Positions 1 through 64,000 of a stretch of DNA of 64,000 nt are shown piece after piece. The stretch is taken from positions 620,001 through 684,000 of the forward strand of contig NZ_CP119145.1 of NCBI RefSeq assembly GCF_029167625.1, read 5' to 3'. The stretch comes from Streptomyces sp. AM 4-1-1. GTDB lineage: Bacteria; Actinomycetota; Actinomycetes; Streptomycetales; Streptomycetaceae. The position numbers were made by a program, and so were the translations under genes. The notes under the pieces are model-generated. The model was not told the origin of the DNA. It saw only the letters and a program-made list of their open reading frames with translations, and searched no databases. Positions within the stretch are counted from its first letter, which is position 1. Each line of letters opens with the position of its first letter.

Positions 1-138
1 ACGTCGGTCATGCCCGGCGGCTTCCTGGCTTCTCCCTCGCCCATGGCTGTGCCCATGCGTCCTGCCTCCTCTCTCAGGGTGTCTGGGCGAATGATAGCGG
101 CACCATGCCGCAGATCATGTGGTCAAGCGAATCTCCTC

Positions 139-177
139 GGAACTATTGGCATCGATAACATTCTCTGCCATAGTTCC
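139..177. promoter_or_regulatory. Long inverted repeat upstream of the sugar ABC operon, probable operator
   Basis: The arm GGAACTATTGGCA (139-151) pairs with TGCCATAGTTCC (166-177), differing only by one bulged T, around an AT-rich 14-bp centre. It lies about 110 bp before the binding-protein gene in an otherwise GC-rich leader. Position and symmetry suggest an operator for a LacI- or ROK-type sugar repressor. A hairpin ending transcription from the left is the alternative. No regulator gene for it is visible next to the operon. Confidence 0.5.
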
Positions 178-288
178 GGCCATACCTGCGAGGACGACGG
201 CCTGGGCCGCCCTCGTTGCGGAGCGATCTCGCAGCTGACCCACCGGCGTTCCCGCGGACCGGTCCGCCCACGCACACAAGGAGGGGCC

Positions 289-1584
289 ATGAAGGCATCC
301 CGTACTGGAACCGTCGCGACCGCCGCGGTCGCGGCGCTCGCGCTGGCGCTCGCCGGCTGCTCGTCCACCGAGGGGGACCAGGGCTCCGGATCGTCGAAGG
401 AGCTCACGTTCTGGGGCTGGTCGCCCGGCTACGCGGACGCTGTCAAGGCGTTCAACAAGAGCCACCCGGACATCAAGGTCACGTACCAGGAGGTACAGCC
501 CGGGGCCAAGGGCGGGTACCAGAAGATGCTGAACGCGGTCCAGGCGGGCAATGCCCCCTGTCTGGCCCAGGTGGGGTACGAGACTCTCTCCAGCTTCGCC
601 GCGCAGGGCGCGCTCCAGGACGTGCACGAGCAGGCCGAAGGCGATGAGTCGGACTTCCAGCCGGCTGCCTGGCAGTCCGTCCGGCTGGGGGACGCCGTCT
701 ACGGGGCGCCCGTCGACACCGGCCCGATGGCGCTGTTCTACAACAAGAAGGTCTACGACTCGCTCGGACTGAAGCCCCCGGCGACCTGGAGCGAGTACCA
801 GGAGCAGGCCCAGAAGATCCACGCCTCCGACCCGCACCGCTACATCTCCTCGCCCTACCTGAACTACGACTACGCGGGCCTGTCCTGGCAGACGGGCGCG
901 AGCTGGTTCGGGGTGAAGGGCGACTCGTGGAAGGTCGACCTGGCTTCCGAGGCCAACCAGAAGGTGGCCGCCTACTGGCAGGGGCTCGTGGACGCGGGCC
1001 TGATCAGCGGTGCCCCCATGTACGACCAGGCGTGGTACGCGGGTCTTGGCAACGGTAACATCGCGACCGTCGTCGGGGCCGTCTGGCAGGCCGGCGTGAT
1101 CAAGGGCGGCGTGAAGGACGGCGCGGGCGACTGGGCCGTGGCCCCGATGCCGCAGTGGAAGGCCGGAGAGAAGGCCGTGGGCAACGCGGGCGGCTCGGCC
1201 ACCGCCGTCCTCAAGGGCTGCGAGTCCACCGACGCGGCCTGGACATTCGCCCACTGGCTGAGCACCGACCGCACCGCCTACGGCGACCTGGTGACCAAGG
1301 CGTCGCTGTACCCGGCCGCCGTCGCACTGCTGGATCTGCCCCAACTTCAGGGGAAGGACCCCTACTTCGGGGGACAGCCGATCTACGACGTCTTCGCCAG
1401 GGCGGCGGCCGACGTCACCCCCGGCTGGACCTGGGGTCCGATCATGACCAAGACCACCACCGACCTGGACGACGCACTGGGCAAGGCCTGGGCCGGCAAG
1501 GGCACCCTCAAGGACGCGTTGGTGACGGCCCGGACCAAGACGGTCGCCGAGCTGAAGAACCAGGGTCTGAAGGTCGCCGAGTAG
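289..1584 (+). CDS. Sugar ABC transporter substrate-binding lipoprotein
   Basis: This is a 431-residue extracellular solute-binding protein of the family-1 (maltose/oligosaccharide) type. The N-terminus is a lipoprotein signal: Met-Lys-Ala-Ser-Arg, a hydrophobic stretch and the lipobox LALAGC with Cys at about residue 24. The mature part begins with a typical 'ELTFWGWSPGYADAVKAF' strand-helix and has the usual length for the family. The ATG at 289 follows AAGGAGG by five bases, which fixes the start; an open frame runs further upstream but has no such site. It is the first gene of an operon with two permeases and a GH35 beta-galactosidase, so a galactoside or galactose-containing oligosaccharide is the likely ligand (inference). 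No ATPase gene is present; a shared MsiK-type ATPase is the usual arrangement in Streptomyces. Confidence 0.9.
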   Translation: MKASRTGTVATAAVAALALALAGCSSTEGDQGSGSSKELTFWGWSPGYADAVKAFNKSHPDIKVTYQEVQPGAKGGYQKMLNAVQAGNAPCLAQVGYETLSSFAAQGALQDVHEQAEGDESDFQPAAWQSVRLGDAVYGAPVDTGPMALFYNKKVYDSLGLKPPATWSEYQEQAQKIHASDPHRYISSPYLNYDYAGLSWQTGASWFGVKGDSWKVDLASEANQKVAAYWQGLVDAGLISGAPMYDQAWYAGLGNGNIATVVGAVWQAGVIKGGVKDGAGDWAVAPMPQWKAGEKAVGNAGGSATAVLKGCESTDAAWTFAHWLSTDRTAYGDLVTKASLYPAAVALLDLPQLQGKDPYFGGQPIYDVFARAAADVTPGWTWGPIMTKTTTDLDDALGKAWAGKGTLKDALVTARTKTVAELKNQGLKVAE

Positions 1585-1666
1585 CCACGCACGACAACCG
1601 GCGGCCGGTCAGGACGAGCCCGCCCGGCCGCCGATACCCGCACAGCCCCGATTCGGAAGAGAACTC

Positions 1667-2629
1667 GTGAGACCAACCGGCACGGCGGAGCAGACCGCCG
1701 CAGCACCGAAGCATGCCGTACTGCCCGGCGGGCGACGCGGGCGTGAGACGGCACTCGGCCGACGTACCCTGCTGCTCTTCGGCGGACCGTTCGCCGTCCT
1801 CTTCGCGGCGATGTACATCGCCCCGCTTCTCTACGCGACCGTGAGCAGTCTCTTCGTCGTCAAGCGCTCCGGCCTCGGCCTCGCCCCGCCGACCAGGCGG
1901 TTCGAGCCGCTGCACAACTTCGCGCAGGCCTTCGGCGACCACGACTTCCTGGCCGGGCTCGCCCGCGTGGGCCTCTTCGCCGTCGTACAGGTACCGCTGA
2001 TGCTCGGCCTGGCCCTGGGTCTCGCCCTGCTCCTGGACTCCAGGTCGGCCAGGGCCAAGGGGTTCTTCCGGCTCGGCGCCTTCCTGCCCTACGCCATCCC
2101 CGGCGTCAGCGCGGCCCTGGTCTGGTCCTTCATGTACTCCTCCGAGTCCAGCCCGATCAATCATCTGCTGGAACCACTCGGTGTCCACATCCCGTTCTTC
2201 GCGAACGGCGCCGTCCTGTGGTCCGTGGCGAACATCGTCACGTGGAGCTGGACCGGCTACAACATGATCATCATCTACAGCGCGCTGCAGACGATCCCCG
2301 CCGAGGTGCTCGAAGCCGCCAAGATGGACGGCGCGTCCGCCCTGCGGATCGCGTGGAACATCAAGATCCCGGCCGTACGCAGCTCCCTCGTCCTCACCAC
2401 GGTGTTCTCCATCATCGGCTCGGCGCAGCTGTTCAACGAGCCCGCGGTCCTCCAGCCCATCTCCAGCGGCGCGATCTCCTCGACCTTCACCCCGATCATG
2501 TCCGCCCAGGCCGCCGTGGCCGCCGGCAACTACCCCTACGCGGCTGCCCAGTCGGTCGTGCTGGCCGTCGCGGTCGGCGTACTGTCCTTCGTCTTCTTCA
2601 AGCTGACCAGCCGGGGTGAGAACGCATGA
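1667..2629 (+). CDS. Sugar ABC transporter permease (MalF type)
   Basis: A 320-residue inner-membrane permease with about six hydrophobic segments. The family EAA loop is visible as EAAKMDGASALRIAWNIKIP near residue 220, the site that contacts the ATPase. The N-terminal tail of some 35 residues is charged and cytoplasmic. Translation starts at a GTG at 1667 after a weak purine-rich site. The stop overlaps the next permease start by four bases (ATGA), so the two are translationally coupled and probably form a heterodimer. Confidence 0.9.
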   Translation: MRPTGTAEQTAAAPKHAVLPGGRRGRETALGRRTLLLFGGPFAVLFAAMYIAPLLYATVSSLFVVKRSGLGLAPPTRRFEPLHNFAQAFGDHDFLAGLARVGLFAVVQVPLMLGLALGLALLLDSRSARAKGFFRLGAFLPYAIPGVSAALVWSFMYSSESSPINHLLEPLGVHIPFFANGAVLWSVANIVTWSWTGYNMIIIYSALQTIPAEVLEAAKMDGASALRIAWNIKIPAVRSSLVLTTVFSIIGSAQLFNEPAVLQPISSGAISSTFTPIMSAQAAVAAGNYPYAAAQSVVLAVAVGVLSFVFFKLTSRGENA

Positions 2630-3510
2630 GCGCCACCGACATACCAGACGCCTCCCGCCCCCGCGGAGCGAAGCGCGGGACGACCATGGCCAGCCGTGGC
2701 CTCACGCTGTCCCTCCTGCTGGTCTCCAGCGTCTACTTCCTCTTCCCCCTGTGGTGGCTGCTGGTCTCCGTCACGAAGCCCTTCGGACGGCAGTTCAGCG
2801 GCAACGGGCTGTGGTTCGACGGGTTCGACCTGTTCGGCAACATCGGCCGACTGACCGCGCAGAACGACGGCATCTTCTGGCGTTGGATGCTCAACAGCGT
2901 CCTCTACTGCGGCATCGGCGCGCTCGTAGGCACCCTGCTGTCGGCCATGGCCGGCCACCTCCTGGCCACATACCGGTTCCGCGGCAGGAACGTGCTGTTC
3001 GGCGTGGTACTCGCCGCCGTGCTGATCCCCAAGATCCTCTTCACCCTCCCGCTGTACCTGATGTTCTCCGGCATCGGCCTGATCGACAATCCGCTCGCCG
3101 TGCTGCTTCCGAGCGTCGTCAGCCCGTTCGGCGTCTACCTCGCCCGTGTCTTCGCCACCCAGTCCGTACCGGACGAGGTCATCGAGGCCGGCCGCCTCGA
3201 CGGGGCGAGCGAGTTCCGTATCTTCCGCACCGTCGCGCTGCCGATGATGCTCCCGGCCCTGGTGACGATCTTCCTCTTCCAGTTCGTCGACATCTGGAAC
3301 AACTACCTGCTGCCCGCCATGGTGCTCAGCGACGACCGGCTCCAGCCCGTCACCGTCGGCCTCGTCGGCTGGAACGCCAGCCACGGCGTCGCCGTACCGG
3401 CGCCTCTGGTCGTCATCGGTTCACTGATCTCCGTCATCCCCCTGATCATCGCCTTCGTCTCCCTGCAGCGCTTCTGGCGCGCGGGAATGACCGCGGGAGC
3501 CGTCAAGTGA
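2626..3510 (+). CDS. Sugar ABC transporter permease (MalG type)
   Basis: A 294-residue permease with about six membrane segments and an EAA loop reading EAGRLDGASEFRIFRTVALP near residue 190. The first helix begins about residue 28 after a basic cytoplasmic tail. It is the partner of the permease upstream, with which it overlaps by four bases. Its stop in turn overlaps the GTG start of the beta-galactosidase gene by four bases (GTGA), so import and hydrolysis genes form one coupled unit. Confidence 0.9.
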   Translation: MSATDIPDASRPRGAKRGTTMASRGLTLSLLLVSSVYFLFPLWWLLVSVTKPFGRQFSGNGLWFDGFDLFGNIGRLTAQNDGIFWRWMLNSVLYCGIGALVGTLLSAMAGHLLATYRFRGRNVLFGVVLAAVLIPKILFTLPLYLMFSGIGLIDNPLAVLLPSVVSPFGVYLARVFATQSVPDEVIEAGRLDGASEFRIFRTVALPMMLPALVTIFLFQFVDIWNNYLLPAMVLSDDRLQPVTVGLVGWNASHGVAVPAPLVVIGSLISVIPLIIAFVSLQRFWRAGMTAGAVK

Positions 3511-5309
3511 CACCCACACCCGGTACCTCTTCGCAGGCCCTTCTGACATACGCCGAGGGCGAGTTGCGGCGAGCGGGCCGACCGCACCAGGTCCTCGCCG
3601 GCACCATGCACTACTTCCGCGTCCACCCCGACCATTGGCGCGACCGGCTGGAACGCCTGGCTGCCATGGGCCTGAACACCGTGGACACCTACATCGCCTG
3701 GAACTTCCACGAACGGCGCCCCGGTGACCGCCGCTTCGACGGCTGGCAGGACATCGAGCGCTTCGCGCGCACGGCCCAGGAGACCGGCCTCGACGTGATC
3801 GTCCGGCCCGGCCCGTACATCTGCGCCGAGTGGGACAACGGGGGCCTGCCCGCCTGGCTCACCGACCGTCCCGGCATGCGGCTGCGCTCCTCGTACGCCC
3901 CCTACCTGGAGGAGGTCGCCCACTGGTTCGACGTCCTCCTCCCCAGGATCATTCCTCTCCAGGCGTCCCGCGGCGGCCCCGTCGTCGCCGTCCAGGTGGA
4001 GAACGAGTACGGAAGCTACGGCGACGACCACGCCTACATGGAATGGGTGCGCGACGCCCTCGTCCGACGCGGCGTCACCGAGCTGCTCTACACCGCCGAC
4101 GGCCCCACCACGCTGATGCTCGACGGAGGGACGCTGCCCGGCGTCCTCGCCACCGCCACCCTCGGTTCCCGCGCCGACCAGGCGGCCGCGCTGCTGCGTA
4201 CGCGCCGGGACGGGGAGCCGTTCGTCTGTGCGGAATTCTGGAACGGGTGGTTCGACCACTGGGGCGAGCGGCACCACACACGCTCCGCCGAGAGCGCCGC
4301 CGACACCTTGGCGGAGATCCTCGCCGACGGCGGCTCCGTCAGCCTCTATCCGGCGCACGGCGGCACCAACTTCGGCCTGTGGGCCGGCGCCAACCACGCC
4401 GACGGCGCTCTCCAGCCCACCGTAACGAGCTACGACTCCGACGCGCCGGTCGCCGAACACGGCGCACTGACACCGAAGTTCCACGCCTTCCGTGAGAAGC
4501 TGCTGGCCGCCACGGACGCCCCGCCGCGCCCCCTGCCGCCCTCACGGCCTCTGCTGGCCCCCCGGTCGCTGCCGGTGACCCCGGAGTCCGGACTGCTCAC
4601 CGCCCTGGAAGCCGTCTCCGGCACGGTCGCTTCACCCCATCCGCTGTCCTTCGGACAGCTCGGCCAGTCCTCCGGGCTCGTCCTCTACCGCGCCCACCCC
4701 GTGCTCCCGCCCGGCCTGACCGAACTGACGGTGACCGGTCTGCACGACCGGGTCCAGGTCTTCGTGGACGGCGCGGCCGTCGGGGTGTTGGCACGCGAGA
4801 CGGCCTCACTGACCCTGGAGGGCGCCGGGCAACCGGTCCGCCTTGAACTCCTGCTCGAGAACCAGGGGCGCATCAACTACGGGCCACTCCTGGGACAGGG
4901 CAAAGGCATCCTCGGCGGAGTACGCGTCGAACGCCGTCTGGTGCACAACTGGACCATGTTCCCGCTGCCGCTCGACGAATGGGCGCCGGACGACCTGGAG
5001 CGGGCGACGGCGGCCGGAGGTCAGGGGACATCCGGGTTCGCGACCGCGCGTTTCGACGCCGAGGGAAGCGGCGACACCTTCCTCACCCTGCCGGACTTCG
5101 GCAAGGGCTTCGTGTGGATCAACGACTTCCTGCTCGGGCGGTACTGGAACCTCGGCCCCCAGGCCACGCTCTACGTACCGGCGCCTCTGGTCGCGCCGGG
5201 CGCCAACCGCCTGACCCTGCTGGAACTGGAGCGCTTCGGCGACCATGTGGAACTGCGTGCCGGACCCGACCTCGGAGAGCCCGAGGAGTACATCGAATCC
5301 TTCTCCTGA
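3507..5309 (+). CDS. GH35 beta-galactosidase
   Basis: A 600-residue glycoside hydrolase family 35 enzyme that removes terminal non-reducing beta-galactose. The TIM-barrel part carries the acid/base Glu in VQVENEYGSYG (about residue 168) and the nucleophile Glu in VCAEFWNGWFDHWG (about residue 243). The substrate-loop sequence RPGPYICAEWDNGGLP is also typical. The C-terminal 250 residues form beta-sandwich jelly-roll domains. No signal peptide is seen, so it should act in the cytoplasm on sugars brought in by the preceding transporter. The GTG at 3507 overlaps the permease stop; an open frame continues further upstream but lies inside the permease gene and is not the start. Confidence 0.93.
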   Translation: MTPTPGTSSQALLTYAEGELRRAGRPHQVLAGTMHYFRVHPDHWRDRLERLAAMGLNTVDTYIAWNFHERRPGDRRFDGWQDIERFARTAQETGLDVIVRPGPYICAEWDNGGLPAWLTDRPGMRLRSSYAPYLEEVAHWFDVLLPRIIPLQASRGGPVVAVQVENEYGSYGDDHAYMEWVRDALVRRGVTELLYTADGPTTLMLDGGTLPGVLATATLGSRADQAAALLRTRRDGEPFVCAEFWNGWFDHWGERHHTRSAESAADTLAEILADGGSVSLYPAHGGTNFGLWAGANHADGALQPTVTSYDSDAPVAEHGALTPKFHAFREKLLAATDAPPRPLPPSRPLLAPRSLPVTPESGLLTALEAVSGTVASPHPLSFGQLGQSSGLVLYRAHPVLPPGLTELTVTGLHDRVQVFVDGAAVGVLARETASLTLEGAGQPVRLELLLENQGRINYGPLLGQGKGILGGVRVERRLVHNWTMFPLPLDEWAPDDLERATAAGGQGTSGFATARFDAEGSGDTFLTLPDFGKGFVWINDFLLGRYWNLGPQATLYVPAPLVAPGANRLTLLELERFGDHVELRAGPDLGEPEEYIESFS

Positions 5310-5408
5310 CCTTCCCCACCCCGCCGGATCGCCGGATCTGAAGCCCAGCCGGCGCCCGCAGGGCACGGCCCGGGACAGAACGATTCGCTTTCACGAACAG
5401 AGCAAGAT

Positions 5409-5432
5409 CTTGACCTGTGCGACTTGACCTGT
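5409..5432 (+). promoter_or_regulatory. Direct repeat in the purB leader (5310-5623 gap)
   Basis: The 314-bp gap between the beta-galactosidase and purB has no convincing gene. It contains the 10-mer CTTGACCTGT twice (5409-5418 and 5423-5432), each including a TTGACC that could serve as a -35 element. A PurR-like or other repressor site is possible but not recognisable. No strong terminator hairpin was seen after the galactosidase stop. Confidence 0.3.
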
Positions 5433-5623
5433 ACGCCCTGATCCGTGCGGGCTGACTCAAGACGTCCCGGGGATCTGCTGTGATGGCGCCGGCCTGCCTC
5501 GTCCTCTCACACGCATCTCGCAAACCTGATGCGGTGGGGCTGACGAATGGCCTCTGACCTGGTGGTCCCTACACCATGTGGACGGTTCGGAACCCCTATG
5601 GACGCCCGGTAAACTCCGGACAC

Positions 5624-7066
5624 GTGACTGCTGTGTCTGCGAAGCCTCGCATCCCCAATGTCCTGGCCGGCCGCTATGCCTCCACGGAGCTGGCCGTCCT
5701 CTGGTCCCCCGAGCAGAAGGTGAAGCTGGAACGTCAGCTGTGGCTGGCGGTGCTGCGCGCTCAGAAGGACCTCGGGATCGAGGTGCCGGACAGCGCGCTC
5801 GCCGATTACGAGAGGGTCGTCGACCAGGTCGACCTGGTCTCCATCGCCGAGCGCGAGAAGATCACCCGGCACGACGTGAAGGCCAGGATCGAGGAGTTCA
5901 ACGCTCTCGCCGGTCATGAGCAGGTCCACAAGGGCATGACCTCCAGGGACCTCACTGAGAACGTCGAACAGCTCCAGATCCGGCTGTCCCTCGAATTGAT
6001 GCGCGACCGCACGGTGGCGGTGCTGGCCCGGCTCGGAAAGCTGGCGGGTGAGTACGGCGAACTCGTCATCGCCGGCCGTTCCCACAACGTCGCCGCGCAG
6101 GCGACCACCCTCGGCAAGCGCTTCGCCACGGCCGCCGACGAGCTTCTGGTGGCGTACGGCCGGCTGGAGGATCTGCTGGTCCGCTATCCGCTGCGTGGCA
6201 TCAAGGGCCCGGTCGGTACGGCCCAGGACATGCTCGATCTGCTGGGTGGCGACACGGGGAAGCTCGCCGCCCTTGAGCGGCGCATCGCCGGGCATCTCGG
6301 TTTCGCGCAGGCGTTCACCTCGGTCGGTCAGGTCTATCCGCGCTCGCTCGACTACGACGTGGTGACCGCGCTCGTGCAGCTGGCAGCGGCGCCGTCGTCG
6401 GTCGCGAAGACGATCCGTCTGATGGCCGGGCACGAGCTGGTGACCGAGGGCTTCAAGCCCGGCCAGGTCGGCTCGTCCGCGATGCCGCACAAGATGAACA
6501 CCCGCTCCTGCGAGCGGGTCAACGGCCTGATGGTGATCCTGCGCGGTTACGCCTCGATGACCGGTGAACTGGCGGGCGACCAGTGGAACGAGGGCGACGT
6601 GTCCTGCTCCGTGGTCCGCCGGGTGGCACTGCCCGACGCGTTCTTCGCGTTCGACGGTCTGCTGGAGACCTTCCTGACGGTGCTCGACGAGTTCGGGGCG
6701 TTCCCGGCCGTGGTCGCCCGGGAGCTGGACCGCTACCTGCCGTTCCTCGCGACCACCAAGGTACTCATGGGCGCCGTGCGGGCCGGTGTGGGCCGCGAGG
6801 TCGCGCACGAGGCAATCAAGGAGAACGCGGTGGCTTCGGCGTTGGCCATGCGGGAGCTGGGCACCGAACGCAACGAACTGCTGGACAAGCTGGCCGCCGA
6901 CGACCGCATTCCGCTGGACCGGGCCCAGCTGGACACGTTGATGGACGACAAGCTGTCCTTCACCGGCGCGGCGGGTGACCAGGTCACCACGGTGGTCTCC
7001 CGGATCGAGGAGATCGTCAAGCAGCACCCGCAGGCCGCCGGGTACGCGCCGGGCTCCATCCTCTGA
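5624..7066 (+). CDS. purB: Adenylosuccinate lyase
   Basis: A 480-residue member of the fumarase/aspartase superfamily. It cleaves SAICAR to AICAR and adenylosuccinate to AMP plus fumarate in purine synthesis. The superfamily signature is clear as GSSAMPHKMN (about residue 285), and the body is helical throughout. The start is taken at the GTG at 5624, giving 'VTAVSAKPRIPNVLAGRYAS', which matches the usual N-terminus of actinobacterial PurB; the frame is open 48 bases further upstream. It is monocistronic or cotranscribed with the glycosylase gene 22 bases downstream. Confidence 0.95.
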   Translation: MTAVSAKPRIPNVLAGRYASTELAVLWSPEQKVKLERQLWLAVLRAQKDLGIEVPDSALADYERVVDQVDLVSIAEREKITRHDVKARIEEFNALAGHEQVHKGMTSRDLTENVEQLQIRLSLELMRDRTVAVLARLGKLAGEYGELVIAGRSHNVAAQATTLGKRFATAADELLVAYGRLEDLLVRYPLRGIKGPVGTAQDMLDLLGGDTGKLAALERRIAGHLGFAQAFTSVGQVYPRSLDYDVVTALVQLAAAPSSVAKTIRLMAGHELVTEGFKPGQVGSSAMPHKMNTRSCERVNGLMVILRGYASMTGELAGDQWNEGDVSCSVVRRVALPDAFFAFDGLLETFLTVLDEFGAFPAVVARELDRYLPFLATTKVLMGAVRAGVGREVAHEAIKENAVASALAMRELGTERNELLDKLAADDRIPLDRAQLDTLMDDKLSFTGAAGDQVTTVVSRIEEIVKQHPQAAGYAPGSIL

Positions 7067-7088
7067 GCGCCGCGCGGACCGACACCGG

Positions 7089-7631
7089 ATGAGCCCCGAA
7101 GAACTCCTGGCCGCCCGCGACCGCGTCGTTCCCGATGTGGTCGCGGACGGCCTGCGGGTGCTGTTCTGCGGAATCAACCCGAGCCTGACAACGGCTGTCA
7201 CCGGACATCATTTCGCCCACCCCGGCAACCGGTTCTGGCCGGTCCTCCATCTGTCGGGCTTCACACCGAGACGACTGAAACCCTCGGAGCAGGGCCTGCT
7301 GCTCGACTCGGGCCTCGGCATCACCAACGTGGTCGCCCGGGCCACGGCGCGGGCGGACGAGCTGGACGCCGAGGAGTTCCGCGAGGGTGGCCGGGTCCTG
7401 GCCGCGAAGGTCGAGCTGCTTCGTCCGCGCTGGCTCGCGGTGGTGGGCGTCACCGCCTACCGCACCGCGTTCGCAGAGCGCGGCGCACAGATCGGCGCGC
7501 AGGACCGGACGATAGGTGGCACCCGCGTCTGGGCACTGCCCAACCCCAGTGGTCTCAACGCCCACTGGACCGTCCGGACGATGGCCGAGGAGTACGGCCG
7601 CCTCCGCGCCGCCGCCGAGAACGAGCGATGA
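7089..7631 (+). CDS. mug: G/U(T) mismatch-specific DNA glycosylase
   Basis: A 180-residue Mug/TDG-family uracil-DNA glycosylase that removes uracil or thymine opposite guanine. The family motif 1 is seen as FCGINPS (about residue 25), followed by HPGNRFWPVLHLSGF. Motif 2 is NPSGLNAHW near residue 155. It starts 22 bases after purB on the same strand. With ung at 44.4-45.1 kb, the window holds two different uracil-excision enzymes. Confidence 0.9.
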   Translation: MSPEELLAARDRVVPDVVADGLRVLFCGINPSLTTAVTGHHFAHPGNRFWPVLHLSGFTPRRLKPSEQGLLLDSGLGITNVVARATARADELDAEEFREGGRVLAAKVELLRPRWLAVVGVTAYRTAFAERGAQIGAQDRTIGGTRVWALPNPSGLNAHWTVRTMAEEYGRLRAAAENER

Positions 7632-7857
7632 CGCCCAGAAGGAGCGGTGAAGAGGCGACGGCCCCCGGGGCGGGTCGCAGCGCGGCACCGGTGTGACCGA
7701 CCGTGCCCTCCCTCCCCTTCCCCCGCCGACGATCCGCCCGTCCCCGCGGAAACGCCCGGCGCCGAGGAAACAGGACCGCCCCTCCTCGCGAGGACACCTG
7801 ACGCCTGAGGAATCGGGACCTGCCCCGAGGGCTGCTCCGCCTCCAGGCATTCAAGTC

Positions 7858-8322
7858 TCAGGGAGGATCGGTTTCCGTGACCAGGACGATCAGTTCGCAT
7901 CCCGTTCCCTCCTCTTCCAGGTGGAGCGCCAGGGCGATCCACCTTTCCTCGACGCGCCAGAGCTGTAGGTACTCGCAACCCGCGACGGGGTCGGCCCATG
8001 GTTCGGGTATGTCCTCACCCGCCATCATCCGCTCGTGCGCACTCCACAGACTGATCGGGCTGGGCTCGCCCCAGCGCAGGGTGAGCAGGGTCAGCAACGC
8101 GTCATGTTCCGCGAGGCACTGCGCCCGGTGTTCCCTGCGCCACGCCTCGTCCCCGTCGACATCCCCGTCGGCGTGTTCCTCATCGAGGAGTTCTCCGTCC
8201 ATGAGGAGTGACACCGTGTGGTAGCCGGGCCCACTGGCTCCCGAGCCCGACCGGACCCGCTCGGTGGGAAATTCCTGGCTGCGCATCCCGTCGATGAGGC
8301 GAAGGTGGTCTGCGGTGGTCAT
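7858..8322 (-). CDS. Hypothetical protein, 154 aa
   Basis: An acidic, soluble protein with no recognised domain. It starts MTTADHLRLIDGMRSQEFP and has a very acidic linker (EEHADGDVDGDEAWRREH) near the middle and several Trp residues toward the C-terminus. Codon use is typical of the region. The ATG at 8322 is chosen because the sequence upstream of it in frame is low-complexity Arg-rich and does not look coding. It stands apart from the ABC genes upstream by 40 bp, and its end faces mug. Confidence 0.6.
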   Translation of the reverse strand: MTTADHLRLIDGMRSQEFPTERVRSGSGASGPGYHTVSLLMDGELLDEEHADGDVDGDEAWRREHRAQCLAEHDALLTLLTLRWGEPSPISLWSAHERMMAGEDIPEPWADPVAGCEYLQLWRVEERWIALALHLEEEGTGCELIVLVTETDPP

Positions 8323-8362
8323 ACCGTCAGTAAACCCCGTCCCACTGACACCTGGCCTCTCG

Positions 8363-9109
8363 TCAGGCGTCCCTGCGTCGCAGCGCCCACCAACCGGCCC
8401 CGGTCGCGAGGACCGTCCATCCCGCGAGCACGGCCATACCACTCCATGCCCCCAGCGTGCCCGAGGAGTCCTGGAGCAATATCTGCTGTCCCGCACGATC
8501 CGGCAGGAACTCGGCGGCGCCGCCGTCGTGCGACACGTCCCCGACCACGAAGGGCAGGATGAGGAACAGCGGCACGAGCACGCTCAACGCCCCCGTGACG
8601 CTGCGCAGCACGGTCGCGAGACCGGCTGCCAGCAGGCTGCACAGAGTGAGATGGAGGGCGCAGCCGATGACCGCCCGCAGAGCTCCCGGGTCGCCGATAC
8701 CGATACCGAATCCTTCGTCCATGAGCGCCTGTCCGGCCAGGAAGCTGGTCAGGCTCGTGATGAGTCCTACGGCGAACACGAGACCGCCGATCACGGCCAG
8801 CTTGCCCGTGTAGAAGAGCCCCCGCCGTGGCACAGCCGTGAGCGATACGCGTATCCCGGCGTTCCGGTACTCGGTGGCCGTCGTCACCGCGCCGAAGGTG
8901 ATGGCCGCCATCTGCCCGAAGTTGAGACCGTAGTAGGAGAACAGGACCGGGTCGAAGTCGGTGACATCGGGCTCCGGGCGGCCGAGGGCCGCGCAGACCA
9001 GAACGGTCAGACCGGTGGTCATCGGGAAGATCGCCGTCAGCGAGCCGGTGAGTGAGCGAAGGGAGCGGATCTTGATCCACTCGGCGTGCAGAACCGCGGG
9101 GAACGACAT
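8363..9109 (-). CDS. ABC-2 type transporter permease
   Basis: A 248-residue membrane protein with six hydrophobic segments. It begins 'MSFPAVLHAEWIKIRSLRS', the usual opening of ABC-2 permeases (an amphipathic helix of the form EWxKxRS). It is the second gene of a pair with the ATPase that ends three bases before its start. The likely role is export of a lipid, peptide or drug; the substrate cannot be read from sequence. The divergent two-component genes probably control it. Confidence 0.85.
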   Translation of the reverse strand: MSFPAVLHAEWIKIRSLRSLTGSLTAIFPMTTGLTVLVCAALGRPEPDVTDFDPVLFSYYGLNFGQMAAITFGAVTTATEYRNAGIRVSLTAVPRRGLFYTGKLAVIGGLVFAVGLITSLTSFLAGQALMDEGFGIGIGDPGALRAVIGCALHLTLCSLLAAGLATVLRSVTGALSVLVPLFLILPFVVGDVSHDGGAAEFLPDRAGQQILLQDSSGTLGAWSGMAVLAGWTVLATGAGWWALRRRDA

Positions 9110-9112
9110 GGC

Positions 9113-10045
9113 TCACGCCTCCTGGTCCGTGGCCGTACGGGCGGCGCTGTACTCCGCCTGGTCAGCGGTCAGGTCGAGATATGCCTGTTCCAATGTGGCT
9201 TCCTCATCGGCGAGTTCGAGGAGCGGTATGCCCTTGTCCACCGCGATCGGCCCGATCTCCGTCACCCGTGCGCCCTCGACGGTCCAGCGGCCGTCCTCCG
9301 CAGGCACAGCGGTGAACCCCTTGTCCCGCAAGGCATTCCGCAGCCGGTCGCCTTCCGTGGTCCGCAGCCGCACCCTGGGCTGGACGCGCGAGTCGATGAA
9401 GTCACGCATCGAGGTGTCGGCGAGGAGCCGTCCCCGGCCCAGGACGACCAGGTGATCGGCGAAGGACGCCGTCTCGTTCATCAGGTGGCTGGAGACCAGG
9501 ACCGTTCTCCCCTGTCCCGCCAGGCGGCGCACCAGTTCCCTGATCCAGATGATGCCTTCGGGGTCCAGGCCGTTGGACGGCTCGTCGAGGATCAGCACCG
9601 CCGGATCGCCGAGAAGGGCCGCGGCTGTCCCGAGGCGCTGGCGCATGCCGAGCGAGAAGGTCCTGACGCGTTTCCTCGCGACGCTCGCGATCCCGGACTC
9701 CTCCAGCACCTCGTCCGCCCGGCGGGCCGGAATGCCGTTGCTCACGGCGAGGGCCAGCAGGTGCTCTCGTGCCGACCGCGATCCGTGCGCGGCCTGTGGG
9801 TCGAGGAGCGCGCCGACCTGGCGCAGCGGTGCGTCGAGTGCGGCGTAGTGGCGGCCTCCGATGGTCGCCGTGCCCGATGTCGGCCGGTCGAGGCCGAGGA
9901 CCAGGCGCATCGTGGTGGACTTGCCGGCGCCGTTGGGGCCGAGGAAGCCGGTGATCCGGCCCGGCCGCACGCTGAAGGTGAGGCAGTCCACGGCGCGGGT
10001 CGAGCCGTATTCCTTGGTGAGTTCGTGGACGTCGATGCTGGTCAT
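9113..10045 (-). CDS. ABC transporter ATP-binding protein
   Basis: A 310-residue ATPase of the CcmA/DrrA type. Walker A is GPNGAGKST (about residue 38), the signature is FSLGMRQRL and Walker B is AVLILDEPSNGLDPEG. The C-terminal 90 residues are the accessory region found in drug and bacteriocin exporters of this type. The ATG at 10045 is preceded by GGAGG at eight bases. It is the first gene of the two-gene exporter operon and divergent from the histidine kinase 106 bp away. Confidence 0.92.
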   Translation of the reverse strand: MTSIDVHELTKEYGSTRAVDCLTFSVRPGRITGFLGPNGAGKSTTMRLVLGLDRPTSGTATIGGRHYAALDAPLRQVGALLDPQAAHGSRSAREHLLALAVSNGIPARRADEVLEESGIASVARKRVRTFSLGMRQRLGTAAALLGDPAVLILDEPSNGLDPEGIIWIRELVRRLAGQGRTVLVSSHLMNETASFADHLVVLGRGRLLADTSMRDFIDSRVQPRVRLRTTEGDRLRNALRDKGFTAVPAEDGRWTVEGARVTEIGPIAVDKGIPLLELADEEATLEQAYLDLTADQAEYSAARTATDQEA

Positions 10046-10151
10046 GGCTCCAGCCTCCTGGCCGTCCACGTCCCGGTCCTCCCCCGCCCGGGGAGATCGC
10101 CTCCCCCGCACGGGGGAGCCACCACCATCACGTCGCTGGCACGATGACGGA

Positions 10152-11327
10152 ATGCTCCGATTCCTCCGTCGACTGGTCTCTCCGGTCACGTACACACGCT
10201 GGCTGCACCTGTGCATCCCCATGGCGTTCGTGGCGATTTGGCTGTTCATCGACATGGAGCATGTCTGGGTGCTGTTGCTGTTGGCCGTTCCGCTCGGTCT
10301 GATCCCGGCGGTGCGCCTGGAGGAAGGGCTGCAGGCCCAACTGCTCCTGACCCCGTACGAGCGGGGCACCCCGTACGCCTCGATCGGCACCGCGTCCGCG
10401 GCCACCTGGGAAGATCGCTGGCGGACCGTCCTCTGGCTGGAGGTCCGTCTGCTTCTGTCCGCGGTCGTCACGGGGCTCACCTCCTGGCTCCCCCTGACCT
10501 CGGTGGAGATGGTGATGCGGGCCCGGGGCGACACCGTGCCGGATGTCACGGTGTTCAACTCGCTGGATCCTCACTGGTGGTACATCCCCCTGGCGGTGGT
10601 TCCGCTCCTGGTTCTTCCCGTCCTGTGCGTCCTGCTGGGCGACTTGATCACCCTTTTCGCCCGCAGACTGCTCGGTCCCTCGCGCTACGAGCGGTTGACC
10701 GCCCTGGAGGAGCGCACCGAGCAGTTGCTGGAGCGAAACCGCATCGCGCGCGAGTTGCACGACTCGATCGGGCACGCGTTGACGGTCGCTGTCGTGCAGG
10801 CGGGCGCGGCACGGGCGGCCGGTGACGCGGCGTTCACCGAGCGGGCGCTGGCCGCGATCGAGGAGACGGGACGGGACGCCCTGGACGATCTGGAGCGGGT
10901 GCTCCGCGTGCTGCGGGAGTCGTCCGGGACACCCATCGGTCAGCAGCCGACGCTCGTCGAGGCGGGCCGGTTGCTGGAATCGGCCCGGGGCTCCGGGGTG
11001 AAGGTCGACTCCGAGGTCTCGGGGCAGCTGGGCGCGGTGCCCGGAGCCGTGTCGCGGGAGGGGTATCGAATCCTTCAGGAAGCGCTGACCAACATGTTGC
11101 GCCACTCCGGGGCGGCGGCGGTGGGGGTACGGATCATTGTCGCGGACGGGTGGTTGGAGCTGGAGGTGACGAATCCGCTCGGCGCTTCGGTGGCCTCCCC
11201 GGGCGGGGGGACGGGCCTTCGCGGGATACGTGAGCGTGCGGCGTTGCTGGGTGGAAAGGCCACCACCGGCCCGTACGAAGGCGGGTGGAGAGTGCACGTG
11301 AGCCTTCCGTTGGACGGCATACCCTGA
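10152..11327 (+). CDS. Two-component sensor histidine kinase, NarL/DesK type
   Basis: A 391-residue membrane kinase. Four hydrophobic segments occupy roughly residues 15-170. The HisKA_3 dimerisation box [20 protein letters not shown] carries the phospho-accepting His at about residue 203. The HATPase end shows [18 protein letters not shown]. Its partner regulator starts four bases after the stop. The adjacent divergent ABC exporter is the probable target, as in other envelope-stress or antibiotic-sensing modules (inference). Confidence 0.9.
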
Positions 11328-11331
11328 CCGG

Positions 11332-11982
11332 ATGGCGGTTACCGTTCTTCTGGTCGACGACGAACCTCTCGTGCGCGCGGGGCTGCGCGCGGTCCTGGAG
11401 GCCCAGCCCGATATCGAGGTCGTGGGCGAGGCCGCCGACGGCGCCGCCGTGATCCCTCTGGTGCGCCGGTTGCGGCCCGACGTGGTGGCCATGGATGTAC
11501 GCATGCCGCTGATGGACGGCATCGAGGCGACCAAGGTGGTGCTGCGTACGGTGCCCGAGCCGCCGAAGATCATCGTGGTGACGACGTTCGAGAACGACGA
11601 GTACGTCTACGAGGCGCTGCGCGCCGGGGCCGACGGCTTCCTCCTCAAGCGCGCCCGGCCCGCCGAGATCGTGCACGCGGTGCGCCTGGTGGCGGAGGGC
11701 GAGTCGCTGCTGTTCCCGGCGGCGGTGCGGCAGCTCGCCGCCGAATACGGGACGAACGCGGCGCGGACGGCCATGGACCGGGCGGCGCTCACGGAGCGGG
11801 AGGCTCAGGTGCTGCGACTGATGGCGCGGGGTCTGTCCAACGCTGAGATCGCCGCCAAGCTCGTGGTCGGTGTCGAGACGGTGAAGACCCATGTCAGTGC
11901 GGTTCTGGCGAAGTTGGGGGCGAGGGATCGGACCCAGGCGGTGATCGCGGCCTACGAGTCCGGATTCGTGGCCCCGCGATAA
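11332..11982 (+). CDS. LuxR/NarL-family response regulator
   Basis: A 216-residue regulator. The receiver domain has the acidic pair VDDE at residues 8-11, the phosphorylation Asp in [12 protein letters not shown] (about residue 54) and the conserved Lys in LLKRARP. The C-terminal HTH reads [22 protein letters not shown] and ends in the expected recognition helix ETVKTHV. It is coupled to the kinase gene upstream. Confidence 0.93.
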
Positions 11983-12082
11983 GCCCGAGGACCGGAAACG
12001 GGTAGGTCCGGGCCTCGGTCGCCCCGGCTCCCGCCAGCGAGTACGATCCGGCAGACATGCGCACGAGCTGGGAGGACACACC

Positions 12083-13240
12083 GTGGGCCGGCTGACCGGT
12101 GGGGACCCGTCCCTGTTGCGGCGGATCAATTCCGCAGTGGTGCTGCACGCGCTCAGGGGTGCCGGTTCCCCCACCCTCACGGACCTCACCCGGATCACGG
12201 GACTGTCACGGCCGACGGTAGAGGGCGTCGTCGAAGGGCTCTTCGAGGCCGGCCTGGTGGTCGAGGCCGCGCCTGACGAGGGCGAGGCCCGCCGGCAGGG
12301 ACGGCCCGCCCGCAGGTTCCGCTTCCGTGCCGAGGCCGGGCACCTGATGGGCATCGAGATCGGCCCGCACCGGGTGTCGGCGCTGATGTCCGGGCTGGAC
12401 GGCCGGATCATCGGTGCCGCGTCGCGCGACGTGTCGGAGACGGCGTCCGCCGACGACCGGCTGGACCGGGTCAGGACCGTCGTCGCCGAGGTGCTGCGCC
12501 GGACCGGGGTCTCCAGGAGCAGTCTCCGGGCGGTCGGTGTGGGCAGCCCGGGCATCGTGGAGGCCGACGGAACCGTACGGCTGGGCACCGCGCTGCCGGG
12601 CTGGACCGGGCTGCCGCTGGGTGAGCGGCTGCGTCGTTCCTTCCGCTGCCCGGTCCTGGTGGAGAACGACGCCAACGCGGCCGCTGTCGCGGAGCACTGG
12701 AAGGGCGCCGCCACCGAGTCCGACGACATCGTCTTCGTACTGGCGGGGCTGAGCCCGGGCGCCGGTTCGCTGATCGGTGGCCGGTTGCACCGCGGTTTCG
12801 GCGGCGGTGCGGGCGAGATCGGCGCCCTGCACCTGCTGGGCCGCGAGGTGACTCCGGAGAAGCTGCTGTCCACCACGGACAAGCCGCTGGACCCGCTGGA
12901 CGAGCCCGCCGTGGCGGCGGTCTTCGCGGAGGCCCGTAAGGGCGACGTGCGGGCCCAGGCCGCCGTCGAACGGTTCATCCACCGGCTGGTCCACGATGTG
13001 GCTGCGCTGGTGCTGGCGCTCGATCCCGAGCTGGTGGTGATCGGCGGCTGGGCGGCGGGGCTGGACGGTGTGCTGGAGCCGCTGCGCGGCGAGTTGGCGC
13101 GCTACTGTCTGCGCCCGCCCGAGGTGACGTTGTCCCTGCTCGGGGAGGCGGCGGTGGCCACGGGGGCGCTGCGGCTGGCCCTGGACCATGTCGAGGAGCA
13201 GCTGTTCGCGGTCGAGGGAACGGTAACGGCCCGCCGCTGA
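12083..13240 (+). CDS. ROK-family transcriptional regulator
   Basis: A 385-residue repressor of the NagC/XylR type. An N-terminal winged HTH (LTDLTRITGLSRPTVEGVVEGL, residues 32-53) precedes a ROK sugar-kinase-like fold containing VENDANAAAV and GGGAGEIGAL. The usual zinc-binding CxCGxxGC motif of ROK kinases is not seen; the segment after GEIGALHL reads LGREVTPEK. This suggests a regulator without kinase activity. The start is the GTG at 12083 after GGGAGGACAC. The ligand is unknown. Confidence 0.88.
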   Translation: MGRLTGGDPSLLRRINSAVVLHALRGAGSPTLTDLTRITGLSRPTVEGVVEGLFEAGLVVEAAPDEGEARRQGRPARRFRFRAEAGHLMGIEIGPHRVSALMSGLDGRIIGAASRDVSETASADDRLDRVRTVVAEVLRRTGVSRSSLRAVGVGSPGIVEADGTVRLGTALPGWTGLPLGERLRRSFRCPVLVENDANAAAVAEHWKGAATESDDIVFVLAGLSPGAGSLIGGRLHRGFGGGAGEIGALHLLGREVTPEKLLSTTDKPLDPLDEPAVAAVFAEARKGDVRAQAAVERFIHRLVHDVAALVLALDPELVVIGGWAAGLDGVLEPLRGELARYCLRPPEVTLSLLGEAAVATGALRLALDHVEEQLFAVEGTVTARR

Positions 13241-13248
13241 CAGCGACG

Positions 13249-13283
13249 GGCCGCGACACTCCGGGCGCGGAGCCGGCGCGGCC
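13249..13283. terminator. Candidate bidirectional hairpin between convergent genes
   Basis: GGCCGCG (13249-13255) pairs with CGCGGCC (13277-13283) in the 58-bp gap where the ROK gene and the GntR gene end face to face. The stem is short and there is no T-tract, so this is a weak call. Confidence 0.35.
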
Positions 13284-13298
13284 GGTCCGGTCCCGGGG

Positions 13299-14066
13299 TC
13301 AGGACGCCTTGCGTTCCTCGTCCTGGTGGCTGATCTGCAGATCGCCCGCGTCGCCGAAGGTGAGGCGGCAGGTGTCCGCCCGGTACGTGGCGACGGAGAC
13401 CGCTGCGGTGCCGCCCACGGCGAAGTAGCGGGTGGTCACGACGAGTACGGGCGCGCCGGGCAGCCGGTCCAGCGCCTTGGCGTCGTCCGTGCCCGCCGAG
13501 CCGAGCTCCACCGAACGGTCCTGGCCTTCGAGACCGAGACGGTGCAGCTCCCGCAGCACACCGCGGGCGCGGACGGGGCCGGCCGGGGCGTCGATCGCGG
13601 AGAGGTCGGGGACGGACGACGAGGGCACGTACAGCAGCTCCGCCGCCACCGTCTGTCCGTTGGTGACACGGGTACGGCGGACGGTGTGCACGAGCTCGTC
13701 GATGTCCGTGTCCAGCAGCACCGCCACCGACGCCGGTGCGGGCCCGGTGGTGGAGCCGACGGGCTGCCACGCCTCACCGGTGACGCCGCCGGCCCAGTCG
13801 TGCTGGGCGGTGGAGACGGCGACGCCCACGCGCGGCGGGGCCACCGTGGTCCCGACACCGCGGCGGCGCTGGAGTCTGCCTTCGAGTTCGAGCTGCTCGA
13901 GCGCCTGCCGGAGCGTCGCTCGGGCGACACCGAACCGGGCAGCGAGATCACGCTCGTTGGGCAGGACTTCCCCCACCGTAAAGTCCGAGTCGAGTGCCTC
14001 ACTGAGCACGGTCCTGAGGTGCCAGTATTTCGGCTCCTGTACCGATTCCAGCTGCGTGGTCCCCAC
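13299..14066 (-). CDS. GntR/HutC-family transcriptional regulator
   Basis: A 255-residue regulator. The N-terminal GntR winged HTH is seen as FTVGEVLPNERDLAARFGVA with RATLRQALEQLELEG (residues 28-65). The C-terminal part is the UTRA ligand-binding domain of the HutC subfamily. The promoter side (14067-14150) is markedly AT-rich with TTTAATAAAT and the palindromic ends AAGGT...ACCTT, consistent with autoregulation. No metabolic operon lies beside it, so the effector is not guessable. Confidence 0.88.
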   Translation of the reverse strand: MGTTQLESVQEPKYWHLRTVLSEALDSDFTVGEVLPNERDLAARFGVARATLRQALEQLELEGRLQRRRGVGTTVAPPRVGVAVSTAQHDWAGGVTGEAWQPVGSTTGPAPASVAVLLDTDIDELVHTVRRTRVTNGQTVAAELLYVPSSSVPDLSAIDAPAGPVRARGVLRELHRLGLEGQDRSVELGSAGTDDAKALDRLPGAPVLVVTTRYFAVGGTAAVSVATYRADTCRLTFGDAGDLQISHQDEERKAS

Positions 14067-14119
14067 CCTGTCCTCCGCAATCGCCCAGCGAATCTTCCGC
14101 GACGCTATTTATTAAAGGT

Positions 14120-14147
14120 TCCTGTCTAACCTGAGACCTTAGGGCGA
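14120..14147 (-). promoter_or_regulatory. AT-rich promoter and possible operator of the GntR gene
   Basis: Reading toward the GntR gene, AAGGTCTCAGG...GGAACCTT has AAGGT and ACCTT ends about 26 bp apart, followed by TTTAATAAATAG, an unusually AT-rich block for this genome. It lies 50-85 bp before the GntR start. The site is inferred from position and symmetry only. Confidence 0.35.
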
Positions 14148-15009
14148 CACATCCCCTTGGTCAAGACCAATCCTCATCCCTCCTGGAGGAAAACGCGGCT
14201 TCACCGCAGAGCGTTCACAGGACGTTCGCGCCGTCGTGAGGCGTACGCAGCAAGAAATCCCACGTCCGGGCAGGAGCGCGAAGCTCCGGGCAGCCCGGGA
14301 AACCGGCCGCATCGAACGACCCCGCCCCTGGCATCCATCCGGAAGACGCTCTCCACCCCGCTGTCGAGCCGATCGACCGCGAGACGGTGACGAGTGACGG
14401 GTGACGATCCGGATCGGGCAGGCGGGGGTTCGCGTCCGTCCTGGCGTGGCGCGCAGGACCCGCGGAGCCGGACTTCCCGCACGACACCCTCCGCGTCGGT
14501 GATCCGTCCGAGCCTCCGGTGGGCGACCCCGGGGGCACGGAACGGTGTTCCCCGAAGACCTCGGCGGCGCTGTCGGTTGTCACACCTCCATCCCAACCGA
14601 GGCATCAGGTGGTGTCCAGCCGTAATCAGGGCGATGTCCGGCTCACGACCGACGGCCCCACCACAACCAGCGCAACCGGTACAACTGGTACGCATTCCGG
14701 CGAACCAAACCCGGAGGCCGACCCGCGGGGCACCGAGCGCGGGCTCCGGAACGCGCGTACCGGACGAACGAATACCCCGTGCCCCGTGGCCCCGCGCCCT
14801 GTGCCCGATGCCCCTGCCCCTGCCCCTGCCCCTGCCCCTGCCCCTGCCCCTGCCCCTGCCCCTGCCCAGGAAAAACCCGGTCCGCGAGAACCCAGGGCCG
14901 GGGAAATCCCAGGTCCGGGAAAACCGGACGATAGGTCTCCAGATCCGCATTAACCCGTCGGACACAAGACGTTCGCGGTCAGGCAACACCGCTCGGTCAG
15001 AGTGGCGGC
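14148..15009. other. 860-bp region without a convincing gene
   Basis: Long open frames exist on both strands here, but their translations are Arg/Pro-rich low complexity with no domain, as expected from GC-rich non-coding DNA. The stretch holds the CCCCTG hexamer array described separately. It also holds a small perfect hairpin GTCCGG-GAAAA-CCGGAC (14913-14929) about 80 bp before the acetyltransferase gene. No RNA gene was recognised. Confidence 0.5.
14811..14864. repeat. (CCCCTG)9 hexanucleotide tandem repeat
   Basis: Nine uninterrupted CCCCTG units run from 14811 to 14864 and a degenerate tenth (CCCAGG) follows. The array lies about 145 bp upstream of the acetyltransferase start, in non-coding DNA. 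Such arrays are prone to slippage, so copy number may vary between strains. Confidence 0.9.
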
Positions 15010-16512
15010 ATGACCGATATGACCTCCGCCAAGAGCGCCCACCGAGCCCATCACTGGCGTCGGGACCTCACCGAACTGGCCGCACTGTTCACCGCGGTCG
15101 CCGTGGCCGACGCGGTCGCCAATCTCGTCGGGCATCAGCCGGACGGCCCGTATCTGCTGATCGCGGCGGCGGTGGCGCTGGCCGCGACCGCCGCCTTCCA
15201 CATCTGGTGGGCCCGGCGGCACAGCCACGCCCCACCGCCGCACGTGGCCACCCCACCGCCACACACGCCCGCCACACCGCCACACGCAGCCACTCCACCG
15301 GCACGTGCGGCCGTCCCGGCGTCGCACCGCACCGCCGGAGTCCCGGCACCGGACCCTTCCGGTGGTCCGCCGCCCGTCCGCACAGACCCCACCGTCACGG
15401 CGCCGGCCGTGCCCGCCGAGGGCCCGGTCCTGTGGCGGATGCGTACCACCGTCCGTGACGCGCCCGGCAGCCTCGCCTCGCTGTGCGTCGCGCTGGCCCG
15501 GCACCGGATCGACATCCTCACCCTGCAGACGCACCCACTGGCTCGGGGCACGGTGGACGAGTTCCTGCTCCGCGCCCCCGCCACGCTCCAGGCACGCCAG
15601 TTGAGCCGCGAGATCTCGGAGGCGGGCGGCAGCTCCACCTGGATCGAACGTGCCGACGCGCACGATCTGGTGGACACCCCCACCCGGGTGCTCGGACTCG
15701 CCACCCGCACGGCGCTGGACGCGGCGGAACTCCCCCTGGCCCTGCGCCAGCTGCTGGGTCGCTGCACCATCCACTCGGTTCCGGCCGTCTCCTTCGACGG
15801 CCGGCCGACGGGCGCGTCCGCGCCGGTCGAAGGGGTCCTGGAGGAGACCTCGATGCGGCTGCGCGATCCGTCAGGCGGCGTCATCACCGTCGAGCGGCCG
15901 TATCTCCCCTTCACCCCGACCGAGTTCGCCCGTGCCCGCGCCCTGGTCGAACTCGATGCCCGGCTCGGTCCCCGGGTCCCACGCGACGAGGCCGTCCTGA
16001 CCCTTCCCGAGGGCGACCCGGTCACCGTGCGCCGCGCCGACCGGAGCGATCTCACGGCGGCCCGGGCGATGCACGACCGGTGCTCGGAGCACACCCTGCG
16101 GCTGCGCTACCACGGCCCCGTGGGCGACGCCGACCGCTATCTGGACCATCTGCTGAGCCCCCGGTACGGCCGTTCCCTCGCCGTGCGGACCTCCTCCGGA
16201 CAGCTCGTCGCGCTCGGCCATCTGCTCTGGGACGGCGACGAGACCGAGGTCGCCCTGCTCGTCGAGGACGGCTGGCAGCGCCGGGGGATCGGCTCGCGGC
16301 TTCTCCACCGCCTGGTCGAACTCGCCGTCGAGGCGGACTGCGAGAACGTCTACGCCGTGACTCAGGCCGCCAACACCGGCATGGTCGCCACGATGCGCGG
16401 CCTGGGCCGACCGCTCGACTACCAGATCGAGGAAGGCACGCTGGTCGTCACCGCGCGGCTGAACGCGTCCGTGTCCCGGTCTCTGCCCCCGTACGAGCGG
16501 GCGGATCGCTGA
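15010..16512 (+). CDS. Membrane-anchored ACT-GNAT fusion protein
   Basis: A 500-residue protein with three parts. Residues 15-65 hold two hydrophobic stretches that look like a membrane hairpin. A Pro/Ala/Thr-rich linker (about 70-140) contains repeats such as TPPPHTPATPPHAATPP. From about 145, 'VLWRMRTTVRDAPGSLASLCVALAR' begins an ACT-like regulatory fold. A GNAT acetyltransferase domain follows from about 335, with the acetyl-CoA loop WQRRGIGSRLLHRL. ACT-GNAT fusions without the membrane part are known in actinobacteria; amino-acid-controlled acetylation of a protein or metabolite is a reasonable guess. The last 65 bp overlap the end of the convergent gene. Confidence 0.75.
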   Translation: MTDMTSAKSAHRAHHWRRDLTELAALFTAVAVADAVANLVGHQPDGPYLLIAAAVALAATAAFHIWWARRHSHAPPPHVATPPPHTPATPPHAATPPARAAVPASHRTAGVPAPDPSGGPPPVRTDPTVTAPAVPAEGPVLWRMRTTVRDAPGSLASLCVALARHRIDILTLQTHPLARGTVDEFLLRAPATLQARQLSREISEAGGSSTWIERADAHDLVDTPTRVLGLATRTALDAAELPLALRQLLGRCTIHSVPAVSFDGRPTGASAPVEGVLEETSMRLRDPSGGVITVERPYLPFTPTEFARARALVELDARLGPRVPRDEAVLTLPEGDPVTVRRADRSDLTAARAMHDRCSEHTLRLRYHGPVGDADRYLDHLLSPRYGRSLAVRTSSGQLVALGHLLWDGDETEVALLVEDGWQRRGIGSRLLHRLVELAVEADCENVYAVTQAANTGMVATMRGLGRPLDYQIEEGTLVVTARLNASVSRSLPPYERADR

Positions 16513-17659
16513 GCGCCTGACTGAGGTCCGCCCACAGGTCCTCGACGTCCTCCAGGCCGACGGACATCCGCAGCAGCCGCTCGCCGACACCCGCCGACCG
16601 CCGGTCCCCCTCGTCCACGATGCGGTGGCTGATCGAGGCCGGGTGCTGGATCAGGCTGTCGACGCTGCCGAGACTGACCGCGGGGGTGATCAGCCGTACC
16701 GCGCCGATCACCCGGTGCGGATCTCCGTACACCTCGAAGGAGACCATCGCCCCGCTGATCCTCGGGTAGTGCACCCGGGCGACGCGCGGATCGGCGGTCA
16801 GTCTGCGGGCCAGTTCGGCGGCGCTCCCGGACGCGGCGCGGACCCGCACCGGCAGCGTCGACAGTCCGCGCAGCAGCAGGTATCCGGCCATCGGGTGCAG
16901 CACGCCGCCGGTCGCGAACCGCACCTGCCGCAGCCGCGCCGCGAACTCCTCGTCGCAGGCCACGACCCCGCCCATCACATCGCCGTGCCCGCCGAGGTAC
17001 TTCGTGGCGCTGTGCAGCACGACGCGGGCCCCGTGCTCGACCGGCCGCTGGAGGACAGGGGTGGCGAACGTGTTGTCGACGAGCAGCGGCACCGAACCGC
17101 AGGAGTGCGCGACGGCCCGGATGTCGATCTCGGCGAGCGTCGGGTTGGCGGGGGTCTCCACCATCACCAGGGCGGTGTCCGGCCGGACGGCGTCCGCGAT
17201 CCCCGCCGGATCGGTCCAGGTCACCTCGGTGCCCAGCAGACCCGCGCCGAGCAGGTGGTCGCTGCAGCCGTAGAGCGGTCGTACCGCCACCACATGGCGC
17301 AGTCCCAGGCTCGCGCGGGCCAGCAGCACGGCGGTGAGCGCCGCCATTCCGCTGGCGAACGCGACGGCGCTCTCCGTTCCTTCGAGCCGGGCCAGAGCGG
17401 TCTCGAAGCGGGCCGTCGTCGGGTTGTCGAGGCGGGCGTACACCGGCGGCCCGTCGAGCCTGCCGCCGGTGGCGGCGAAGGCGTCGATCCGCTCGGCCTC
17501 GGCCCGGGAGTCGTACGAGGGATAGGTCGTGGACAGATCGATCGGCGGGGCGTGCAGGCCCAGTGACGCGAGATCGTCACGTCCGGCGTGCACGGCTTCG
17601 GTGGCGAGCGCCCTGGTCCGGGGCGCGGCCGAGGGCGGCAACGGGGCTTCGGTGTCCAT
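16448..17659 (-). CDS. Cystathionine gamma-synthase/lyase family PLP enzyme
   Basis: A 403-residue Cys/Met metabolism PLP-dependent enzyme. The PLP lysine is in LHSATKYLGGHGDVMGG (about residue 220) and the substrate loop YARLDNPTTARFETALARLEG is typical. Whether it is a gamma-synthase, a gamma-lyase or a methionine gamma-lyase cannot be decided from the motif alone. The divergent Lrp-type regulator starts 59 bp away and is its probable controller. The 3' end overlaps the convergent acetyltransferase gene by 65 bp. Confidence 0.88.
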   Translation of the reverse strand: MDTEAPLPPSAAPRTRALATEAVHAGRDDLASLGLHAPPIDLSTTYPSYDSRAEAERIDAFAATGGRLDGPPVYARLDNPTTARFETALARLEGTESAVAFASGMAALTAVLLARASLGLRHVVAVRPLYGCSDHLLGAGLLGTEVTWTDPAGIADAVRPDTALVMVETPANPTLAEIDIRAVAHSCGSVPLLVDNTFATPVLQRPVEHGARVVLHSATKYLGGHGDVMGGVVACDEEFAARLRQVRFATGGVLHPMAGYLLLRGLSTLPVRVRAASGSAAELARRLTADPRVARVHYPRISGAMVSFEVYGDPHRVIGAVRLITPAVSLGSVDSLIQHPASISHRIVDEGDRRSAGVGERLLRMSVGLEDVEDLWADLSQALSDPPARTGAETGTRTRSAAR

Positions 17660-17718
17660 GGCGCCACTCTGAACAACTGCCGGGCATGAGCGGTGGGACG
17701 CCGTGCTACGTTCGGCCG

Positions 17719-18216
17719 GTGACCGAATCCGTCGCTCTCGATCCGGTCGATCTGCACATTCTCCGCCTGTTGCAGAACGATGCCCGGACCACGTACCGCG
17801 ATCTCGCCGCCGAGGTCGGCGTGGCCGCCTCGACGTGTCTGGACCGGGTGGCCCGGCTGCGGCGCGCGGGGGTCATCCTCGGGCACCAGCTGCGACTCGA
17901 TCCGGCGCGGCTCGGCCGCGGACTTGAGGCCCTGCTCCTGGTGCAGGTCCGGCCGCACCGCCGCGAACTCATCGGGCCCTTCGTGGAGCGGGTCCGGGCC
18001 CTGCCGGAGACCCGGGCGCTGTTCCATCTCACCGGTCCCGACGACTATCTGGTCCAGGTGGCCGTGGCGGGGACGGCGGATCTCCAGCGGCTGGTGCTCG
18101 ACGAGTTCACCTCCCGGCGCGAAGTGGCCCGGGTGGAGACGCGGTTGGTCTTCCAGCAGTGGGAGTGCGGTCCGCTGCTCCCGCCGTCGGCGGGCGAACC
18201 GGGCCCACCGCCGTGA
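17719..18216 (+). CDS. Lrp/AsnC-family transcriptional regulator
   Basis: A 165-residue regulator. An N-terminal HTH (ILRLLQNDARTTYRDLAAEV, then ASTCLDRVARL) precedes an RAM/AsnC ligand-binding domain with the loop LTGPDDYLVQVAV near residue 110. The GTG at 17719 is taken as the start because it gives the usual Lrp N-terminus; an ATG at 17686 is the alternative. It is divergent from the sulfur-amino-acid enzyme, so an amino acid such as methionine or cysteine may be the effector. Confidence 0.9.
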   Translation: MTESVALDPVDLHILRLLQNDARTTYRDLAAEVGVAASTCLDRVARLRRAGVILGHQLRLDPARLGRGLEALLLVQVRPHRRELIGPFVERVRALPETRALFHLTGPDDYLVQVAVAGTADLQRLVLDEFTSRREVARVETRLVFQQWECGPLLPPSAGEPGPPP

Positions 18217-18301
18217 CCACTGCCGATCCCGTCACGAAAGGCCGGGCGGCCGGGTTCGGACGGTAGTGACTTCAAGGGCTCCGTCGTACGAGGATGTCCA
18301 C

Positions 18302-19987
18302 ATGCCAGACACCACGAGCAGCTCGCTGCCCCGCCAGGTCGCCGACGCCTACGTCGACGCGCTCATCGAACTCGACCCGATCACCGGCACCTATCTCGGT
18401 GTCGCGGAGAGCTCTCGCCGCCTTCCCGATTTCTCGCCCGCCGGCCAGGAGGCCCTCGCCGGACTCGCCCGTGCCACTCTCGCGGAACTCGACGCGTCCG
18501 AGCGGCTGCCCGGCGCCGACAGCGAGGCCGAGCGCCGCTGCGCCCGTCTGCTGCGCGAGCGCCTGACGGCGGAACTCGCCGTCCACGAGAGCGAGGAGGG
18601 ACTGCGTACCGTCTCCAACCTCCACTCCCCCGCGCACTCCATCCGTGAGGTGTTCACGGTGACGCCGACCGACACGGAGGAGGACTGGGCCGCCCTCGTC
18701 GAGCGGCTGCGGGCGGTCCCGGCCTCCCTGGAGGGCTACCGCGTCTCGCTCGGACTCGGTCTGGAACGGAAGCTGTACGGGGGCCCGCGCGCCACCGGCA
18801 CCTTCCTCGACCAGTTGGCCGAATGGGGCGGGGAGAACGGGCACGGCTGGTTCCAGGACTTCGTCGCCCCCGGTCCTGAGACCCTGCGCGCCGAACTGGA
18901 CGACGCGGCCCGGCAGGCCACCGAGGCCCTGGTGGCGCTGCGCGACTGGGTGCGCGAGGTGTACGCCCCCGCGGTCGAGGGCGCCCCGGACACGGTGGGG
19001 CGGGAGCGCTACGCACGCTGGTCGCGTTATTACAACGGCACCGATCTCGACCTCGACGAGGCGTACGCGTACGGCTGGTCCGAATACCACCGGCTGCTCG
19101 CCGAGATGAGGACCGAGGCCGAGAAGGTCCTGCCGGGCGCGGGCCCCTGGGAGGCGTTGGCCCACCTCGACGTGCACGGCGAGCACATCGAGGGCGTCGA
19201 CGAGGTCCGGGCGTGGTTGCAGGGGCTGATGGACGAGGCGATCGAGGCACTCGACGGTACCCACTTCGAACTCGCCGAGCGGGTACGGAGGGTGGAGTCC
19301 CGGATCGCCCCGCCGGGGGGCGCTGCGGCCCCGTACTACACGGGCCCCTCCGAGGACTTCTCCCGGCCGGGCCGCACCTGGCTGCCCACGATGGGCGAGA
19401 CCCGGTTCCCGGTGTACGACCTGGTGTCGACCTGGTACCACGAGGGCGTGCCGGGGCACCACCTCCAGATCGCCCAGTGGACCCATGTCGCCGAACACCT
19501 CTCCCGCTACCAGGCGTCGGTCGGGCTGGTCAGCGCCAACCTCGAAGGCTGGGCGCTGTACGCGGAGCGGCTGATGGACGAGTTGGGCTTCCTCCCCGAC
19601 GCGGAGCGCCGGCTGGGGTATCTGGACGCGCAGATGATGCGGGCCTGCCGGGTCATCGTGGACATCGGCATGCATCTGGAGCTGGAGATTCCGGCGGATT
19701 CGCCGTTCCGTCCCGGCGAGCGGTGGACGCCGGAGCTGGCGCAGGAGTTCTTCGGCAACCACAGCGGCCGGCCCGCCGACTTCGTCGAGAGCGAGCTGAC
19801 CCGTTATCTGTCGATGCCGGGCCAGGCCATCGGTTACAAGCTCGGCGAGCGCGCGTGGCTGCTCGGCCGGGCGAACGCCCGTGAGGCGCACGGCGAGGCG
19901 TTCGACGCGAAGGCCTGGCACATGGCGGCCCTCTCGCAGGGGTCGCTCGGGCTGGACGATCTGGTGGACGTGCTGTCACAGCTCTGA
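18302..19987 (+). CDS. DUF885 family protein, putative metallopeptidase
   Basis: A 561-residue DUF885 protein. The family motif WYHEGVPGHHLQ appears about residue 378 and resembles a zinc-peptidase HExxH-type site (His-Glu then Gly-His-His). A second conserved region GWALYAERLMDELG follows about 35 residues later. No signal peptide is present, so it should be cytoplasmic. The family's substrate is not established. The gene ends 29 bp before a perfect hairpin. Confidence 0.88.
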   Translation: MPDTTSSSLPRQVADAYVDALIELDPITGTYLGVAESSRRLPDFSPAGQEALAGLARATLAELDASERLPGADSEAERRCARLLRERLTAELAVHESEEGLRTVSNLHSPAHSIREVFTVTPTDTEEDWAALVERLRAVPASLEGYRVSLGLGLERKLYGGPRATGTFLDQLAEWGGENGHGWFQDFVAPGPETLRAELDDAARQATEALVALRDWVREVYAPAVEGAPDTVGRERYARWSRYYNGTDLDLDEAYAYGWSEYHRLLAEMRTEAEKVLPGAGPWEALAHLDVHGEHIEGVDEVRAWLQGLMDEAIEALDGTHFELAERVRRVESRIAPPGGAAAPYYTGPSEDFSRPGRTWLPTMGETRFPVYDLVSTWYHEGVPGHHLQIAQWTHVAEHLSRYQASVGLVSANLEGWALYAERLMDELGFLPDAERRLGYLDAQMMRACRVIVDIGMHLELEIPADSPFRPGERWTPELAQEFFGNHSGRPADFVESELTRYLSMPGQAIGYKLGERAWLLGRANAREAHGEAFDAKAWHMAALSQGSLGLDDLVDVLSQL

Positions 19988-20015
19988 CGCCCCGTCAGCC
20001 CTTAACGCGCGAGGC

Positions 20016-20049
20016 GGCATCCGGGCCCGGCCGCACGGGCCCGGATGCC
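20016..20049. terminator. Perfect 13-bp hairpin, bidirectional terminator
   Basis: GGCATCCGGGCCC (20016-20028) and GGGCCCGGATGCC (20037-20049) pair perfectly across an 8-base loop. It lies in the 68-bp gap between the ends of the convergent DUF885 and sbcC genes. There is no T-tract, as is common for Streptomyces terminators. Confidence 0.85.
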
Positions 20050-20055
20050 CCGCGG

Positions 20056-23000
20056 TCAGCGGCCGGCCCCGTCGGTCGCACGCTGCCGCACCGCCGAACC
20101 GTGGCGTTCCTTCACCACTTCCAGCTGTGCGGGGATGCGTCGGCGCAGATCGGCGACATGGCTGACGATGCCGACACTGCGGTCCCGTTCGCGGAGCGAG
20201 TCCAGGACGTCCAGCACCTCGTCCAGGGTCTGGTCGTCGAGGCTGCCGAAGCCCTCGTCGATGAACAGGGTGTCCAGCCGCACGCCGCACGCCTCGTCGG
20301 TCACGACGTCGGCGAGACCGAGGGCCAGGGCCAGTGAGGCGAAGAAGGTCTCACCACCGGAGAGCGTCGCGGTGTCGCGCTCCCGGCCCGTCCAGGAGTC
20401 GACCACGTGGAGGCCGAGACCGGCCCGGCGCCCGCCGGTACGAGCGTCGGAGTGGACCAGGGTGTAGCGGCCCGACGACATCCTCGCGAGCCGGGCGGTG
20501 GCGGCGGCGGCCACCTGTTCGAGCCGGGCGGCGAGGACGTACGACTCCAGCCGCATCTTGCGTTCGTTGTCGGCCGAGGTGCCCGCGGTGAGTCCGGCGA
20601 GCCGTGCCACCCGCTCGTACTCCTCACGCAGCGGTCCCAGCCCACGCACCTCCTCCGTGGCGCGGTGGGCGAGCCTGTCGAGTTCGGCGCAGCGTTCGCG
20701 GGCAGCGGCGAGTGCGGTGGCGCTGTTCCGCAGCAGCCGCTCGGCCGTGTCGTACACGGCCCGCGCGGCGTCCGGGTCGGCGGGCGGACGGTGGGCGGCG
20801 GCCCTGGTGTCGGCCTCCGCCAACCGGTCGGCGACGGCCGCCGCCTCGGCCTGCCAGGCAGCGGTCCGGCGCTGGAGCTCGCGCTGTTCCGCGTCGGTGA
20901 GGAGTACCGCCTCGGCGGCCTCGGGGCTGTCGAACCCGGCGCGGGCCACGGCTTCGGCGAGCTGGTCATCGGCCTCCTGGCGCTGCCGCCGGGCCTCCTC
21001 GTCGGCACGCACCGCGTCGGCGGCCTCGGCGAGCAGGGTGACCTGGCGCTCCAGCAGGGCGATGCGCTCGGCCACGCTGTGGGAGCCACCGCGTGCGGTC
21101 GCCAACTCCTCGCTCAGGGCTGCCTGTTCGCGGTCGAGGGATTCTCGCTGCGAGGTGCGGGCGGCCGCCCGGCGTTCGGCCCGCTGCTGGTCGTCGAGCC
21201 GTTCGGCATGCTCGCGCTCGGCTGCGGCGAGCGCCTCGCGGGCCGCGTGCGTTCCGGCGGCCGTGCGGTGAGCGCTCTCGTGCGCGTGAGTCAGTTCACC
21301 CAGGAGGGCTTCGAGTTCGGCGACGGAAGGGTCGTCACCGGGCGCCGGGAAGGACCCAGGGGAGACGCGCGGGTGGGGAGCCGGGCGGGCAGCGCGGGCC
21401 GGGACCGCTCCGGTCGCCGGGCCGGTCCGGGCCCCGTCCCGTACGCCATCGTCCGGTACGGCGCCGTGGCGGGACGCCGACAAGGGCGCCGCCTCACTCC
21501 GGGCGGCCGGAACCGCGTCCGGGCCGGTGACACCTGGCGTCGCCGCAGTGTCGCCGGGTGCGGTCGCGACGCTGGGGGTGGCCGGGATGCCGGGTGCGGT
21601 CGCGACGCCGGGGGCGGCCGGGACGCCGGGCGTGACCGGGACGCCGGGCGTTGCCGGGACACCGGGCGTTGCCGCCGGGTCGGGGTCGGCCGGGGCTTCG
21701 GCGGTGGTACGCGACGGTCCCAGGTCCTCGTCACCGTTCCTGCGGGCGGGGATCGCGGGCCCCGCCGACACCGCGAGCACCCCATGGACCCGATCCGCAT
21801 GCCCGGCCGCCTCCCGGCCCCCGATTCCGCCGGGAGCCATGGCCCCGTCCCCGCCGGGAGCCGTGTTCCCGCCCCCGCTCCCGTCCGGAGCCGTGACCTC
21901 GTTTTCACTCCTGTCCCGGGTCGTGTCCCCCTTCACGCCCGGAGCTGTGGCCCCGCCCCCGCAGGGAGTCGCGTTCCTGCCCCCGCCCTCGCCGGGAGCC
22001 GTGGCCCCGCCCACGCCCGGAGTCGTGGCCCCGCTCCCGCCGGGAGCCGTGTTCCCGAGCCCGCCCCCGCCGGGAGCGGTGTTCTCGTCCCGGTTCCCGT
22101 CCGGAGCCGTGGCCTCCTCCGCGTCCCGGCCCCGGGTCGTGCCCTCCTCCCCCTCCCCGTCCTCTTCCCCACCCAGGGAGACTCCCCGGGCCTCCGCGCG
22201 AGCCACCGCGTACTTCTCGCCCACGGCGGACAGCGCGCTCTCCGCCACTGTCCGGGCCTCCTCCGCCCGGCGGTGGGCGGCGAGGGCCGCCTCCTCGGTG
22301 GCCCGGTCGACGTGACCGGCCTCGGCGCGGGCGGGTTCCGGGTGGTCGGCCGAGCCGCAGACCGTGCAGGGGGCGCCGGCGACGAGTTCCGCCGCCAGTT
22401 CGGCGGCGATGGAGCGCAGTCGGCGCTCCCGCAGCCCCAGCCAGTTCTCGTGGGCGGCCGCCGCCTCTTCACGGGCGGCGGTCAGCCGGTCCTTGGCGTC
22501 GGCGATGCGGGCGGCGAGCGCGTCTCGGCGGCGGGCCGCCTCCAGTCGTCCGCGCGCGGGGCCCAGCCGGCCCGCCAGTTGTTCGGCCCGGGTCGCGGCC
22601 TCCTGCGCCGTCCCGATGCGGTCGGCCAGTTCCTTGCGGCTGGTCTCCCAGTCGGCCAGCCAGCCCGCCGCCTCCGCGATCAGCGCGTCGTCGGCCCGGG
22701 ACTGGCGTTCCAGCTCGGCCCGCTCGGAGTCGATGGCCGCGCTGCGCCGCTCGGCTCTGCGGGCCGCTTCGAGGGCGCCGAGCTCCTGGCGGAGTTCACG
22801 CTCGCGGGTGGCGAGCTGTCCGGCCCCGGCGTCGGCGAGCGGGGCGGGCAGCAGGGCGCGGGAGCGTTCCCGGGCCTCGCCCGTGCCGCGGCGGGTCCGC
22901 TCCGCCGCCTCCCGCAGGGTGAGGGCGGGGGTGACGAGGTCGGCCTTGCGGGCGCTTTCGAGCCGGTCGCGGTCCTGGTCGTGTCCTACGCGGTCCGCTT

Positions 23001-23916
23001 CGAGCGCGTCGGCCCGGCGCCGGGTCTCCTCGTAGCGCTGCTGGAGCCTGGTCAGTTCGCGTTCGGTGTCGAGGGCCACCTGTGCGGCGGCCTGCCGCTG
23101 TTCCGCAGCGGACAGCACGCACCGGGCGATGTCGAACCGTTCCCTGGCGCCACCGCGTGCGACCGCCGCCCATTCCAGGACCCCTTCGGCGAGTCCGGGT
23201 TCGCCGGGCTGGGCGTCGGGGAACGCCGCCTCCAGGCCCGCCGGTCCCGCCGCCTGGGCGATCCGCTGGGCGACCGCGAGAATCCGTTCGTCCGCCGCGG
23301 TGACCTGGGCCTCCGCCCGGCGACGCAGTTCGGCGAGGCGTTCCTCGACGGCGGCGAACCTACGGGTGTCGAAGAGCCTGCCGAGCAGCTTGCCGCGGGC
23401 CTCCGCGTCGGCGCGCAGAAAACGGGCGAAGTCCCCCTGCGGCAGCAGCACCACCTGGCAGAACTGGTCCCGGTTCATGCCGACCAGTTGGCTGATCTCC
23501 TCGCCGATCTCCTGGTGGGAGCGGCTGAGGGCCCGCCAGCCGCTCTCGGCGTCGTACTCGCGCAGCCAGCTCTGCGCCCTCTCCGTGGTGAAGCCCTCGC
23601 GCTTCTTCTTGGGGCGCGGCTGGGCGGGGCGCCGGGTGACCTCCAGCCGCCGACCGCCGACGGTCAGCTCCAGTCGTACCTCGGTGGGCAGTCCGGCCGG
23701 TGCGTGGTCGCTGCGCAGTGAGGTGCCGGGGCTCTGACGGGCCCCCGGAACCGCGCCGTACAGTCCGAAGCAGACGGCGTCCAGCACGGATGTCTTCCCG
23801 GCGCCGGTCGGGCCGTGCAACAGGAAGAGCCCGGCGGAGGAGAGCGCGTCGAAGTCGACCTCCTGGGTGGCGCCGAACGGGCCGAACGCGGTGACGGCGA
23901 GCCGGTGGAGCCTCAA
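20056..23916 (-). CDS. sbcC: SbcC-type exonuclease/SMC-like ATPase with a large insertion
   Basis: A 1286-residue Rad50/SbcC homologue that works with SbcD to cut hairpin and double-strand DNA ends. Walker A is GPTGAGKTS (about residue 36), the signature LSGGETFF and Walker B LFIDEGFGSLDDQ lie near the C-terminus, and long coiled coils join them. The zinc hook is CTVC at residues 517-520. Between about residues 576 and 860 an insertion of Pro/Gly/Ala/Thr-rich repeats breaks the descending coil, making the protein some 285 residues longer than expected. The start is TTG at 23916, overlapping the sbcD stop by four bases. Confidence 0.92.
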   Translation of the reverse strand: MRLHRLAVTAFGPFGATQEVDFDALSSAGLFLLHGPTGAGKTSVLDAVCFGLYGAVPGARQSPGTSLRSDHAPAGLPTEVRLELTVGGRRLEVTRRPAQPRPKKKREGFTTERAQSWLREYDAESGWRALSRSHQEIGEEISQLVGMNRDQFCQVVLLPQGDFARFLRADAEARGKLLGRLFDTRRFAAVEERLAELRRRAEAQVTAADERILAVAQRIAQAAGPAGLEAAFPDAQPGEPGLAEGVLEWAAVARGGARERFDIARCVLSAAEQRQAAAQVALDTERELTRLQQRYEETRRRADALEADRVGHDQDRDRLESARKADLVTPALTLREAAERTRRGTGEARERSRALLPAPLADAGAGQLATRERELRQELGALEAARRAERRSAAIDSERAELERQSRADDALIAEAAGWLADWETSRKELADRIGTAQEAATRAEQLAGRLGPARGRLEAARRRDALAARIADAKDRLTAAREEAAAAHENWLGLRERRLRSIAAELAAELVAGAPCTVCGSADHPEPARAEAGHVDRATEEAALAAHRRAEEARTVAESALSAVGEKYAVARAEARGVSLGGEEDGEGEEGTTRGRDAEEATAPDGNRDENTAPGGGGLGNTAPGGSGATTPGVGGATAPGEGGGRNATPCGGGATAPGVKGDTTRDRSENEVTAPDGSGGGNTAPGGDGAMAPGGIGGREAAGHADRVHGVLAVSAGPAIPARRNGDEDLGPSRTTAEAPADPDPAATPGVPATPGVPVTPGVPAAPGVATAPGIPATPSVATAPGDTAATPGVTGPDAVPAARSEAAPLSASRHGAVPDDGVRDGARTGPATGAVPARAARPAPHPRVSPGSFPAPGDDPSVAELEALLGELTHAHESAHRTAAGTHAAREALAAAEREHAERLDDQQRAERRAAARTSQRESLDREQAALSEELATARGGSHSVAERIALLERQVTLLAEAADAVRADEEARRQRQEADDQLAEAVARAGFDSPEAAEAVLLTDAEQRELQRRTAAWQAEAAAVADRLAEADTRAAAHRPPADPDAARAVYDTAERLLRNSATALAAARERCAELDRLAHRATEEVRGLGPLREEYERVARLAGLTAGTSADNERKMRLESYVLAARLEQVAAAATARLARMSSGRYTLVHSDARTGGRRAGLGLHVVDSWTGRERDTATLSGGETFFASLALALGLADVVTDEACGVRLDTLFIDEGFGSLDDQTLDEVLDVLDSLRERDRSVGIVSHVADLRRRIPAQLEVVKERHGSAVRQRATDGAGR
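21335..22190 (-). repeat. Low-complexity Pro/Gly/Ala/Thr repeat block inside sbcC
   Basis: About 860 bp encode imperfect repeats of two kinds: (N/A)TAPGG-type units with poly-Gly runs (from about 21820), and hexapeptide units such as ATPGVP (about 21525-21690). The latter are visible in DNA as near-repeats of 15-18 bp. The frame stays open throughout, so the block is translated. It is recent-looking and slippage-prone. Confidence 0.8.
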
Positions 23917-25079
23917 CGCGACACCTCACGCACACCGTCGTCGACCCGTACGTCGTCCAGGACGCCGCGCAGCACCGCCCGCTCCCGGTCGTCCGGCCCG
24001 CTGCCGCCCCGTACATGGGACACGAAGTCCTCCGCGATCTGCTGGTCGTCGCGCCCCTTGAGGCGCTGGGCGTACGAGGCTTGCGGGTCGTCGGGGGCCC
24101 GTTCGGGGTCGAAGACCAGGCTGAGGGTGTGCGGGAACCGCTCCGCGAGCCGGGCCATCGGCTCGTCCGGGCGCACCGGGTCGGTGAGGGTGGCCTCCAC
24201 CCAGGATTCCTGGTGCCGGTCGAGCGCGGGGTCGTCGAGCAGTGCGCCGAGCCGGCCGCGGAGCCGGGCGAGCGGGCGCGGCACCGGGCAGTCGATCCGT
24301 TCGGCGTCGATCTCCCCCGACGGGCCGAGGCCGATCAGCCACATCGTCTTGCGGTGGGCGGCCTCGGAGAACGAGTACGCGACCGGGGAGCCGGAGTAGC
24401 GCACGCGCTCGGTGACGGTCTGGCAGCCGTGCAGATGCCCCAGGGCCGTGTAGTCGACGCCGTCGAAGACCCCGGCGGGCACGGCGGCGACCCCGCCGAC
24501 GGTGATGTCGCGTTCGCTGTCGCTGGGCTCGCCGCCGGCGACGAAGGCATGGGCCAGGACCACGGAGCGGGTGGTGGCGGGCCGGGCCGAGAGGTCGGCG
24601 CGGACCAGGTCCATGGCGGCGGTCAGCACCGCCTCGTGGCCGGTCCGCTCGGCTTTGAGTACGTCCTTGACGAGTGCGGGTTCCAGGTACGGCAGCCCGT
24701 AGAACGCCACGTCCCCGTGGGCGTCGGACAGGACGACCGGGGTGGCGCAGTCGGCCGGGTCGGTACGCAGGTGGATGCCGGCCCGCCCGATGAGTCCGGC
24801 GCCGACCCCCAGTCTGCGGGCCGAGTCGTGGTTGCCGGAGATCATCACGGTGGGCACGCCCTCGTCGGCGAGCCGGTGCAGCGCGTCGTCGAAGAGTTCG
24901 ACCGCGGCGAGCGACGGCACCGCCCGGTCGTACACGTCACCGGCCACCAGGACCACGTCGACCTGGCGCTCGCGGACCGTCGCGATCAGGTGATCGAGGC
25001 AGGCCGCCTGGGCGTCGAGCAGGGAAGCCCGGTGGAAGGACCGTCCCAGATGCCAGTCGGAGGTGTGCAACATTCTCAA
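23913..25079 (-). CDS. sbcD: SbcD exonuclease subunit
   Basis: A 388-residue Mre11/SbcD calcineurin-like phosphoesterase. The metal-binding motifs are in order HTSDWHLG (residues 4-11), GDVYDRAVPS (about 50) and GNHDS (about 87). A TTG at 25079 is chosen as start because GGAG stands seven bases before it and it gives MRMLHTSDWHLG; the ATG two codons later is 13 bases from that site. It is the first gene of a two-gene operon and overlaps sbcC by four bases. Confidence 0.93.
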   Translation of the reverse strand: MRMLHTSDWHLGRSFHRASLLDAQAACLDHLIATVRERQVDVVLVAGDVYDRAVPSLAAVELFDDALHRLADEGVPTVMISGNHDSARRLGVGAGLIGRAGIHLRTDPADCATPVVLSDAHGDVAFYGLPYLEPALVKDVLKAERTGHEAVLTAAMDLVRADLSARPATTRSVVLAHAFVAGGEPSDSERDITVGGVAAVPAGVFDGVDYTALGHLHGCQTVTERVRYSGSPVAYSFSEAAHRKTMWLIGLGPSGEIDAERIDCPVPRPLARLRGRLGALLDDPALDRHQESWVEATLTDPVRPDEPMARLAERFPHTLSLVFDPERAPDDPQASYAQRLKGRDDQQIAEDFVSHVRGGSGPDDRERAVLRGVLDDVRVDDGVREVSR

Positions 25080-25366
25080 GGTGCCGCTCCGGCCTGCATG
25101 TCTCCCTCTCGTACGGACGCTTCCGGCTCGTGCGCCGGACGGGCGCGGGTCCGCCGTCGGCGTCGACCACGTCAACGCCTGCCGGGGACCCGATCGGTCA
25201 CGGCCCTCAGTCTGCCACCGGGGTCGGACAGCGGGGCACGGCCGGCTTCCCCGCAGTTGCGCCGGGCCCATCCGCCTGCCTGACCGCCGGGGACCGCCCG
25301 GCGGTCATCGTTGGTCCGCCAACCGTTCCCCGGACAGCGGACGCCGCTCCGGCCGGGGCCGCGGTT

Positions 25367-25993
25367 TCAGCCGTCCCCGTACGCCTCGCCGCCCAGTTCC
25401 AGCGTCGCCGAACCGGCCGTGGTGTCGGCCAGCCACGCCCGGAAGGCGTCCACCTCGGCGTCCGGGAGCCCGATCTCGATGGTCACCGCCTCGGCGTACC
25501 GCACCTCGCGAACGGCCCGCCCGGTGGCCCGCAGATCGTTCTCCAGCCTGCCCGCGCGCTGGTGGTCGACGGTGAGGGTGGCGAACCGGAACCGTCGGCG
25601 GGTACGGGTCCCGACCGCGTCGAGCGCTTCGCCGACCACTCCCCCGTACGCCCTGATCAGTCCCCCCGCGCCGAGCTTCACGCCGCCGTAGTAGCGGGTG
25701 ACGACGGCGACCGTGTAGCGGACCTCCCGGCGTGTCAGCATCTGGAGCATGGGGGCCCCGGCGGTGCCGCCCGGCTCACCGTCGTCACTGGCCCTCTGCA
25801 CGGAGGCGTCGGCGCCGATGACGTACGCGAAGCAGTTGTGCGTGGCGGTCGGATGTTCCCTGCGGACCCGTGCGACGAAGTCCTGCGCCTCCCGCTCGGT
25901 GCCGGCGGGCGCGAGGGCGCAGATGAAGCGCGACCGGTTGATCTCGGTCTCGTGCACGCCCTCTCGGGCGACTGTCCGGTACTGCTCCTGCAT
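25367..25993 (-). CDS. yigZ: IMPACT/YigZ family protein
   Basis: A 208-residue protein of the IMPACT family (UPF0029). The N-terminal domain carries RSRFICALAP and the signature ASDDGEPGGTAGAPM (about residue 75), and a DUF1949-like alpha/beta domain makes the C-terminal third. Homologues are implicated in translation control or proline-peptide handling, but no reaction is established. The 287-bp stretch upstream toward sbcD (25080-25366) shows no gene. Confidence 0.9.
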   Translation of the reverse strand: MQEQYRTVAREGVHETEINRSRFICALAPAGTEREAQDFVARVRREHPTATHNCFAYVIGADASVQRASDDGEPGGTAGAPMLQMLTRREVRYTVAVVTRYYGGVKLGAGGLIRAYGGVVGEALDAVGTRTRRRFRFATLTVDHQRAGRLENDLRATGRAVREVRYAEAVTIEIGLPDAEVDAFRAWLADTTAGSATLELGGEAYGDG

Positions 25994-26051
25994 GGGGCCA
26001 GCCTATGCGGCCGGTGGGGAATGGCCGGGGGCGGCCGTCCGTTGTCCGGGC

Positions 26052-26462
26052 ATGTACGCAGACACGCAGACGATCCGACGGATTCTTCAGGACAGTGGCG
26101 ACACCTGGGCCGTGGTCGGCCTGTCCACCAACCGGTCCCGGGCGGCCCACGGGGTCGCGGAAGCGCTGCGCCGGTTCGGCAAGCGGGTGGTCCCGGTGCA
26201 TCCGAAGGCGGAGGCGGTCGGGGGCGAGCAGGGGTACGCGTCGTTGGCGGACATCCCGTTCCCGGTCGACGTGGTGGACGTGTTCGTCAACAGCGAGCTG
26301 GCGGGCGGTGTCGCCGACGAGGCCGTCGCGGTGGGCGCCAAGGCCGTCTGGTTCCAGCTCGGTGTGATCGACGAGGCGGCGTACGAACGTACGCGTGCGG
26401 CGGGACTCGACATGGTCATGGACCGGTGTCCCGCGATCGAGATCCCGTCCCTGGAGCACTGA
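26052..26462 (+). CDS. CoA-binding (YccU-like) protein
   Basis: A 136-residue Rossmann-fold protein with the CoA-binding domain as its only domain. It shows WAVVGLSTNRSRAAHGVAEAL near residue 17 and PVDVVDVFVNSE in the middle. Such stand-alone proteins bind CoA in vitro and resemble the N-terminus of succinyl-CoA synthetase alpha; a role is not established. It is divergent from yigZ with 58 bp between starts. Confidence 0.87.
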   Translation: MYADTQTIRRILQDSGDTWAVVGLSTNRSRAAHGVAEALRRFGKRVVPVHPKAEAVGGEQGYASLADIPFPVDVVDVFVNSELAGGVADEAVAVGAKAVWFQLGVIDEAAYERTRAAGLDMVMDRCPAIEIPSLEH

Positions 26463-26591
26463 CGCGCGCACCGTGACGCCGGCACCGGGCGGCGACCGGG
26501 CGTGGCACGGGTTCCGGCCGTGCGGCCGGGCTCCTCGACGGCCGGAAAGCCGTGGTGTCCGTCGGTACACGGGCAGGCACAATGTGCCCTC

Positions 26592-27419
26592 GTGAGCATC
26601 CCCCCGAGCACTCGTCCGAGCACGCGCCGGATCACCGCACAGCTCTCCGCGCTGGGCGTGGAGGACGGTGGCGTCCTGCTCGTGCACGCCTCGCTGCGCG
26701 CCGTCGGCGGCCGCGCCCTGTCCGTGCTCCGGGCGCTGCGCGGCGCGCTGGGCCCCGACGGGACGCTCGTCGTGCCCGCCTTCACTCCGGAGAACTCCGA
26801 CACCTCCCCGCAGTACCGGGAGCGGATCAGGGGTCTCGACGCCGAGGCCCGGCGGGCGGTCCGGGCGGTCATGCCTCCGTACGATCCCGCGACGTCCGCC
26901 GCGCCCTCGGTGGGCCGACTGGCCGAGACCGTGCGGCTGGCGCCCGGGGCGCGGCGCAGCGCCCATCCGCAGACCTCGTTCGCCGCGCTCGGCCGGGAGG
27001 CGGGGAAGGTCGTCGCACACCATCGGCCCGACTGCCATCTGGGCGAGCACTCCCCACTGGGATACCTGTACGACGCGAAGGCCCGGGTGCTGCTGCTCGG
27101 GACCGGCTTCGACACGTGCAGCGCCTTCCACCTCGGGGAGTACCGGGTCCCCGATCCACCCCGGCGCCGCTACCGCTGCGTGGTGGCGGGCGACGGGCCG
27201 CGCCGGTGGTGGGAGTACGAGGACGTGGCCCTGGACGACAGCGATTTCGCGGCGCTGGGCGCCGATTTCGAACGTGCGGCCGGTGGTGGGGCCGTGCGTA
27301 CGGGGCCGGTGGGATCGGCGTACGCCCGGCTCTTCCCGTTCACCGACGCGGTCGACTTCGCGACGCGGTGGTTACGTGGCCACCGGCGCATGCCTTCCGG
27401 GGCTGCGGGGCCTTCCTGA
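26592..27419 (+). CDS. Aminoglycoside N(3)-acetyltransferase family protein
   Basis: A 275-residue member of the AAC(3)/YokD antibiotic acetyltransferase family. Characteristic stretches are LLVHASLRAVGG (about residue 24), LVVPAFTPENSD, the catalytic-region AHPQTSFAALG (about 122) and EHSPLGYLYDA. AAC(3) enzymes acetylate the 3-amino group of 2-deoxystreptamine aminoglycosides with acetyl-CoA. No antibiotic cluster is nearby, so it may be an intrinsic resistance gene or act on another amine. Start is the GTG at 26592. Confidence 0.85.
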   Translation: MSIPPSTRPSTRRITAQLSALGVEDGGVLLVHASLRAVGGRALSVLRALRGALGPDGTLVVPAFTPENSDTSPQYRERIRGLDAEARRAVRAVMPPYDPATSAAPSVGRLAETVRLAPGARRSAHPQTSFAALGREAGKVVAHHRPDCHLGEHSPLGYLYDAKARVLLLGTGFDTCSAFHLGEYRVPDPPRRRYRCVVAGDGPRRWWEYEDVALDDSDFAALGADFERAAGGGAVRTGPVGSAYARLFPFTDAVDFATRWLRGHRRMPSGAAGPS

Positions 27420-27451
27420 ATCCTGTCACGGAGCGGGCTCACGGCTCTCGT

Positions 27452-27489
27452 GCCCCGGCCGCCGCCGACCGCACGCCTGGCACCGGGGC
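27452..27489. terminator. Weak hairpin between convergent genes
   Basis: GCCCCGG (27452-27458) can pair with CCGGGGC (27483-27489) over a 24-base loop, in the 77-bp gap between the ends of the acetyltransferase and YbaK-like genes. The call rests on position and a short stem. Confidence 0.35.
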
Positions 27490-27496
27490 GGCCGCC

Positions 27497-28072
27497 TCAG
27501 ACGCCGAGACCGTCGATCCGGACAGCGAGGCCGTCGACGATCTCGGCGTGCGGCAGCGCTGCCAGGGCCTTGCCCGTCACGATCAGTTTTCCGCGCCGGC
27601 TGCCGCTGCCGATCAGCACCCACTCCTCGTCGACGACGGCGGGGTCGATCAACAGCCGCCAGTCGTCCGGCAGTCCCACCGGGGTGACCCCGCCGTACTC
27701 CATACCGCTCTCCCCGAGCGCCACGTCCATCGGCGCGAAGGACACCTTGCGCGCGCCGAGGTGCCTGCGGGCCGCCCCGTTCGTGTCGACGCGTGAGTGG
27801 GAGAGGACGACGCAGGCGGCCAGTGTGGCTTCGCCACCACGCCGTCCCGTCAGGACCACGCAGTTGGCCGACCGGTTGAGCAGGTCGGCGCCGTGGTGCT
27901 CGGCGAAGACGGCCGTGTCGGCGATCTCCGGGTCGGTGTCGACGTGGATGATCTGTTCGGCGGGGACACCGCTCCAGCCACCACGCACCGCTTCGGCGAC
28001 GGATGGGACGAGCAGGTCGGTACGGTCCGTGGCGGGGGAGGCATCCTCGAAGGTGCCGATGGGTGCACGCAT
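27497..28072 (-). CDS. YbaK/aminoacyl-tRNA deacylase-like protein
   Basis: A 191-residue protein with the YbaK/EbsC (prolyl-tRNA editing-like) fold. The middle shows ANCVVLTGRRGGEATLAACV and ARRHLGARKVSFAPMD, and the loop YGGVTPVGLP matches the conserved GGVxPxG segment. Members hydrolyse mischarged tRNA such as Ala- or Cys-tRNA(Pro); substrate here is unknown. The ATG at 28072 gives MRAPIGTFEDASP. Confidence 0.82.
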   Translation of the reverse strand: MRAPIGTFEDASPATDRTDLLVPSVAEAVRGGWSGVPAEQIIHVDTDPEIADTAVFAEHHGADLLNRSANCVVLTGRRGGEATLAACVVLSHSRVDTNGAARRHLGARKVSFAPMDVALGESGMEYGGVTPVGLPDDWRLLIDPAVVDEEWVLIGSGSRRGKLIVTGKALAALPHAEIVDGLAVRIDGLGV

Positions 28073-28199
28073 GAAAGTCACGCTAACAGCCGCCGCCCGG
28101 CGCTGTGTTGTGCCTGGTGAGGCATAGGGGGCGGCCACCGGCGCACGGGTGGGACGCGGACCGCCGCCGTCGGTTCGGCGGGTTCGCGCCCCCCGTCGC

Positions 28200-28261
28200 G
28201 ATCGGATGCGTACCGGCCTGCGGCCCGCTCGATCGGATGCGTACCGGCCTGCGGCCCGCTC
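28200..28261. repeat. Exact tandem duplication of 31 bp
   Basis: A 31-bp unit beginning GATCGGATGCGTACCGG occurs twice in direct succession without mismatch (28200-28230 and 28231-28261). It lies between the YbaK-like gene and the truncated acyltransferase, in DNA that appears non-coding. It may mark the slippage or repair event that removed the acyltransferase 3' end, which stops a few bases away. Confidence 0.95.
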
Positions 28262-28267
28262 GGAGGA

Positions 28268-28627
28268 TCAGGTCCCGTTCGACCGCGGCCCGTCCGGCCG
28301 CACCGCCACCGACGACCGTTCCGCGGCATTCTCCGCGGGAGGGGGCGTGGGAGCCGGGGTACGCAGGGGCGGCCGCAGGGTGACCTGCTCACCGACGACG
28401 CGGTGGTCGCCGAGTTCGATCCACCGTTCCCCGAAGACCGTGCCCTGCGGGAAGGCGAGCCTCGTACCCACTCCGATCCGGCCGAACCGCAGTCGCCCGG
28501 GGTGGCGGGCCGTGACCGCGCCGGTCTCCTGTACCCATCGCCAGCCCCGGTGGACGGCCCGGGAGAGGACACGGCGCCGCAGGCCCGTCAGGGAGGAGAC
28601 CGTGTTGCTGTTCTTCGGCACCCGCAC
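28268..28627 (-). pseudogene. 5' remnant of a hexapeptide-repeat acyltransferase
   Basis: A 119-codon frame whose first 75 residues look like the start of a left-handed beta-helix acyltransferase (LbH/CysE-like). The segment reads PGRLRFGRIGVGTRLAFPQG, then GTVFGERWIELGDHRVVGEQVTL, a recognisable coil pattern. After about residue 77 it turns into Pro/Ala/Arg-rich sequence and stops, with none of the later hexapeptide coils that carry the active site. Full-length relatives run to about 200 residues. Start is GTG at 28627. The comparison relies on memory of the family. Confidence 0.55.
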
Positions 28628-28753
28628 ACGGTAATCGGCCCGCTCACCGTCGGCCGAGGCGGTGACCTGTGACGTTCACCCCACCGCGCCGCAGGGCCCG
28701 GCACCCCCGCCGACACGGCGGACGACGCGCGGGGGCCCGCCGGACCGGCCGCC

Positions 28754-29413
28754 TCAGTCGGTGGAGGGCACGGACGCCGCGTCGGCCGGGGCAGGTGCCG
28801 TGGACTGCGCGGCCGCCTTCTTGGCCCGGTTCTTGAGCACCAGCATGGAGACCAGACCGATGAGCAGCGCGAGCACCAGGCCCAGCCAGGAGAAACGCTT
28901 GAGCCACGCCTCGGCCACCACGCCGACCGAGTAGATGACGGCCGTGGTGCCACCGGCCCAGACGATGCCGCCCAGCACGTTGGCGATCAGGAACTTCCAG
29001 TACGGCATGTGCAGGACGCCGGCCAGCGGACCGGCGAAGATGCGCAGCAGCGCGACGAAGCGGCCGAAGAAGACCGCCCACATGCCCCACTTCTCGAACG
29101 ACCGCTCGGCCATGGCGATCTGTGCCTCGCCGAAGTGCTTGGGGAACTTCCCTCCGAGCCAGCCGAGCAGGGGGCGTCCGCCCTTGCGGCCGATGGCGTA
29201 ACCGATCGAGTCCCCGACGACCGCTCCGGCGGTGGCGCAGACTCCGAGAATCACGGGATCGATGTCACCGTGCGAGGCGGCCAGCAGGGCCGCGCTGACC
29301 AGCACGATCTCCCCCGGCAGCGGGATGCCCAGGCTCTCCAGCCCGATCACGACCCCCACCAGGAGGTAGATGCTGACCGCGGGAATGGTTTCGAGCCACG
29401 CCTGGACGTCCAA
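28754..29413 (-). CDS. DedA family membrane protein
   Basis: A 219-residue DedA/SNARE-associated (VTT domain) membrane protein with five or six hydrophobic segments. The family segment FGRFVALLRIFAGPLAG lies near residue 115 and GDSIGYAIGRKGG before it. Members flip undecaprenyl phosphate or other phospholipid carriers. The TTG at 29413 is preceded by GGGAGG at eight bases and gives MDVQAWLETIPAVSIY; an ATG at 29467 is the alternative. The C-terminus is an Ala/Pro tail. Confidence 0.9.
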   Translation of the reverse strand: MDVQAWLETIPAVSIYLLVGVVIGLESLGIPLPGEIVLVSAALLAASHGDIDPVILGVCATAGAVVGDSIGYAIGRKGGRPLLGWLGGKFPKHFGEAQIAMAERSFEKWGMWAVFFGRFVALLRIFAGPLAGVLHMPYWKFLIANVLGGIVWAGGTTAVIYSVGVVAEAWLKRFSWLGLVLALLIGLVSMLVLKNRAKKAAAQSTAPAPADAASVPSTD

Positions 29414-29498
29414 CGCCGGTTCCTCCCGTAATGATCTTCCGGTGCTCGCCCCGAGGAATCGTGGCACACCTGGGAAGCTTATCCGTCCGGACCGTGCG

Positions 29499-29542
29499 CG
29501 GGGCCGTCGCGCCCCTCGGCGGAGGGTGGCGCGACGGCCCCG
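29499..29542 (-). terminator. Perfect 15-bp hairpin terminator
   Basis: CGGGGCCGTCGCGCC (29499-29513) pairs fully with GGCGCGACGGCCCCG (29528-29542) over a 14-base loop, 40 bp beyond the stop of the thioesterase gene on the minus strand. It also separates that gene from dedA downstream. Confidence 0.85.
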
Positions 29543-29581
29543 GGAACACGTGTGACGGCGCGGCGGCCGGTGCGGGCGGGT

Positions 29582-30034
29582 TCAGGCGTTGGGACGGAGC
29601 GTCCAGACGACCGTCATCTCGCCCGTCACGGCCCCGTCGGCGCGCTCGATGGCGATGGAGACGGGAAATTCGGGGCGTTCGCCCTTGTCGAGTTCGGCGA
29701 GGACGTCGGCCGCCGGGCGGCCGAGGGTGGCGGTGGCCGTGACGACCCCCTTGGCCAGCTTCCTGTAGGCGATCTCCGCCTTGACGGCGAGCGGTACGGC
29801 CTGCGACATCCGGTCGCCGAAGGCGGCGATGACGATCGCCCCGCTCGCGGACTCGGCGAGGGTGAACATCGCACCGGCGTGCGGTCCCCCGAGGTGGTTG
29901 TGGTATTCGGGCTGGTCCGGCAAGCGCACGACGGCGCGTTCGGCCGTCGTCTCCAGGAATTCGAGGTTGAGGGTCCTGGCCATCGGTACCGTCGCGACGA
30001 GCAGGTCGCCGACCGTCATCTCTGCTTCGCTCAT
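29582..30034 (-). CDS. Hotdog-fold (PaaI/DUF4442-like) thioesterase
   Basis: A 150-residue hotdog-fold protein. The active-site segment YHNHLGGPHAGAMFTLAESA (residues 43-62) fits the PaaI/DUF4442 thioesterase pattern, with the following helix. A short acyl-CoA or aryl-CoA substrate is plausible but not indicated by neighbours. The ATG at 30034 gives MSEAEMTVGDLLVATVPMA; it is divergent from the next gene (94 bp). Confidence 0.85.
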   Translation of the reverse strand: MSEAEMTVGDLLVATVPMARTLNLEFLETTAERAVVRLPDQPEYHNHLGGPHAGAMFTLAESASGAIVIAAFGDRMSQAVPLAVKAEIAYRKLAKGVVTATATLGRPAADVLAELDKGERPEFPVSIAIERADGAVTGEMTVVWTLRPNA

Positions 30035-30128
30035 ACCCGAACGCTACTCACCGGTAGCGGCGTTTGGCCATCCCCCCCTCGGGGGCGGCCGTAGCCGACG
30101 GGCCCCTCCCCCTCTATGGTTACTCGCC

Positions 30129-31187
30129 ATGTGGCCAGGACAGCAGCCGCCCGGGGGCGAGCAGAACCCGCAGGACCAGAACCAGAACCCGTACCAGCAG
30201 CCGGGTTACCAGCAGCCGAACCCGTACCAACAGCCGGGATATCAGCAGCCGGGGCAGCAGCCCGGCCATCCGCAGCAGGGGCAGCCCGGCTACCAGCAGC
30301 CCAATCCGTATCAGCAGCCGACCGTGCCGCAGTACGCCGTGCCCGGTCAGCCGGGCGGTCCTGTGCCGGGTGGTCCGGACGGCGGCAGGAAGAAGACGAC
30401 CGTCGTCGCGGTCGTCGCGGTCGCCGTGGTGGTCGTGGCCGCCGCCGTCACGGGCTTCCTCGTCCTGAACAAGGACGACGACAAGGACGGCCCGTCCGTC
30501 GCCGACGACAAGAAGGCGTCACCGTCGGCGGCCCCGTCGACCGTGGCCTCCTCCCCCGCCGCCAACCCGCGCGGCCCCGACGGGGACGCCAAGCCGCTCA
30601 TCGCCGGCTGGAAGGTCGTCACCAACCCCAAGTGGGGGACGCAGTTCGACGTCCCGGGCGACTGGGAGGTGGACGGCCCCGGTGTCATCTCGGGCTTCGA
30701 GAACGCCAAGAAGCCCGCGGACGCGCCGGTCGTCGGCTTCTCCTCGCCCGCGCACCTCAAAAGCAAGTGGTGCGTCGACGACATCGACAAGGACGGCTCG
30801 TCGGAGACCACCAGCCTGGCGGGGACCGGCACCAAGGGCGGCCAGGGCGCCAAGAACACCGACGAGGCCGCCACCACCGAAGCCGGCAACTGGGCGTGGG
30901 CGGGCTACGCCCAGACCGCCCCCAAGGGCACCGTCAAGGTCGGCAAGCCCGCGCCGTACACCACCAGGTCCGGGCTGTCGGGCAGCGTCGTGACGGCCAC
31001 CGCCCCCGGTGTGCCCAAGAAGAACAAGTGCGACACCGACGGCAAGTCGATCGCCTTCAGCTTCAAGAACGCCAAGGGTGACTTCTCCAGCTGGGTGCTG
31101 TACGCGAACACGGGCGTCAAGGACGAACTCCCGGACGCGACGATCCAGCAGATCCTCAGCACGGTGCGCCTGGCCGGACAGTCCTGA
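30129..31187 (+). CDS. Membrane-anchored protein with Gln/Pro-rich N-terminus
   Basis: A 352-residue protein. Residues 1-75 are a disordered Pro-Tyr-Gln-Gln region with repeats such as NPYQQPGYQQP. A short basic stretch GGRKK precedes a single transmembrane helix (about 85-107). A Ser/Pro-rich linker and an extracellular domain of some 200 residues follow, with two Cys (KSKWCVDD and KNKCDTD). This layout is common among Streptomyces surface proteins. The extracellular domain was not recognised and no function is proposed. Confidence 0.8.
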   Translation: MWPGQQPPGGEQNPQDQNQNPYQQPGYQQPNPYQQPGYQQPGQQPGHPQQGQPGYQQPNPYQQPTVPQYAVPGQPGGPVPGGPDGGRKKTTVVAVVAVAVVVVAAAVTGFLVLNKDDDKDGPSVADDKKASPSAAPSTVASSPAANPRGPDGDAKPLIAGWKVVTNPKWGTQFDVPGDWEVDGPGVISGFENAKKPADAPVVGFSSPAHLKSKWCVDDIDKDGSSETTSLAGTGTKGGQGAKNTDEAATTEAGNWAWAGYAQTAPKGTVKVGKPAPYTTRSGLSGSVVTATAPGVPKKNKCDTDGKSIAFSFKNAKGDFSSWVLYANTGVKDELPDATIQQILSTVRLAGQS

Positions 31188-31408
31188 CCGCGCACGAGGC
31201 GCCGGTCCGGTGCGGCCGGCCGAACGGCCTGAGGCGTACCGGGCTGCGCGGAGGCCGGACAGCGCACGAGCACGAGCGGCACGACAGCGCACGGGCCGAG
31301 CGGTTCCGACAAGGTCCGGCGGTGTGCGTGACCCGGCCGTCATCACCGGCCGGGTCCGCCCGGTAATCCCATTTGGCACGGCGGGGTGCCGACAGGGATA
31401 GTCCCCTG

Positions 31409-32791
31409 GTGACTCCCACCGCCAACCCCGCGTCCCGCCCCCGCCGCCCCGCCTGGGCCGACCGCAACTACGGTCTGCTGACCGCCTCCGCGATCATCAC
31501 GGGTCTCGGTACGAACGGCGCGCTGATCGCGGCGGCGTTCGCCGTCCTGGAGTCGGGGGGCGACGGCGGTGACGTCGGTCTCGTCGCCGCCGCGCGCACC
31601 GCCCCGCTGGTGGTCTTCCTGCTGATCGGCGGCGCGATCGCGGACCGGCTGCCCAGGCACCGGGTGATGGTCGCGGCGAACTCCCTGAACTGCGTCTCGC
31701 AGGCGGCCTTCGCCTGGCTCGTGCTGACGGGCGAGCCACGCCTGTGGCAGATGATGCTGCTCACCGCACTCTGCGGCACCGGCCAGGCGTTCTTCTCCCC
31801 GGCGGCCGAGGGCATGCTGATGGCGAGCGTCAGCGGTGAACAGGCGAGTCGCGCCTTCGCGTTCTTCCGGATGTCCATGCACGGCGCCTCGATCGGCGGT
31901 GCGGCGCTGGGCGGCGCCATGATCGCGGCGATGAGCCCGGGATGGGTGCTCGCCGTCGACGCGGCGGCCTTCGCGGTGGCCGGTGCGCTGCGGGCCTTCC
32001 TCGACGTCGGCCACATCCCGGCGCGCGCCCCCGGCGGCGGGCTGCTGGCCGATCTGCGCGAGGGCTGGCGGGAGTTCGTCGGCCGGACCTGGCTCTGGGT
32101 GGTCGTGGCCCAGTTCTCGGTGGTGGTCGCCGTGGTCGGGGCGGCCGAGGCGGTGTACGGGCCGCTCGTCGCCCGCGACCAGCTCGGCGGGGCCCGGCCC
32201 TGGGGGTTCGCGCTCGCCGCCTTCGGGGTCGGGACGCTGGGCGGTGCGCTGCTGATGACGCGCTGGCGGCCCCGGCGGCTGCTGCTGGCGGGAACGCTCT
32301 GTGTGTTCCCGCTGGCCCTTCCGTCGGCGGGCCTCGCGGTTCCGCTGCCGGTGTTCTGGCTCTGTGTGGTGATGTTCGTCAGCGGCGTGGCCATCGAGGT
32401 GTTCGGCGTCTCCTGGATGACGGCGTTGCACCAGGAGATCCCGGAGGAGAAGCTGTCGCGGGTGTCGGCGTACGACTGGTTCGGTTCGGTGGCGATGGTG
32501 CCGGTCGCCACCGCCGTGGCCGGGCCCGTGGAGGGTGTGATCGGGCGCGGGCCGGCGCTGTGGGGCTGCTCCGCGCTCATCGTGCTTGTCACCGCCGGCG
32601 CGCTGAGCGTTCCGGCGGTACGGAACCTGACGCGCGTGACCGGCTCGAAGGAGGTCCCTCCGGCCCCGGTGACGGCCGTGCTGGCCATGCCTGCCGCGCC
32701 TGCCGCGCCTGCCGCGCCTGCCATGCCTGCCATGCCTGCCATGCCTGCCGCGACGGAGAGTACCGGGGTCGGCGAGGTCGGCCAAGGCTGA
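31409..32791 (+). CDS. MFS transporter
   Basis: A 460-residue major facilitator protein, best likened to the enterobactin-exporter-like MFS_3 group. About 12 hydrophobic segments are seen, with the loop motif GGAIADRLPRHRVMVAANSL after helix 2 (about residue 75). The C-terminal 40 residues are a repeat tail of PAA and PAM triplets encoded by 9-bp repeats (32690-32750). Start is the GTG at 31409. The substrate is unknown. Confidence 0.85.
   Translation: MTPTANPASRPRRPAWADRNYGLLTASAIITGLGTNGALIAAAFAVLESGGDGGDVGLVAAARTAPLVVFLLIGGAIADRLPRHRVMVAANSLNCVSQAAFAWLVLTGEPRLWQMMLLTALCGTGQAFFSPAAEGMLMASVSGEQASRAFAFFRMSMHGASIGGAALGGAMIAAMSPGWVLAVDAAAFAVAGALRAFLDVGHIPARAPGGGLLADLREGWREFVGRTWLWVVVAQFSVVVAVVGAAEAVYGPLVARDQLGGARPWGFALAAFGVGTLGGALLMTRWRPRRLLLAGTLCVFPLALPSAGLAVPLPVFWLCVVMFVSGVAIEVFGVSWMTALHQEIPEEKLSRVSAYDWFGSVAMVPVATAVAGPVEGVIGRGPALWGCSALIVLVTAGALSVPAVRNLTRVTGSKEVPPAPVTAVLAMPAAPAAPAAPAMPAMPAMPAATESTGVGEVGQG
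32688..32755 (+). repeat. 9-bp tandem repeats at the end of the MFS gene
   Basis: Units of the form CCTGCCGCG (about four) then CCTGCCATG (about four) run in frame and encode Pro-Ala-Ala and Pro-Ala-Met triplets at the cytoplasmic C-terminus. The repeat keeps the frame and probably varies in copy number. Confidence 0.85.
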
Positions 32792-32813
32792 AGCCGGACC
32801 CGGGCCGGCGACG

Positions 32814-33659
32814 TCAGCCGAGGCTGAAGGCGCCGTCCGGGGGCTCCGGTGAGGCGACCGCGTCCGCGTCGTCGACCGGACGCGCCGTACCGATGAGACG
32901 GGCCAGCGCCCTGCCGTGCTCGACCCGGGCGGGGAAGGCGTCGGCGGCGCAGCGGCGGGCCAGCGACGCGGTGTCGAGGACACGGTGGGACGCCACGAGC
33001 ACGAGGTTGCCGAAGCGCCGGCCGCGGAGGACGGCGGGTTCGGCGATCAGCGCCAGCTCCTCGAAGACCGTCGCGAAGTTGGCGAGCTGGGAGCGTACGA
33101 AGTCGTAGGGAGCGCCGTCCGCGAGGTTGGCGGCGTACACACCGTCGTCGCGCAGCACCCGCCCGGCCGCTCGCGCGTACTGGACCGAGGTGAGGTGGGC
33201 GGGCACCCGCGAGCCGCCGAAGACGTCCGCGATCAGGACGTCGACGGAGCCGGGCGGTGTCCGTTCCAGCCGTTCGCGGGCGTCCGCCCCGTGCACGGTG
33301 ATTCCGCTGTCGGCGGGTAGCGGCAGTCGCTCGGCGACCAGGGCGAGCAGCCCGAGGTCGGCCTCCACGACGTCCTGGCGTGATCCGGGGCGGGTGGCGA
33401 GGACGTAGCGGGGCAGGGTGAGCGCGCCGCCGCCGAGGTGGAGCACGTCGAGCGGGACGCCGGGGCCGGCGGCGCGGTCCACGACGTGGGCGAGCCGTCG
33501 CGCGTACTCGAATTCGAGGTGGCCCGGATCGTCCAGGTCGACGTACGACTGGGGCGAGCCGTCGACGGTGAGCAGCCAGGCCCGCTCCCGGTCGACGTCG
33601 GGCAGCAGTCTGGCGGTGCCGCCGTCGACATCGCGGATCACGGGTATCGGTTGGTTCAC
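32814..33659 (-). CDS. Spermidine synthase-like methyltransferase-fold protein
   Basis: A 281-residue protein with a Rossmann fold of the polyamine aminopropyltransferase type. It carries QSYVDLDDPGHLEFEYARRL and the nucleotide-binding loop VLHLGGGALTLPRYV (about residue 71), then VLIADVFGGSRVP. The N-terminal beta domain of true spermidine synthases is short here, so the substrate may not be putrescine. The GTG at 33659 gives MNQPIPVIRDVDGGTARLLP. It converges on the MFS gene with a 22-bp gap. Confidence 0.82.
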   Translation of the reverse strand: MNQPIPVIRDVDGGTARLLPDVDRERAWLLTVDGSPQSYVDLDDPGHLEFEYARRLAHVVDRAAGPGVPLDVLHLGGGALTLPRYVLATRPGSRQDVVEADLGLLALVAERLPLPADSGITVHGADARERLERTPPGSVDVLIADVFGGSRVPAHLTSVQYARAAGRVLRDDGVYAANLADGAPYDFVRSQLANFATVFEELALIAEPAVLRGRRFGNLVLVASHRVLDTASLARRCAADAFPARVEHGRALARLIGTARPVDDADAVASPEPPDGAFSLG

Positions 33660-33821
33660 CCGCCCATTGTGGGGTGCCGGGCGGGGCACTCCGCACCGGA
33701 ACGGCTGCTGAGGCCGTCCGGGCCCGTGACCTGCGCCGTTCCCCCGGCACGTCCGGACCAGTCGCGCGCCGGACCCCGGACCAGCCGCACCGGACCCCGA
33801 GTCAGCCGCGCCGGCCCCGGA

Positions 33822-34667
33822 TCAACCGTGCCAGACCGCGGAGACGGCCTCGGTGTGCGCCGCGGACTGGGCGAGTCCGGCGCGGGCCGCGGCGGCCCGG
33901 TGGGCCGGGTCGAGCGGGTTCCGCCCGAACGCCTTCTTCGCGGCCCGGTCCGGGGTGATCACCTCGACCCGGGCGCCCGCCTCGGCGAGGGCCGCCGCCT
34001 GGGCCCCTGGCGAGGCGATCGCCCGGTTGCCGAGGGCGCTGGGTGCGATGACGACGACGCGTGTGCAGCCGGCGGCGAGGTGGGCGTTGGCCGGGGAGTG
34101 GACTCCACCGTCGATCCAGGAGCGGCCGCCGGCCGTGACGACCGGCCAGACCGCGGGGACCGCGCAGCTCGCGGTGACGGCGTCGACGAGCGGGACTCCG
34201 CTGGTCCTGTCGAAGGTGTGCGGTTCGCCGGAGACTGCGTCCACGGCGGTGACGAGCAGTCCGCGTTCGGGCCAGTGGGGCGACGGGAGCCGCCCGGCGA
34301 TGGTGACGCGCCGCTGGTCCGCGGTGACCTGGGGGCGTGTGGTCCGGGCCAGCGCGCCCAGTCGCCTTCCGTACGCCTCGGGGGTACGGGACGAGAGCGC
34401 CGCCCGTGCGTAACGGAGGAACAGGGTCACCGGCATCCTGCCCCCTGCCGGTTCCCGGCGTCCGCTGAGTTGACGCTCGTACAGCTCGCCGGCCGTGAGC
34501 AGTCCGGAGGCGAGCTGGGCGCCCACGACGGCGCCCGCCGAGCTGCCGATGACGACGTCCGCGGTGGACAGATCCACGCCCGCCTTGGCGAGTCCGTGCA
34601 GGATTCCGGTCTCCCAGGCGCTGCCGGTGACGCCGCCCGAGCCGAGTACCAGTGCTGTGTCCGCCAT
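33822..34667 (-). CDS. Patatin-like phospholipase
   Basis: A 281-residue patatin-family lipid acyl hydrolase. The oxyanion loop is LVLGSGGVTGSAWETGIL (residues 6-23), the nucleophile Ser lies in the elbow VIGSSAGAVVGAQ (about 43) and the catalytic Asp in SWIDGGVHSPANAHL (about 183). Usual family motifs are G-x-S-x-G and D-G-(G/A), both matched. The gap to the next minus-strand gene upstream (33660-33821 side) contains three imperfect 20-bp repeats rich in CCGGACC. Confidence 0.87.
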   Translation of the reverse strand: MADTALVLGSGGVTGSAWETGILHGLAKAGVDLSTADVVIGSSAGAVVGAQLASGLLTAGELYERQLSGRREPAGGRMPVTLFLRYARAALSSRTPEAYGRRLGALARTTRPQVTADQRRVTIAGRLPSPHWPERGLLVTAVDAVSGEPHTFDRTSGVPLVDAVTASCAVPAVWPVVTAGGRSWIDGGVHSPANAHLAAGCTRVVVIAPSALGNRAIASPGAQAAALAEAGARVEVITPDRAAKKAFGRNPLDPAHRAAAARAGLAQSAAHTEAVSAVWHG

Positions 34668-34721
34668 GGCCCCAGTCTGCCGCACGGCTGCGGACCCGCC
34701 TCCCCGGGGCGGGGGAGGCAG

Positions 34722-34764
34722 GTCCGCGCGGGCCCGGTGACGGACCGTCCGGGCCCGCGCGGAC
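34722..34764 (-). terminator. Perfect 16-bp hairpin terminator after the EF-Tu gene
   Basis: GTCCGCGCGGGCCCGG (34722-34737) is fully complementary to CCGGGCCCGCGCGGAC (34749-34764) with an 11-base loop. It begins four bases beyond the EF-Tu stop on the minus strand. It is the longest perfect stem seen in the window; no T-tract follows. Confidence 0.9.
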
Positions 34765-34768
34765 GGCG

Positions 34769-35938
34769 TCAGAGCAGGCCGGTCACCGTACCGGCGCCGA
34801 CCGTCCGGCCACCCTCGCGGATCGCGAAGCCGAGTCCCGGCTCCAACGGGAGGTCCCGGCCCAGCTCGACGGTCATGGTCACCGTGTCGCCGGGACGTGC
34901 CACCGCCACGTCGCCGAGGTCGACGTCGCCGACGACGTCCGCGGTGCGGATGTAGAACTGCGGCCGGTAGCCGGTGGACACCGCGGTGGTGCGACCGCCT
35001 TCCCGCGTCGACAGCACGTACACCCGCGCCGTGAAGCGCCGGCCGGGACTGACGCTGCCGGGCGCCGCCACCACATGGCCGCGGCGGACCCGGTCACGCT
35101 CCACCCCGCGCAGCAGCAGCGCGACGTTGTCACCGGCCTCCGCGTGCTCCATCGGCTTGCCGAACGTCTCCAGACCGGTGACGACGGTGTCGACGTCCGC
35201 GCCGAGCACGGACACCCGGTCACCGATCCGGACGGCGCCGCGCTCGACGGCGCCGGTCACGACGGTGCCGCGCCCGGTGATCGTCAGCACGTTCTCCACG
35301 GGGAGCAGGAACGGCGCGTCGGTGTACCGCACCGGCATGGGTACGTACGTGTCGATCGCGTCGAGCAGCCCGTCGATGGCCGCGGTCCACCGGGGGTCAC
35401 CCTCCAGTGCCTTGAGCCCGGAGACACGCACGACGGGAAGGGAGTCACCTCCGTAACCGTGCGCGGTGAGCAGTTCGCGCACCTCCAGCTCGACCAGGTC
35501 GGTCAGCTCGGGGTCACCGGCGTCGGCCTTGTTCAGGGCGACGACGATGTGGTCGACCCCGACCTGACGGGCCAGCAGGACGTGTTCGGCGGTCTGCGGC
35601 ATGACCCCGTCGAGCGCGGAGACGACGAGGATCGCCCCGTCGAGCTGCGCGGCCCCGGTGACCATGTTCTTGACGTAGTCGGCGTGGCCGGGCATGTCGA
35701 CGTGCGCGTAGTGACGGGTGTCGGTCTCGTACTCGACGTGCGCGATGTTGATCGTGATGCCGCGCTGCGCCTCCTCCGGTGCCCGGTCGATGCGGTCGAA
35801 CGGGACGAAGGCGCCGGTGCCCCGCTCGCTGAGCACCTTGGTGATGGCGGCGGTGAGAGTGGTCTTGCCGTGGTCGACGTGACCCATGGTGCCGATGTTG
35901 AGGTGCGGCTTGGTGCGCACGTACGCCGTCTTGGGCAT
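34769..35938 (-). CDS. tuf3: Elongation factor Tu, divergent (Tuf3-like)
   Basis: A 389-residue EF-Tu. GTPase motifs are [10 protein letters not shown] (residues 19-28), [12 protein letters not shown], the G3 motif reading DMPGH where most EF-Tu have DCPGH, and NKAD. Domains 2 and 3 follow with [13 protein letters not shown] and a C-terminus close to the family's. It is several residues shorter than, and clearly divergent from, the main EF-Tu, and it is not next to fusA or ribosomal genes. This fits the extra, poorly expressed tuf3 known in some Streptomyces. The gene name is an inference from this context. Confidence 0.88.
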
Positions 35939-35987
35939 GGCTCTTTCCTTGGAATTCGAAGCCGGTCGTGGACCCCGGAGCCCCGCC

Positions 35988-36030
35988 GACCCTCCCCTTG
36001 CGGGGTCCGCCGGTCTGTCGGGGGAGGGTC
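35988..36030. promoter_or_regulatory. Hairpin in the EF-Tu leader
   Basis: GACCCTCCCC (35988-35997) pairs perfectly with GGGGAGGGTC (36021-36030) over 23 bases. It sits 50-90 bp before the EF-Tu start and overlaps the stop of the small upstream frame. It could end that short transcript, or act as a leader hairpin for EF-Tu. Confidence 0.45.
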
Positions 36031-36187
36031 AGCTTCGGGCGCCGCCGATGAGCGCTGCGGCTGCGGCGGGCGCGGCCGCCACGACGGTGAGCGCCATGAC
36101 GGCGGCGATGGCCGTGCTGTGCGTGACGGCAGCCTTCGCCGGGCCCGCGACTGCGGACCGCGCTGCGAGGAAGGCGTACCGGAACAT
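36029..36187 (-). CDS. Small hydrophobic protein, 52 aa
   Basis: A 52-residue frame starting MFRYAFLAARSAVAGPAKAA, followed by a hydrophobic run of about 25 residues (VMALTVVAAAPAAAAALI) that could be a membrane helix. The start ATG has AGGG close upstream. The codon pattern is high GC3, but Ala-rich frames arise easily in this DNA, so the call is tentative. It precedes the EF-Tu gene on the same strand by 90 bp. Confidence 0.35.
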   Translation of the reverse strand: MFRYAFLAARSAVAGPAKAAVTHSTAIAAVMALTVVAAAPAAAAALIGGARS

Positions 36188-36312
36188 GCCCTGATGATGG
36201 GCCGGACGGCGGGCGCCCGTCGAATGGTTTTCGCGCCCGGACGAGCGCCGCCGGGTGGTTCGTGCCGCGGGCGTTACGCCGTTCACACACAGGTGTCGGT
36301 TACTCTCCCGGA

Positions 36313-37122
36313 ATGCTCGCCCCCGCTCCCGCCGCCCGGCCCGGCAGCGGCCTCGCCGTGCGCTGCGCGCGGGCCCTGCTCTCCCCCTGGTCGCGGCTCT
36401 CCCTGCTCGTGGTCGTGCTCTCGGCCGCCGCCGCGACGATGCTGGTGCTCGAACCCCAGCGGCTGCTGGCGGACGGCTGGCCGGACCGGCTGACCGGCGC
36501 TGCGGCGGTCGTGCTGTTCGGTGTCGCGTACGGCGTGTGCACCGTCGCGTTCGTCCCCAGACCGCTGCTCAATCTCGCGGCGGGCGCGCTGTTCGGCGCC
36601 CAGGCGGGTCTGGGCGCGGCGCTGGCCGGGACGGTGCTCGGGGCAGGTGTGTCGTTCGGGCTCGTCCGGGTGCTGGGTCAGGACGCGCTGCGCACGCTGG
36701 TGCGCGGCCGGTGGCTGACGGCGGCCGACGGGCAGCTGAGCCGGCACGGTTTCCGCTCGATGCTGGCGCTCCGGCTCTTCCCCGGTGTGCCGTTCGCCGC
36801 CGCCAACTACTGCGCGGCGGTCTCCCGGATGGGCTGTCCGCCGTTCCTGCTGGCGACCGGGCTCGGTTCGGTGCCGAACACCGCCGCGTACGTCGTCGCG
36901 GGCAGCGAGGCGGCCTCCCCGACCTCACCCGCCTTCCTGGCCGCGACGGGTTTCATCGTGCTGACGGGGATCGGGGCGGTCCTGGTCGCCTGGCGCAAGC
37001 GCCACCGGCTGAGCGGGAACGGTGTGTCACCCGTACGCCGGAAGGACGCCGCTTTCCGTTCATCCGGGGCCGGTAACCTGCCCGCGACCGACAAGGAGAC
37101 GCCGGGGCCACCTGCGCCCTGA
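36313..37122 (+). CDS. TVP38/TMEM64 family (VTT domain) membrane protein
   Basis: A 269-residue membrane protein with about six hydrophobic segments. The family segments RPLLNLAAGALFGAQAG (about residue 82) and LRLFPGVPFAAANYCAAVSRM (about 157) are clear. Relatives belong to the same VTT superfamily as DedA, suggested to act in lipid scrambling. The start is ATG 36313. The tail of some 40 residues is polar and cytoplasmic. Confidence 0.85.
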   Translation: MLAPAPAARPGSGLAVRCARALLSPWSRLSLLVVVLSAAAATMLVLEPQRLLADGWPDRLTGAAAVVLFGVAYGVCTVAFVPRPLLNLAAGALFGAQAGLGAALAGTVLGAGVSFGLVRVLGQDALRTLVRGRWLTAADGQLSRHGFRSMLALRLFPGVPFAAANYCAAVSRMGCPPFLLATGLGSVPNTAAYVVAGSEAASPTSPAFLAATGFIVLTGIGAVLVAWRKRHRLSGNGVSPVRRKDAAFRSSGAGNLPATDKETPGPPAP

Positions 37123-37209
37123 ATCCCTTATGACCGCACCCCGCACGGAGCCGACGGCCCTCATGCCCGGCGGCCGTCGCCTGATCATCCCCGGGATGGC
37201 CTGACCCCC

Positions 37210-38082
37210 ATGAGCTGGTTCGAATCGTTCGTCCTGGGCCTTGTACAGGGACTGACCGAGTTCCTGCCGATCTCCTCCAGTGCCCATCTGCGGCTCACCG
37301 CCGCGTTCGCGGGCTGGCACGACCCGGGTGCGGCGTTCACCGCCATCACCCAGATCGGCACGGAGGCGGCGGTCCTCATCTACTTCCGCGAGGACATCGC
37401 CCGGATCGTCTCGGCGTGGTTCCGTTCCCTGACCGACTCGGCGGCGCGCCGGGACCACGACGCGCAACTGGGCTGGCTGGTCATCGTGGGGTCCATCCCC
37501 ATCGGGGTGCTCGGTGTGACGTTCAAGGACCAGATCGAGGGCCCGTTCCGCGATCTGCGGCTGATCGCGACGACGCTGATCGTGATGGGCGTCGTCCTCG
37601 GGATCGCCGACCGGCTCGCCGCCCGCGACGAGATCGGCGGCCGGCACCGCGCGACGCGGGACCGCAAGTCGCTCAGGGACCTCGGCGTGAAGGACGGTCT
37701 CATCTTCGGGTTCTGTCAGGCCATGGCGCTGGTCCCGGGCGTCTCGCGGTCGGGCGCGACGATCAGCGGCGGTCTGCTGATGGGCTACACCCGTGAGGCG
37801 GCGGCGCGCTATTCGTTCCTGCTGGCCGTCCCGGCGGTGCTGGCGTCCGGTGTCTTCGAACTGAAGGACGCGGGCGAGGGACATGTGTCGTGGGGTCCGA
37901 CGATCTTCGCGACCGTCATCGCGTTCGCGGTCGGCTACGCGGTGATCGCGTGGTTCATGCGGTTCGTCTCGACCAGGAGTTTCATGCCGTTCGTCGTCTA
38001 CCGGGTACTGCTGGGCGTGCTGCTGTTCGCTCTGGTGGCGGCCGGTGTGCTGAGCCCCCACGCGGGTGAGTCCGCGGGATGA
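37210..38082 (+). CDS. uppP: Undecaprenyl-diphosphatase UppP (BacA type)
   Basis: A 290-residue membrane enzyme that dephosphorylates undecaprenyl pyrophosphate to recycle the lipid carrier for cell-wall synthesis and gives bacitracin tolerance. The two signature segments are GLTEFLPISSSAHL (residues 15-28) and the Ser/Arg loop PGVSRSGATISGG (about 176). The catalytic Glu of (E/Q)xxxE is within VQGLTEFLP. It lies 87 bp after the TVP38-like gene, so lipid-handling genes are grouped here. Confidence 0.95.
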   Translation: MSWFESFVLGLVQGLTEFLPISSSAHLRLTAAFAGWHDPGAAFTAITQIGTEAAVLIYFREDIARIVSAWFRSLTDSAARRDHDAQLGWLVIVGSIPIGVLGVTFKDQIEGPFRDLRLIATTLIVMGVVLGIADRLAARDEIGGRHRATRDRKSLRDLGVKDGLIFGFCQAMALVPGVSRSGATISGGLLMGYTREAAARYSFLLAVPAVLASGVFELKDAGEGHVSWGPTIFATVIAFAVGYAVIAWFMRFVSTRSFMPFVVYRVLLGVLLFALVAAGVLSPHAGESAG

Positions 38083-38155
38083 CACGCCCGTGACGCCGTC
38101 CCCCCGGACCGACCGGGGTGGCGCGTCCCGGAGCCGCTGAACAAGCCGTCGGGGA

Positions 38156-38225
38156 CGCCGGTGTCCACGCGCGCGGTGCGGCGCTCCGCCGACACGGTAC
38201 GGGTGGACACCGGCGGCGACGGATC
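38156..38225. terminator. 13-bp perfect hairpin with a long loop, convergent genes
   Basis: CGCCGGTGTCCAC (38156-38168) pairs with GTGGACACCGGCG (38213-38225) across 44 bases. It lies in the gap between the end of uppP and the end of the convergent small gene, and ends 13 bp from the latter. Confidence 0.6.
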
Positions 38226-38238
38226 GCTTCGGCGAGCG

Positions 38239-38616
38239 TCAGAAAGCCGCACCCGGGGCCTCGTCGGGTCCGGTCTCCTCGATCCGGAGAGCGAGATCCC
38301 GCAGGACATCGGTGGACGACACGTCCGTCTGTCCGGAGTCGTGCACCTGTGCCAGCATCGTGAAGGCCAAGGTGAACGCCCCCACCAACTGCTCCACCGC
38401 GCCGCCCACTTCGCGCCCCACGAGAGCCGCGACCTCTTCGATGGTGGCGTCCTCGGAGATGGCGATCTTCGGCATGGTCTCGTCCAGCAGAGCCGTTACG
38501 ACACCGGTCTCCGTCTCCAGATCATCACGTTCACTGTCCTCCGCGAGCAGGCGGTGCATCTCGCCGGCTTCGGTGAGGATGCCGATCACTCGCTTCACGA
38601 CTTCACTCTGCTCCAT
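38239..38616 (-). CDS. Hypothetical acidic protein, 125 aa
   Basis: A 125-residue, helix-rich, acidic protein starting MEQSEVVKRVIGILTEAGEM. It contains EVAALVGREVGGAVEQLVGAF in the middle and a Leu-rich C-terminal part. No domain is recognised. The charge pattern and codon use are those of a real gene. It is convergent with uppP and shows no operon partner. Confidence 0.65.
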   Translation of the reverse strand: MEQSEVVKRVIGILTEAGEMHRLLAEDSERDDLETETGVVTALLDETMPKIAISEDATIEEVAALVGREVGGAVEQLVGAFTLAFTMLAQVHDSGQTDVSSTDVLRDLALRIEETGPDEAPGAAF

Positions 38617-38885
38617 GCCCCGAGCTTACGGCCCGCTCCCCGGGACCGGGTTCATCCCGTCCGTACTCCGCCGGAGCCATCGCCGGATCGGTGCTCCCCT
38701 CCCCACCGGACCGGCCGGCCGCGTACCCGCCCCCGCCCTGCCCCCTCCTCCCCGCCCCCGCGCCTCACCGCCCGCCCCGGTTCGATGTCTCCGCCGGGAG
38801 ACCGCCGCCACCGGCGGCCGGAAGTCTTCGGCATCCGCCGCGTTCAGCCCTTGGAGTTGTGCGCCGACTACCGGAGACTGACCGG

Positions 38886-39365
38886 ATGACGCAGCGTGTG
38901 GATCTTTCGGCCGTGATGGACCAGCTCTCCATCGACGCGGTGATCACCGGCTACGCCGTGGCGGTGGACGACGGCTCGTGGTCCGACTACCGGGCACTGT
39001 TCACACCGGAGGGCCGCGCCGACTACCGGAGCGCGGGCGGCGTCGAGGGTCCGGCCGCCGACGTCGCCCGATGGCTGGAGGAGTCGCTGCGGCGCTTCCC
39101 GGTCCGTCAGCACCTGATCGTCAACCGCCGGCTCACCCTCCAGGACCTGGGCGGCTATCCGGGCGACCGCGCCGAGGTGCGGGCCGACTACCTCAATCCG
39201 ATGCGGCGGGAGACCGGATCGCCGGGAGCGGACGGGCCGCCGACCGTACCCAACTTCCTGACCGGCGGACGGTACGCCTTCGAGCTGCTGCGTACGGACG
39301 CGGGATGGCGCATCCGTACGGTCGTCGTCGAGGAGAAATGGCGGCGCGCCCCGGACACTCCATGA
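38886..39365 (+). CDS. SnoaL/NTF2-like fold protein
   Basis: A 159-residue protein of the nuclear-transport-factor-2/SnoaL_4 type cone fold. The pattern 'ITGYAVAVDDGSWSDYRALFTPEGRADYRS' near residue 20 and the closing strand FELLRTDAGWRIRTVVVEEKW are typical. Members bind small hydrophobic molecules and may be cyclases, dehydratases or non-enzymatic. No ring-forming pathway genes are nearby. Confidence 0.8.
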   Translation: MTQRVDLSAVMDQLSIDAVITGYAVAVDDGSWSDYRALFTPEGRADYRSAGGVEGPAADVARWLEESLRRFPVRQHLIVNRRLTLQDLGGYPGDRAEVRADYLNPMRRETGSPGADGPPTVPNFLTGGRYAFELLRTDAGWRIRTVVVEEKWRRAPDTP

Positions 39366-39565
39366 GTGCCCCGGGCCCCCTGAACGACCCGGGCACGTGA
39401 CCGCCCCGGCCGCCCCCGGGCGCCGTGTTCCGCCGGACCGGGCGACGCGCCCGATGTCCGTCCCCCTGTCACCGTCCCGCCCGCTCCCCCACACTGAGGG
39501 ACCGGGAGCAGAACACCGGGTCACCCGGCAGAACGCCCGCCGGGCGGTACGAGGAAGGGCGCCGC

Positions 39566-41227
39566 ATGCGGAATCCGGTCGGTGGTCAGGACCAGCGGGC
39601 ACGACGGGAGCGGCGCGTACAGCGGACGCGGCCCGCCCGGCAGACGGAGGGACGGCGGGTCCGGTGGGACGACGCCGTGGCCAGGGCGGCGGCCTCGCCC
39701 TGGTGGCGCGGGGCCGCCGCCCTGGCCGCCGGGGCCCTTCCGACGCTCGCCTTCCCCGCCCCCTCGCTCTGGTGGCTGGCGTATGTCGCCCTGGTGCCGT
39801 GGCTGCTGCTGATCCGTACGGCGGGTACGGGCCGCCGGGCCGCGCTCGACGGCTGGCTCGGCGGGGCCGGGTTCATGCTCGCCGCGCACCACTGGCTGCT
39901 GCCGAGCCTCCATGTGTTCCTCGTGGTGCTCGCCGCTCTGCTCGGTCTGCTGTGGGGGCCGTGGGGCCTGCTGGTCCTCCGGATGCTCGGCGGATCACCG
40001 TCCGTCGCCCGGACGGTGGCCGGGCTGTTCGTGATCCCGTCCGGCTGGCTGATGATCGAACTGATCCGGTCCTGGGAAGGACTCGGCGGCCCCTGGGGAC
40101 TGCTCGGCGCTGGCCAGTGGCAGGTCGCGCCCGCGCTGCGGGTGGCATCGGTCGGTGGGGTGTGGCTGGTGAGTTTGCTGCTGGTGGCGGTGAACACGGC
40201 GATCGCCGTGCTGCTGGTCGACTCCGCGGCGCGCACGGCCGTGCTCGCCGGGGTCGCGCTGGGTGCGCTGGCCGTGGGGGCGGTCTCGGCATGGGCGCCG
40301 AGGCCCGAGCCTGCGGGCATGGCCAGGATCGCAGTCGTACAGCCCGGGGTCGTCGAGGGTGCGGGCAGCATCGGTCGCCGGTTCGAACGCGGCGAGGAAC
40401 TGACCCGCACCCTGGTGGGCCAGGACGTCGACCTGGTGGTCTGGGGCGAGAGCAGTGTGAGCGTCGATCTGTCCCGGCGGGCGGGTCCGGCGGCACGGAT
40501 CGCCGCACTCGCCCGCCGGGTCGGCGCCGATGTCCTGGTCGGTGTGGACGCCCGGCAGACCGACGGTTCGGGCCGCACGGGGATCTTCAAGAGCGCGGTG
40601 CTGGTGGGTCCCGACGGACCGACCGGGGACCGCTACGACAAGATGCGTCTGGTGCCGTTCGGCGAGTACGTACCGGCCCGTTCGGCCCTCGGCTGGGCGA
40701 CCTCGGTCGGCCGGGCCGCGGGTGAGGACCGGCTGCGCGGCACCCGGCAGGTCGTGATGACCCTGCCGGGGAGATCGGGCCTGGGCGAGGGCACGGCCCG
40801 CGGCCTGCGGATCGGCCCGCTGATCTGCTTCGAGACGGCGTTCCCGGACATGAGCCGGCAGCTGGCCGGGGACGGTGCGCAGGTCCTGGTCGCCCAGTCG
40901 TCGACCTCGTCGTTCCAGGGCGGCTGGGCGCCCGCCCAGCACGCGTCGCTGGGCGCCCTGCGGGCCGCCGAGAGCGGACGGCCGGTGGTGCACGCCACGC
41001 TCACCGGGACGAGCACGGTGTACGGGGCCGGGGGCGGCCGGGTCGGATCGCCGCTGGACACGGACACGAGCGGGGCCGCCGTGTTCGACGTACCGCTGTC
41101 GACGGGCACCACGCTCTATGTCCGCTTCGGTGACTGGCCGGTGCGGGGGGCCGCGGCGGTGCTGCTCGTCCTGGGCGCCGCCGAGGGGCTGCGGTCGGTC
41201 AGAAGGCGTGTGCCAGCGCTTCGCTGA
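39566..41227 (+). CDS. lnt: Apolipoprotein N-acyltransferase
   Basis: A 553-residue inner-membrane enzyme that N-acylates the diacylglyceryl-cysteine of lipoproteins. About six to seven hydrophobic segments fill residues 35-240 and the C-terminal half is a carbon-nitrogen hydrolase domain. Conserved active-site pieces are [10 protein letters not shown] (Glu, about residue 294), [14 protein letters not shown] (Lys, about 357) and [13 protein letters not shown] (Cys). The start is the ATG at 39566 after GAGGAAGG; the frame is open for 140 bp upstream but without a better site. Its end overlaps the convergent oxidoreductase gene by 29 bp. Confidence 0.92.
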
Positions 41228-42104
41228 CGACCAGTTCGCACAGCTCATGGGTGGCCAGCGCGTCCCGGGCGCTGAGCACCTTCCCGGCCCGTACGGCGTC
41301 GAGGAAGGTGAGCACGCTCTGTTCGATGCCGCGCTGGCGGGCGACCGGCACCCAGTCGCCCCGGCGCCGCACGGTCGGTTCCCCGTGGTGGTCGACGATC
41401 TCCCCGAGATTGAACACCTGCCGCTTGGAGTCCTCGCCGGAGACCTCCAGGATCTCCTCGGTCGAGCCGTTGCGCCGGTTCATCATGCCGATGGCGGTGA
41501 ACCCGTCCCCGGACAGTTCCAGCACGACGTGGTGCATCCGGCCGTCGCGGACGCGTGCCCGCACGACGGTGTGCTCGACCGCTCCCGGGACCAGGAAGCG
41601 CAGGGTGTCGACGACGTGGATGAAGTCGTCGAGCACCATGACGCGGGGGTCCTCGGGCAGCCCGACCCGGTTCTTCTGCATCAGGATCAGCTCACGCGGA
41701 TGCTCGGCGCATTCCGCGTAGCCGGGGGCGAGCCGGCGGTTGAAGCCCACCGCGAGCGTGACCACCCGCTCGTCCGCGAGGTCCACCAGCCGCCGCGAGT
41801 CGGCGAGTTCGTAGGCGAGCGGCTTGTCGACGTACGTGGGGACGCCCGCCTCCAGCAGTCGGCGGGTGATCTCCGGGTGCACGGCGGTCGGGGCGTGCAC
41901 GAAGGCGGCGTCCAGGCCCTGGGCGAGCAGCGCGTCGAGGTCCGTGTGGCACCGGTCGGGCGCGATCCGGTGGGCTCCGGCGACGGCGGCGAGCGTCGCC
42001 GGGGTACGGGTCTGCAGATGCAGATCGACGCCGGGCAGCGTGGTGAGTACCGGCAGATACGCCTTCTGCGCGATGTCGCCGAGCCCGATGCAGCCGATCC
42101 TCAC
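41199..42104 (-). CDS. Gfo/Idh/MocA family oxidoreductase
   Basis: A 301-residue NAD(P)-dependent oxidoreductase. The dinucleotide loop is [17 protein letters not shown] (residues 4-20), the Lys motif of the catalytic EKP is VDKPLAYEL (here Asp-Lys-Pro) and the family's C-terminal beta-sheet domain follows. The substrate may be a sugar or inositol derivative. Start is the GTG at 42104. The gene is convergent with lnt. Confidence 0.87.
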
Positions 42105-42263
42105 AGTGGGTCTCCCTCAACGCCGTGTCCCGTGCGCTCCTGCGCCTGGGCAGCATACGTGCGCCGCCGGAGCCCTCCGACGGCGGCGTCCGCCGCCGCA
42201 CCGGCCGGCCGGCCGCGGATATCGCCTGGCCGACCGGGTGGGCGATGGCGGAGGATGACGGAC

Positions 42264-42776
42264 ATGATTCATGACGAACGGTCCGAACCCTCCTTCACCG
42301 CCGCCGAACGCCCCATGCTGGAGGGCTGGCTCGACTATCACCGCGAGACCCTGGTGCTGAAGTGCGCCGGTCTCACCGACGCCCAGTTGCGGCAGGCATC
42401 GGTACCCCCGTCTGAACTCAGCCTGCTCGGACTGGTCCGGCACATGGCCGAGGTGGAACGCGGCTGGTTCCGTGCGGTGCTCGCGGGCGAGGACGTGCCA
42501 CCGATCTACGGCACCGCCGAAGATCCGGACGGCGAGTTCCACCTCGCCGAGCGGGACACCTGGGAGGAGGCCCGCACCACCTGGCAGGCCGAGATCGCGC
42601 GGGCCCGGGAACTCGCCGCGAAGGCCGGGCTGGACGATCTGTCGGCCGGTCTGAGCCGCGCGGGCGAGCCGTACAACCTGCGGTGGATCTACACCCACAT
42701 GATCGAGGAGTACGCCCGGCACAACGGCCACGCCGACCTGGTACGGGAGCGGATCGACGGGGTCACCGGCGACTGA
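42264..42776 (+). CDS. DinB family protein (mycothiol-transferase-like)
   Basis: A 170-residue four-helix-bundle protein of the DinB/DUF664 superfamily. Three metal-ligand His are placed as expected: one in LDYHRETL (about residue 22), one in [14 protein letters not shown] (about 61) and one in [15 protein letters not shown] near the C-terminus. Many actinobacterial members are mycothiol-dependent transferases or isomerases. GGAGG lies nine bases before the ATG at 42264; the in-frame ATG at 42255 abuts it and cannot be used. Confidence 0.85.
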
Positions 42777-43021
42777 CCGCCCACGGACCGGGACTCTCCT
42801 GGGGACCGGTCGGGCGCGACCGGCCACGGAACCGGGACCGGTCGGCCGGACGTACCGCCCGAGCACCCGAGCGAGCGAGGCCCGGGCGAACGGACGTGCT
42901 GGGGGCCAGGACGGTCGCGACGTGCGGGGCTCGTCCGTTGCGCCGGCCGGGGTCACTCATGCGGGCCAATCCTGCCCGGAGGGCTCCCTCGACGGGCCGT
43001 CCGCACAGCAGAGTTGTCCAG

Positions 43022-43474
43022 GTGCATCGAACCAGAATCATCGCGAAGTTCCTGGTGGGGGTGGCAGCGGTCACCGCCCTCTCCGGCTGTGTGTCCGTCT
43101 CGCCGCAGCAGGGCGTCCCGGCCCGTACCGGGATCAGCCACCCGGACCGGAACGTGGCGCCGCAGATCGCGCGGCCACCGGTCAGGGACACCTTGGAGGC
43201 GGTACCGGACCCGGTCCCGTCGCACATCCGGCCGACCACCGAGCGGCAGTCCCCGGCGGCCGGGCCCGCCGAGCCGGACCCGCCACGACGTCACCACACC
43301 GGTACGACGAACCCGCACCACCACCGCGCGCCGGACACCCGGCCCGCGCCCGTCCTCACGCTGCCCGGCGGCCCGGTCGGTGGCGCGGACGTGTGCGCGC
43401 TCGGGCGGGGATACGGGCGGTGGCCGGCGAACAGTCCCCAGGCACGCATCTGCGAGGAGACGTACGGCCGCTGA
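43022..43474 (+). CDS. Small secreted lipoprotein
   Basis: A 150-residue protein with a signal peptide and lipobox: VHRTRIIAKFLVGVAA, then VTALSGC with Cys at about residue 24. The mature part is a Pro/His-rich spacer followed by a conserved-looking end DVCALGRGYGRWPANSP...CEETYG, where two Cys could form a disulfide. No function is recognised; Streptomyces encodes several lipoproteins of this kind. The GTG at 43022 is chosen; an ATG at 42959 would add an unlikely Arg-rich extension. Confidence 0.7.
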   Translation: MHRTRIIAKFLVGVAAVTALSGCVSVSPQQGVPARTGISHPDRNVAPQIARPPVRDTLEAVPDPVPSHIRPTTERQSPAAGPAEPDPPRRHHTGTTNPHHHRAPDTRPAPVLTLPGGPVGGADVCALGRGYGRWPANSPQARICEETYGR

Positions 43475-43475
43475 G

Positions 43476-43507
43476 CACGTGCGGACCCGAGGTGCCGGGT
43501 CCGCGTG
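43476..43507 (+). terminator. Hairpin terminator after the lipoprotein gene
   Basis: The core GCGGACCC (43480-43487) and GGGTCCGC (43496-43503) pair perfectly over 8 bases and extend to a 12-bp stem with two G-U pairs. It begins right after the lipoprotein stop. Confidence 0.7.
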
Positions 43508-43619
43508 TACGAACGCGAGGTGCGGGGTCCGTCGGCCGGGGAGCCGGAGGGGCCGGAGACCGGGCTCCGCGGATGAACGGCCCGGTCAGGGCGACCCCGC
43601 ACCCGTGTCCCCGCACACG

Positions 43620-44093
43620 TCACGGCTCTCCGAGCCGCCGCTCCAGCCGTGCGATGGCCGCGCGCACGTCCTCGCCGTATCCGTCGTCCACGAGGGCGTC
43701 GGATGCGGCCCGCGCCCGGTCCAGGTGGAGGCGTGCCGCGTCCGGCCGGTGGAGCCTGACGTAGTCCGCCGCGAGGCTGAGGTGGAGCGAGGGGTAGAAC
43801 GCCCGTGCCGCGAGCCTGTCCTGACCGCGTGCCGTCCGCTCGTCCGTCATCCCGTCGGCGGCGGCAAGCGCTCTCAGGTCCCACGCCAGTTCGTCCCCCG
43901 GATCGTCCTGGGCCGCGGCCATGTAGTGGGCGAGGGTGCAGCGGTGGAGGGGGTCACCGCCCTCCCCCAACTGCGACCAGAGCCGGCCGAGACGATTGCG
44001 TGCCTCTTCCCGGTCGCCGCCGTGCAGCAGCATGACCGCCTGGCCGATCCTGGTCGGCACCGTCTCCGCCGGCGCATCCTGCCGCTCCGTCAT
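43620..44093 (-). CDS. Hypothetical helical-repeat (TPR-like) protein
   Basis: A 157-residue, all-helical protein with the spacing and Ala/Leu/Tyr pattern of tetratricopeptide repeats, for example HLSLAADYVRLHRPDAARLHLDRARAA at about 100. The ATG at 44093 has AGGGAG at seven bases; a GTG at 44108 is the alternative. It is isolated: ung lies 335 bp upstream on the same strand and the lipoprotein converges on its end. Confidence 0.65.
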   Translation of the reverse strand: MTERQDAPAETVPTRIGQAVMLLHGGDREEARNRLGRLWSQLGEGGDPLHRCTLAHYMAAAQDDPGDELAWDLRALAAADGMTDERTARGQDRLAARAFYPSLHLSLAADYVRLHRPDAARLHLDRARAASDALVDDGYGEDVRAAIARLERRLGEP

Positions 44094-44427
44094 CTCGGTC
44101 TCCCTCACGCCCCGTCCGGCCCGTTCCGGTCGGTCCCGACGCTAAGGGGTGCTCCGTGACGCCTGGTGGACCGGCGCGCGGCGACGGGTGCGGCGGACCG
44201 CGGGACGGAAGGGACCTGGAGGTGTGGGGCGGAAAGGGGGGAGGACGCTCGCACGCCGGACACGTACGGGCGTCCCGACAACGACGGCGAGGTACCCGAG
44301 GGCCCTTCGACGCGCGCCCGCCGTGGACCACGGGGCGGCCGTCGGCCCGCCACCGGACGTCCCGCACGGGTCCGGGCGGCGGCGGACGGCTGCCGGCCGG
44401 ACGCGGGTGGGTGCGAGTGCGGGTGGA
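44094..44427. other. 334-bp gap without a recognised gene
   Basis: Between ung and the helical-repeat gene both strands have open frames, but their translations are Arg/Gly/Pro-rich without any domain. No strong hairpin or tRNA-like sequence was seen. It probably carries the promoter of the helical-repeat gene. Confidence 0.5.
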
Positions 44428-45111
44428 TCAGCCCAGGTCGGGGATGCGCCAGTCGATGGGCTCGTGCCCCTGGGCGGCGACGGCCTCGTTTATCTGTGTG
44501 AACGGCCGGGAGCCGAAGAACCTCTTGGCCGACAGCGGTGAAGGGTGCGCCCCCTTCACCACCACGTGGCGCTCCTCGTCGATCAGCGGGAGCTTCTTCT
44601 GGGCGTAGTTCCCCCAGAGCACGAAGACCGCCGGGTCGGGCCGCTCGGCGACCGCGCGGATCACCGCGTCGGTGACCTTCTCCCAGCCCTTGGCCTTGTG
44701 CGAGTTGGCCTCGCCCGCCCGTACGGTCAGCACCGCGTTGAGCAGCAGCACCCCCTGCTCGGCCCACGGCATCAGATAGCCGTTGTCGGGGACGGGGAGG
44801 CCCAGCTCCTCCTTCATCTCCTTGTAGATGTTCCGCAGCGACGGAGGGGTCCTGACACCCGGCCGCACGGAGAAGCACAGACCGTGGCCCTGCCCCTCAC
44901 CGTGATACGGATCCTGGCCGAGGACGAGCACCTTGACCCGGTCGTAGGGCGTGGCGTCGAGGGCGGCGAAGACCTCTTCACGCGGCGGGTAGACCGGTCC
45001 CTTCGCCCGTTCGTCCTCGACGAAGTCGACGAGTTCCTTGAAGTACGGCTTCTGCAGTTCCTCGCCGAGGACGCCGCGCCAGGACTCGGGCAGCAGGTCG
45101 GTAGCGGTCAC
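44428..45111 (-). CDS. ung: Uracil-DNA glycosylase, family 1
   Basis: A 227-residue family-1 uracil-DNA glycosylase. The water-activating loop is VLGQDPYHGEGQGHGLCFSV (about residue 61) with catalytic Asp. The Leu-insertion motif is GAHPSPLSAKRFFGS (about 188) with catalytic His, and FVLWGNYAQKK lies between. Length is normal. It excises uracil from single- or double-stranded DNA and complements the Mug-type enzyme at 7.1 kb. Confidence 0.96.
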   Translation of the reverse strand: MTATDLLPESWRGVLGEELQKPYFKELVDFVEDERAKGPVYPPREEVFAALDATPYDRVKVLVLGQDPYHGEGQGHGLCFSVRPGVRTPPSLRNIYKEMKEELGLPVPDNGYLMPWAEQGVLLLNAVLTVRAGEANSHKAKGWEKVTDAVIRAVAERPDPAVFVLWGNYAQKKLPLIDEERHVVVKGAHPSPLSAKRFFGSRPFTQINEAVAAQGHEPIDWRIPDLG

Positions 45112-45304
45112 GTCAACAACCTCCGTTGTGCATCGGGCTCTCGATCACAGAACCTACCGGGGGCCACTGACAACGCTCACCGACAGCCGGTTCCGCGACG
45201 AGCTACCCGCCTTCGCGCGTCCGCTCGCCGGAGCGGCGGCGACGTCCTGCCGGGGCCGCATCCGGCCCCGACAGGACGCTCGACGCGCCTGTGACGCAAC
45301 TACC

Positions 45305-46060
45305 TCACCCCATGCCGGAGTTGAGGAAGATGCCGCCGTCGACCACCAGCGTCTGTCCGGTGACCCAGGCAGCCTGGTCCGAGGTGAGGAACGCGGCGGC
45401 GCCCGCGATGTCCTCCGGAACACCGAGGCGTCCGAGCGGGTACGCGGACGCCGCTTCCGCTTCCCGCCCCTCGTACAGCGCCTGCGCGAACCTGGTCCTC
45501 ACCACGCCGGGCGCGATCGCGTTGACCCTGACGACCGGGGCGAATTCGTGCGCCAGCTGGAGGGTCAGATTGATCATGGCGGCCTTGCTCATGCCGTACG
45601 CGCCGATGAACGGCGAGGCGCCGATCCCCGCGATCGAGGCGATGTTGACGATCGCCCCGCCGTTCTCCTTCTGCCACGCCTCCCAGGTCAGCTGGGCGAA
45701 CCCGAGCGCCGAGAGCACATTGGTGTCGTACACCTTCCGGGCCACGTCGAGGTCCAGCTCCGCGATGGGGCCGAGGACCGGGTTCGTGCCGGCGTTGTTG
45801 ACCAGGAGGTCGACGCGGCCGAACGCCTCCATCGTGCGTGCGACGGCCGCCGCACGGTGCGCCTCGTCGTGCGCCTTGCCCGCCACCCCGATCACCCGGT
45901 CGGGTCCCAGCCTCTCGACGGCCTCCTTCAGTGCCCCCTCACCACGTCCGGTGACGCACACCCGGTCGCCGCGGGCGACGAACGCCTCGGCGATGCCGTA
46001 TCCGATCCCGCGGCTCGCCCCGGTCACCAGGGCGACCCGTCCGCTGTCCCGTACAGTCAT
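45305..46060 (-). CDS. SDR-family oxidoreductase
   Basis: A 251-residue short-chain dehydrogenase/reductase. The coenzyme loop is TGASRGIGYG (residues 14-23), NNAG is near residue 90 and the active-site pair is YGMSK (about 155), with a Ser upstream in IASIAG. It lies 17 bp after the FabG-like gene, and the two form one operon. A substrate such as a hydroxyacyl-CoA is suggested by the partner and by the operator sequence upstream. Confidence 0.9.
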   Translation of the reverse strand: MTVRDSGRVALVTGASRGIGYGIAEAFVARGDRVCVTGRGEGALKEAVERLGPDRVIGVAGKAHDEAHRAAAVARTMEAFGRVDLLVNNAGTNPVLGPIAELDLDVARKVYDTNVLSALGFAQLTWEAWQKENGGAIVNIASIAGIGASPFIGAYGMSKAAMINLTLQLAHEFAPVVRVNAIAPGVVRTRFAQALYEGREAEAASAYPLGRLGVPEDIAGAAAFLTSDQAAWVTGQTLVVDGGIFLNSGMG

Positions 46061-46077
46061 GTCGGCCTCCCCCGGGT

Positions 46078-46839
46078 TCAGTTGAGCGGTCCGCCGGCGA
46101 CGTACAGCACCTGTCCGGAGACGAAGCCCGCGTCGTCACCGGTGAAGAAGGCGATGGCGTTCGAGATGTCCTCGGGCCGGCCGACCCGTTGCACCGGGAT
46201 CTGGGTGGCGGCTGCGGCCTGGAACTCCTCGAAACCCATGCCGATGCGGGCGGCGGTCCGCGCGGTCATCTCGGTGACGATGAAGCCGGGGGCGACGGCG
46301 TTGGCGGTGACGCCGAACTTTCCGAGTTCCTTGGCCAGTGTCTTGGTGAGGCCCTGGAGTCCGGCCTTGACCGCGGAGTAGTTGGCCTGCCCCCGGTTGC
46401 CGAGCGCCGAGGACGACGACAGCGAGACGATCCGGCCGAACCCGGCGTCCACCATGTGCTTCTGCACCGCCCTGGCCATCAGGAAGGCGCCCTTGAGGTG
46501 CACGTTCATCACGAGGTCCCAGTCGGACTCGCTCATCTTGAAGAGCAGGTTGTCGCGGAGCACGCCCGCGTTGTTGACCAGGATCGTCGGCGCGCCGAGT
46601 TCGGTCGCGACCCGCGCGACGGCGGCCTCCACCTGGGCGCTGTCCGACACGTCACAGCCGACGGCGAGAGCGGTGCCCCCGGCGGTCGTGATCTTCTCGA
46701 CCGTCTCCCCGCAGGCCGCCTCGTCGAGATCGAGTACGGCGACGGCGCGGCCCTCGGCCGCCAGGCGCACGGCGGTGGCGGCGCCGATGCCTCGCGCCGC
46801 TCCCGTCACGATGGCGACGCGCTGCTCGGTGGTGGACAT
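46078..46839 (-). CDS. 3-oxoacyl-ACP/CoA reductase, FabG-like
   Basis: A 253-residue SDR enzyme close to FabG. TGAARGIGAAT is the NADP loop (residues 13-23), NNAGVLRDNLLFKMSESDWD is the typical FabG segment, and the active site is SLSSSSALGNRGQANYSAVKAG with Ser, Tyr and Lys. The C-terminus GQVLYVAGG is as in FabG. It is the first gene of the SDR pair. A palindromic operator lies about 95 bp upstream. Confidence 0.9.
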   Translation of the reverse strand: MSTTEQRVAIVTGAARGIGAATAVRLAAEGRAVAVLDLDEAACGETVEKITTAGGTALAVGCDVSDSAQVEAAVARVATELGAPTILVNNAGVLRDNLLFKMSESDWDLVMNVHLKGAFLMARAVQKHMVDAGFGRIVSLSSSSALGNRGQANYSAVKAGLQGLTKTLAKELGKFGVTANAVAPGFIVTEMTARTAARIGMGFEEFQAAAATQIPVQRVGRPEDISNAIAFFTGDDAGFVSGQVLYVAGGPLN

Positions 46840-46931
46840 GTTTGGCTCTCCTCGCCCTTGGGTCGCGGTTCAGCGGACCTCGGAGCCCGCCCCTCCGGCA
46901 TGACCGACCGGGCGGAACACAACTCCCGATG

Positions 46932-46949
46932 ACTGAGCAACCGCTTAGT
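46932..46949. promoter_or_regulatory. TetR-type palindrome upstream of the SDR operon
   Basis: ACTGAGCAACCGCTTAGT is an imperfect palindrome; half-sites fit ACTnAGCnn/nnGCTnAGT with six of nine symmetric pairs. This pattern is common at TetR-family operators in front of acyl-CoA and beta-oxidation genes of actinobacteria. It lies about 93-110 bp before the FabG-like start. The regulator gene is not in the window. Confidence 0.5.
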
Positions 46950-47097
46950 ACCTTCAGCAGACGAGACGCTAGAAGCCATGGCACCCGGTGTCAACGGCCC
47001 ACCGGAACAGCGGCCATGTCGCACCGCTCCGGGCGTGGTGGCCGGAGCGGTGCCGCACCGTCAGCGGCCGCCACGGGCGCCGCCGCCCGAGCCGCCC

Positions 47098-47481
47098 TCA
47101 GCGCACCAGCAGCTCCAGCAGGCGTTCGACCTCGGCCTGCGGATCGAGCGTGAGGCCACTGTGCACCGGGCCCGGCTGCACGACCGTGGAACGTGGTGCG
47201 ACCAGCCAGCGAAACCGTCGCCCCGGGTCGTCGCCCGCCGCCTGTCCCGCCGCCGCGCCGCCGTCGCACAGGCCCTCGACGGCGCGCAGCGCGGCCCGCA
47301 CCCCGGCGGGGTCCGCGTCCGGGGCCAGCACCCTCAGCTTGTCCTCGTCCAGATGGGTACGGGCCGCGACGAAGGACCGCGCACGGCAGTACACCAGCAC
47401 CCCGGCGTTGAAGCACTCGCCCCGCTCGACCCGCGGTACGACACGCAGCAGCGCGTACTCGAATACATCGCGCCCGCTCAC
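47098..47481 (-). CDS. DUF3037 family protein
   Basis: A 127-residue DUF3037 protein, recognised by FEYALLRVVPRVERGECFNA (residues 7-26) and the Arg/Leu-rich C-terminal half. In many actinobacteria DUF3037 genes lie directly after a HipA-like kinase gene, as here: the start overlaps the kinase stop by four bases. Its function is unknown; a partner or antidote of the kinase is possible (inference from gene pairing). Confidence 0.85.
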   Translation of the reverse strand: MSGRDVFEYALLRVVPRVERGECFNAGVLVYCRARSFVAARTHLDEDKLRVLAPDADPAGVRAALRAVEGLCDGGAAAGQAAGDDPGRRFRWLVAPRSTVVQPGPVHSGLTLDPQAEVERLLELLVR

Positions 47482-48449
47482 CGCTTACCGTCCTTCTCGT
47501 TGTCGCTCCCGCAGCGCTCGCCGCCCGCGTCGCCGACGGCGCGGACGCCACCGACGTCACCGGCGCCGCTCCGGACCGCTTCGCGCTCCGCGGCGGCCGC
47601 TTCCCTTTCCTGCCGGTCCTTCTTCGTCGGATGCGGCCAGGGGGTCAGGTGCTCGGTGAGCCAGCCGGGCGCCCGGGACGGCGGGCCGGGCCTGGGCGCG
47701 TCCATCGAGATCCGCTCGTGGATCGTGCCGGCGCGCGCCAGCAGCGGTTTCACATAGGCGCGGCGCAGTGCCTCCGTGGTATCGAACCCGGGTTCGTCGA
47801 TCAGCCAGGCTTCGGGCACGTCGGCGGCCACCTCGGTCAGCAGTTCCTCGGTGACCCGGGGGGCCAGCTCGGCGGCGGCGGCCTCGATGTCGGGACCGAA
47901 GGGGGCCAGGACATGGTCGGACGCGTTGTACGGCTTGGCGGCCGAGGCCCGCGCGCCCGGCCAGTTGTGGTGCCAGATCATCGTGGCACCATGGTCGATC
48001 AGCCAGACGTCGCTGTGCCAGACCAGCATGTTGGGGTTGCGCCAGGACCGGTCGACGTTGTTGATCAGGGCGTCGAACCAGACGATCCGGCCGGCCTCCG
48101 CCGGGTCCACCTGATAGGCGAGCGGGTCGAATCCGATGGAACCCGGCAGGTAGTCCATCCCCAGATTGAGTCCACCGCTCGCCTTGAGCAGCTCCTGCAC
48201 TTCCTGGTCCGGCTCCGCCAGTCCGATCACGGGGTCGAGCTGGATGGTGACGAGTTCGGGGACCCGGAGCCCCAGCCGTCGGCCCAGCTCGCCACAGATG
48301 ATCTCCGCGACGAGGGTCTTCCGGCCCTGCCCCGCCCCGGTGAACTTCATGACGTACGTACCGAGATCGTCGGCCTCGACGATCCCGGGGAGCGAACCGC
48401 CCTCACGCAGGGGCGTGACGTAGCGGGTCGCTGTCACTTCCGTAAGCAC
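47478..48449 (-). CDS. HipA-like kinase family protein
   Basis: A 323-residue HipA-fold (PI3/4-kinase-like) protein. The ATP-Lys strand GTYVMKFTGAGQG lies near residue 30. The catalytic loop LINNVDRSWRNPNMLV (Asp and Asn, about 149) and the metal motif WLIDHGATM follow. The last 45 residues are a Lys/Glu/Arg-rich tail. Unlike hipBA there is no DNA-binding hipB; a DUF3037 gene is coupled instead. Start is the GTG at 48449. A duplicate of its first 35 codons lies at 50001-50105. Confidence 0.82.
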   Translation of the reverse strand: MLTEVTATRYVTPLREGGSLPGIVEADDLGTYVMKFTGAGQGRKTLVAEIICGELGRRLGLRVPELVTIQLDPVIGLAEPDQEVQELLKASGGLNLGMDYLPGSIGFDPLAYQVDPAEAGRIVWFDALINNVDRSWRNPNMLVWHSDVWLIDHGATMIWHHNWPGARASAAKPYNASDHVLAPFGPDIEAAAAELAPRVTEELLTEVAADVPEAWLIDEPGFDTTEALRRAYVKPLLARAGTIHERISMDAPRPGPPSRAPGWLTEHLTPWPHPTKKDRQEREAAAAEREAVRSGAGDVGGVRAVGDAGGERCGSDNEKDGKR

Positions 48450-48655
48450 TTTCCCAGGCCACCCGTCTATTCAGCCTTGCAATTCATGTCCGACTTCAGA
48501 GGGGAGCAGCAGCGTGAACCGCCCGTCAACGGCTCTGAGGAAAGTCTGGGGAGTTTCGAACGGCATGTGGTTCTCCCTGCCTCCCGAGGAGTCCGTCGAT
48601 GACAGTGCGCCTCTTGCCTCCGGCCTCCGGCGTGAAGTGAGCATAGTAACCGAGG

Positions 48656-49180
48656 GTGATCGCGGCCAGGAGTGCCGAGCAGCTCGGGCAGGTCGGCCAG
48701 GGTCCGGGGGTCCGGGTGACGGCCCTGCCGGACTGCCTTGCACTCGTTGTGGTCAATGGGGCGGGCGCGGGCATGCGTACGGGCGTGGGTGCCTTCCGGA
48801 CGTCCGGGCACGGCCTGCCCGGGCTGGCCGAGCGCGTGCGGCCGCTGCACGGTGAGATCGAGGTCGGCCCGGACGGGCCGCGGCACTGGCGGCTGGCGGT
48901 ACGGCTGCCGGTACGGCTGCCGGTACGGCTGCCGGTACGGCTGCCGGTACGGCTGCCGGTACGGCTGCCGGTACGGCTGCCGGTACGGCTGCCGGTACGG
49001 CTGCCGGTACGGCTGCCGGTACGGCTGCCGGTACGGCTGCCGGTACGGCTGCCGGTACGGCTGCCGGTACGGCTGCCGGTACGGCTGCCGGTACGGCTGC
49101 CGGTACGGCTGCCGGTACGGCTGCCGGTACGGCTGCCGGTACGGCTGCCGGTACGGCTGCCGGTACGGCTGCCGGCATGA
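48656..49180 (+). pseudogene. C-terminal remnant of a histidine kinase with a repeat tail
   Basis: Only the end of a NarL-type sensor kinase is recognisable: LPDCLALVVVNGAG, GHGLPGLAERVRPLHG and RHWRLAVRLP, matching the HATPase G-box and final strand. No sensor, membrane or phospho-His segment precedes it. After WRLAVRLP the frame runs into 23 repeats of a 12-bp unit reading Arg-Leu-Pro-Val and stops at TGA 49178-49180. The stop overlaps ATG 49177, the original start of the regulator gene. The gene is therefore truncated at its 5' end and extended at its 3' end. The left boundary is uncertain. Confidence 0.65.
48901..49176. repeat. 12-bp tandem repeat, 23 copies
   Basis: The unit ACGGCTGCCGGT is repeated 23 times without interruption (the last copy differs in its final base). 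Because 12 is a multiple of 3, all frames stay open; the kinase frame reads RLPV. Arrays of this perfection are recent and unstable, and copy number is hard to assemble correctly. Confidence 0.95.
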
Positions 49181-49907
49181 CCGCCATCGACGCGAGCTCA
49201 GCCGCCATGACGGATTCCCGCTCCCACCCGCCGCCACCAGCCCTGCCCGTACCCCCGTCACCCTCCTGATCGCGGACGACGACGAGGTGACCCGCAGCGG
49301 TCTGCGCACCTTGCTCGCGGCGCAGCCGGGGATCTCGGTGGTCGGGGAGGCCGCCGACGGCGTCGAGGCCGTCGAGCAGGTGCGGAGGCTGCGGCCGGAC
49401 GTGGTCCTGATGGATGTGCGGATGCCGCGTCGCGACGGGATCGAGGCCACCCGGCAACTCCTTGCCGAGCCGGCCGAACCTCCGGAGGTCGTGGTGATCA
49501 CCACCTTCGAGAACGACGGCTACGTCACTGCGGCGCTCAGTGCGGGGGCCAGCGGGTTCGTGCTCAAGCGGCTTCCGGTCCGGCAGATCGCCGAGGCGGT
49601 ACGCGTGGTGGCGGCGGGGGAAGCGGTCCTCTTCCCGGCAGCCCTGCGCCGGATGGTCGCCGCCCGCCCGCTGAGTTCCGCCGAGGCGTTGCCGAAGGCG
49701 GCGCTGACGGAGCGGGAGGAGGAGGTGCTGCGGCTGGTTGCCACCGGCCGGTCCAACCCGGAGATCGCACAGTCGCTCGTGGTGAGCCTGGAGACGGTGA
49801 AGACGCACGTCGGGAACGTGCTGACCAAGCTCGGCGCGCAGAACCGGACCCACGCGGTGGTGATCGCGTACGAATCGGGTCTGGTGGTGCCGGGGTTCAC
49901 CGGCTGA
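49177..49907 (+). pseudogene. LuxR-family response regulator with a frameshifted start
   Basis: From about 49257 a normal NarL-type regulator reads VTLLIADDDEVTRSGL (Asp-Asp-Asp pocket), DVVLMDVRMPRRDG (phospho-Asp), VLKRLPV (Lys) and the HTH LTEREEEVLRLVATGRSNPE. The frame has no ATG, GTG or TTG at the right place. The coupled ATG at 49177 opens a frame in another phase, which ends at TGA 49267 after MTAIDASSAAMTDSRSH... and PALPVPP. Adding one C to the C5 run at 49252-49256 would join the two. So a one-base loss (or sequencing error) separates start and gene. Confidence 0.7.
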
Positions 49908-50259
49908 CGCACAACACGGCCCGCGCGATCGCCATCGAAGCATCCCTCCGGTTCGGAGAGCCCCAGAACCCCGACACCGCAGGTCAGCTCACCAGTTGGG
50001 CAACTTCACGACGTACGTGCCGGGATCGTCGGCCTCGACGATCCCGGGGAGCGAACCGCCCTCACGTAGGGGCGTGACGTAGTGGGTCGCAGTCACCTCG
50101 TTCAGTATTGTCCTGGACCGCCTGAGTCTTCAGCCTCGCGATCCACGTCACAACCCTGTTGTCGCCGACCGGATGGTCACAGACCCGCGAGACGGAGCAT
50201 GACGTCGGGGGCGATCCGACGGTCTCCGCGACTCAGACGCACCCTGATCGCTCCTATCC
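49908..50259. other. 352-bp gap with only the HipA-like fragment
   Basis: Between the regulator and the EamA gene the only recognisable content is the fragment listed separately (50001-50105). The rest holds no domain-bearing frame and no hairpin. Confidence 0.6.
50001..50105 (-). pseudogene. Duplicated 5' fragment of the HipA-like kinase gene
   Basis: About 105 bp match the start of the kinase gene at 48342-48446 in the same orientation, with about 94 identical positions. On the minus strand it reads LNEVTATHYVTPLREGGSLP, then GIVEADDPGTYVVKLPNW and a stop. It has no start codon in the expected place and cannot make a kinase. It is not explained by any intact gene. Confidence 0.85.
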
Positions 50260-51327
50260 TCATCGCTCGGTACGACCGACCGGCAGCGCTCCTCCGTCCA
50301 CGTCCGGCGCCGCGCCAGGGGCCGGACCTGCCCCCGCCTCCGCATCCGCTCCCACCCCCGACGCCGACGGGCCGGGCGGCGCCTTCGGGGTCGCCGCCTG
50401 GGCGATGAACGCACCGATCAACACCACGCAACCGCCCGCCAGTTGCGGCGCGGAGAGGTGTTCCCCGAGCAGCACCCAGGCGAGCACGGTCGCGATGACC
50501 GCCTCCAGACAGGCGACGACTCCGGCCACCTGCGGGGAGAGCAAGCGTACGGAGACCACTCCGGTGACGTACGCGAGCACGGTGGCGAACAGGACGATCC
50601 ACAGCAACAGCAGAACCGCGGGAACGTCGTCGCCGTCCATGCGCGCGTCGCCGCCGAGAAGGGACCAGTTCATGCCCCAGGGGCGGGCGACGGCCGTGAG
50701 GACGGCGGCACCGATCAGCAGCCCGTACGCGATGACACCGACCGGGTGCGGGGGCCCGGGGGAGGCCGGAAGGGTGGGAGCGTCCCCGAGGGCGGGTGGG
50801 TTCCGACTCCCCTGGTCGGACAGTACGAAGTAGCCCACCTGACAGCAGGCCGCGCCGAGAGCGAGCAGCAGCCCCACCGCGTCGAAACCGAGACCCGCCC
50901 ACACCTCGACCACACAGGCGAGGCCACCGACCGCGAGGATCACGCCGACCGCCGCGGCCCGGGTGACGGCGCGACGCTGTACGAACCTGACCCAGCCGAG
51001 GACCAGCGCGGGCGCCAGATACTCGACGAGCAGGGCCACTCCGACGGGGATACGGGAGATCGCGGCGAAGTAGCAGGCCTGGACGCCCGCGACGGCGAGC
51101 AGGCCGAACCCGACGAGCAACGCGGGCCGTTCGCGTACGAGACGCCGATGACGCCAGGCGGCCGGCAGCATGACGAGCGCGGCGCCGGCCACGCGCAGCC
51201 AGACCACATGCAGCGGATCGAGCCCCGCTTCGATCAGCGGCTTGGCCGCGACCCCTGAACCACCGAACGCGAAGGCCGACACCAGGGCGAGTCCCAGGCC
51301 GGCGCTTCTTCCCTGAGACGCGAGCAT
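50260..51327 (-). CDS. EamA/DMT-family transporter
   Basis: A 355-residue drug/metabolite transporter with ten hydrophobic segments in two EamA repeats: the first from ALVSAFAFGGSGVAAKPLIE (about residue 14) and the second from about 190. The C-terminal 40 residues are an Ala/Gly/Pro tail that is probably disordered. A GTG at 51333 is an alternative start. Substrate unknown; efflux of amino acids or metabolites is usual for the family. Confidence 0.85.
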   Translation of the reverse strand: MLASQGRSAGLGLALVSAFAFGGSGVAAKPLIEAGLDPLHVVWLRVAGAALVMLPAAWRHRRLVRERPALLVGFGLLAVAGVQACYFAAISRIPVGVALLVEYLAPALVLGWVRFVQRRAVTRAAAVGVILAVGGLACVVEVWAGLGFDAVGLLLALGAACCQVGYFVLSDQGSRNPPALGDAPTLPASPGPPHPVGVIAYGLLIGAAVLTAVARPWGMNWSLLGGDARMDGDDVPAVLLLLWIVLFATVLAYVTGVVSVRLLSPQVAGVVACLEAVIATVLAWVLLGEHLSAPQLAGGCVVLIGAFIAQAATPKAPPGPSASGVGADAEAGAGPAPGAAPDVDGGALPVGRTER

Positions 51328-51509
51328 CGGCACATCATGACAGGCACCAACAGGACCGTCACCACTGTCACACCTGTCACTTCGCTCCGCCCGGCCCGGC
51401 CGTCACCGCGAGACGCGGGTGTCAGCCTCGTCCGGCTGCCCCTCGGCCTCGTCGCCTCACGCGCACCGTCGACCCCATGTGTCACGCGCACACCATCGAT
51501 CCTGTACGA

Positions 51510-52172
51510 CTACGACTCCTGCGCGCCGCCGGTCTCGTACGTCTCGTACACCCCGCCCGCACCGCCACCGAGTCCGTCACCCGCCCCGTCCGCGCCCCCA
51601 CCCCGGTGCGGCGACGGCGTCCGCGATTCCGCCCGGTCCGCGACACGCCGGGCCAGCAGCGCCGTGTCGACGCCCGCTCGCTCCAGTACGTCCACGGCGC
51701 GGCACTCCCGGCCAGCACGGCCAGCACGGCCAGCAGGTCGAGCCCGGTGGCCCTCGCCGCGCCCCGCCGATCCGCACGGGCCCGCGCGCCGTCCATGGCC
51801 GCCACCGCCGGGACCGACCACCCCACCTTCGGGAGCGAGGGACCCCCGGCACCTGGCTGCGGGACCACGGGAACGGCTCCGGAGTCCTCGACGGAGCTCT
51901 GCCACCGGAGGCCGTAACCGATGCTGCGCTGGACGAGATAGCCGAGCACCTTGGCAAGCTGTGGGCCGCCGTCGAAGACGGCCCGCACCTCGGCGTCCGA
52001 CTCGATGAGGGAGTGCAGCAGATGGGCCGTGTCGATCTGCCGGTCCCCGTCGCGCAGCGCGCGCCTGCGGGCGCCCGTCACGACCGAGGACAGCTCCGGG
52101 GTGAGGTCGGCGTCGAGTTCGGCACGGTCCGCTGCGGGCTGTCGAGGAATCCGCGGTGTCCGGTTTTGCACA
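51510..52172 (-). pseudogene. Clp N-terminal-domain protein, frameshifted
   Basis: Reading from a GTG at 52172, the Clp repeat region appears as PELSSVVTGARRRALRDG, QIDTAHLLHSLIE and VLGYLVQRSIGYGLRWQS. Near residue 155 it passes GLDLLAVLAVLAG and leaves the frame. The missing continuation ECRAVDVLERAGVDTALLAR is found in another frame, to a stop at 51510. The break falls in three copies of the 9-mer GCTGGCCGT (51708-51730), which suggests slippage. The gene lies next to padR, a pairing frequent in Streptomyces. It could be a recent null or a sequencing error. Confidence 0.65.
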
Positions 52173-52476
52173 CCTCTCACCCCATCAGCCGCCCGGCGCG
52201 GGAGCATCCCCGGAGAGACCTGTTCGCGCGTCCCACCCTGGTTGGGCGCATGAGAGTGGTTCCTCCTCCTCGCGGATGAGATCGGCATGTATCCGGAACT
52301 CACCCGGCAAAACCGCGCGCGCCGCCTTGCCCGGAGACTCCGGGGACGAGTCGGGCGCGCCTCGCGGCGCCGATTCCTCGGACGAGAAGGCACGAACAGG
52401 CACGAAAACGCGCGAGAAGGAACCTTCCCCGGCCCGGGAGACCCGCCCCGTACCCCGAATACGCACCAGAACACAC

Positions 52477-52515
52477 GACGGGCCCCGCGGTCGCGCCGCC
52501 GCCGCGGGGCCCGTC
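52477..52515 (-). terminator. Perfect 14-bp hairpin terminator after padR
   Basis: GACGGGCCCCGCGG (52477-52490) pairs fully with CCGCGGGGCCCGTC (52502-52515) over 11 bases. It lies 37 bp beyond the stop of padR on the minus strand. The rest of the 379-bp gap (52173-52551) shows no gene. Confidence 0.85.
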
Positions 52516-52551
52516 TCCTCACGTTCCGCCGTCCGTCCGGTTCTGACCGGC

Positions 52552-53181
52552 TCAGTCCTCGTCGGCGAGGATCAGATACAACCGCTTGCGCGCGTCGTTG
52601 ACGACGCCGAGCGCCTTCTGCCGCTGATTCGCCGAGCCGGTCTTCCAGACCTGGGCGAAGGCCTCCATCAGACCGGCCCCGGCGTGCCGGATCTCGTTGG
52701 CGCTCTCCCAGTCGATCCCGCGCCCGGCCTCCTCCCAGGGCGCGTCCGGTCCGCTCTCGGACTCGGCGCGACCGGTGTCGGTGAGCGTGAACAGCTTCTT
52801 GCCGCCCTCGCTCGCGCTGGTGATCAGCCCCTCGTCCTCCAGCAGCTGGAGCGTGGGATAGACCGAACCCGGGCTGGGCCGCCAGGCCCCACCACTGCGC
52901 TCGCCGATCTCCTGGATCATCTCGTATCCGTGCATCGGCCGGTCCTTCAGCAGCGCCAGGATCGAAGCGCGCACATCACCGCGCCGCGCCCGTCCCCTGC
53001 CGCCGCCACGACCGCGTCCGCCGCCGAAGGGACCACCGAAAGGACCACCGCCGCCGAAGGGCGGCCCGAACGCCCCGAAGGCGGCCCGCCGCTCCTCGAA
53101 GTCTCCCCGGTCCCACCGCGGCGGTCCCTGGTGGTGGCCATGCCCATGTCCGTGCTCATGCTCGTGTCCGTGTGAACGCAT
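52552..53181 (-). CDS. PadR-family regulator with His/Gly-rich N-terminus
   Basis: A 209-residue PadR regulator. The winged HTH runs from about residue 60: RASILALLKDRPMHGYEMIQ, then SPGSVYPTLQLLEDEGLI. The first 25 residues contain eight His alternating with Gly and Glu (HGHEHEHGHGHGHH) and the next 35 are Gly/Phe/Arg-rich. The His stretch suggests metal binding. The ATG at 53181 has AAGGAG at six bases. A perfect palindrome 40 bp upstream is its probable operator. Confidence 0.9.
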   Translation of the reverse strand: MRSHGHEHEHGHGHGHHQGPPRWDRGDFEERRAAFGAFGPPFGGGGPFGGPFGGGRGRGGGRGRARRGDVRASILALLKDRPMHGYEMIQEIGERSGGAWRPSPGSVYPTLQLLEDEGLITSASEGGKKLFTLTDTGRAESESGPDAPWEEAGRGIDWESANEIRHAGAGLMEAFAQVWKTGSANQRQKALGVVNDARKRLYLILADED

Positions 53182-53221
53182 CGTCGACTCCTTCAATCGT
53201 TGATCTGTCGCGATACGCCAA

Positions 53222-53231
53222 CGATATATCG
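53222..53231. promoter_or_regulatory. Palindrome CGATATATCG, candidate PadR operator
   Basis: CGATATATCG is a perfect 10-bp palindrome in an AT-rich block (ACGATATATCGCTAATAC) located 40 bp before the padR start. AT-rich palindromes of this kind are usual for PadR autoregulation. It lies just left of the transposon end. Confidence 0.5.
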
Positions 53232-53273
53232 CTAATACTCGTTCGGCAAGGTCTCGATGGGGTCTGTTGTCCC

Positions 53274-53344
53274 GTCTCACGCGAATTGGCCCCTGTCTCA
53301 GATGACCTGGTCCGATTCGCTCGTCGTCCCAGGTGATCTGGCCC
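53274..53344 (+). repeat. Left-end transposase-binding boxes (three)
   Basis: Three 19-bp boxes in direct order: GTCTCACGCGAATTGGCCC (53274), GTCTCAGATGACCTGGTCC (53295) and GTCCCAGGTGATCTGGCCC (53326). They share GTCTCAnnnnAnnTGG. This number and spacing fit TnsB-binding sites at a Tn7-like left end. The VOC gene starts 92 bp further in. Confidence 0.65.
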
Positions 53345-53435
53345 GTTGACGCTGCTCATGTCACGCGAGACCTCGGCCCGCCTGCCGTGGAACCCGGGGA
53401 TTTCGGTGAACGACACGCGCCAATATGGTGGGTCG

Positions 53436-53861
53436 ATGACGTCGATCAAGAAGTTCCAAGTCACCTTTGACTGCGCAGAACCTGAACGCCTCGCTCGTTT
53501 CTGGTGCGAGGTGCTGGGGTACGTCGTACCGCCGCCGGAGGGGTTTGCCACTTGGGACGCTTTCAAGGGCTCGCAGCCATCTGAGCAGCGGGATTCGTGG
53601 TTCGCCTGCATTGATCCCTCCGGTGTGGGCCCGCGGCTGTACTTCCAGCGCGTCCCCGAGGGGAAGGCCGCCAAGAACCGGGTGCATCTTGATGTGCGGG
53701 TCGGCACTGGACTCGTGGGTGAAGAGCGGCTCGCCGCACTCGAGGCCGAATGTGCACGGTTGGTCCCGCTTGGCGCGGTACACGTGCAAACGCTGTACGA
53801 CGGCAACGATGCGTGCATCCCGATGCTGGACATCGAGGGCAACGAGTTCTGTATCGACTGA
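53436..53861 (+). CDS. VOC/glyoxalase-like protein, transposon cargo
   Basis: A 141-residue vicinal-oxygen-chelate fold protein. It begins MTSIKKFQVTFDCAEPERLA and has the paired beta-alpha-beta pattern with RFWCEVLGYVVPP and VHLDVRVGTGL, ending MLDIEGNEFCID. Small glyoxalase-like proteins include antibiotic-binding resistance factors and dioxygenases; nothing here decides between them. It lies between the left boxes and tnsA and so is probably cargo. Confidence 0.8.
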   Translation: MTSIKKFQVTFDCAEPERLARFWCEVLGYVVPPPEGFATWDAFKGSQPSEQRDSWFACIDPSGVGPRLYFQRVPEGKAAKNRVHLDVRVGTGLVGEERLAALEAECARLVPLGAVHVQTLYDGNDACIPMLDIEGNEFCID

Positions 53862-53916
53862 GGGGGCCGCGAACCTGTGCCGTTCTCTCTACTCGTACGA
53901 GAGGGCCTGGTCTGTG

Positions 53917-53935
53917 GTCTCAAGTGATCTGCTTC
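53917..53935 (+). repeat. Isolated end-box-like site before tnsA
   Basis: GTCTCAAGTGATCTGCTTC resembles the left-end boxes (TGATCTG core). It lies 136 bp before the tnsA start. It may be an autoregulatory site for the transposase operon or an older left end. Confidence 0.5.
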
Positions 53936-54052
53936 TTGCGGTGTACGAAACCGGTGGTCGCTCGATGGGGTGACGCCTTCTGGATCCGGGGCATGGCATC
54001 GCACCGGGTGGCCGACGCTTACAGCAGGGGGGAGCGCGTCGGGGAGGTGGCC

Positions 54053-54811
54053 GTGAGCGAGCCTGCGGAGGCTGGATCCGCCTGGGAGTACGCGTCGGAC
54101 GTACAGGTGGGGTTCGTTGGCGTCGACGGGGTCGGGCGGCTTGGTTCACTGGCCCGCTACTGGGATGAGCCTTTCGAACGTGCCGCCCCGGTCAGGAAGT
54201 TCATCGCGTTCAAGGGACAGAAGAACTTCACGGGTGACTACTGGGCAGCGACCTCGCGTGACCTGGTGGGTTACGAGTCGTGGGTCGAGCGGGACGCCGC
54301 GATGGCCCTGGACTTCGACCCTTCCGTGGTTGCCCTGGCCTCGCAGCCCTTCAGTCTGACCTGGTGGGATGGCGAACGGGATCATCAGCACACCCCGGAC
54401 TACTTCGCTCGGCTGGCTGACGGCACTGGTGTGGTGGTCGATGTCCGTCCGGAGAGCCTCGTCGACGAGGAGGCGGCCGGGGTCTTCGCGTTCACCGAGG
54501 GAGTCTGCGCGACGGTGGGGTGGCAGTTCCGGCTGGTTGGGGACTTGGGGCAGCCGTTCCAAGCCAATCTGCGCTGGCTGGCGCGCTACCGGCACCTTCG
54601 TTGCTATCGGGCGTCGGTAGCAGCGTTGTTGCGGCAGCTGTTCGTCGAACCGCAGCGGCTCTTTATCGGGGCGGACCGTGTCGGTGACCGGGAGGCGGTG
54701 CTGCCGACGCTCTATCACCTGCTCTGGAAGCACGAACTGACGGCCGATCTGGTCTCGCGTCCGCTGGGCGGTGGGACGCTCGTCAGCCTGGCGACGGGGA
54801 GGACAGCGTGA
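54053..54811 (+). CDS. tnsA: TnsA-like transposase endonuclease subunit
   Basis: A 252-residue homologue of TnsA, the restriction-like nuclease that cuts the 5' ends during Tn7 transposition. After GYESWVERDAAMALDF (Glu, about residue 77) comes HTPDYFARLADGTGVVVDVRPES, with Asp in TPDYF and D-x-R where E/Q-x-K is usual. A C-terminal helical domain follows. The GTG at 54053 has GGAGG at five bases; an ATG at 53993 is an alternative. The stop overlaps tnsB by four bases (GTGA). Confidence 0.8.
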   Translation: MSEPAEAGSAWEYASDVQVGFVGVDGVGRLGSLARYWDEPFERAAPVRKFIAFKGQKNFTGDYWAATSRDLVGYESWVERDAAMALDFDPSVVALASQPFSLTWWDGERDHQHTPDYFARLADGTGVVVDVRPESLVDEEAAGVFAFTEGVCATVGWQFRLVGDLGQPFQANLRWLARYRHLRCYRASVAALLRQLFVEPQRLFIGADRVGDREAVLPTLYHLLWKHELTADLVSRPLGGGTLVSLATGRTA

Positions 54812-56895
54812 GGTCTGCGCGTCCGGGACGGCTGCGGCTGGGTGATCGGGTCAGGTTCGAGAGGAGTACGTACACGGTCGTCGCGCTGACCGGGATGCGG
54901 GTTCGCCTGGCTGATGTTCATGGCGCGGGCATGCTCATCGACCAGGTTCATCTCCAGGCTGCCGAGGACTTCGCCGTTCTCGGCACCGGCGAGCGGGCCG
55001 CTCTCGGCTCGGCAGCGCTACTGGACCATCTCCCGGAGAAGGCTGCGGAGCGGGCGTTGTGGTGGCAGCACCACTTGGTCGAGGTTCTGACGGGTCTGCC
55101 GCCGGATGCTCCGGAGGGAACTCTGCCCCGGCCCGAATACGACCCTTCGTGCCGGTCGCTTGCGGAACGCGAGCGGGCCAAGGCCGCGGAGCTGGCCGTT
55201 CTGGGCGAGGAGATCAGTGCACGGACGGTCAAGCGCAAGCGGCAGCGTTATGAGGCCGGCGGGGTTGCCGCGGTGGTGGACCATCGCCTCGCCCCGCACG
55301 CTTCGCTGCTGGGCCGGGCCGATCCTCGGGTGGTGGCGGCGATGCGCCAGGCCATTGCGGAAAGCGTCCCGGCGTCCACCCGCACGATCGAGTACGCGCG
55401 TTGGCGGACTGGCCGCATCCTGGCCGCCGAGCACGGCGAGAACGTGGTGGAAATGCCGTCGCGGGCGACGTTCTACCGCCTGTTCACGAAGCTGTCCGGC
55501 GGTATCTCGGTGACCGGGTCGGCCCGCACTCGCCAGTCGCTGGCCAACCAGCCGGAGGGGCCGTTCCGTTACGAGCAGGTCGCGGCGCCGGGCGAGTTGA
55601 TGCAGATCGACTCCACCCCGCTGGACGTGCTGGTGCGGCTTGAGGAAGGGGTGCCCGGCAGGGTCGAGCTCTGCGGCCTGGTCGATGTCGCCACCCGCAC
55701 CATCGCCGCCGCGGTCGTGCGGCCCACCACCAAGTCGGTGGACGCCTCCCTGCTGCTGGCCCGTGCTCTGACCCCGGAGCTGATGCGGCCCGGCTGGTCA
55801 GATGCGCTGAAGATGTCCCGTTCCGTCCTGCCGCACCGCAGGCTGCTGTCGCTGGACGAGCGGTTGGAACACGCGGCGGCCCGGCCGGTGATCATCCCGG
55901 AGACCATTGTCTGCGACCGGGGCAAGGCCTTCATCTCTGAGAACTTTCGCGCCGCATGCCGAACCCTGGAGATCAACTTTCAACCCTGCCATCCACGCTC
56001 ACCTGCGGAGAAGCCCCACATCGAGCGGACGCTCGAATCGGTGGCCACGCTGTTCTGCCAGTTCCTTTCCGGCTACCTGGGCCGCACGGCCGAGCATCGC
56101 GGACGGAACATCGAGGACGAGCCCTTGTGGTCGATGCTGGAGATCCAGGCACTTCTGGACGAGTGGCTCATCCACTGGCAGAACAGGCAGCATGACGGGC
56201 TCCGGGATCCCGGCAGTCCCGGCCGCACCTTCACGCCGAACCAGAAGTACGCCAGCCTTCTCGAGAGTGCCGACTATGTTCCCCTGGCCCTGACCGGGGA
56301 CGACTACGTCGAACTGCTGCCCGTGACCTGGCGGGCGGTCAACTCCTACGGCATCAAGATCAGCCACCGCATCTACGACTGCGCGGATCTGGGCCCCTTC
56401 CGGCGCCAGCCCTCCGGGGTCGCCCGCAAGAAGAACCTGTGGGAGATCCACCGCGACCCCTACGACGCCAGCTGGATCTGGGTCCGCAACCACTGGGAGG
56501 GCGGCTGGATTCCCGTCCCCTGGAAGCACCTCGGCACCGTCCCACAGCCCTTCGGCGATCTGGCCTGGGACCACGCCGCGGCCGACCTGCGTCAGAAGGG
56601 CGAGAGTGACCCGACCGAGGAACAGATCACCCAGGCGGTCGCAGAGCTTCTGATCCGGGCCAACCAGGGCCCTGGCAGCGGCGGGAAGCGGCCATCCCGG
56701 CGCGGCCGGAGAGTCGCCGCCCGGACCAGGGCCGCCGCCGAAGGCACCGGGCCTCGGCCGCCGAAGCCGCCCCGGGCAGACGACCCGCAGCCTCATGACG
56801 ACGAGGAAGCGGACAACACGCAGGACGATCCGGTCGCGAATGTCATCCCGCTCGGCGTCTTCGACCCCTTCAAGGAGGCTGACAAGCGATGGTGA
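54808..56895 (+). CDS. tnsB: TnsB-like DDE transposase
   Basis: A 695-residue retroviral-integrase-type transposase with a Mu-type C-terminal domain. The DDE residues are Asp in LMQIDSTPLDVLV (about residue 268), Asp in IVCDRGKAFISENF (about 370) and Glu in EKPHIERTLESV (about 407). HTH-rich DNA-binding domains precede it. The last 80 residues are a Lys/Arg/Pro-rich tail that may contact TnsC. It should bind the GTCTCA boxes and join 3' ends. Start is GTG 54808; the stop overlaps tnsC by seven bases. Confidence 0.9.
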   Translation: MRSARPGRLRLGDRVRFERSTYTVVALTGMRVRLADVHGAGMLIDQVHLQAAEDFAVLGTGERAALGSAALLDHLPEKAAERALWWQHHLVEVLTGLPPDAPEGTLPRPEYDPSCRSLAERERAKAAELAVLGEEISARTVKRKRQRYEAGGVAAVVDHRLAPHASLLGRADPRVVAAMRQAIAESVPASTRTIEYARWRTGRILAAEHGENVVEMPSRATFYRLFTKLSGGISVTGSARTRQSLANQPEGPFRYEQVAAPGELMQIDSTPLDVLVRLEEGVPGRVELCGLVDVATRTIAAAVVRPTTKSVDASLLLARALTPELMRPGWSDALKMSRSVLPHRRLLSLDERLEHAAARPVIIPETIVCDRGKAFISENFRAACRTLEINFQPCHPRSPAEKPHIERTLESVATLFCQFLSGYLGRTAEHRGRNIEDEPLWSMLEIQALLDEWLIHWQNRQHDGLRDPGSPGRTFTPNQKYASLLESADYVPLALTGDDYVELLPVTWRAVNSYGIKISHRIYDCADLGPFRRQPSGVARKKNLWEIHRDPYDASWIWVRNHWEGGWIPVPWKHLGTVPQPFGDLAWDHAAADLRQKGESDPTEEQITQAVAELLIRANQGPGSGGKRPSRRGRRVAARTRAAAEGTGPRPPKPPRADDPQPHDDEEADNTQDDPVANVIPLGVFDPFKEADKRW

Positions 56896-57944
56896 CCGCA
56901 ACCGATCAGCAGCCGGCACCCGGTCGGCAGGCCGGATGGCGACAGGCCCTGGATCAGGACGAACTGCACCGCTACCTCACGACCTTGGAGGGCTGGCGAG
57001 AGTTCACCACTCAAGATCCGGTCCCGCCCGACCTGTTGCCCGACAACATCCTCGCCGGGTTGGACCCGGACGCGCGGCAGGACTACGACGACAGCCGTCT
57101 CGACTACCACACGCGTCTGACCGTGGCCGCGACCTCCACCTTGCGCACCGTCGTTCATACCGGCAGGCGGCTGACCCTGCTGAATCGCCATGCGATCAGT
57201 GCCCGCCGGGGCCTGATCCTGTCCGGCCCGGCCGGCACCGGGAAGACCACCGCGCTGACCCAGTTCGGCAAGACCATCGAGGCCATCGACAAGCGTCAGC
57301 ACCCGGGCATCGGCGGCCGCATCCCTGTCGTCTACGTCACCGTCCCACCCGCCGCGACCTCACGCATGCTAGCCGTGGAGTTCGCCCGATTCCTGGGTCT
57401 GCCCGTCACCGTCCGCGCCAACATCACCGACGTGATCGAGGCCGTCTGCGGTGTCCTCATCGACGCGAGAGTCAGCGTCGTGTGTGTCGATGAGCTGCAC
57501 AACCTGTCCCTCACGACCCGCAGCGGCGCCGAGGTCTCGGACACCCTGAAGTACTTCTCCGAGCGCATCCCCGCCACCTTCGTCTATGCAGGAATCGACC
57601 TGGAAGCGAACGGACTGTTCGACGGCACCCGGGGACGACAGATCGCCGGCCGGTTCGGAGTCATCGAAACCGTCGCCTTCCCTCGCACCGAGGAGTGGAA
57701 CGGCCTGGTCACCACCCTCGAACAGGCCCTACGACTGCACCACCACCAGCCGGGGACTCTGGAAGGGCTGGCCCACTACCTCCACGACCGCACCGGCGGC
57801 ATGATCGGCTCGCTGTCCCACCTCATCCGCGGCGCCGCCCTCGACGCCATCCTGGACGGCACCGAGAAGATCACCCGCAAGTCCCTGCAGAACGTGAAAC
57901 TCGACCGCGCGGCCGAGACCCGGAAGTCCAAACCGGCCTCATGA
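56889..57944 (+). CDS. tnsC: TnsC/TniB-like AAA+ ATPase
   Basis: A 351-residue AAA+ regulator of transposition. Walker A is LILSGPAGTGKTTALTQFGK (about residue 115) and Walker B is VVCVDELHNL (about 200), followed by sensor motifs. TnsC proteins form filaments on target DNA and link the target selector to the transposase. The start is ATG 56889 inside the last codons of tnsB. The stop TGA overlaps the tniQ start ATG (57941) by four bases. Confidence 0.88.
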   Translation: MVTATDQQPAPGRQAGWRQALDQDELHRYLTTLEGWREFTTQDPVPPDLLPDNILAGLDPDARQDYDDSRLDYHTRLTVAATSTLRTVVHTGRRLTLLNRHAISARRGLILSGPAGTGKTTALTQFGKTIEAIDKRQHPGIGGRIPVVYVTVPPAATSRMLAVEFARFLGLPVTVRANITDVIEAVCGVLIDARVSVVCVDELHNLSLTTRSGAEVSDTLKYFSERIPATFVYAGIDLEANGLFDGTRGRQIAGRFGVIETVAFPRTEEWNGLVTTLEQALRLHHHQPGTLEGLAHYLHDRTGGMIGSLSHLIRGAALDAILDGTEKITRKSLQNVKLDRAAETRKSKPAS

Positions 57945-58993
57945 GCATCGTCGAGAGCGGCGTGATCAGCGGGAACCTCCGCCTGCTGCCCGTCCAGGTC
58001 CGCCCGCGAGGCGGCGAAGGAGTCCGGGCGTTCATCGTTCGCCTCGCCCACGCAAACCACCTGATTCCGGTCTATCTGCGGATGTTCCTCTGCGAACCGC
58101 CCGATCATCGAGGCCTCCCGAGTTGGTCGCGGCTGGCGGCCGTCACGGGCCGCGATCCGGACTTCCTGCGGATCACGCCGGAGACCCGACACTGTCTGGA
58201 GTGCGGGGCCGCCATGCCGCCTCTCGGCATCCTTGGACGTCAGGCTCTGCGTTGTTCGCAGGCTTGCCGCCAGAAGGTATACCGCAGACGCCACCCGTTC
58301 AGCGAGTGGCTGCGAGTGCCCTGCCGGCAGTGCGGCGAGACCATGCGGGTTAGGCCCGGACGGCGCCGTCACCTGTGCTCATCGCGCTGTCGTCGGGACG
58401 CTTATCTCGAACGACAGCGACGTCGCCAAGAACGATCCGACCAGACCGGGGAAACCAAACCACCCCTGTGTCCCATCTGTGAGCGTCCTTTGCCGCCCGG
58501 AAGTCCTTCTTCGAGACGGAGAACGTGTTCCCAACCGTGTCGTCAGCAGGCATACCGCTGGCGAAGTGCATCACCGCCTCGCCCTGTTCCCTCCCCGGCT
58601 GAAGCAGCGGAACCCCCGTCGCAGCCCCCGTCACCACGGCTCTGCGAGATCTGCTCGGCCACACTGCCTCCCGGCCCCAGCGGCGAACCTGCTCTCACCG
58701 CTGTCGCCAGCAGGCTTACCGATGGCGCATCAAACCGCCACCAACTTCGCCCCCGCCTCCCGAACCCGCAGCTTCATTCCACACGGCCGGGGCGAGGGCT
58801 GCCGCCCTCGCCCCGGCCCAGATCACACCGTCCTGCACGGTCTGCGCAGGACCACTGCCGACAGGTCGCGGTCGGGCTCAACGACGGACCTGTTCGCACC
58901 GTTGCCGGCAGAAGGCATATCGCCAACGACAGCCGATCCGCTGACCAGGGTCCATATCAGCTGAGATTTTCGACGCCCCCGCGTCTCAAATGA
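57941..58993 (+). CDS. tniQ: TniQ-like target selector with tandem zinc-finger modules
   Basis: The N-terminal 75 residues read LRLLPVQVRPRGGEGVRAFI and RLAHANHLIPVYLRMFLC, fitting a TniQ domain. Then come modules of the form C-x2-C...C-S-x2-C-R-x2-A-Y: residues 85-109, 128-150 and 177-200. A fourth begins CEIC at 235 but the frame changes at about 58680. In the next frame it continues RRTCSHRCRQQAYRWR and a fifth module CTVC...CSHRCRQKAYRQR, ending at TGA 58942-58944. One missing base would restore a protein with five modules. As written, the frame runs to 58993 with unrelated sequence after residue 247. TniQ proteins choose the target, so the fingers are the likely reader. Confidence 0.75.
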   Translation: MSIVESGVISGNLRLLPVQVRPRGGEGVRAFIVRLAHANHLIPVYLRMFLCEPPDHRGLPSWSRLAAVTGRDPDFLRITPETRHCLECGAAMPPLGILGRQALRCSQACRQKVYRRRHPFSEWLRVPCRQCGETMRVRPGRRRHLCSSRCRRDAYLERQRRRQERSDQTGETKPPLCPICERPLPPGSPSSRRRTCSQPCRQQAYRWRSASPPRPVPSPAEAAEPPSQPPSPRLCEICSATLPPGPSGEPALTAVASRLTDGASNRHQLRPRLPNPQLHSTRPGRGLPPSPRPRSHRPARSAQDHCRQVAVGLNDGPVRTVAGRRHIANDSRSADQGPYQLRFSTPPRLK

Positions 58994-59043
58994 TTTGGTC
59001 GTCACAGGTCACAGACCTGCCCCGAGACCAGATCATCTGCGAC
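58983..59043. repeat. Inner end-box-like sites after tniQ
   Basis: GTCTCAAATGATTTGGTCG lies at 58983-59001 on the plus strand and GTCGCAGATGATCTGGTCT reads on the minus strand from 59043. Both are close to the left-end boxes. Between them is a perfect palindrome CAGGTC-ACA-GACCTG (59005-59019). They could be the right end of an inner, older version of the element, or operator sites. The nested IS starts 21 bp further on. Confidence 0.55.
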
Positions 59044-59063
59044 GGGTCATCTGTCAAACGTTC

Positions 59064-59100
59064 GGCTCTGTCTCACATTCGGTGGTGACTCTGCGTGGTG
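59064..59100 (+). repeat. Left terminal inverted repeat of the IS (37 bp)
   Basis: It is exactly complementary to 60654-60690. The transposase GTG start lies within its last six bases. Confidence 0.95.
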
Positions 59101-60653
59101 AGTGTCGTTGACATCGATGTGATGGATGTCAACCAACTTGCGCAGATGGTATTTGCGGGGATATCTCCGCTGGTCATTGAGGATGTGGTCGACGAGGGCG
59201 AGCGGGTCGTGGTGAGGGCGCGGACTCCGCAGAAGACCGCGCCCTGCCCCGTGTGCGGGGCCTCGTCGGGGCGCGTTCACGGGTATCACTGGCGGACCGT
59301 GGCCGACGTACCGGTCGACGGCCGACGAGTGGTGGTCCGTGTACGGGTGCGGCGTCTGGTCTGTCCGACACACGGCTGCCGTCACACCTTCCGCGAGCAG
59401 GTGCCCGGGGTGCTGGAGCGTTATCAGCGACGCACCACCCGCCTGACCGCGCAGGTCAAGGCGGTATTCAAGGAGTTAGCGGGCCGGGCAGGGACGCGCG
59501 TACTGGCGATACTCGCTGTAGGCCTGTCGCGTCACACGGCTCTGCGGGCCCTGTTGCGGATTCCGTTGCCCACGGGACGGGCGCCCCGCGTGATCGGCGT
59601 CGACGATTTCGCTCTGCGCCGGCGGCACCGCTATGCCACCGTGGTGATCGACGCCGAGACCCATGAGCGGATCGACGTGCTGCCCGACCGCACGGCTGAC
59701 ACTCTGGAAGCCTGGCTGCGCGAACATCGGAGCGTCGAGATCGTGTGCCGTGACGGCTCGGCGACCTACGCCGAGGCCATCCGCCGCGCTCTGCCCGATG
59801 CAGTGCAGGTCGGTGACCGCCGGCATTTATGGCACAACCTGTGCGAAGCCGCCCTGAGCGAGATCAAGGCGCACAGCACCTGCTGGGCCACCGTGCTGGA
59901 GGCGCCCCTGTATGACGGGCCCCGCGCACGGACCACCCTGGAGCGCTGGCACCAGATTCACGACCTCCTCGACCAGGGCGTGGGTCTCCTCGAGTGCGGC
60001 CGCCGTCTGCATCTGGCCCTGAATACCGTCAAACGCTATGCCCGAGCCGACCGGCCCGAGCGGATGCTCCGCGTCCCGAAATACCGCGCCAGCCTCGTCG
60101 ATCCCTACCGCGAGCACCTGCGCAAACGCCGGGCTGACGACCCCGCCGTCCCCGTCCAGCACCTCTTCGGAGAGATCAAGGCCCTTGGCTTCACGGGCTG
60201 CCTCAACCTCCTGCACAAGTACATCAACCAAGGGCGCGCGGACGCCGACCGCAGCCATATCTCCGCACGCAGACTCGCCGGATGCTCCTCACCAGGCCCG
60301 ACAACCTCAAGGCCGAGCACCACGACCTCCTGGCCCGGCTCACCGCCGCCTGCCCCGAGTTGACCCAACTGGCAACCCACATCCGGACCTTCGCTCTACT
60401 TCTGAAGCCTCAGCCAGAAAACGCCGATGCACTCGACCGATGGGTCGCCCAGGTCCGCGCGGCCGATCTGCCGTATCTGCACGCCTTCACCCGCGGTCTC
60501 GAGCGAGACCGCGACGCTGTGATCGCCGCATTCACACTCCCGTACAGCAACGGCCCGACCGAGGGCGTCAACACCAAGACCAAGCGGATTGCCCGCCAGA
60601 TGCACGGACGAGCAGGCTTCACCCTCCTTCGCCACCGCATCCTCCTCGGATAA
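59095..60653 (+). pseudogene. ISL3-family transposase, frameshifted
   Basis: The first part reads an N-terminal zinc finger (CPVCGASSGRVHGYHWRTVA...CPTHGC, about residues 43-90). The ISL3 DDE core follows: VIGVDDFALRRRHRYATVVID (Asp) and EIVCRDGSATYAEAIRRALP (Asp). At about 60275 the phase changes: after ARRLAG the continuation is found one frame over from ATG 60282 as MLLTRPDNLKAEHHDLLARL, TLPYSNGPTEGVNTKTK (Glu) and stop at 60653. One lost base near GCCGGATG explains it. The original protein would be about 515 residues. Confidence 0.85.
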
Positions 60654-60690
60654 CACCACGCAGAGTCACCACCGAATGTGAGACAGAGCC
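60654..60690 (-). repeat. Right terminal inverted repeat of the IS (37 bp)
   Basis: An exact inverted copy of 59064-59100. It begins at the base after the transposase stop. Confidence 0.95.
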
Positions 60691-60711
60691 GCTCTTTTGA
60701 CAGTCCCTGGG

Positions 60712-61191
60712 CTATGTCTGACCTCCGTGTCGATGAGCGTTCCAGAGGCGTCTGAGGGCTTCGAGTTCGGTTCGAGGGAAGTGTTCACCCCATTTACCTC
60801 GGTAGCCGCTCTCGTCGTAGGTCTGAACCACCTCGTCGAAGCAGCGGATCACGGCTCGAGCTAGCGCGTCGACGTCGAGTTGGCTCGACCAGATTTCGGT
60901 GCCCTTGTTGTCGTGGTCGCTGCCGCGGCGCAATTCCAGGAGGCGAACCCAGGCGTCGTCGCCCTGGCGGTAGAAGATCCACCGGAAGGCGGTGGGCTCG
61001 GCTTCGAACTGCGCTCGGGTGTCCGTCTCGCCTGAGACGAGCCGGGCCACGGCAGTCAGGAGCTCCTCTGGGGCGTTAGTGATGTAGGACGCGGTGAGCT
61101 CGACTTGGGCCTTTTCGTCTTCAACTGTGCAGTTGGCCCAGCCATGTCCGTTGAGCGTCCAGGCCATGCGCATGCCGGTAGTCACGTCCAT
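60712..61191 (-). CDS. Hypothetical protein, transposon cargo
   Basis: A 159-residue soluble protein starting MDVTTGMRMAWTLNGHGWAN. It contains FRWIFYRQGDDAWVRLLELR and the C-terminal VVQTYDESGYRGKWGEHFP. No domain is recognised. The start overlaps the stop of the next gene by ten bases, so both are read from one transcript. Codon use is less extreme than the chromosomal genes beside the transposon, consistent with transfer. Confidence 0.65.
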   Translation of the reverse strand: MDVTTGMRMAWTLNGHGWANCTVEDEKAQVELTASYITNAPEELLTAVARLVSGETDTRAQFEAEPTAFRWIFYRQGDDAWVRLLELRRGSDHDNKGTEIWSSQLDVDALARAVIRCFDEVVQTYDESGYRGKWGEHFPRTELEALRRLWNAHRHGGQT

Positions 61192-61838
61192 TCCGTACCG
61201 AGCGGCGTCGGCGGTATGCCCGGCGCGGGAAGAGCGAGAACGCGGGCAAGGGCGGCGGCCAGAGGAACGGAGTGGTGAGGCAGGTGCTCGGAAACCCAGT
61301 CCGTTGCCGCCGCGAGAAACTCGGTCAGGTCGTGCTCTGCACTGGCGAGCAGCTGGCGGAGCTCGGTGACTGACAGTTCGATCACTGGACTGTCATTCCG
61401 GTCGGTGTCGACGGTGAGGCGGATGGTATCCCCATGGCGCTCGGCCAGCGACGGCTGCGGATCGTGGCCGTACCCGATGATGCCGCTGCCGTCGAGGACC
61501 TGGTACCAGTCGGGCCAGTCCTCCAGTCCGTCACAGCAGCCAGGCGAGAAGGTGATGCCCGTGGCGATCTCCGTGACACGCAGGCCGCCCGCCGCATAGA
61601 GGTTGTCGAGGTTCAGCAGCCCGTGGAGGAAGCCACTGAGAGGCTCGGCTGGCCGAGGCGGAAGGTCGCCATCGTCTGCGGGGTCCACGTCATTGCAGGC
61701 GGCGATGCGCATGAGCGCCGTCCCGATCTCGACGGGTGAGAGTTCACCGCTGAGCGGCAGGAAGTTGAACCGCTCGGTCTCGGCGACAGGCCAGAGGTCG
61801 AAGCCATCGGGGGTGTTCATCTCCAGTACAGGCTGCAT
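61182..61838 (-). CDS. Hypothetical protein, transposon cargo
   Basis: A 218-residue acidic protein of unknown function. It begins MQPVLEMNTPDGFDLWPVAE and contains GFLHGLLNLDNLYAAGGLRV and PGCCDGLEDWPDWYQVLDG. Such proteins resemble immunity or DUF-type proteins in general build only. The ATG at 61838 is taken because AGG stands eight bases before it; GTG at 61847 is an alternative. It precedes and overlaps the smaller gene. Confidence 0.65.
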   Translation of the reverse strand: MQPVLEMNTPDGFDLWPVAETERFNFLPLSGELSPVEIGTALMRIAACNDVDPADDGDLPPRPAEPLSGFLHGLLNLDNLYAAGGLRVTEIATGITFSPGCCDGLEDWPDWYQVLDGSGIIGYGHDPQPSLAERHGDTIRLTVDTDRNDSPVIELSVTELRQLLASAEHDLTEFLAAATDWVSEHLPHHSVPLAAALARVLALPAPGIPPTPLGTEWT

Positions 61839-61996
61839 CACGATCACCTGGCGAAGTGTTCCCCATCCGTCACCGACGTCGCCTCCCGATTACGCCGAGC
61901 ATCCTCGTCTCCGCCAGCCTCAAATAGCTAGCGACTGTTCTGCGGCCAGGGCCCAGGCGTACGGGTGGGATCCCGGGCCGGACCGGGCCCGGGGCT

Positions 61997-62126
61997 GGCT
62001 CACTTTCAACGAGGCTGGACAGTTCGGCCCATCTTCCATGAGACGGATTGAGCAGTGGCCCAGTTTCGCTGAGACGGACCGTCGTCGACCCACCTTCAAT
62101 GAGACGTCCCCCAGCTTCGATGAGAC
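61997..62126 (-). repeat. Right-end transposase-binding boxes (five)
   Basis: Five 19-bp boxes on the minus strand: GTCTCATCGAAGCTGGGGG, GTCTCATTGAAGGTGGGTC, GTCTCAGCGAAACTGGGCC, GTCTCATGGAAGATGGGCC and GCCTCGTTGAAAGTGAGCC, from 62126 inward. Consensus GTCTCAnngAAnnTGG. The first two are 21 bp apart and the rest about 30, matching the left end. No gene is seen between 61839 and 62181. Confidence 0.75.
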
Positions 62127-62181
62127 AAGTCACCGGGATTGGCCCTGTCGCCCTCTTCCCGGCCGCTCTACGGTCATGGCC

Positions 62182-63003
62182 ATGAGGATTCGAATCGTGG
62201 ACGCGTTCACCGACCGCCCTTTCGCGGGCAACCCGGCGGGGGTTCTCCTGCTGGATTCCGCGGCCTTCCCCGAAGACGACCGGCTTCAGCGGATCGCCAC
62301 GGAGGTGAATCTCTCGGAGACGGCCTTCGCCCACCCCCTTCCGCCGGGCGGCGAGGCGGACTGGGCACTGCGCTGGTTCACCCCGACCACCGAGGTCGAC
62401 ATGTGCGGACACGCCACTCTCGCCACCGCCCATGTCCTGCACACCACGGGCACGGCGACGGGGACCGTGCGCTTCACCGCGCGCTGCGGAATCCTGACGT
62501 CGGTCGCCCACCCGGACGGCTCGCTCACACTCGACTTCCCCACCGCCCCGCTGACACCGGCCGCCGCCCCCGTCGGCCTGGCCGCCGCGCTGGGCGCCGA
62601 ACCCGTCTCGGTCCACGACACCGGGACACACCTCGGTGATCTGCTCGTCGAGCTGGCCGACGAGGCGACCGTCCGGGGCCTGACACCGGACTTCGCCGCA
62701 CTCGCCGCGTGTTCACGCCGTGGCGTCATCGCCACCGCCGCGGCCAGTGATCCCTCCCCCGGCCACGACTACGTCTCGCGCGGCTTCTTCCCCAGGGTCG
62801 GCATCGACGAGGACCCGGTGACCGGCAGCGCGCACACCGCCCTGGCCCCCTTCTGGTCGGCCAGGCTGGGCCGAGACGAACTGACCGGCCTCCAGGCGTC
62901 GGCCCGCTCGGGCCTGGTCCGCACCGCGCTGCGCGGCGAGCGCACCCTGCTGACCGGCGACGCCGTCACCGTCATCGAGGGCGAACTCCTCACCGGCGTC
63001 TGA
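62182..63003 (+). CDS. PhzF-family protein
   Basis: A 273-residue PhzF/DapF-fold protein. The catalytic-site pattern begins MRIRIVDAFTDRPFAGNPAG, with the active Glu in LSETAFAHP (about residue 45) and GHATLATAHVL (about 76). The C-terminal half mirrors this with DEDPVTGSAHTALAP. Members are isomerases, one acting in phenazine synthesis; no phenazine genes are here. An ATG at 62176 is possible. The start lies 50 bp right of the transposon. Confidence 0.88.
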   Translation: MRIRIVDAFTDRPFAGNPAGVLLLDSAAFPEDDRLQRIATEVNLSETAFAHPLPPGGEADWALRWFTPTTEVDMCGHATLATAHVLHTTGTATGTVRFTARCGILTSVAHPDGSLTLDFPTAPLTPAAAPVGLAAALGAEPVSVHDTGTHLGDLLVELADEATVRGLTPDFAALAACSRRGVIATAAASDPSPGHDYVSRGFFPRVGIDEDPVTGSAHTALAPFWSARLGRDELTGLQASARSGLVRTALRGERTLLTGDAVTVIEGELLTGV

Positions 63004-63126
63004 CAGCCCCGGTAGGTCCCCTCCTCCTCCCGCCGCCACCGAAGCCGAAAGGGGCGCACGGGTCCTCCCCGTACACCCCTTTCCCTGCCCACCGCCCGCA
63101 CCACCAGGTCCGCGCGGGTGCCCGCC

Positions 63127-63906
63127 TCACGGCGTGGGCAGCCAGCCCACCTTCCCGGCCAGCAGCGCGTACCCGACGAAGGCCCCGATGTCGAGCAGCG
63201 CGTGCGCCGCGACCAGCGGCCCGACCCGCCGCCACCGCCGGTACAACAGCACGAAGACGACTCCCATCACCATGTTGCCGACGAACCCGCCGACCCCCTG
63301 GTAGAGGTGGTACGAGCCGCGCAGTACGGAACTGGCGACGAGCGCGGCCATCGGTGTCCACCCCAACTGCCCGAGCCTGCGCAGCAGATAGCCGACGACG
63401 ATCACCTCTTCGAGTACGGAGTTCTGGAGCGCCGAGAGGATCAGCACGGGAAACTTCCACCACACATGGGGCAGTGATTCCGGCACGACCGTCAGATTGA
63501 AACCGACGGCTCTGACCACCAGGTAGAACGCCAGCCCGGCGCTGCCGATCCCCGCCGCGATCAGCGCCCCGCGCCCCAGATCCGGCCATGGGCGGCTCCG
63601 GTCGAAACCGATGGTCCGCAGCCCGGCGCCCTCCCGGACCAGCAGATGCGCCACCAGGGCGACGGGCACCAGGGCCGTCGTGATGCCGAACAGCTGCCAG
63701 GCGAGATCCAGCCAGGGCCGTCCGGGCGCGTACGAGCTGTTGAGCGTCGCGGCCTGGTCCTTGAGACCACCTGGCTTTGTCAGCGACCCGACGAAGCTGA
63801 TCAGTGCGGAGACTCCGCTCGCGCCCAGCGAGAGAGCCAGTACCAGCACCGTCTCGGACCTCAGGGTCCTCCGTGATACCGCCTGCTGGGGAAAAGAATC
63901 GGCCAC
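63127..63906 (-). CDS. CPBP-family intramembrane metalloprotease
   Basis: A 259-residue CAAX-protease/bacteriocin-processing (CPBP) family membrane protein with about seven hydrophobic segments. Motif 1 is the Glu-Glu of NSVLEEVIVVGYLLRRL (about residue 165). The second motif is SSVLRGSYHLYQGVGGFVGN, with a His, and a third lies in AHALLDIG. The GTG at 63906 follows GGAGG by eight bases; GTG 63921 is an alternative. It converges on phzF. Bases 63907-64000 show no further gene. Confidence 0.87.
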   Translation of the reverse strand: MADSFPQQAVSRRTLRSETVLVLALSLGASGVSALISFVGSLTKPGGLKDQAATLNSSYAPGRPWLDLAWQLFGITTALVPVALVAHLLVREGAGLRTIGFDRSRPWPDLGRGALIAAGIGSAGLAFYLVVRAVGFNLTVVPESLPHVWWKFPVLILSALQNSVLEEVIVVGYLLRRLGQLGWTPMAALVASSVLRGSYHLYQGVGGFVGNMVMGVVFVLLYRRWRRVGPLVAAHALLDIGAFVGYALLAGKVGWLPTP

Positions 63907-64000
63907 CTGCCCCGCCTCCACCTGTACGCCTGCCTTCAGTCGCGTTTCCCGTCCCGCCGCCGCCGACTCCGTCGAGGGCCTCGAATGCGGGTACGAAGAT

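Follow-up and report, generated by a model that had tools for sequence, protein, structure and literature searches.

Tn7 of E. coli combines TnsABC with TnsD and has its attachment site, attTn7, at glmS. TnsD of Tn7 has a helix-turn-helix extension. Transposons of the Tn5053/Tn402 type possess a resolvase and lack TnsA. The element described here, element A, resembles Tn7 in TnsA, TnsB and TnsC, in site arrays at both ends, in a 5-bp target duplication and in a constant distance between the insertion point and a conserved site on the chromosome. Unlike in Tn7, the site is the upstream region of padR, it is used by several element families and the presumed selector is a TniQ with a row of zinc fingers instead of a TnsD with a helix-turn-helix extension.

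The Actinobacteria-dominated TnsB clade 2 had no experimentally characterized member as of 2021, according to the part of Benler et al. 2021 (PMC8649781) available to us. The padR-site elements probably fall into the same broad clade, and the passages on clade 2 in this part name neither a padR site nor a finger TniQ. In the accessible sections of Faure et al. 2023 (PMC10293859), TnsF of Tn6022 is a protein of its own, carries a tyrosine recombinase domain that is inactivated and directs insertion to comM. Multiple zinc fingers in the target selector of a Tn7-like transposon are common to both systems, whereas here the fingers and TniQ form one fusion protein and padR marks the site. Tn7706 from Rhodococcus erythropolis (PMC12915292, partial text) also combines tnsA, tnsB, tniB and tniQ in an actinobacterium, a likeness by description only; it has 19,377 bp compared to 5,782 bp for element A. 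A literature search yielded no report of the padR-phzF gap as a site of such transposons.

Element A and its genes

Element A (5,782 bp) spans positions 53268..59049 (+) of the window, the whole 64-kb stretch of DNA that was analyzed. Homologs are present in L024, L044, L045 and L047, and comparison with these places the right tip at the equivalent of 59049. The left end (53268..53346, +) contains boxes at 53274, 53295 and 53326, the right end (58983..59049) boxes at 58983 (+) and 59025-59043 (-). These arrays are putative transposase binding sites. The cargo gene (53436..53861, +) encodes a VOC/glyoxalase-like protein (PF18029, 7.1e-25) and has no DNA match in the relatives L024 and L047. An extra A-type box is located 3' of this gene (53917..53936, +).

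The gene tnsA (53993..54811, +) matches NF033179 (TnsA_like_Actin, 7.6e-82) above the curated cut-off. The PD-(D/E)xK motif of TnsA ends in lysine. This lysine is replaced by arginine in all 69 loci in which the motif was found, out of 81 inspected; the set includes copies of one element. The product of tnsB (54808..56895, +) has rve and Mu transposase C-terminal domains with Pfam matches under the curated cut-offs, and homologs were found. TnsC (56889..57944, +) is an AAA ATPase of the TniB family (PF05621, 1.9e-15, above the curated cut-off). The last gene, tniQ (57941..58993, +), carries a zinc-finger array; fingers 1-3 are intact in the window and the frame diverges from that of the relatives after finger 3. 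The window TniQ has no Pfam match of its own. PF06527 (TniQ) was matched in the TniQ of relatives, with the G080 protein slightly below the cut-off (1.8e-5).

The TnsA endonuclease, a TnsB of the rve/Mu type, the ATPase TnsC, a TniQ/TnsD selector, box arrays at both ends and the 5-bp target duplication (TCTGT in the window, with duplications at five more insertions at the site) classify A as Tn7-like. Among its five predicted genes, Pfam and NCBIfam revealed neither a Cas family nor a resolvase. Thus, A is not of the CRISPR-associated type and, with TnsA present, not of the Tn5053/Tn402 type. The sequence-only reading had recognized tnsA-tnsB-tnsC-tniQ, with TnsA and a zinc-finger TniQ in one Tn7-like element, and this set is real. 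Its left tip at 53268 within the padR-phzF divergent gap was likewise confirmed; the alternative left tip at 53.9 kb was not upheld.

Box arrays, an ISL3 element and remnant element C

The same reading joined the left boxes and a second array at 62.0-62.13 kb into a single 8.9-kb element extending from 53268 to 62132. Exact GTCTCA boxes are present at 53274 and 53295 (+) as it stated, but its third left box (53326) reads GTCCCA. In the right array, four boxes are exact (62039-62044, 62070-62075, 62100-62105 and 62121-62126, all -) and the fifth (62010-62015) reads GCCTCG. By itself, the hexamer is no more frequent in the window than expected (24 observed versus 30.7 expected); none of 1,000 simulated 64-kb sequences (first-order Markov) contained four copies on one strand within 90 bp.

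A common layout speaks for one element, since both arrays begin six bases from a TG tip and show spacings of 21 and then 30-31 bp. The box types differ, however. The A-type box is GTCTCAnnnGATCTGG in relatives and degenerate in the window at the first box of the left end (GTCTCACGCGAATTGG), whereas the boxes of the right array are of another type (GTCTCAnnGAAnnTGG). Homologs stop at the equivalent of 59.05 kb, an outcome that the sequence-only reading had itself named as refuting its right tip at 62.13 kb. TCTGT is found on both sides of the pair 53268/59049; the pair 53268/62132 has no fitting 5-bp duplication (TCTGT versus CCGGG). Furthermore, the flanks of A join into an intact ISL3 end, and the padR-phzF gap of G111 holds an end of the right-array type with the same cargo, where tblastn detected no TnsA, TnsB or TnsC. 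A single 8.9-kb element is therefore extremely improbable, and the two arrays are evidently the ends of two different Tn7-like transposons.

The DNA directly flanking A belongs to an ISL3 element. Its left tip GGGTCTGT (53260..53267, +), also seen as an IS tip in homologs, is severed by A. The body spans 59055..60707 (+) and encodes a transposase (NF033550) with its first part at 59095..60363 (+) and the remainder in 60282-60653. In plasmids, ISL3 homology starts at 59050. The flanks of A can be joined to a 24-base ISL3 end that is present intact in L247. TCTGT is located at 53263..53267 and at 59050..59054 (both +); the right copy is accepted as a duplication because the ISL3 tip is present on the left side of A too and L247 contains the joined end. 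Judging from these junctions, A was inserted with duplication of TCTGT inside the tip of the older ISL3 element.

The array at 62.0-62.13 kb is the sole surviving end (62010..62132, -, tip at 62132) of a second Tn7-like element, C, that has lost its other end. The cargo of C (61182..61847, -) has an 86% identical protein in the G111 gap. The gene to its left (60712..61191, -), probably also cargo, belongs to no family; it has no Pfam match up to 0.1 and only one sub-threshold match in NCBIfam. In G025, C starts 5 bp past A.

Insertions in the padR-phzF gap of Streptomyces

In the window, the gap is bordered by padR (52555..53181, -; PF03551, 6e-22) and phzF (62182..62991, +; PF02567, 1.1e-59). 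After 14 of 121 same-genus genomes with a weak, partial or missing phzF match were left out (G010, G035, G061, G067, G068, G070, G074, G103, G106, G112, G113, G129, G137 and G144), 107 phzF rows gave 102 gaps; three had no divergent pair on one contig and two (G072, G123) had padR on a separate contig. The gap is shorter than 300 bp in 44 of these Streptomyces genomes and measures 300 bp to 45 kb in 57, with one unusable value (G081, a partial match with negative length). The measured range is 78 bp to 45 kb. The far neighbor in L085 is an ArgG gene instead of phzF. An ArgG-like gene was also noticed by eye in the G108 gap.

The palindrome CGATATATCG upstream of padR (53222..53231), which is conserved among the sites compared and may be an operator, serves as the zero point for insertion distances. 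The pattern CGATATATCG-N-TGTCCYG is present in 25 of 246 genomes: 18 times at padR (nine of these without an end-profile match), five times at another locus, once without a PadR match (G258) and once as a chance match with an empty gap (G026). The candidate recognition region upstream of padR reads TCGCGATGC-TCAACGATATATCGGAA..TCG..G.CAA.

End profiles match 27 of 72 sites, 15 of them profile seeds and 12 non-seeds. The tips belong to four end types (A, B, C and D). Of the 21 cases in which a tip could be named, 19 lie 36–42 bp from the palindrome, the fixed distance typical of TnsD-type targeting; the two exceptions are at 50 and 51 bp, and three profile matches without a tip (L209, L210 and L201) are left out of this count. 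In the window the insertion point is foreign ISL3 DNA and nonetheless 36 bp from the palindrome. D elements are oriented opposite to A and B. In G104 the D tip lies at 39 bp and the A tip 2 bp past the second copy of the D duplication. By these junctions, the padR side of an existing element is open to the insertion of a new one.

Exact 5-bp duplications at the padR site were found in the window, L074, L085, L193 and the D elements of G104 and G080, and away from the site in L025 and L026 of the same family. Four or five insertions at the site have no matching duplication: none is present in L053, L044 and L024, L187 matches in only four of five bases with a shift, and the flanks of the G104 element A do not match, its sole candidate right end being 34 kb away. 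The off-site elements L045 and L047 also lack a matching duplication.

Target selection by finger TniQ

The TnsB proteins at the padR site form three clades, and well-supported branches of the tree require at least three changes. TniQ proteins in the loci were detected by profile. A readable TniQ with 3–5 tandem zinc fingers is present in nine of ten padR-site tree rows and broken in the tenth. The decayed padR-site loci L085 and L100 have no TniQ. Finger TniQs are also present away from the site, with two fingers each in L047 and the plasmid copy L023; the left end of L090, whose TniQ has three fingers, is missing, and no PhzF was seen to its right. In 199 genomes, with eleven candidates scored per genome (two best in the position searches compared with it), seven of the eight matches to the finger-TniQ alignment below 1e-30 are located in padR-phzF gaps. 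These seven come from four genomes only, with four in G104 and single matches in G025, G080 and the window.

The padR-phzF gap is thus a landing spot used repeatedly in Streptomyces by at least three groups of finger-TniQ Tn7-like transposons. In the window, the attachment site very probably holds a stack of elements, with A in the ISL3 tip and the remnant of C, and the finger TniQ as the presumed targeting factor. TnsB would bind the end boxes, TnsA and TnsB would cut and TnsC would act as a bridge. The C-terminal row of treble-clef zinc fingers of TniQ may recognize the conserved promoter/operator region of padR, and TniQ may fix the insertion distance by analogy to TnsD for Tn7 at glmS. Since insertion interrupts neither gene, it should be harmless.

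A single ancient insertion that was inherited and decays in most lineages would agree with the elements A of L043, L044, L024 and the window, which occupy the same site with about 91% alike TnsB. It is very unlikely because duplications, end types and TnsB clades vary between insertions, 44 of the 102 genomes have gaps below 300 bp, insertions are stacked and independent duplications are seen in six cases. Scarcely more probable is a merely tolerant gap in which insertions survive without recognition. No recognizable Tn7-like end was found in the first 420 bp of 38 of the 55 other occupied gaps searched (56 in total, G140 being outside the search), as a tolerant gap would predict; against this stand the narrow spacing of four end types, the G104 insertions 2 bp apart and the reversed profile control (0 of 72).

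Reading of the site by another factor, with another role for the fingers, deserves more weight and is still rather unlikely. This could be the host PadR at its operator, which the palindrome presumably resembles, or, in the B elements L051 and L092, their second TniQ, which lacks fingers. However, the trait common to A, B and D at this site is the finger TniQ. Repeated targeting by finger TniQ can be extended to a more tentative proposal, which is possible but stays short of an even chance: a modular finger array fused to TniQ directly reads the padR promoter/operator and guides transposition, the target depends on the number and sequence of the fingers, the module was gained by three TnsB lineages and its exchange would retarget the element.

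If true, targeting of padR would provide a defined attachment site for actinobacterial Tn7-like transposons, a group with no experimentally characterized member in 2021 according to the available part of PMC8649781. The finger array on TniQ would be a new kind of target selector that might be re-aimed. Repeated insertion would help to account for the variation of the padR-phzF gap in Streptomyces, and the site may point to a natural safe location for gene insertion in this industrially important genus.

The ends of element A and its neighbours

The window (620001–684000 on contig C1 of a 7.47-Mb genome) encodes TnsA, TnsB, TnsC/TniB and a TniQ-type protein, as the sequence-only reading had proposed. 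The box arrays also exist, with boxes largely but not in every detail as described there. Their assignment to one 8.9-kb element with its right tip at 62132 did not hold. In a DNA-level comparison with nine loci carrying close TnsB relatives, locus L044 matches the window, apart from one break, from padR past the transposase genes up to the position corresponding to 59049, and phzF follows about 110 bp beyond the element's end. L045 and L024 have the same end point, as does L047, judged by its letters. Moreover, the boxes at 62.0–62.13 kb (GTCTCAnnGAAnnTGG) are unlike those of the Tn7-like element at 53268–59049 (element A). The tips of A are TGTCCCGTCTCA (left) and TGACCCGTCGCA (right, inward reading). 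A 5-bp duplication is expected for A, since genome G025 holds a more distant relative in two copies, identical in their shared parts and one with a 1.7-kb insertion, which are flanked by the 5-bp duplications CCGTG and ACCGC. In the window, TCTGT is present at 53263–53267 and again at 59050–59054.

The catalytic motif of TnsA is PD...xK. TnsA of the window (53993–54811) and its relatives have Arg at the position of the expected lysine in 69 of 69 loci with the motif found (81 examined, some being copies of one element). Outside padR, A elements also adjoin ends of other box types (L045, position 1706; L047, after 11686), perhaps at another shared site.

The DNA on the right side of A is an ISL3 element, whose transposase (59095–60653) is spread over two frames. 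In other Streptomyces its terminal repeat is GGGTCTGTCAAACGTTCGGCTCTG or similar. In the window this tip is split by A, with GGGTCTGT on its left side and TCTGTCAAACG... on its right; thus, A was inserted into the ISL3 tip. The 24 bases obtained by joining both parts match exactly in one other compared sequence, a plasmid of Streptomyces sp. NBC_01766 (L247). ISL3 thus predates A. ISL3 insertion as a rule creates an 8-bp duplication, which is missing in the window (TCTCGATG versus TGGGCTAT). This suggests a deletion beside ISL3 that took away the other part of element C, a second element with one surviving end (62010–62132). Paired boxes of the C type occur in two of 61 genomes, that of the window and G025, whose A element is followed, 5 bp past its right end, by the C-type tip. 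In G111 a related end is located 40 bp from the palindrome upstream of padR (53222..53231 in the window). The gene next to it encodes a protein 86% identical to the product of 61182–61847; relative to the window, this arrangement is inverted.

Occupancy of the padR-phzF gap

The padR-phzF gap is shorter than 300 bp in 44 cases and at least 300 bp in 57, with one unusable. Profiles of the ends matched at 27 of 72 sites (15 profile seeds and 12 non-seeds, the latter including a weak match in G015, E 0.046) and at 0 of 72 in the reversed control. Among the 57 occupied gaps 56 were searchable; a recognisable end was found in 18 of them and none by this search in 38. Judged at the sequence level, these lengths and matches identify the gap as a recurrent site. 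B-type elements, another end type, lie behind padR in L051, L053, L074, L085 and L092 (TnsB 56–60% identical). The distance from tip to palindrome is 36–42 bp in 19 of 21 cases with a nameable tip, and 50 and 51 bp in the other two. Exact duplications are present in six of ten insertions with both ends read (window, L074, L085, L193 and the D-type elements of G104 and G080). L187 matches at 4/5 bases, L053, L044 and L024 show no matching duplication, and an eleventh insertion, A of G104, has none with its sole candidate right end, 34 kb distant.

Insertions are also stacked. The 45-kb gap of G104 contains four finger-TniQ matches and three tnsABC sets, of which two include an interrupted gene. 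Its D element (789578–798265, duplication ACTAG) is positioned between padR and A, whose tip lies 2 bp past the second copy of this duplication. In both G104 and G080 the D element is inverted relative to A and B. The window, with A, ISL3 and the C remnant, is a stack as well, and so is G025, with A and C.

A glyoxalase-like gene (80–96% identical) recurs in these gaps or beside padR (window 53436–53861, located between two A-type boxes; L043, L044, L100, L139, L183, L194, L200, L243 and others), in L139 and L200 without transposase genes. The gaps of L193 (G309) and L187 (G024) hold cassettes of less than 1 kb with Tn7-like ends, one gene and no transposase, which are single-gene non-autonomous elements. 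The L193 protein is DUF2199, and the exact duplication at L193 is CGCCC.

The finger array of TniQ

TniQ of L044 has 340 residues and five CxxC...CSxxC zinc fingers. Readable copies at the padR site have three to five (three intact in the window), those of L047 and L023 two each. The fingers match DUF2116 and are probably treble clefs. At the sensitivity of the search used, the family comprises 32 clusters among 5.8 billion proteins. In a quick tree of 67 TnsB, for which the program warned of long-branch joins, five changes are required to account for the ten padR-site rows, or four without rows of unknown flanks; at least three are forced by well-supported branches. Fingers are readable in nine of these ten rows; the exception, L074, goes out of frame past its first CxxC. 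L045 and L046 have finger-less TniQ only; no PadR or PhzF match was found in the flanks of L045 (1.7 and 7.7 kb) or of L046 (left flank just 0.2 kb). A TniQ-alignment search of 199 genomes gave eight matches below 1e-30, a cut-off picked after the list was seen (the next match, 2.2e-22, spans the TniQ core only). Seven are inside padR-phzF gaps: G104 has four, and G025, G080 and the window have one apiece. The eighth lies on a plasmid, contig C2, in the genome from which the window comes.

On this 296-kb contig, tnsABC occurs a second time (97459–99492; L003, L023), accompanied by a TniQ with two fingers. The B elements L051 and L092 have a second, longer, finger-less TniQ downstream of the finger TniQ.

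In a literature search covering few subscription journals and no preprints, no paper describing an attachment site at padR or phzF, or a TniQ with a finger array, was found. By word search, PadR is absent from the main text of Faure et al. 2023 (PMC10293859), and PadR and PhzF from that of Benler et al. 2021 (PMC8649781).

The padR side of the gap

The region upstream of padR is strongly conserved (consensus from 79 of 81 distinct sequences). The insertion point in the window is foreign ISL3 DNA, though at 36 bp, and in L085 an ArgG gene, not phzF, lies past the element. Taken together, these sequence comparisons favour the padR side as the part of the gap that would matter for targeting.
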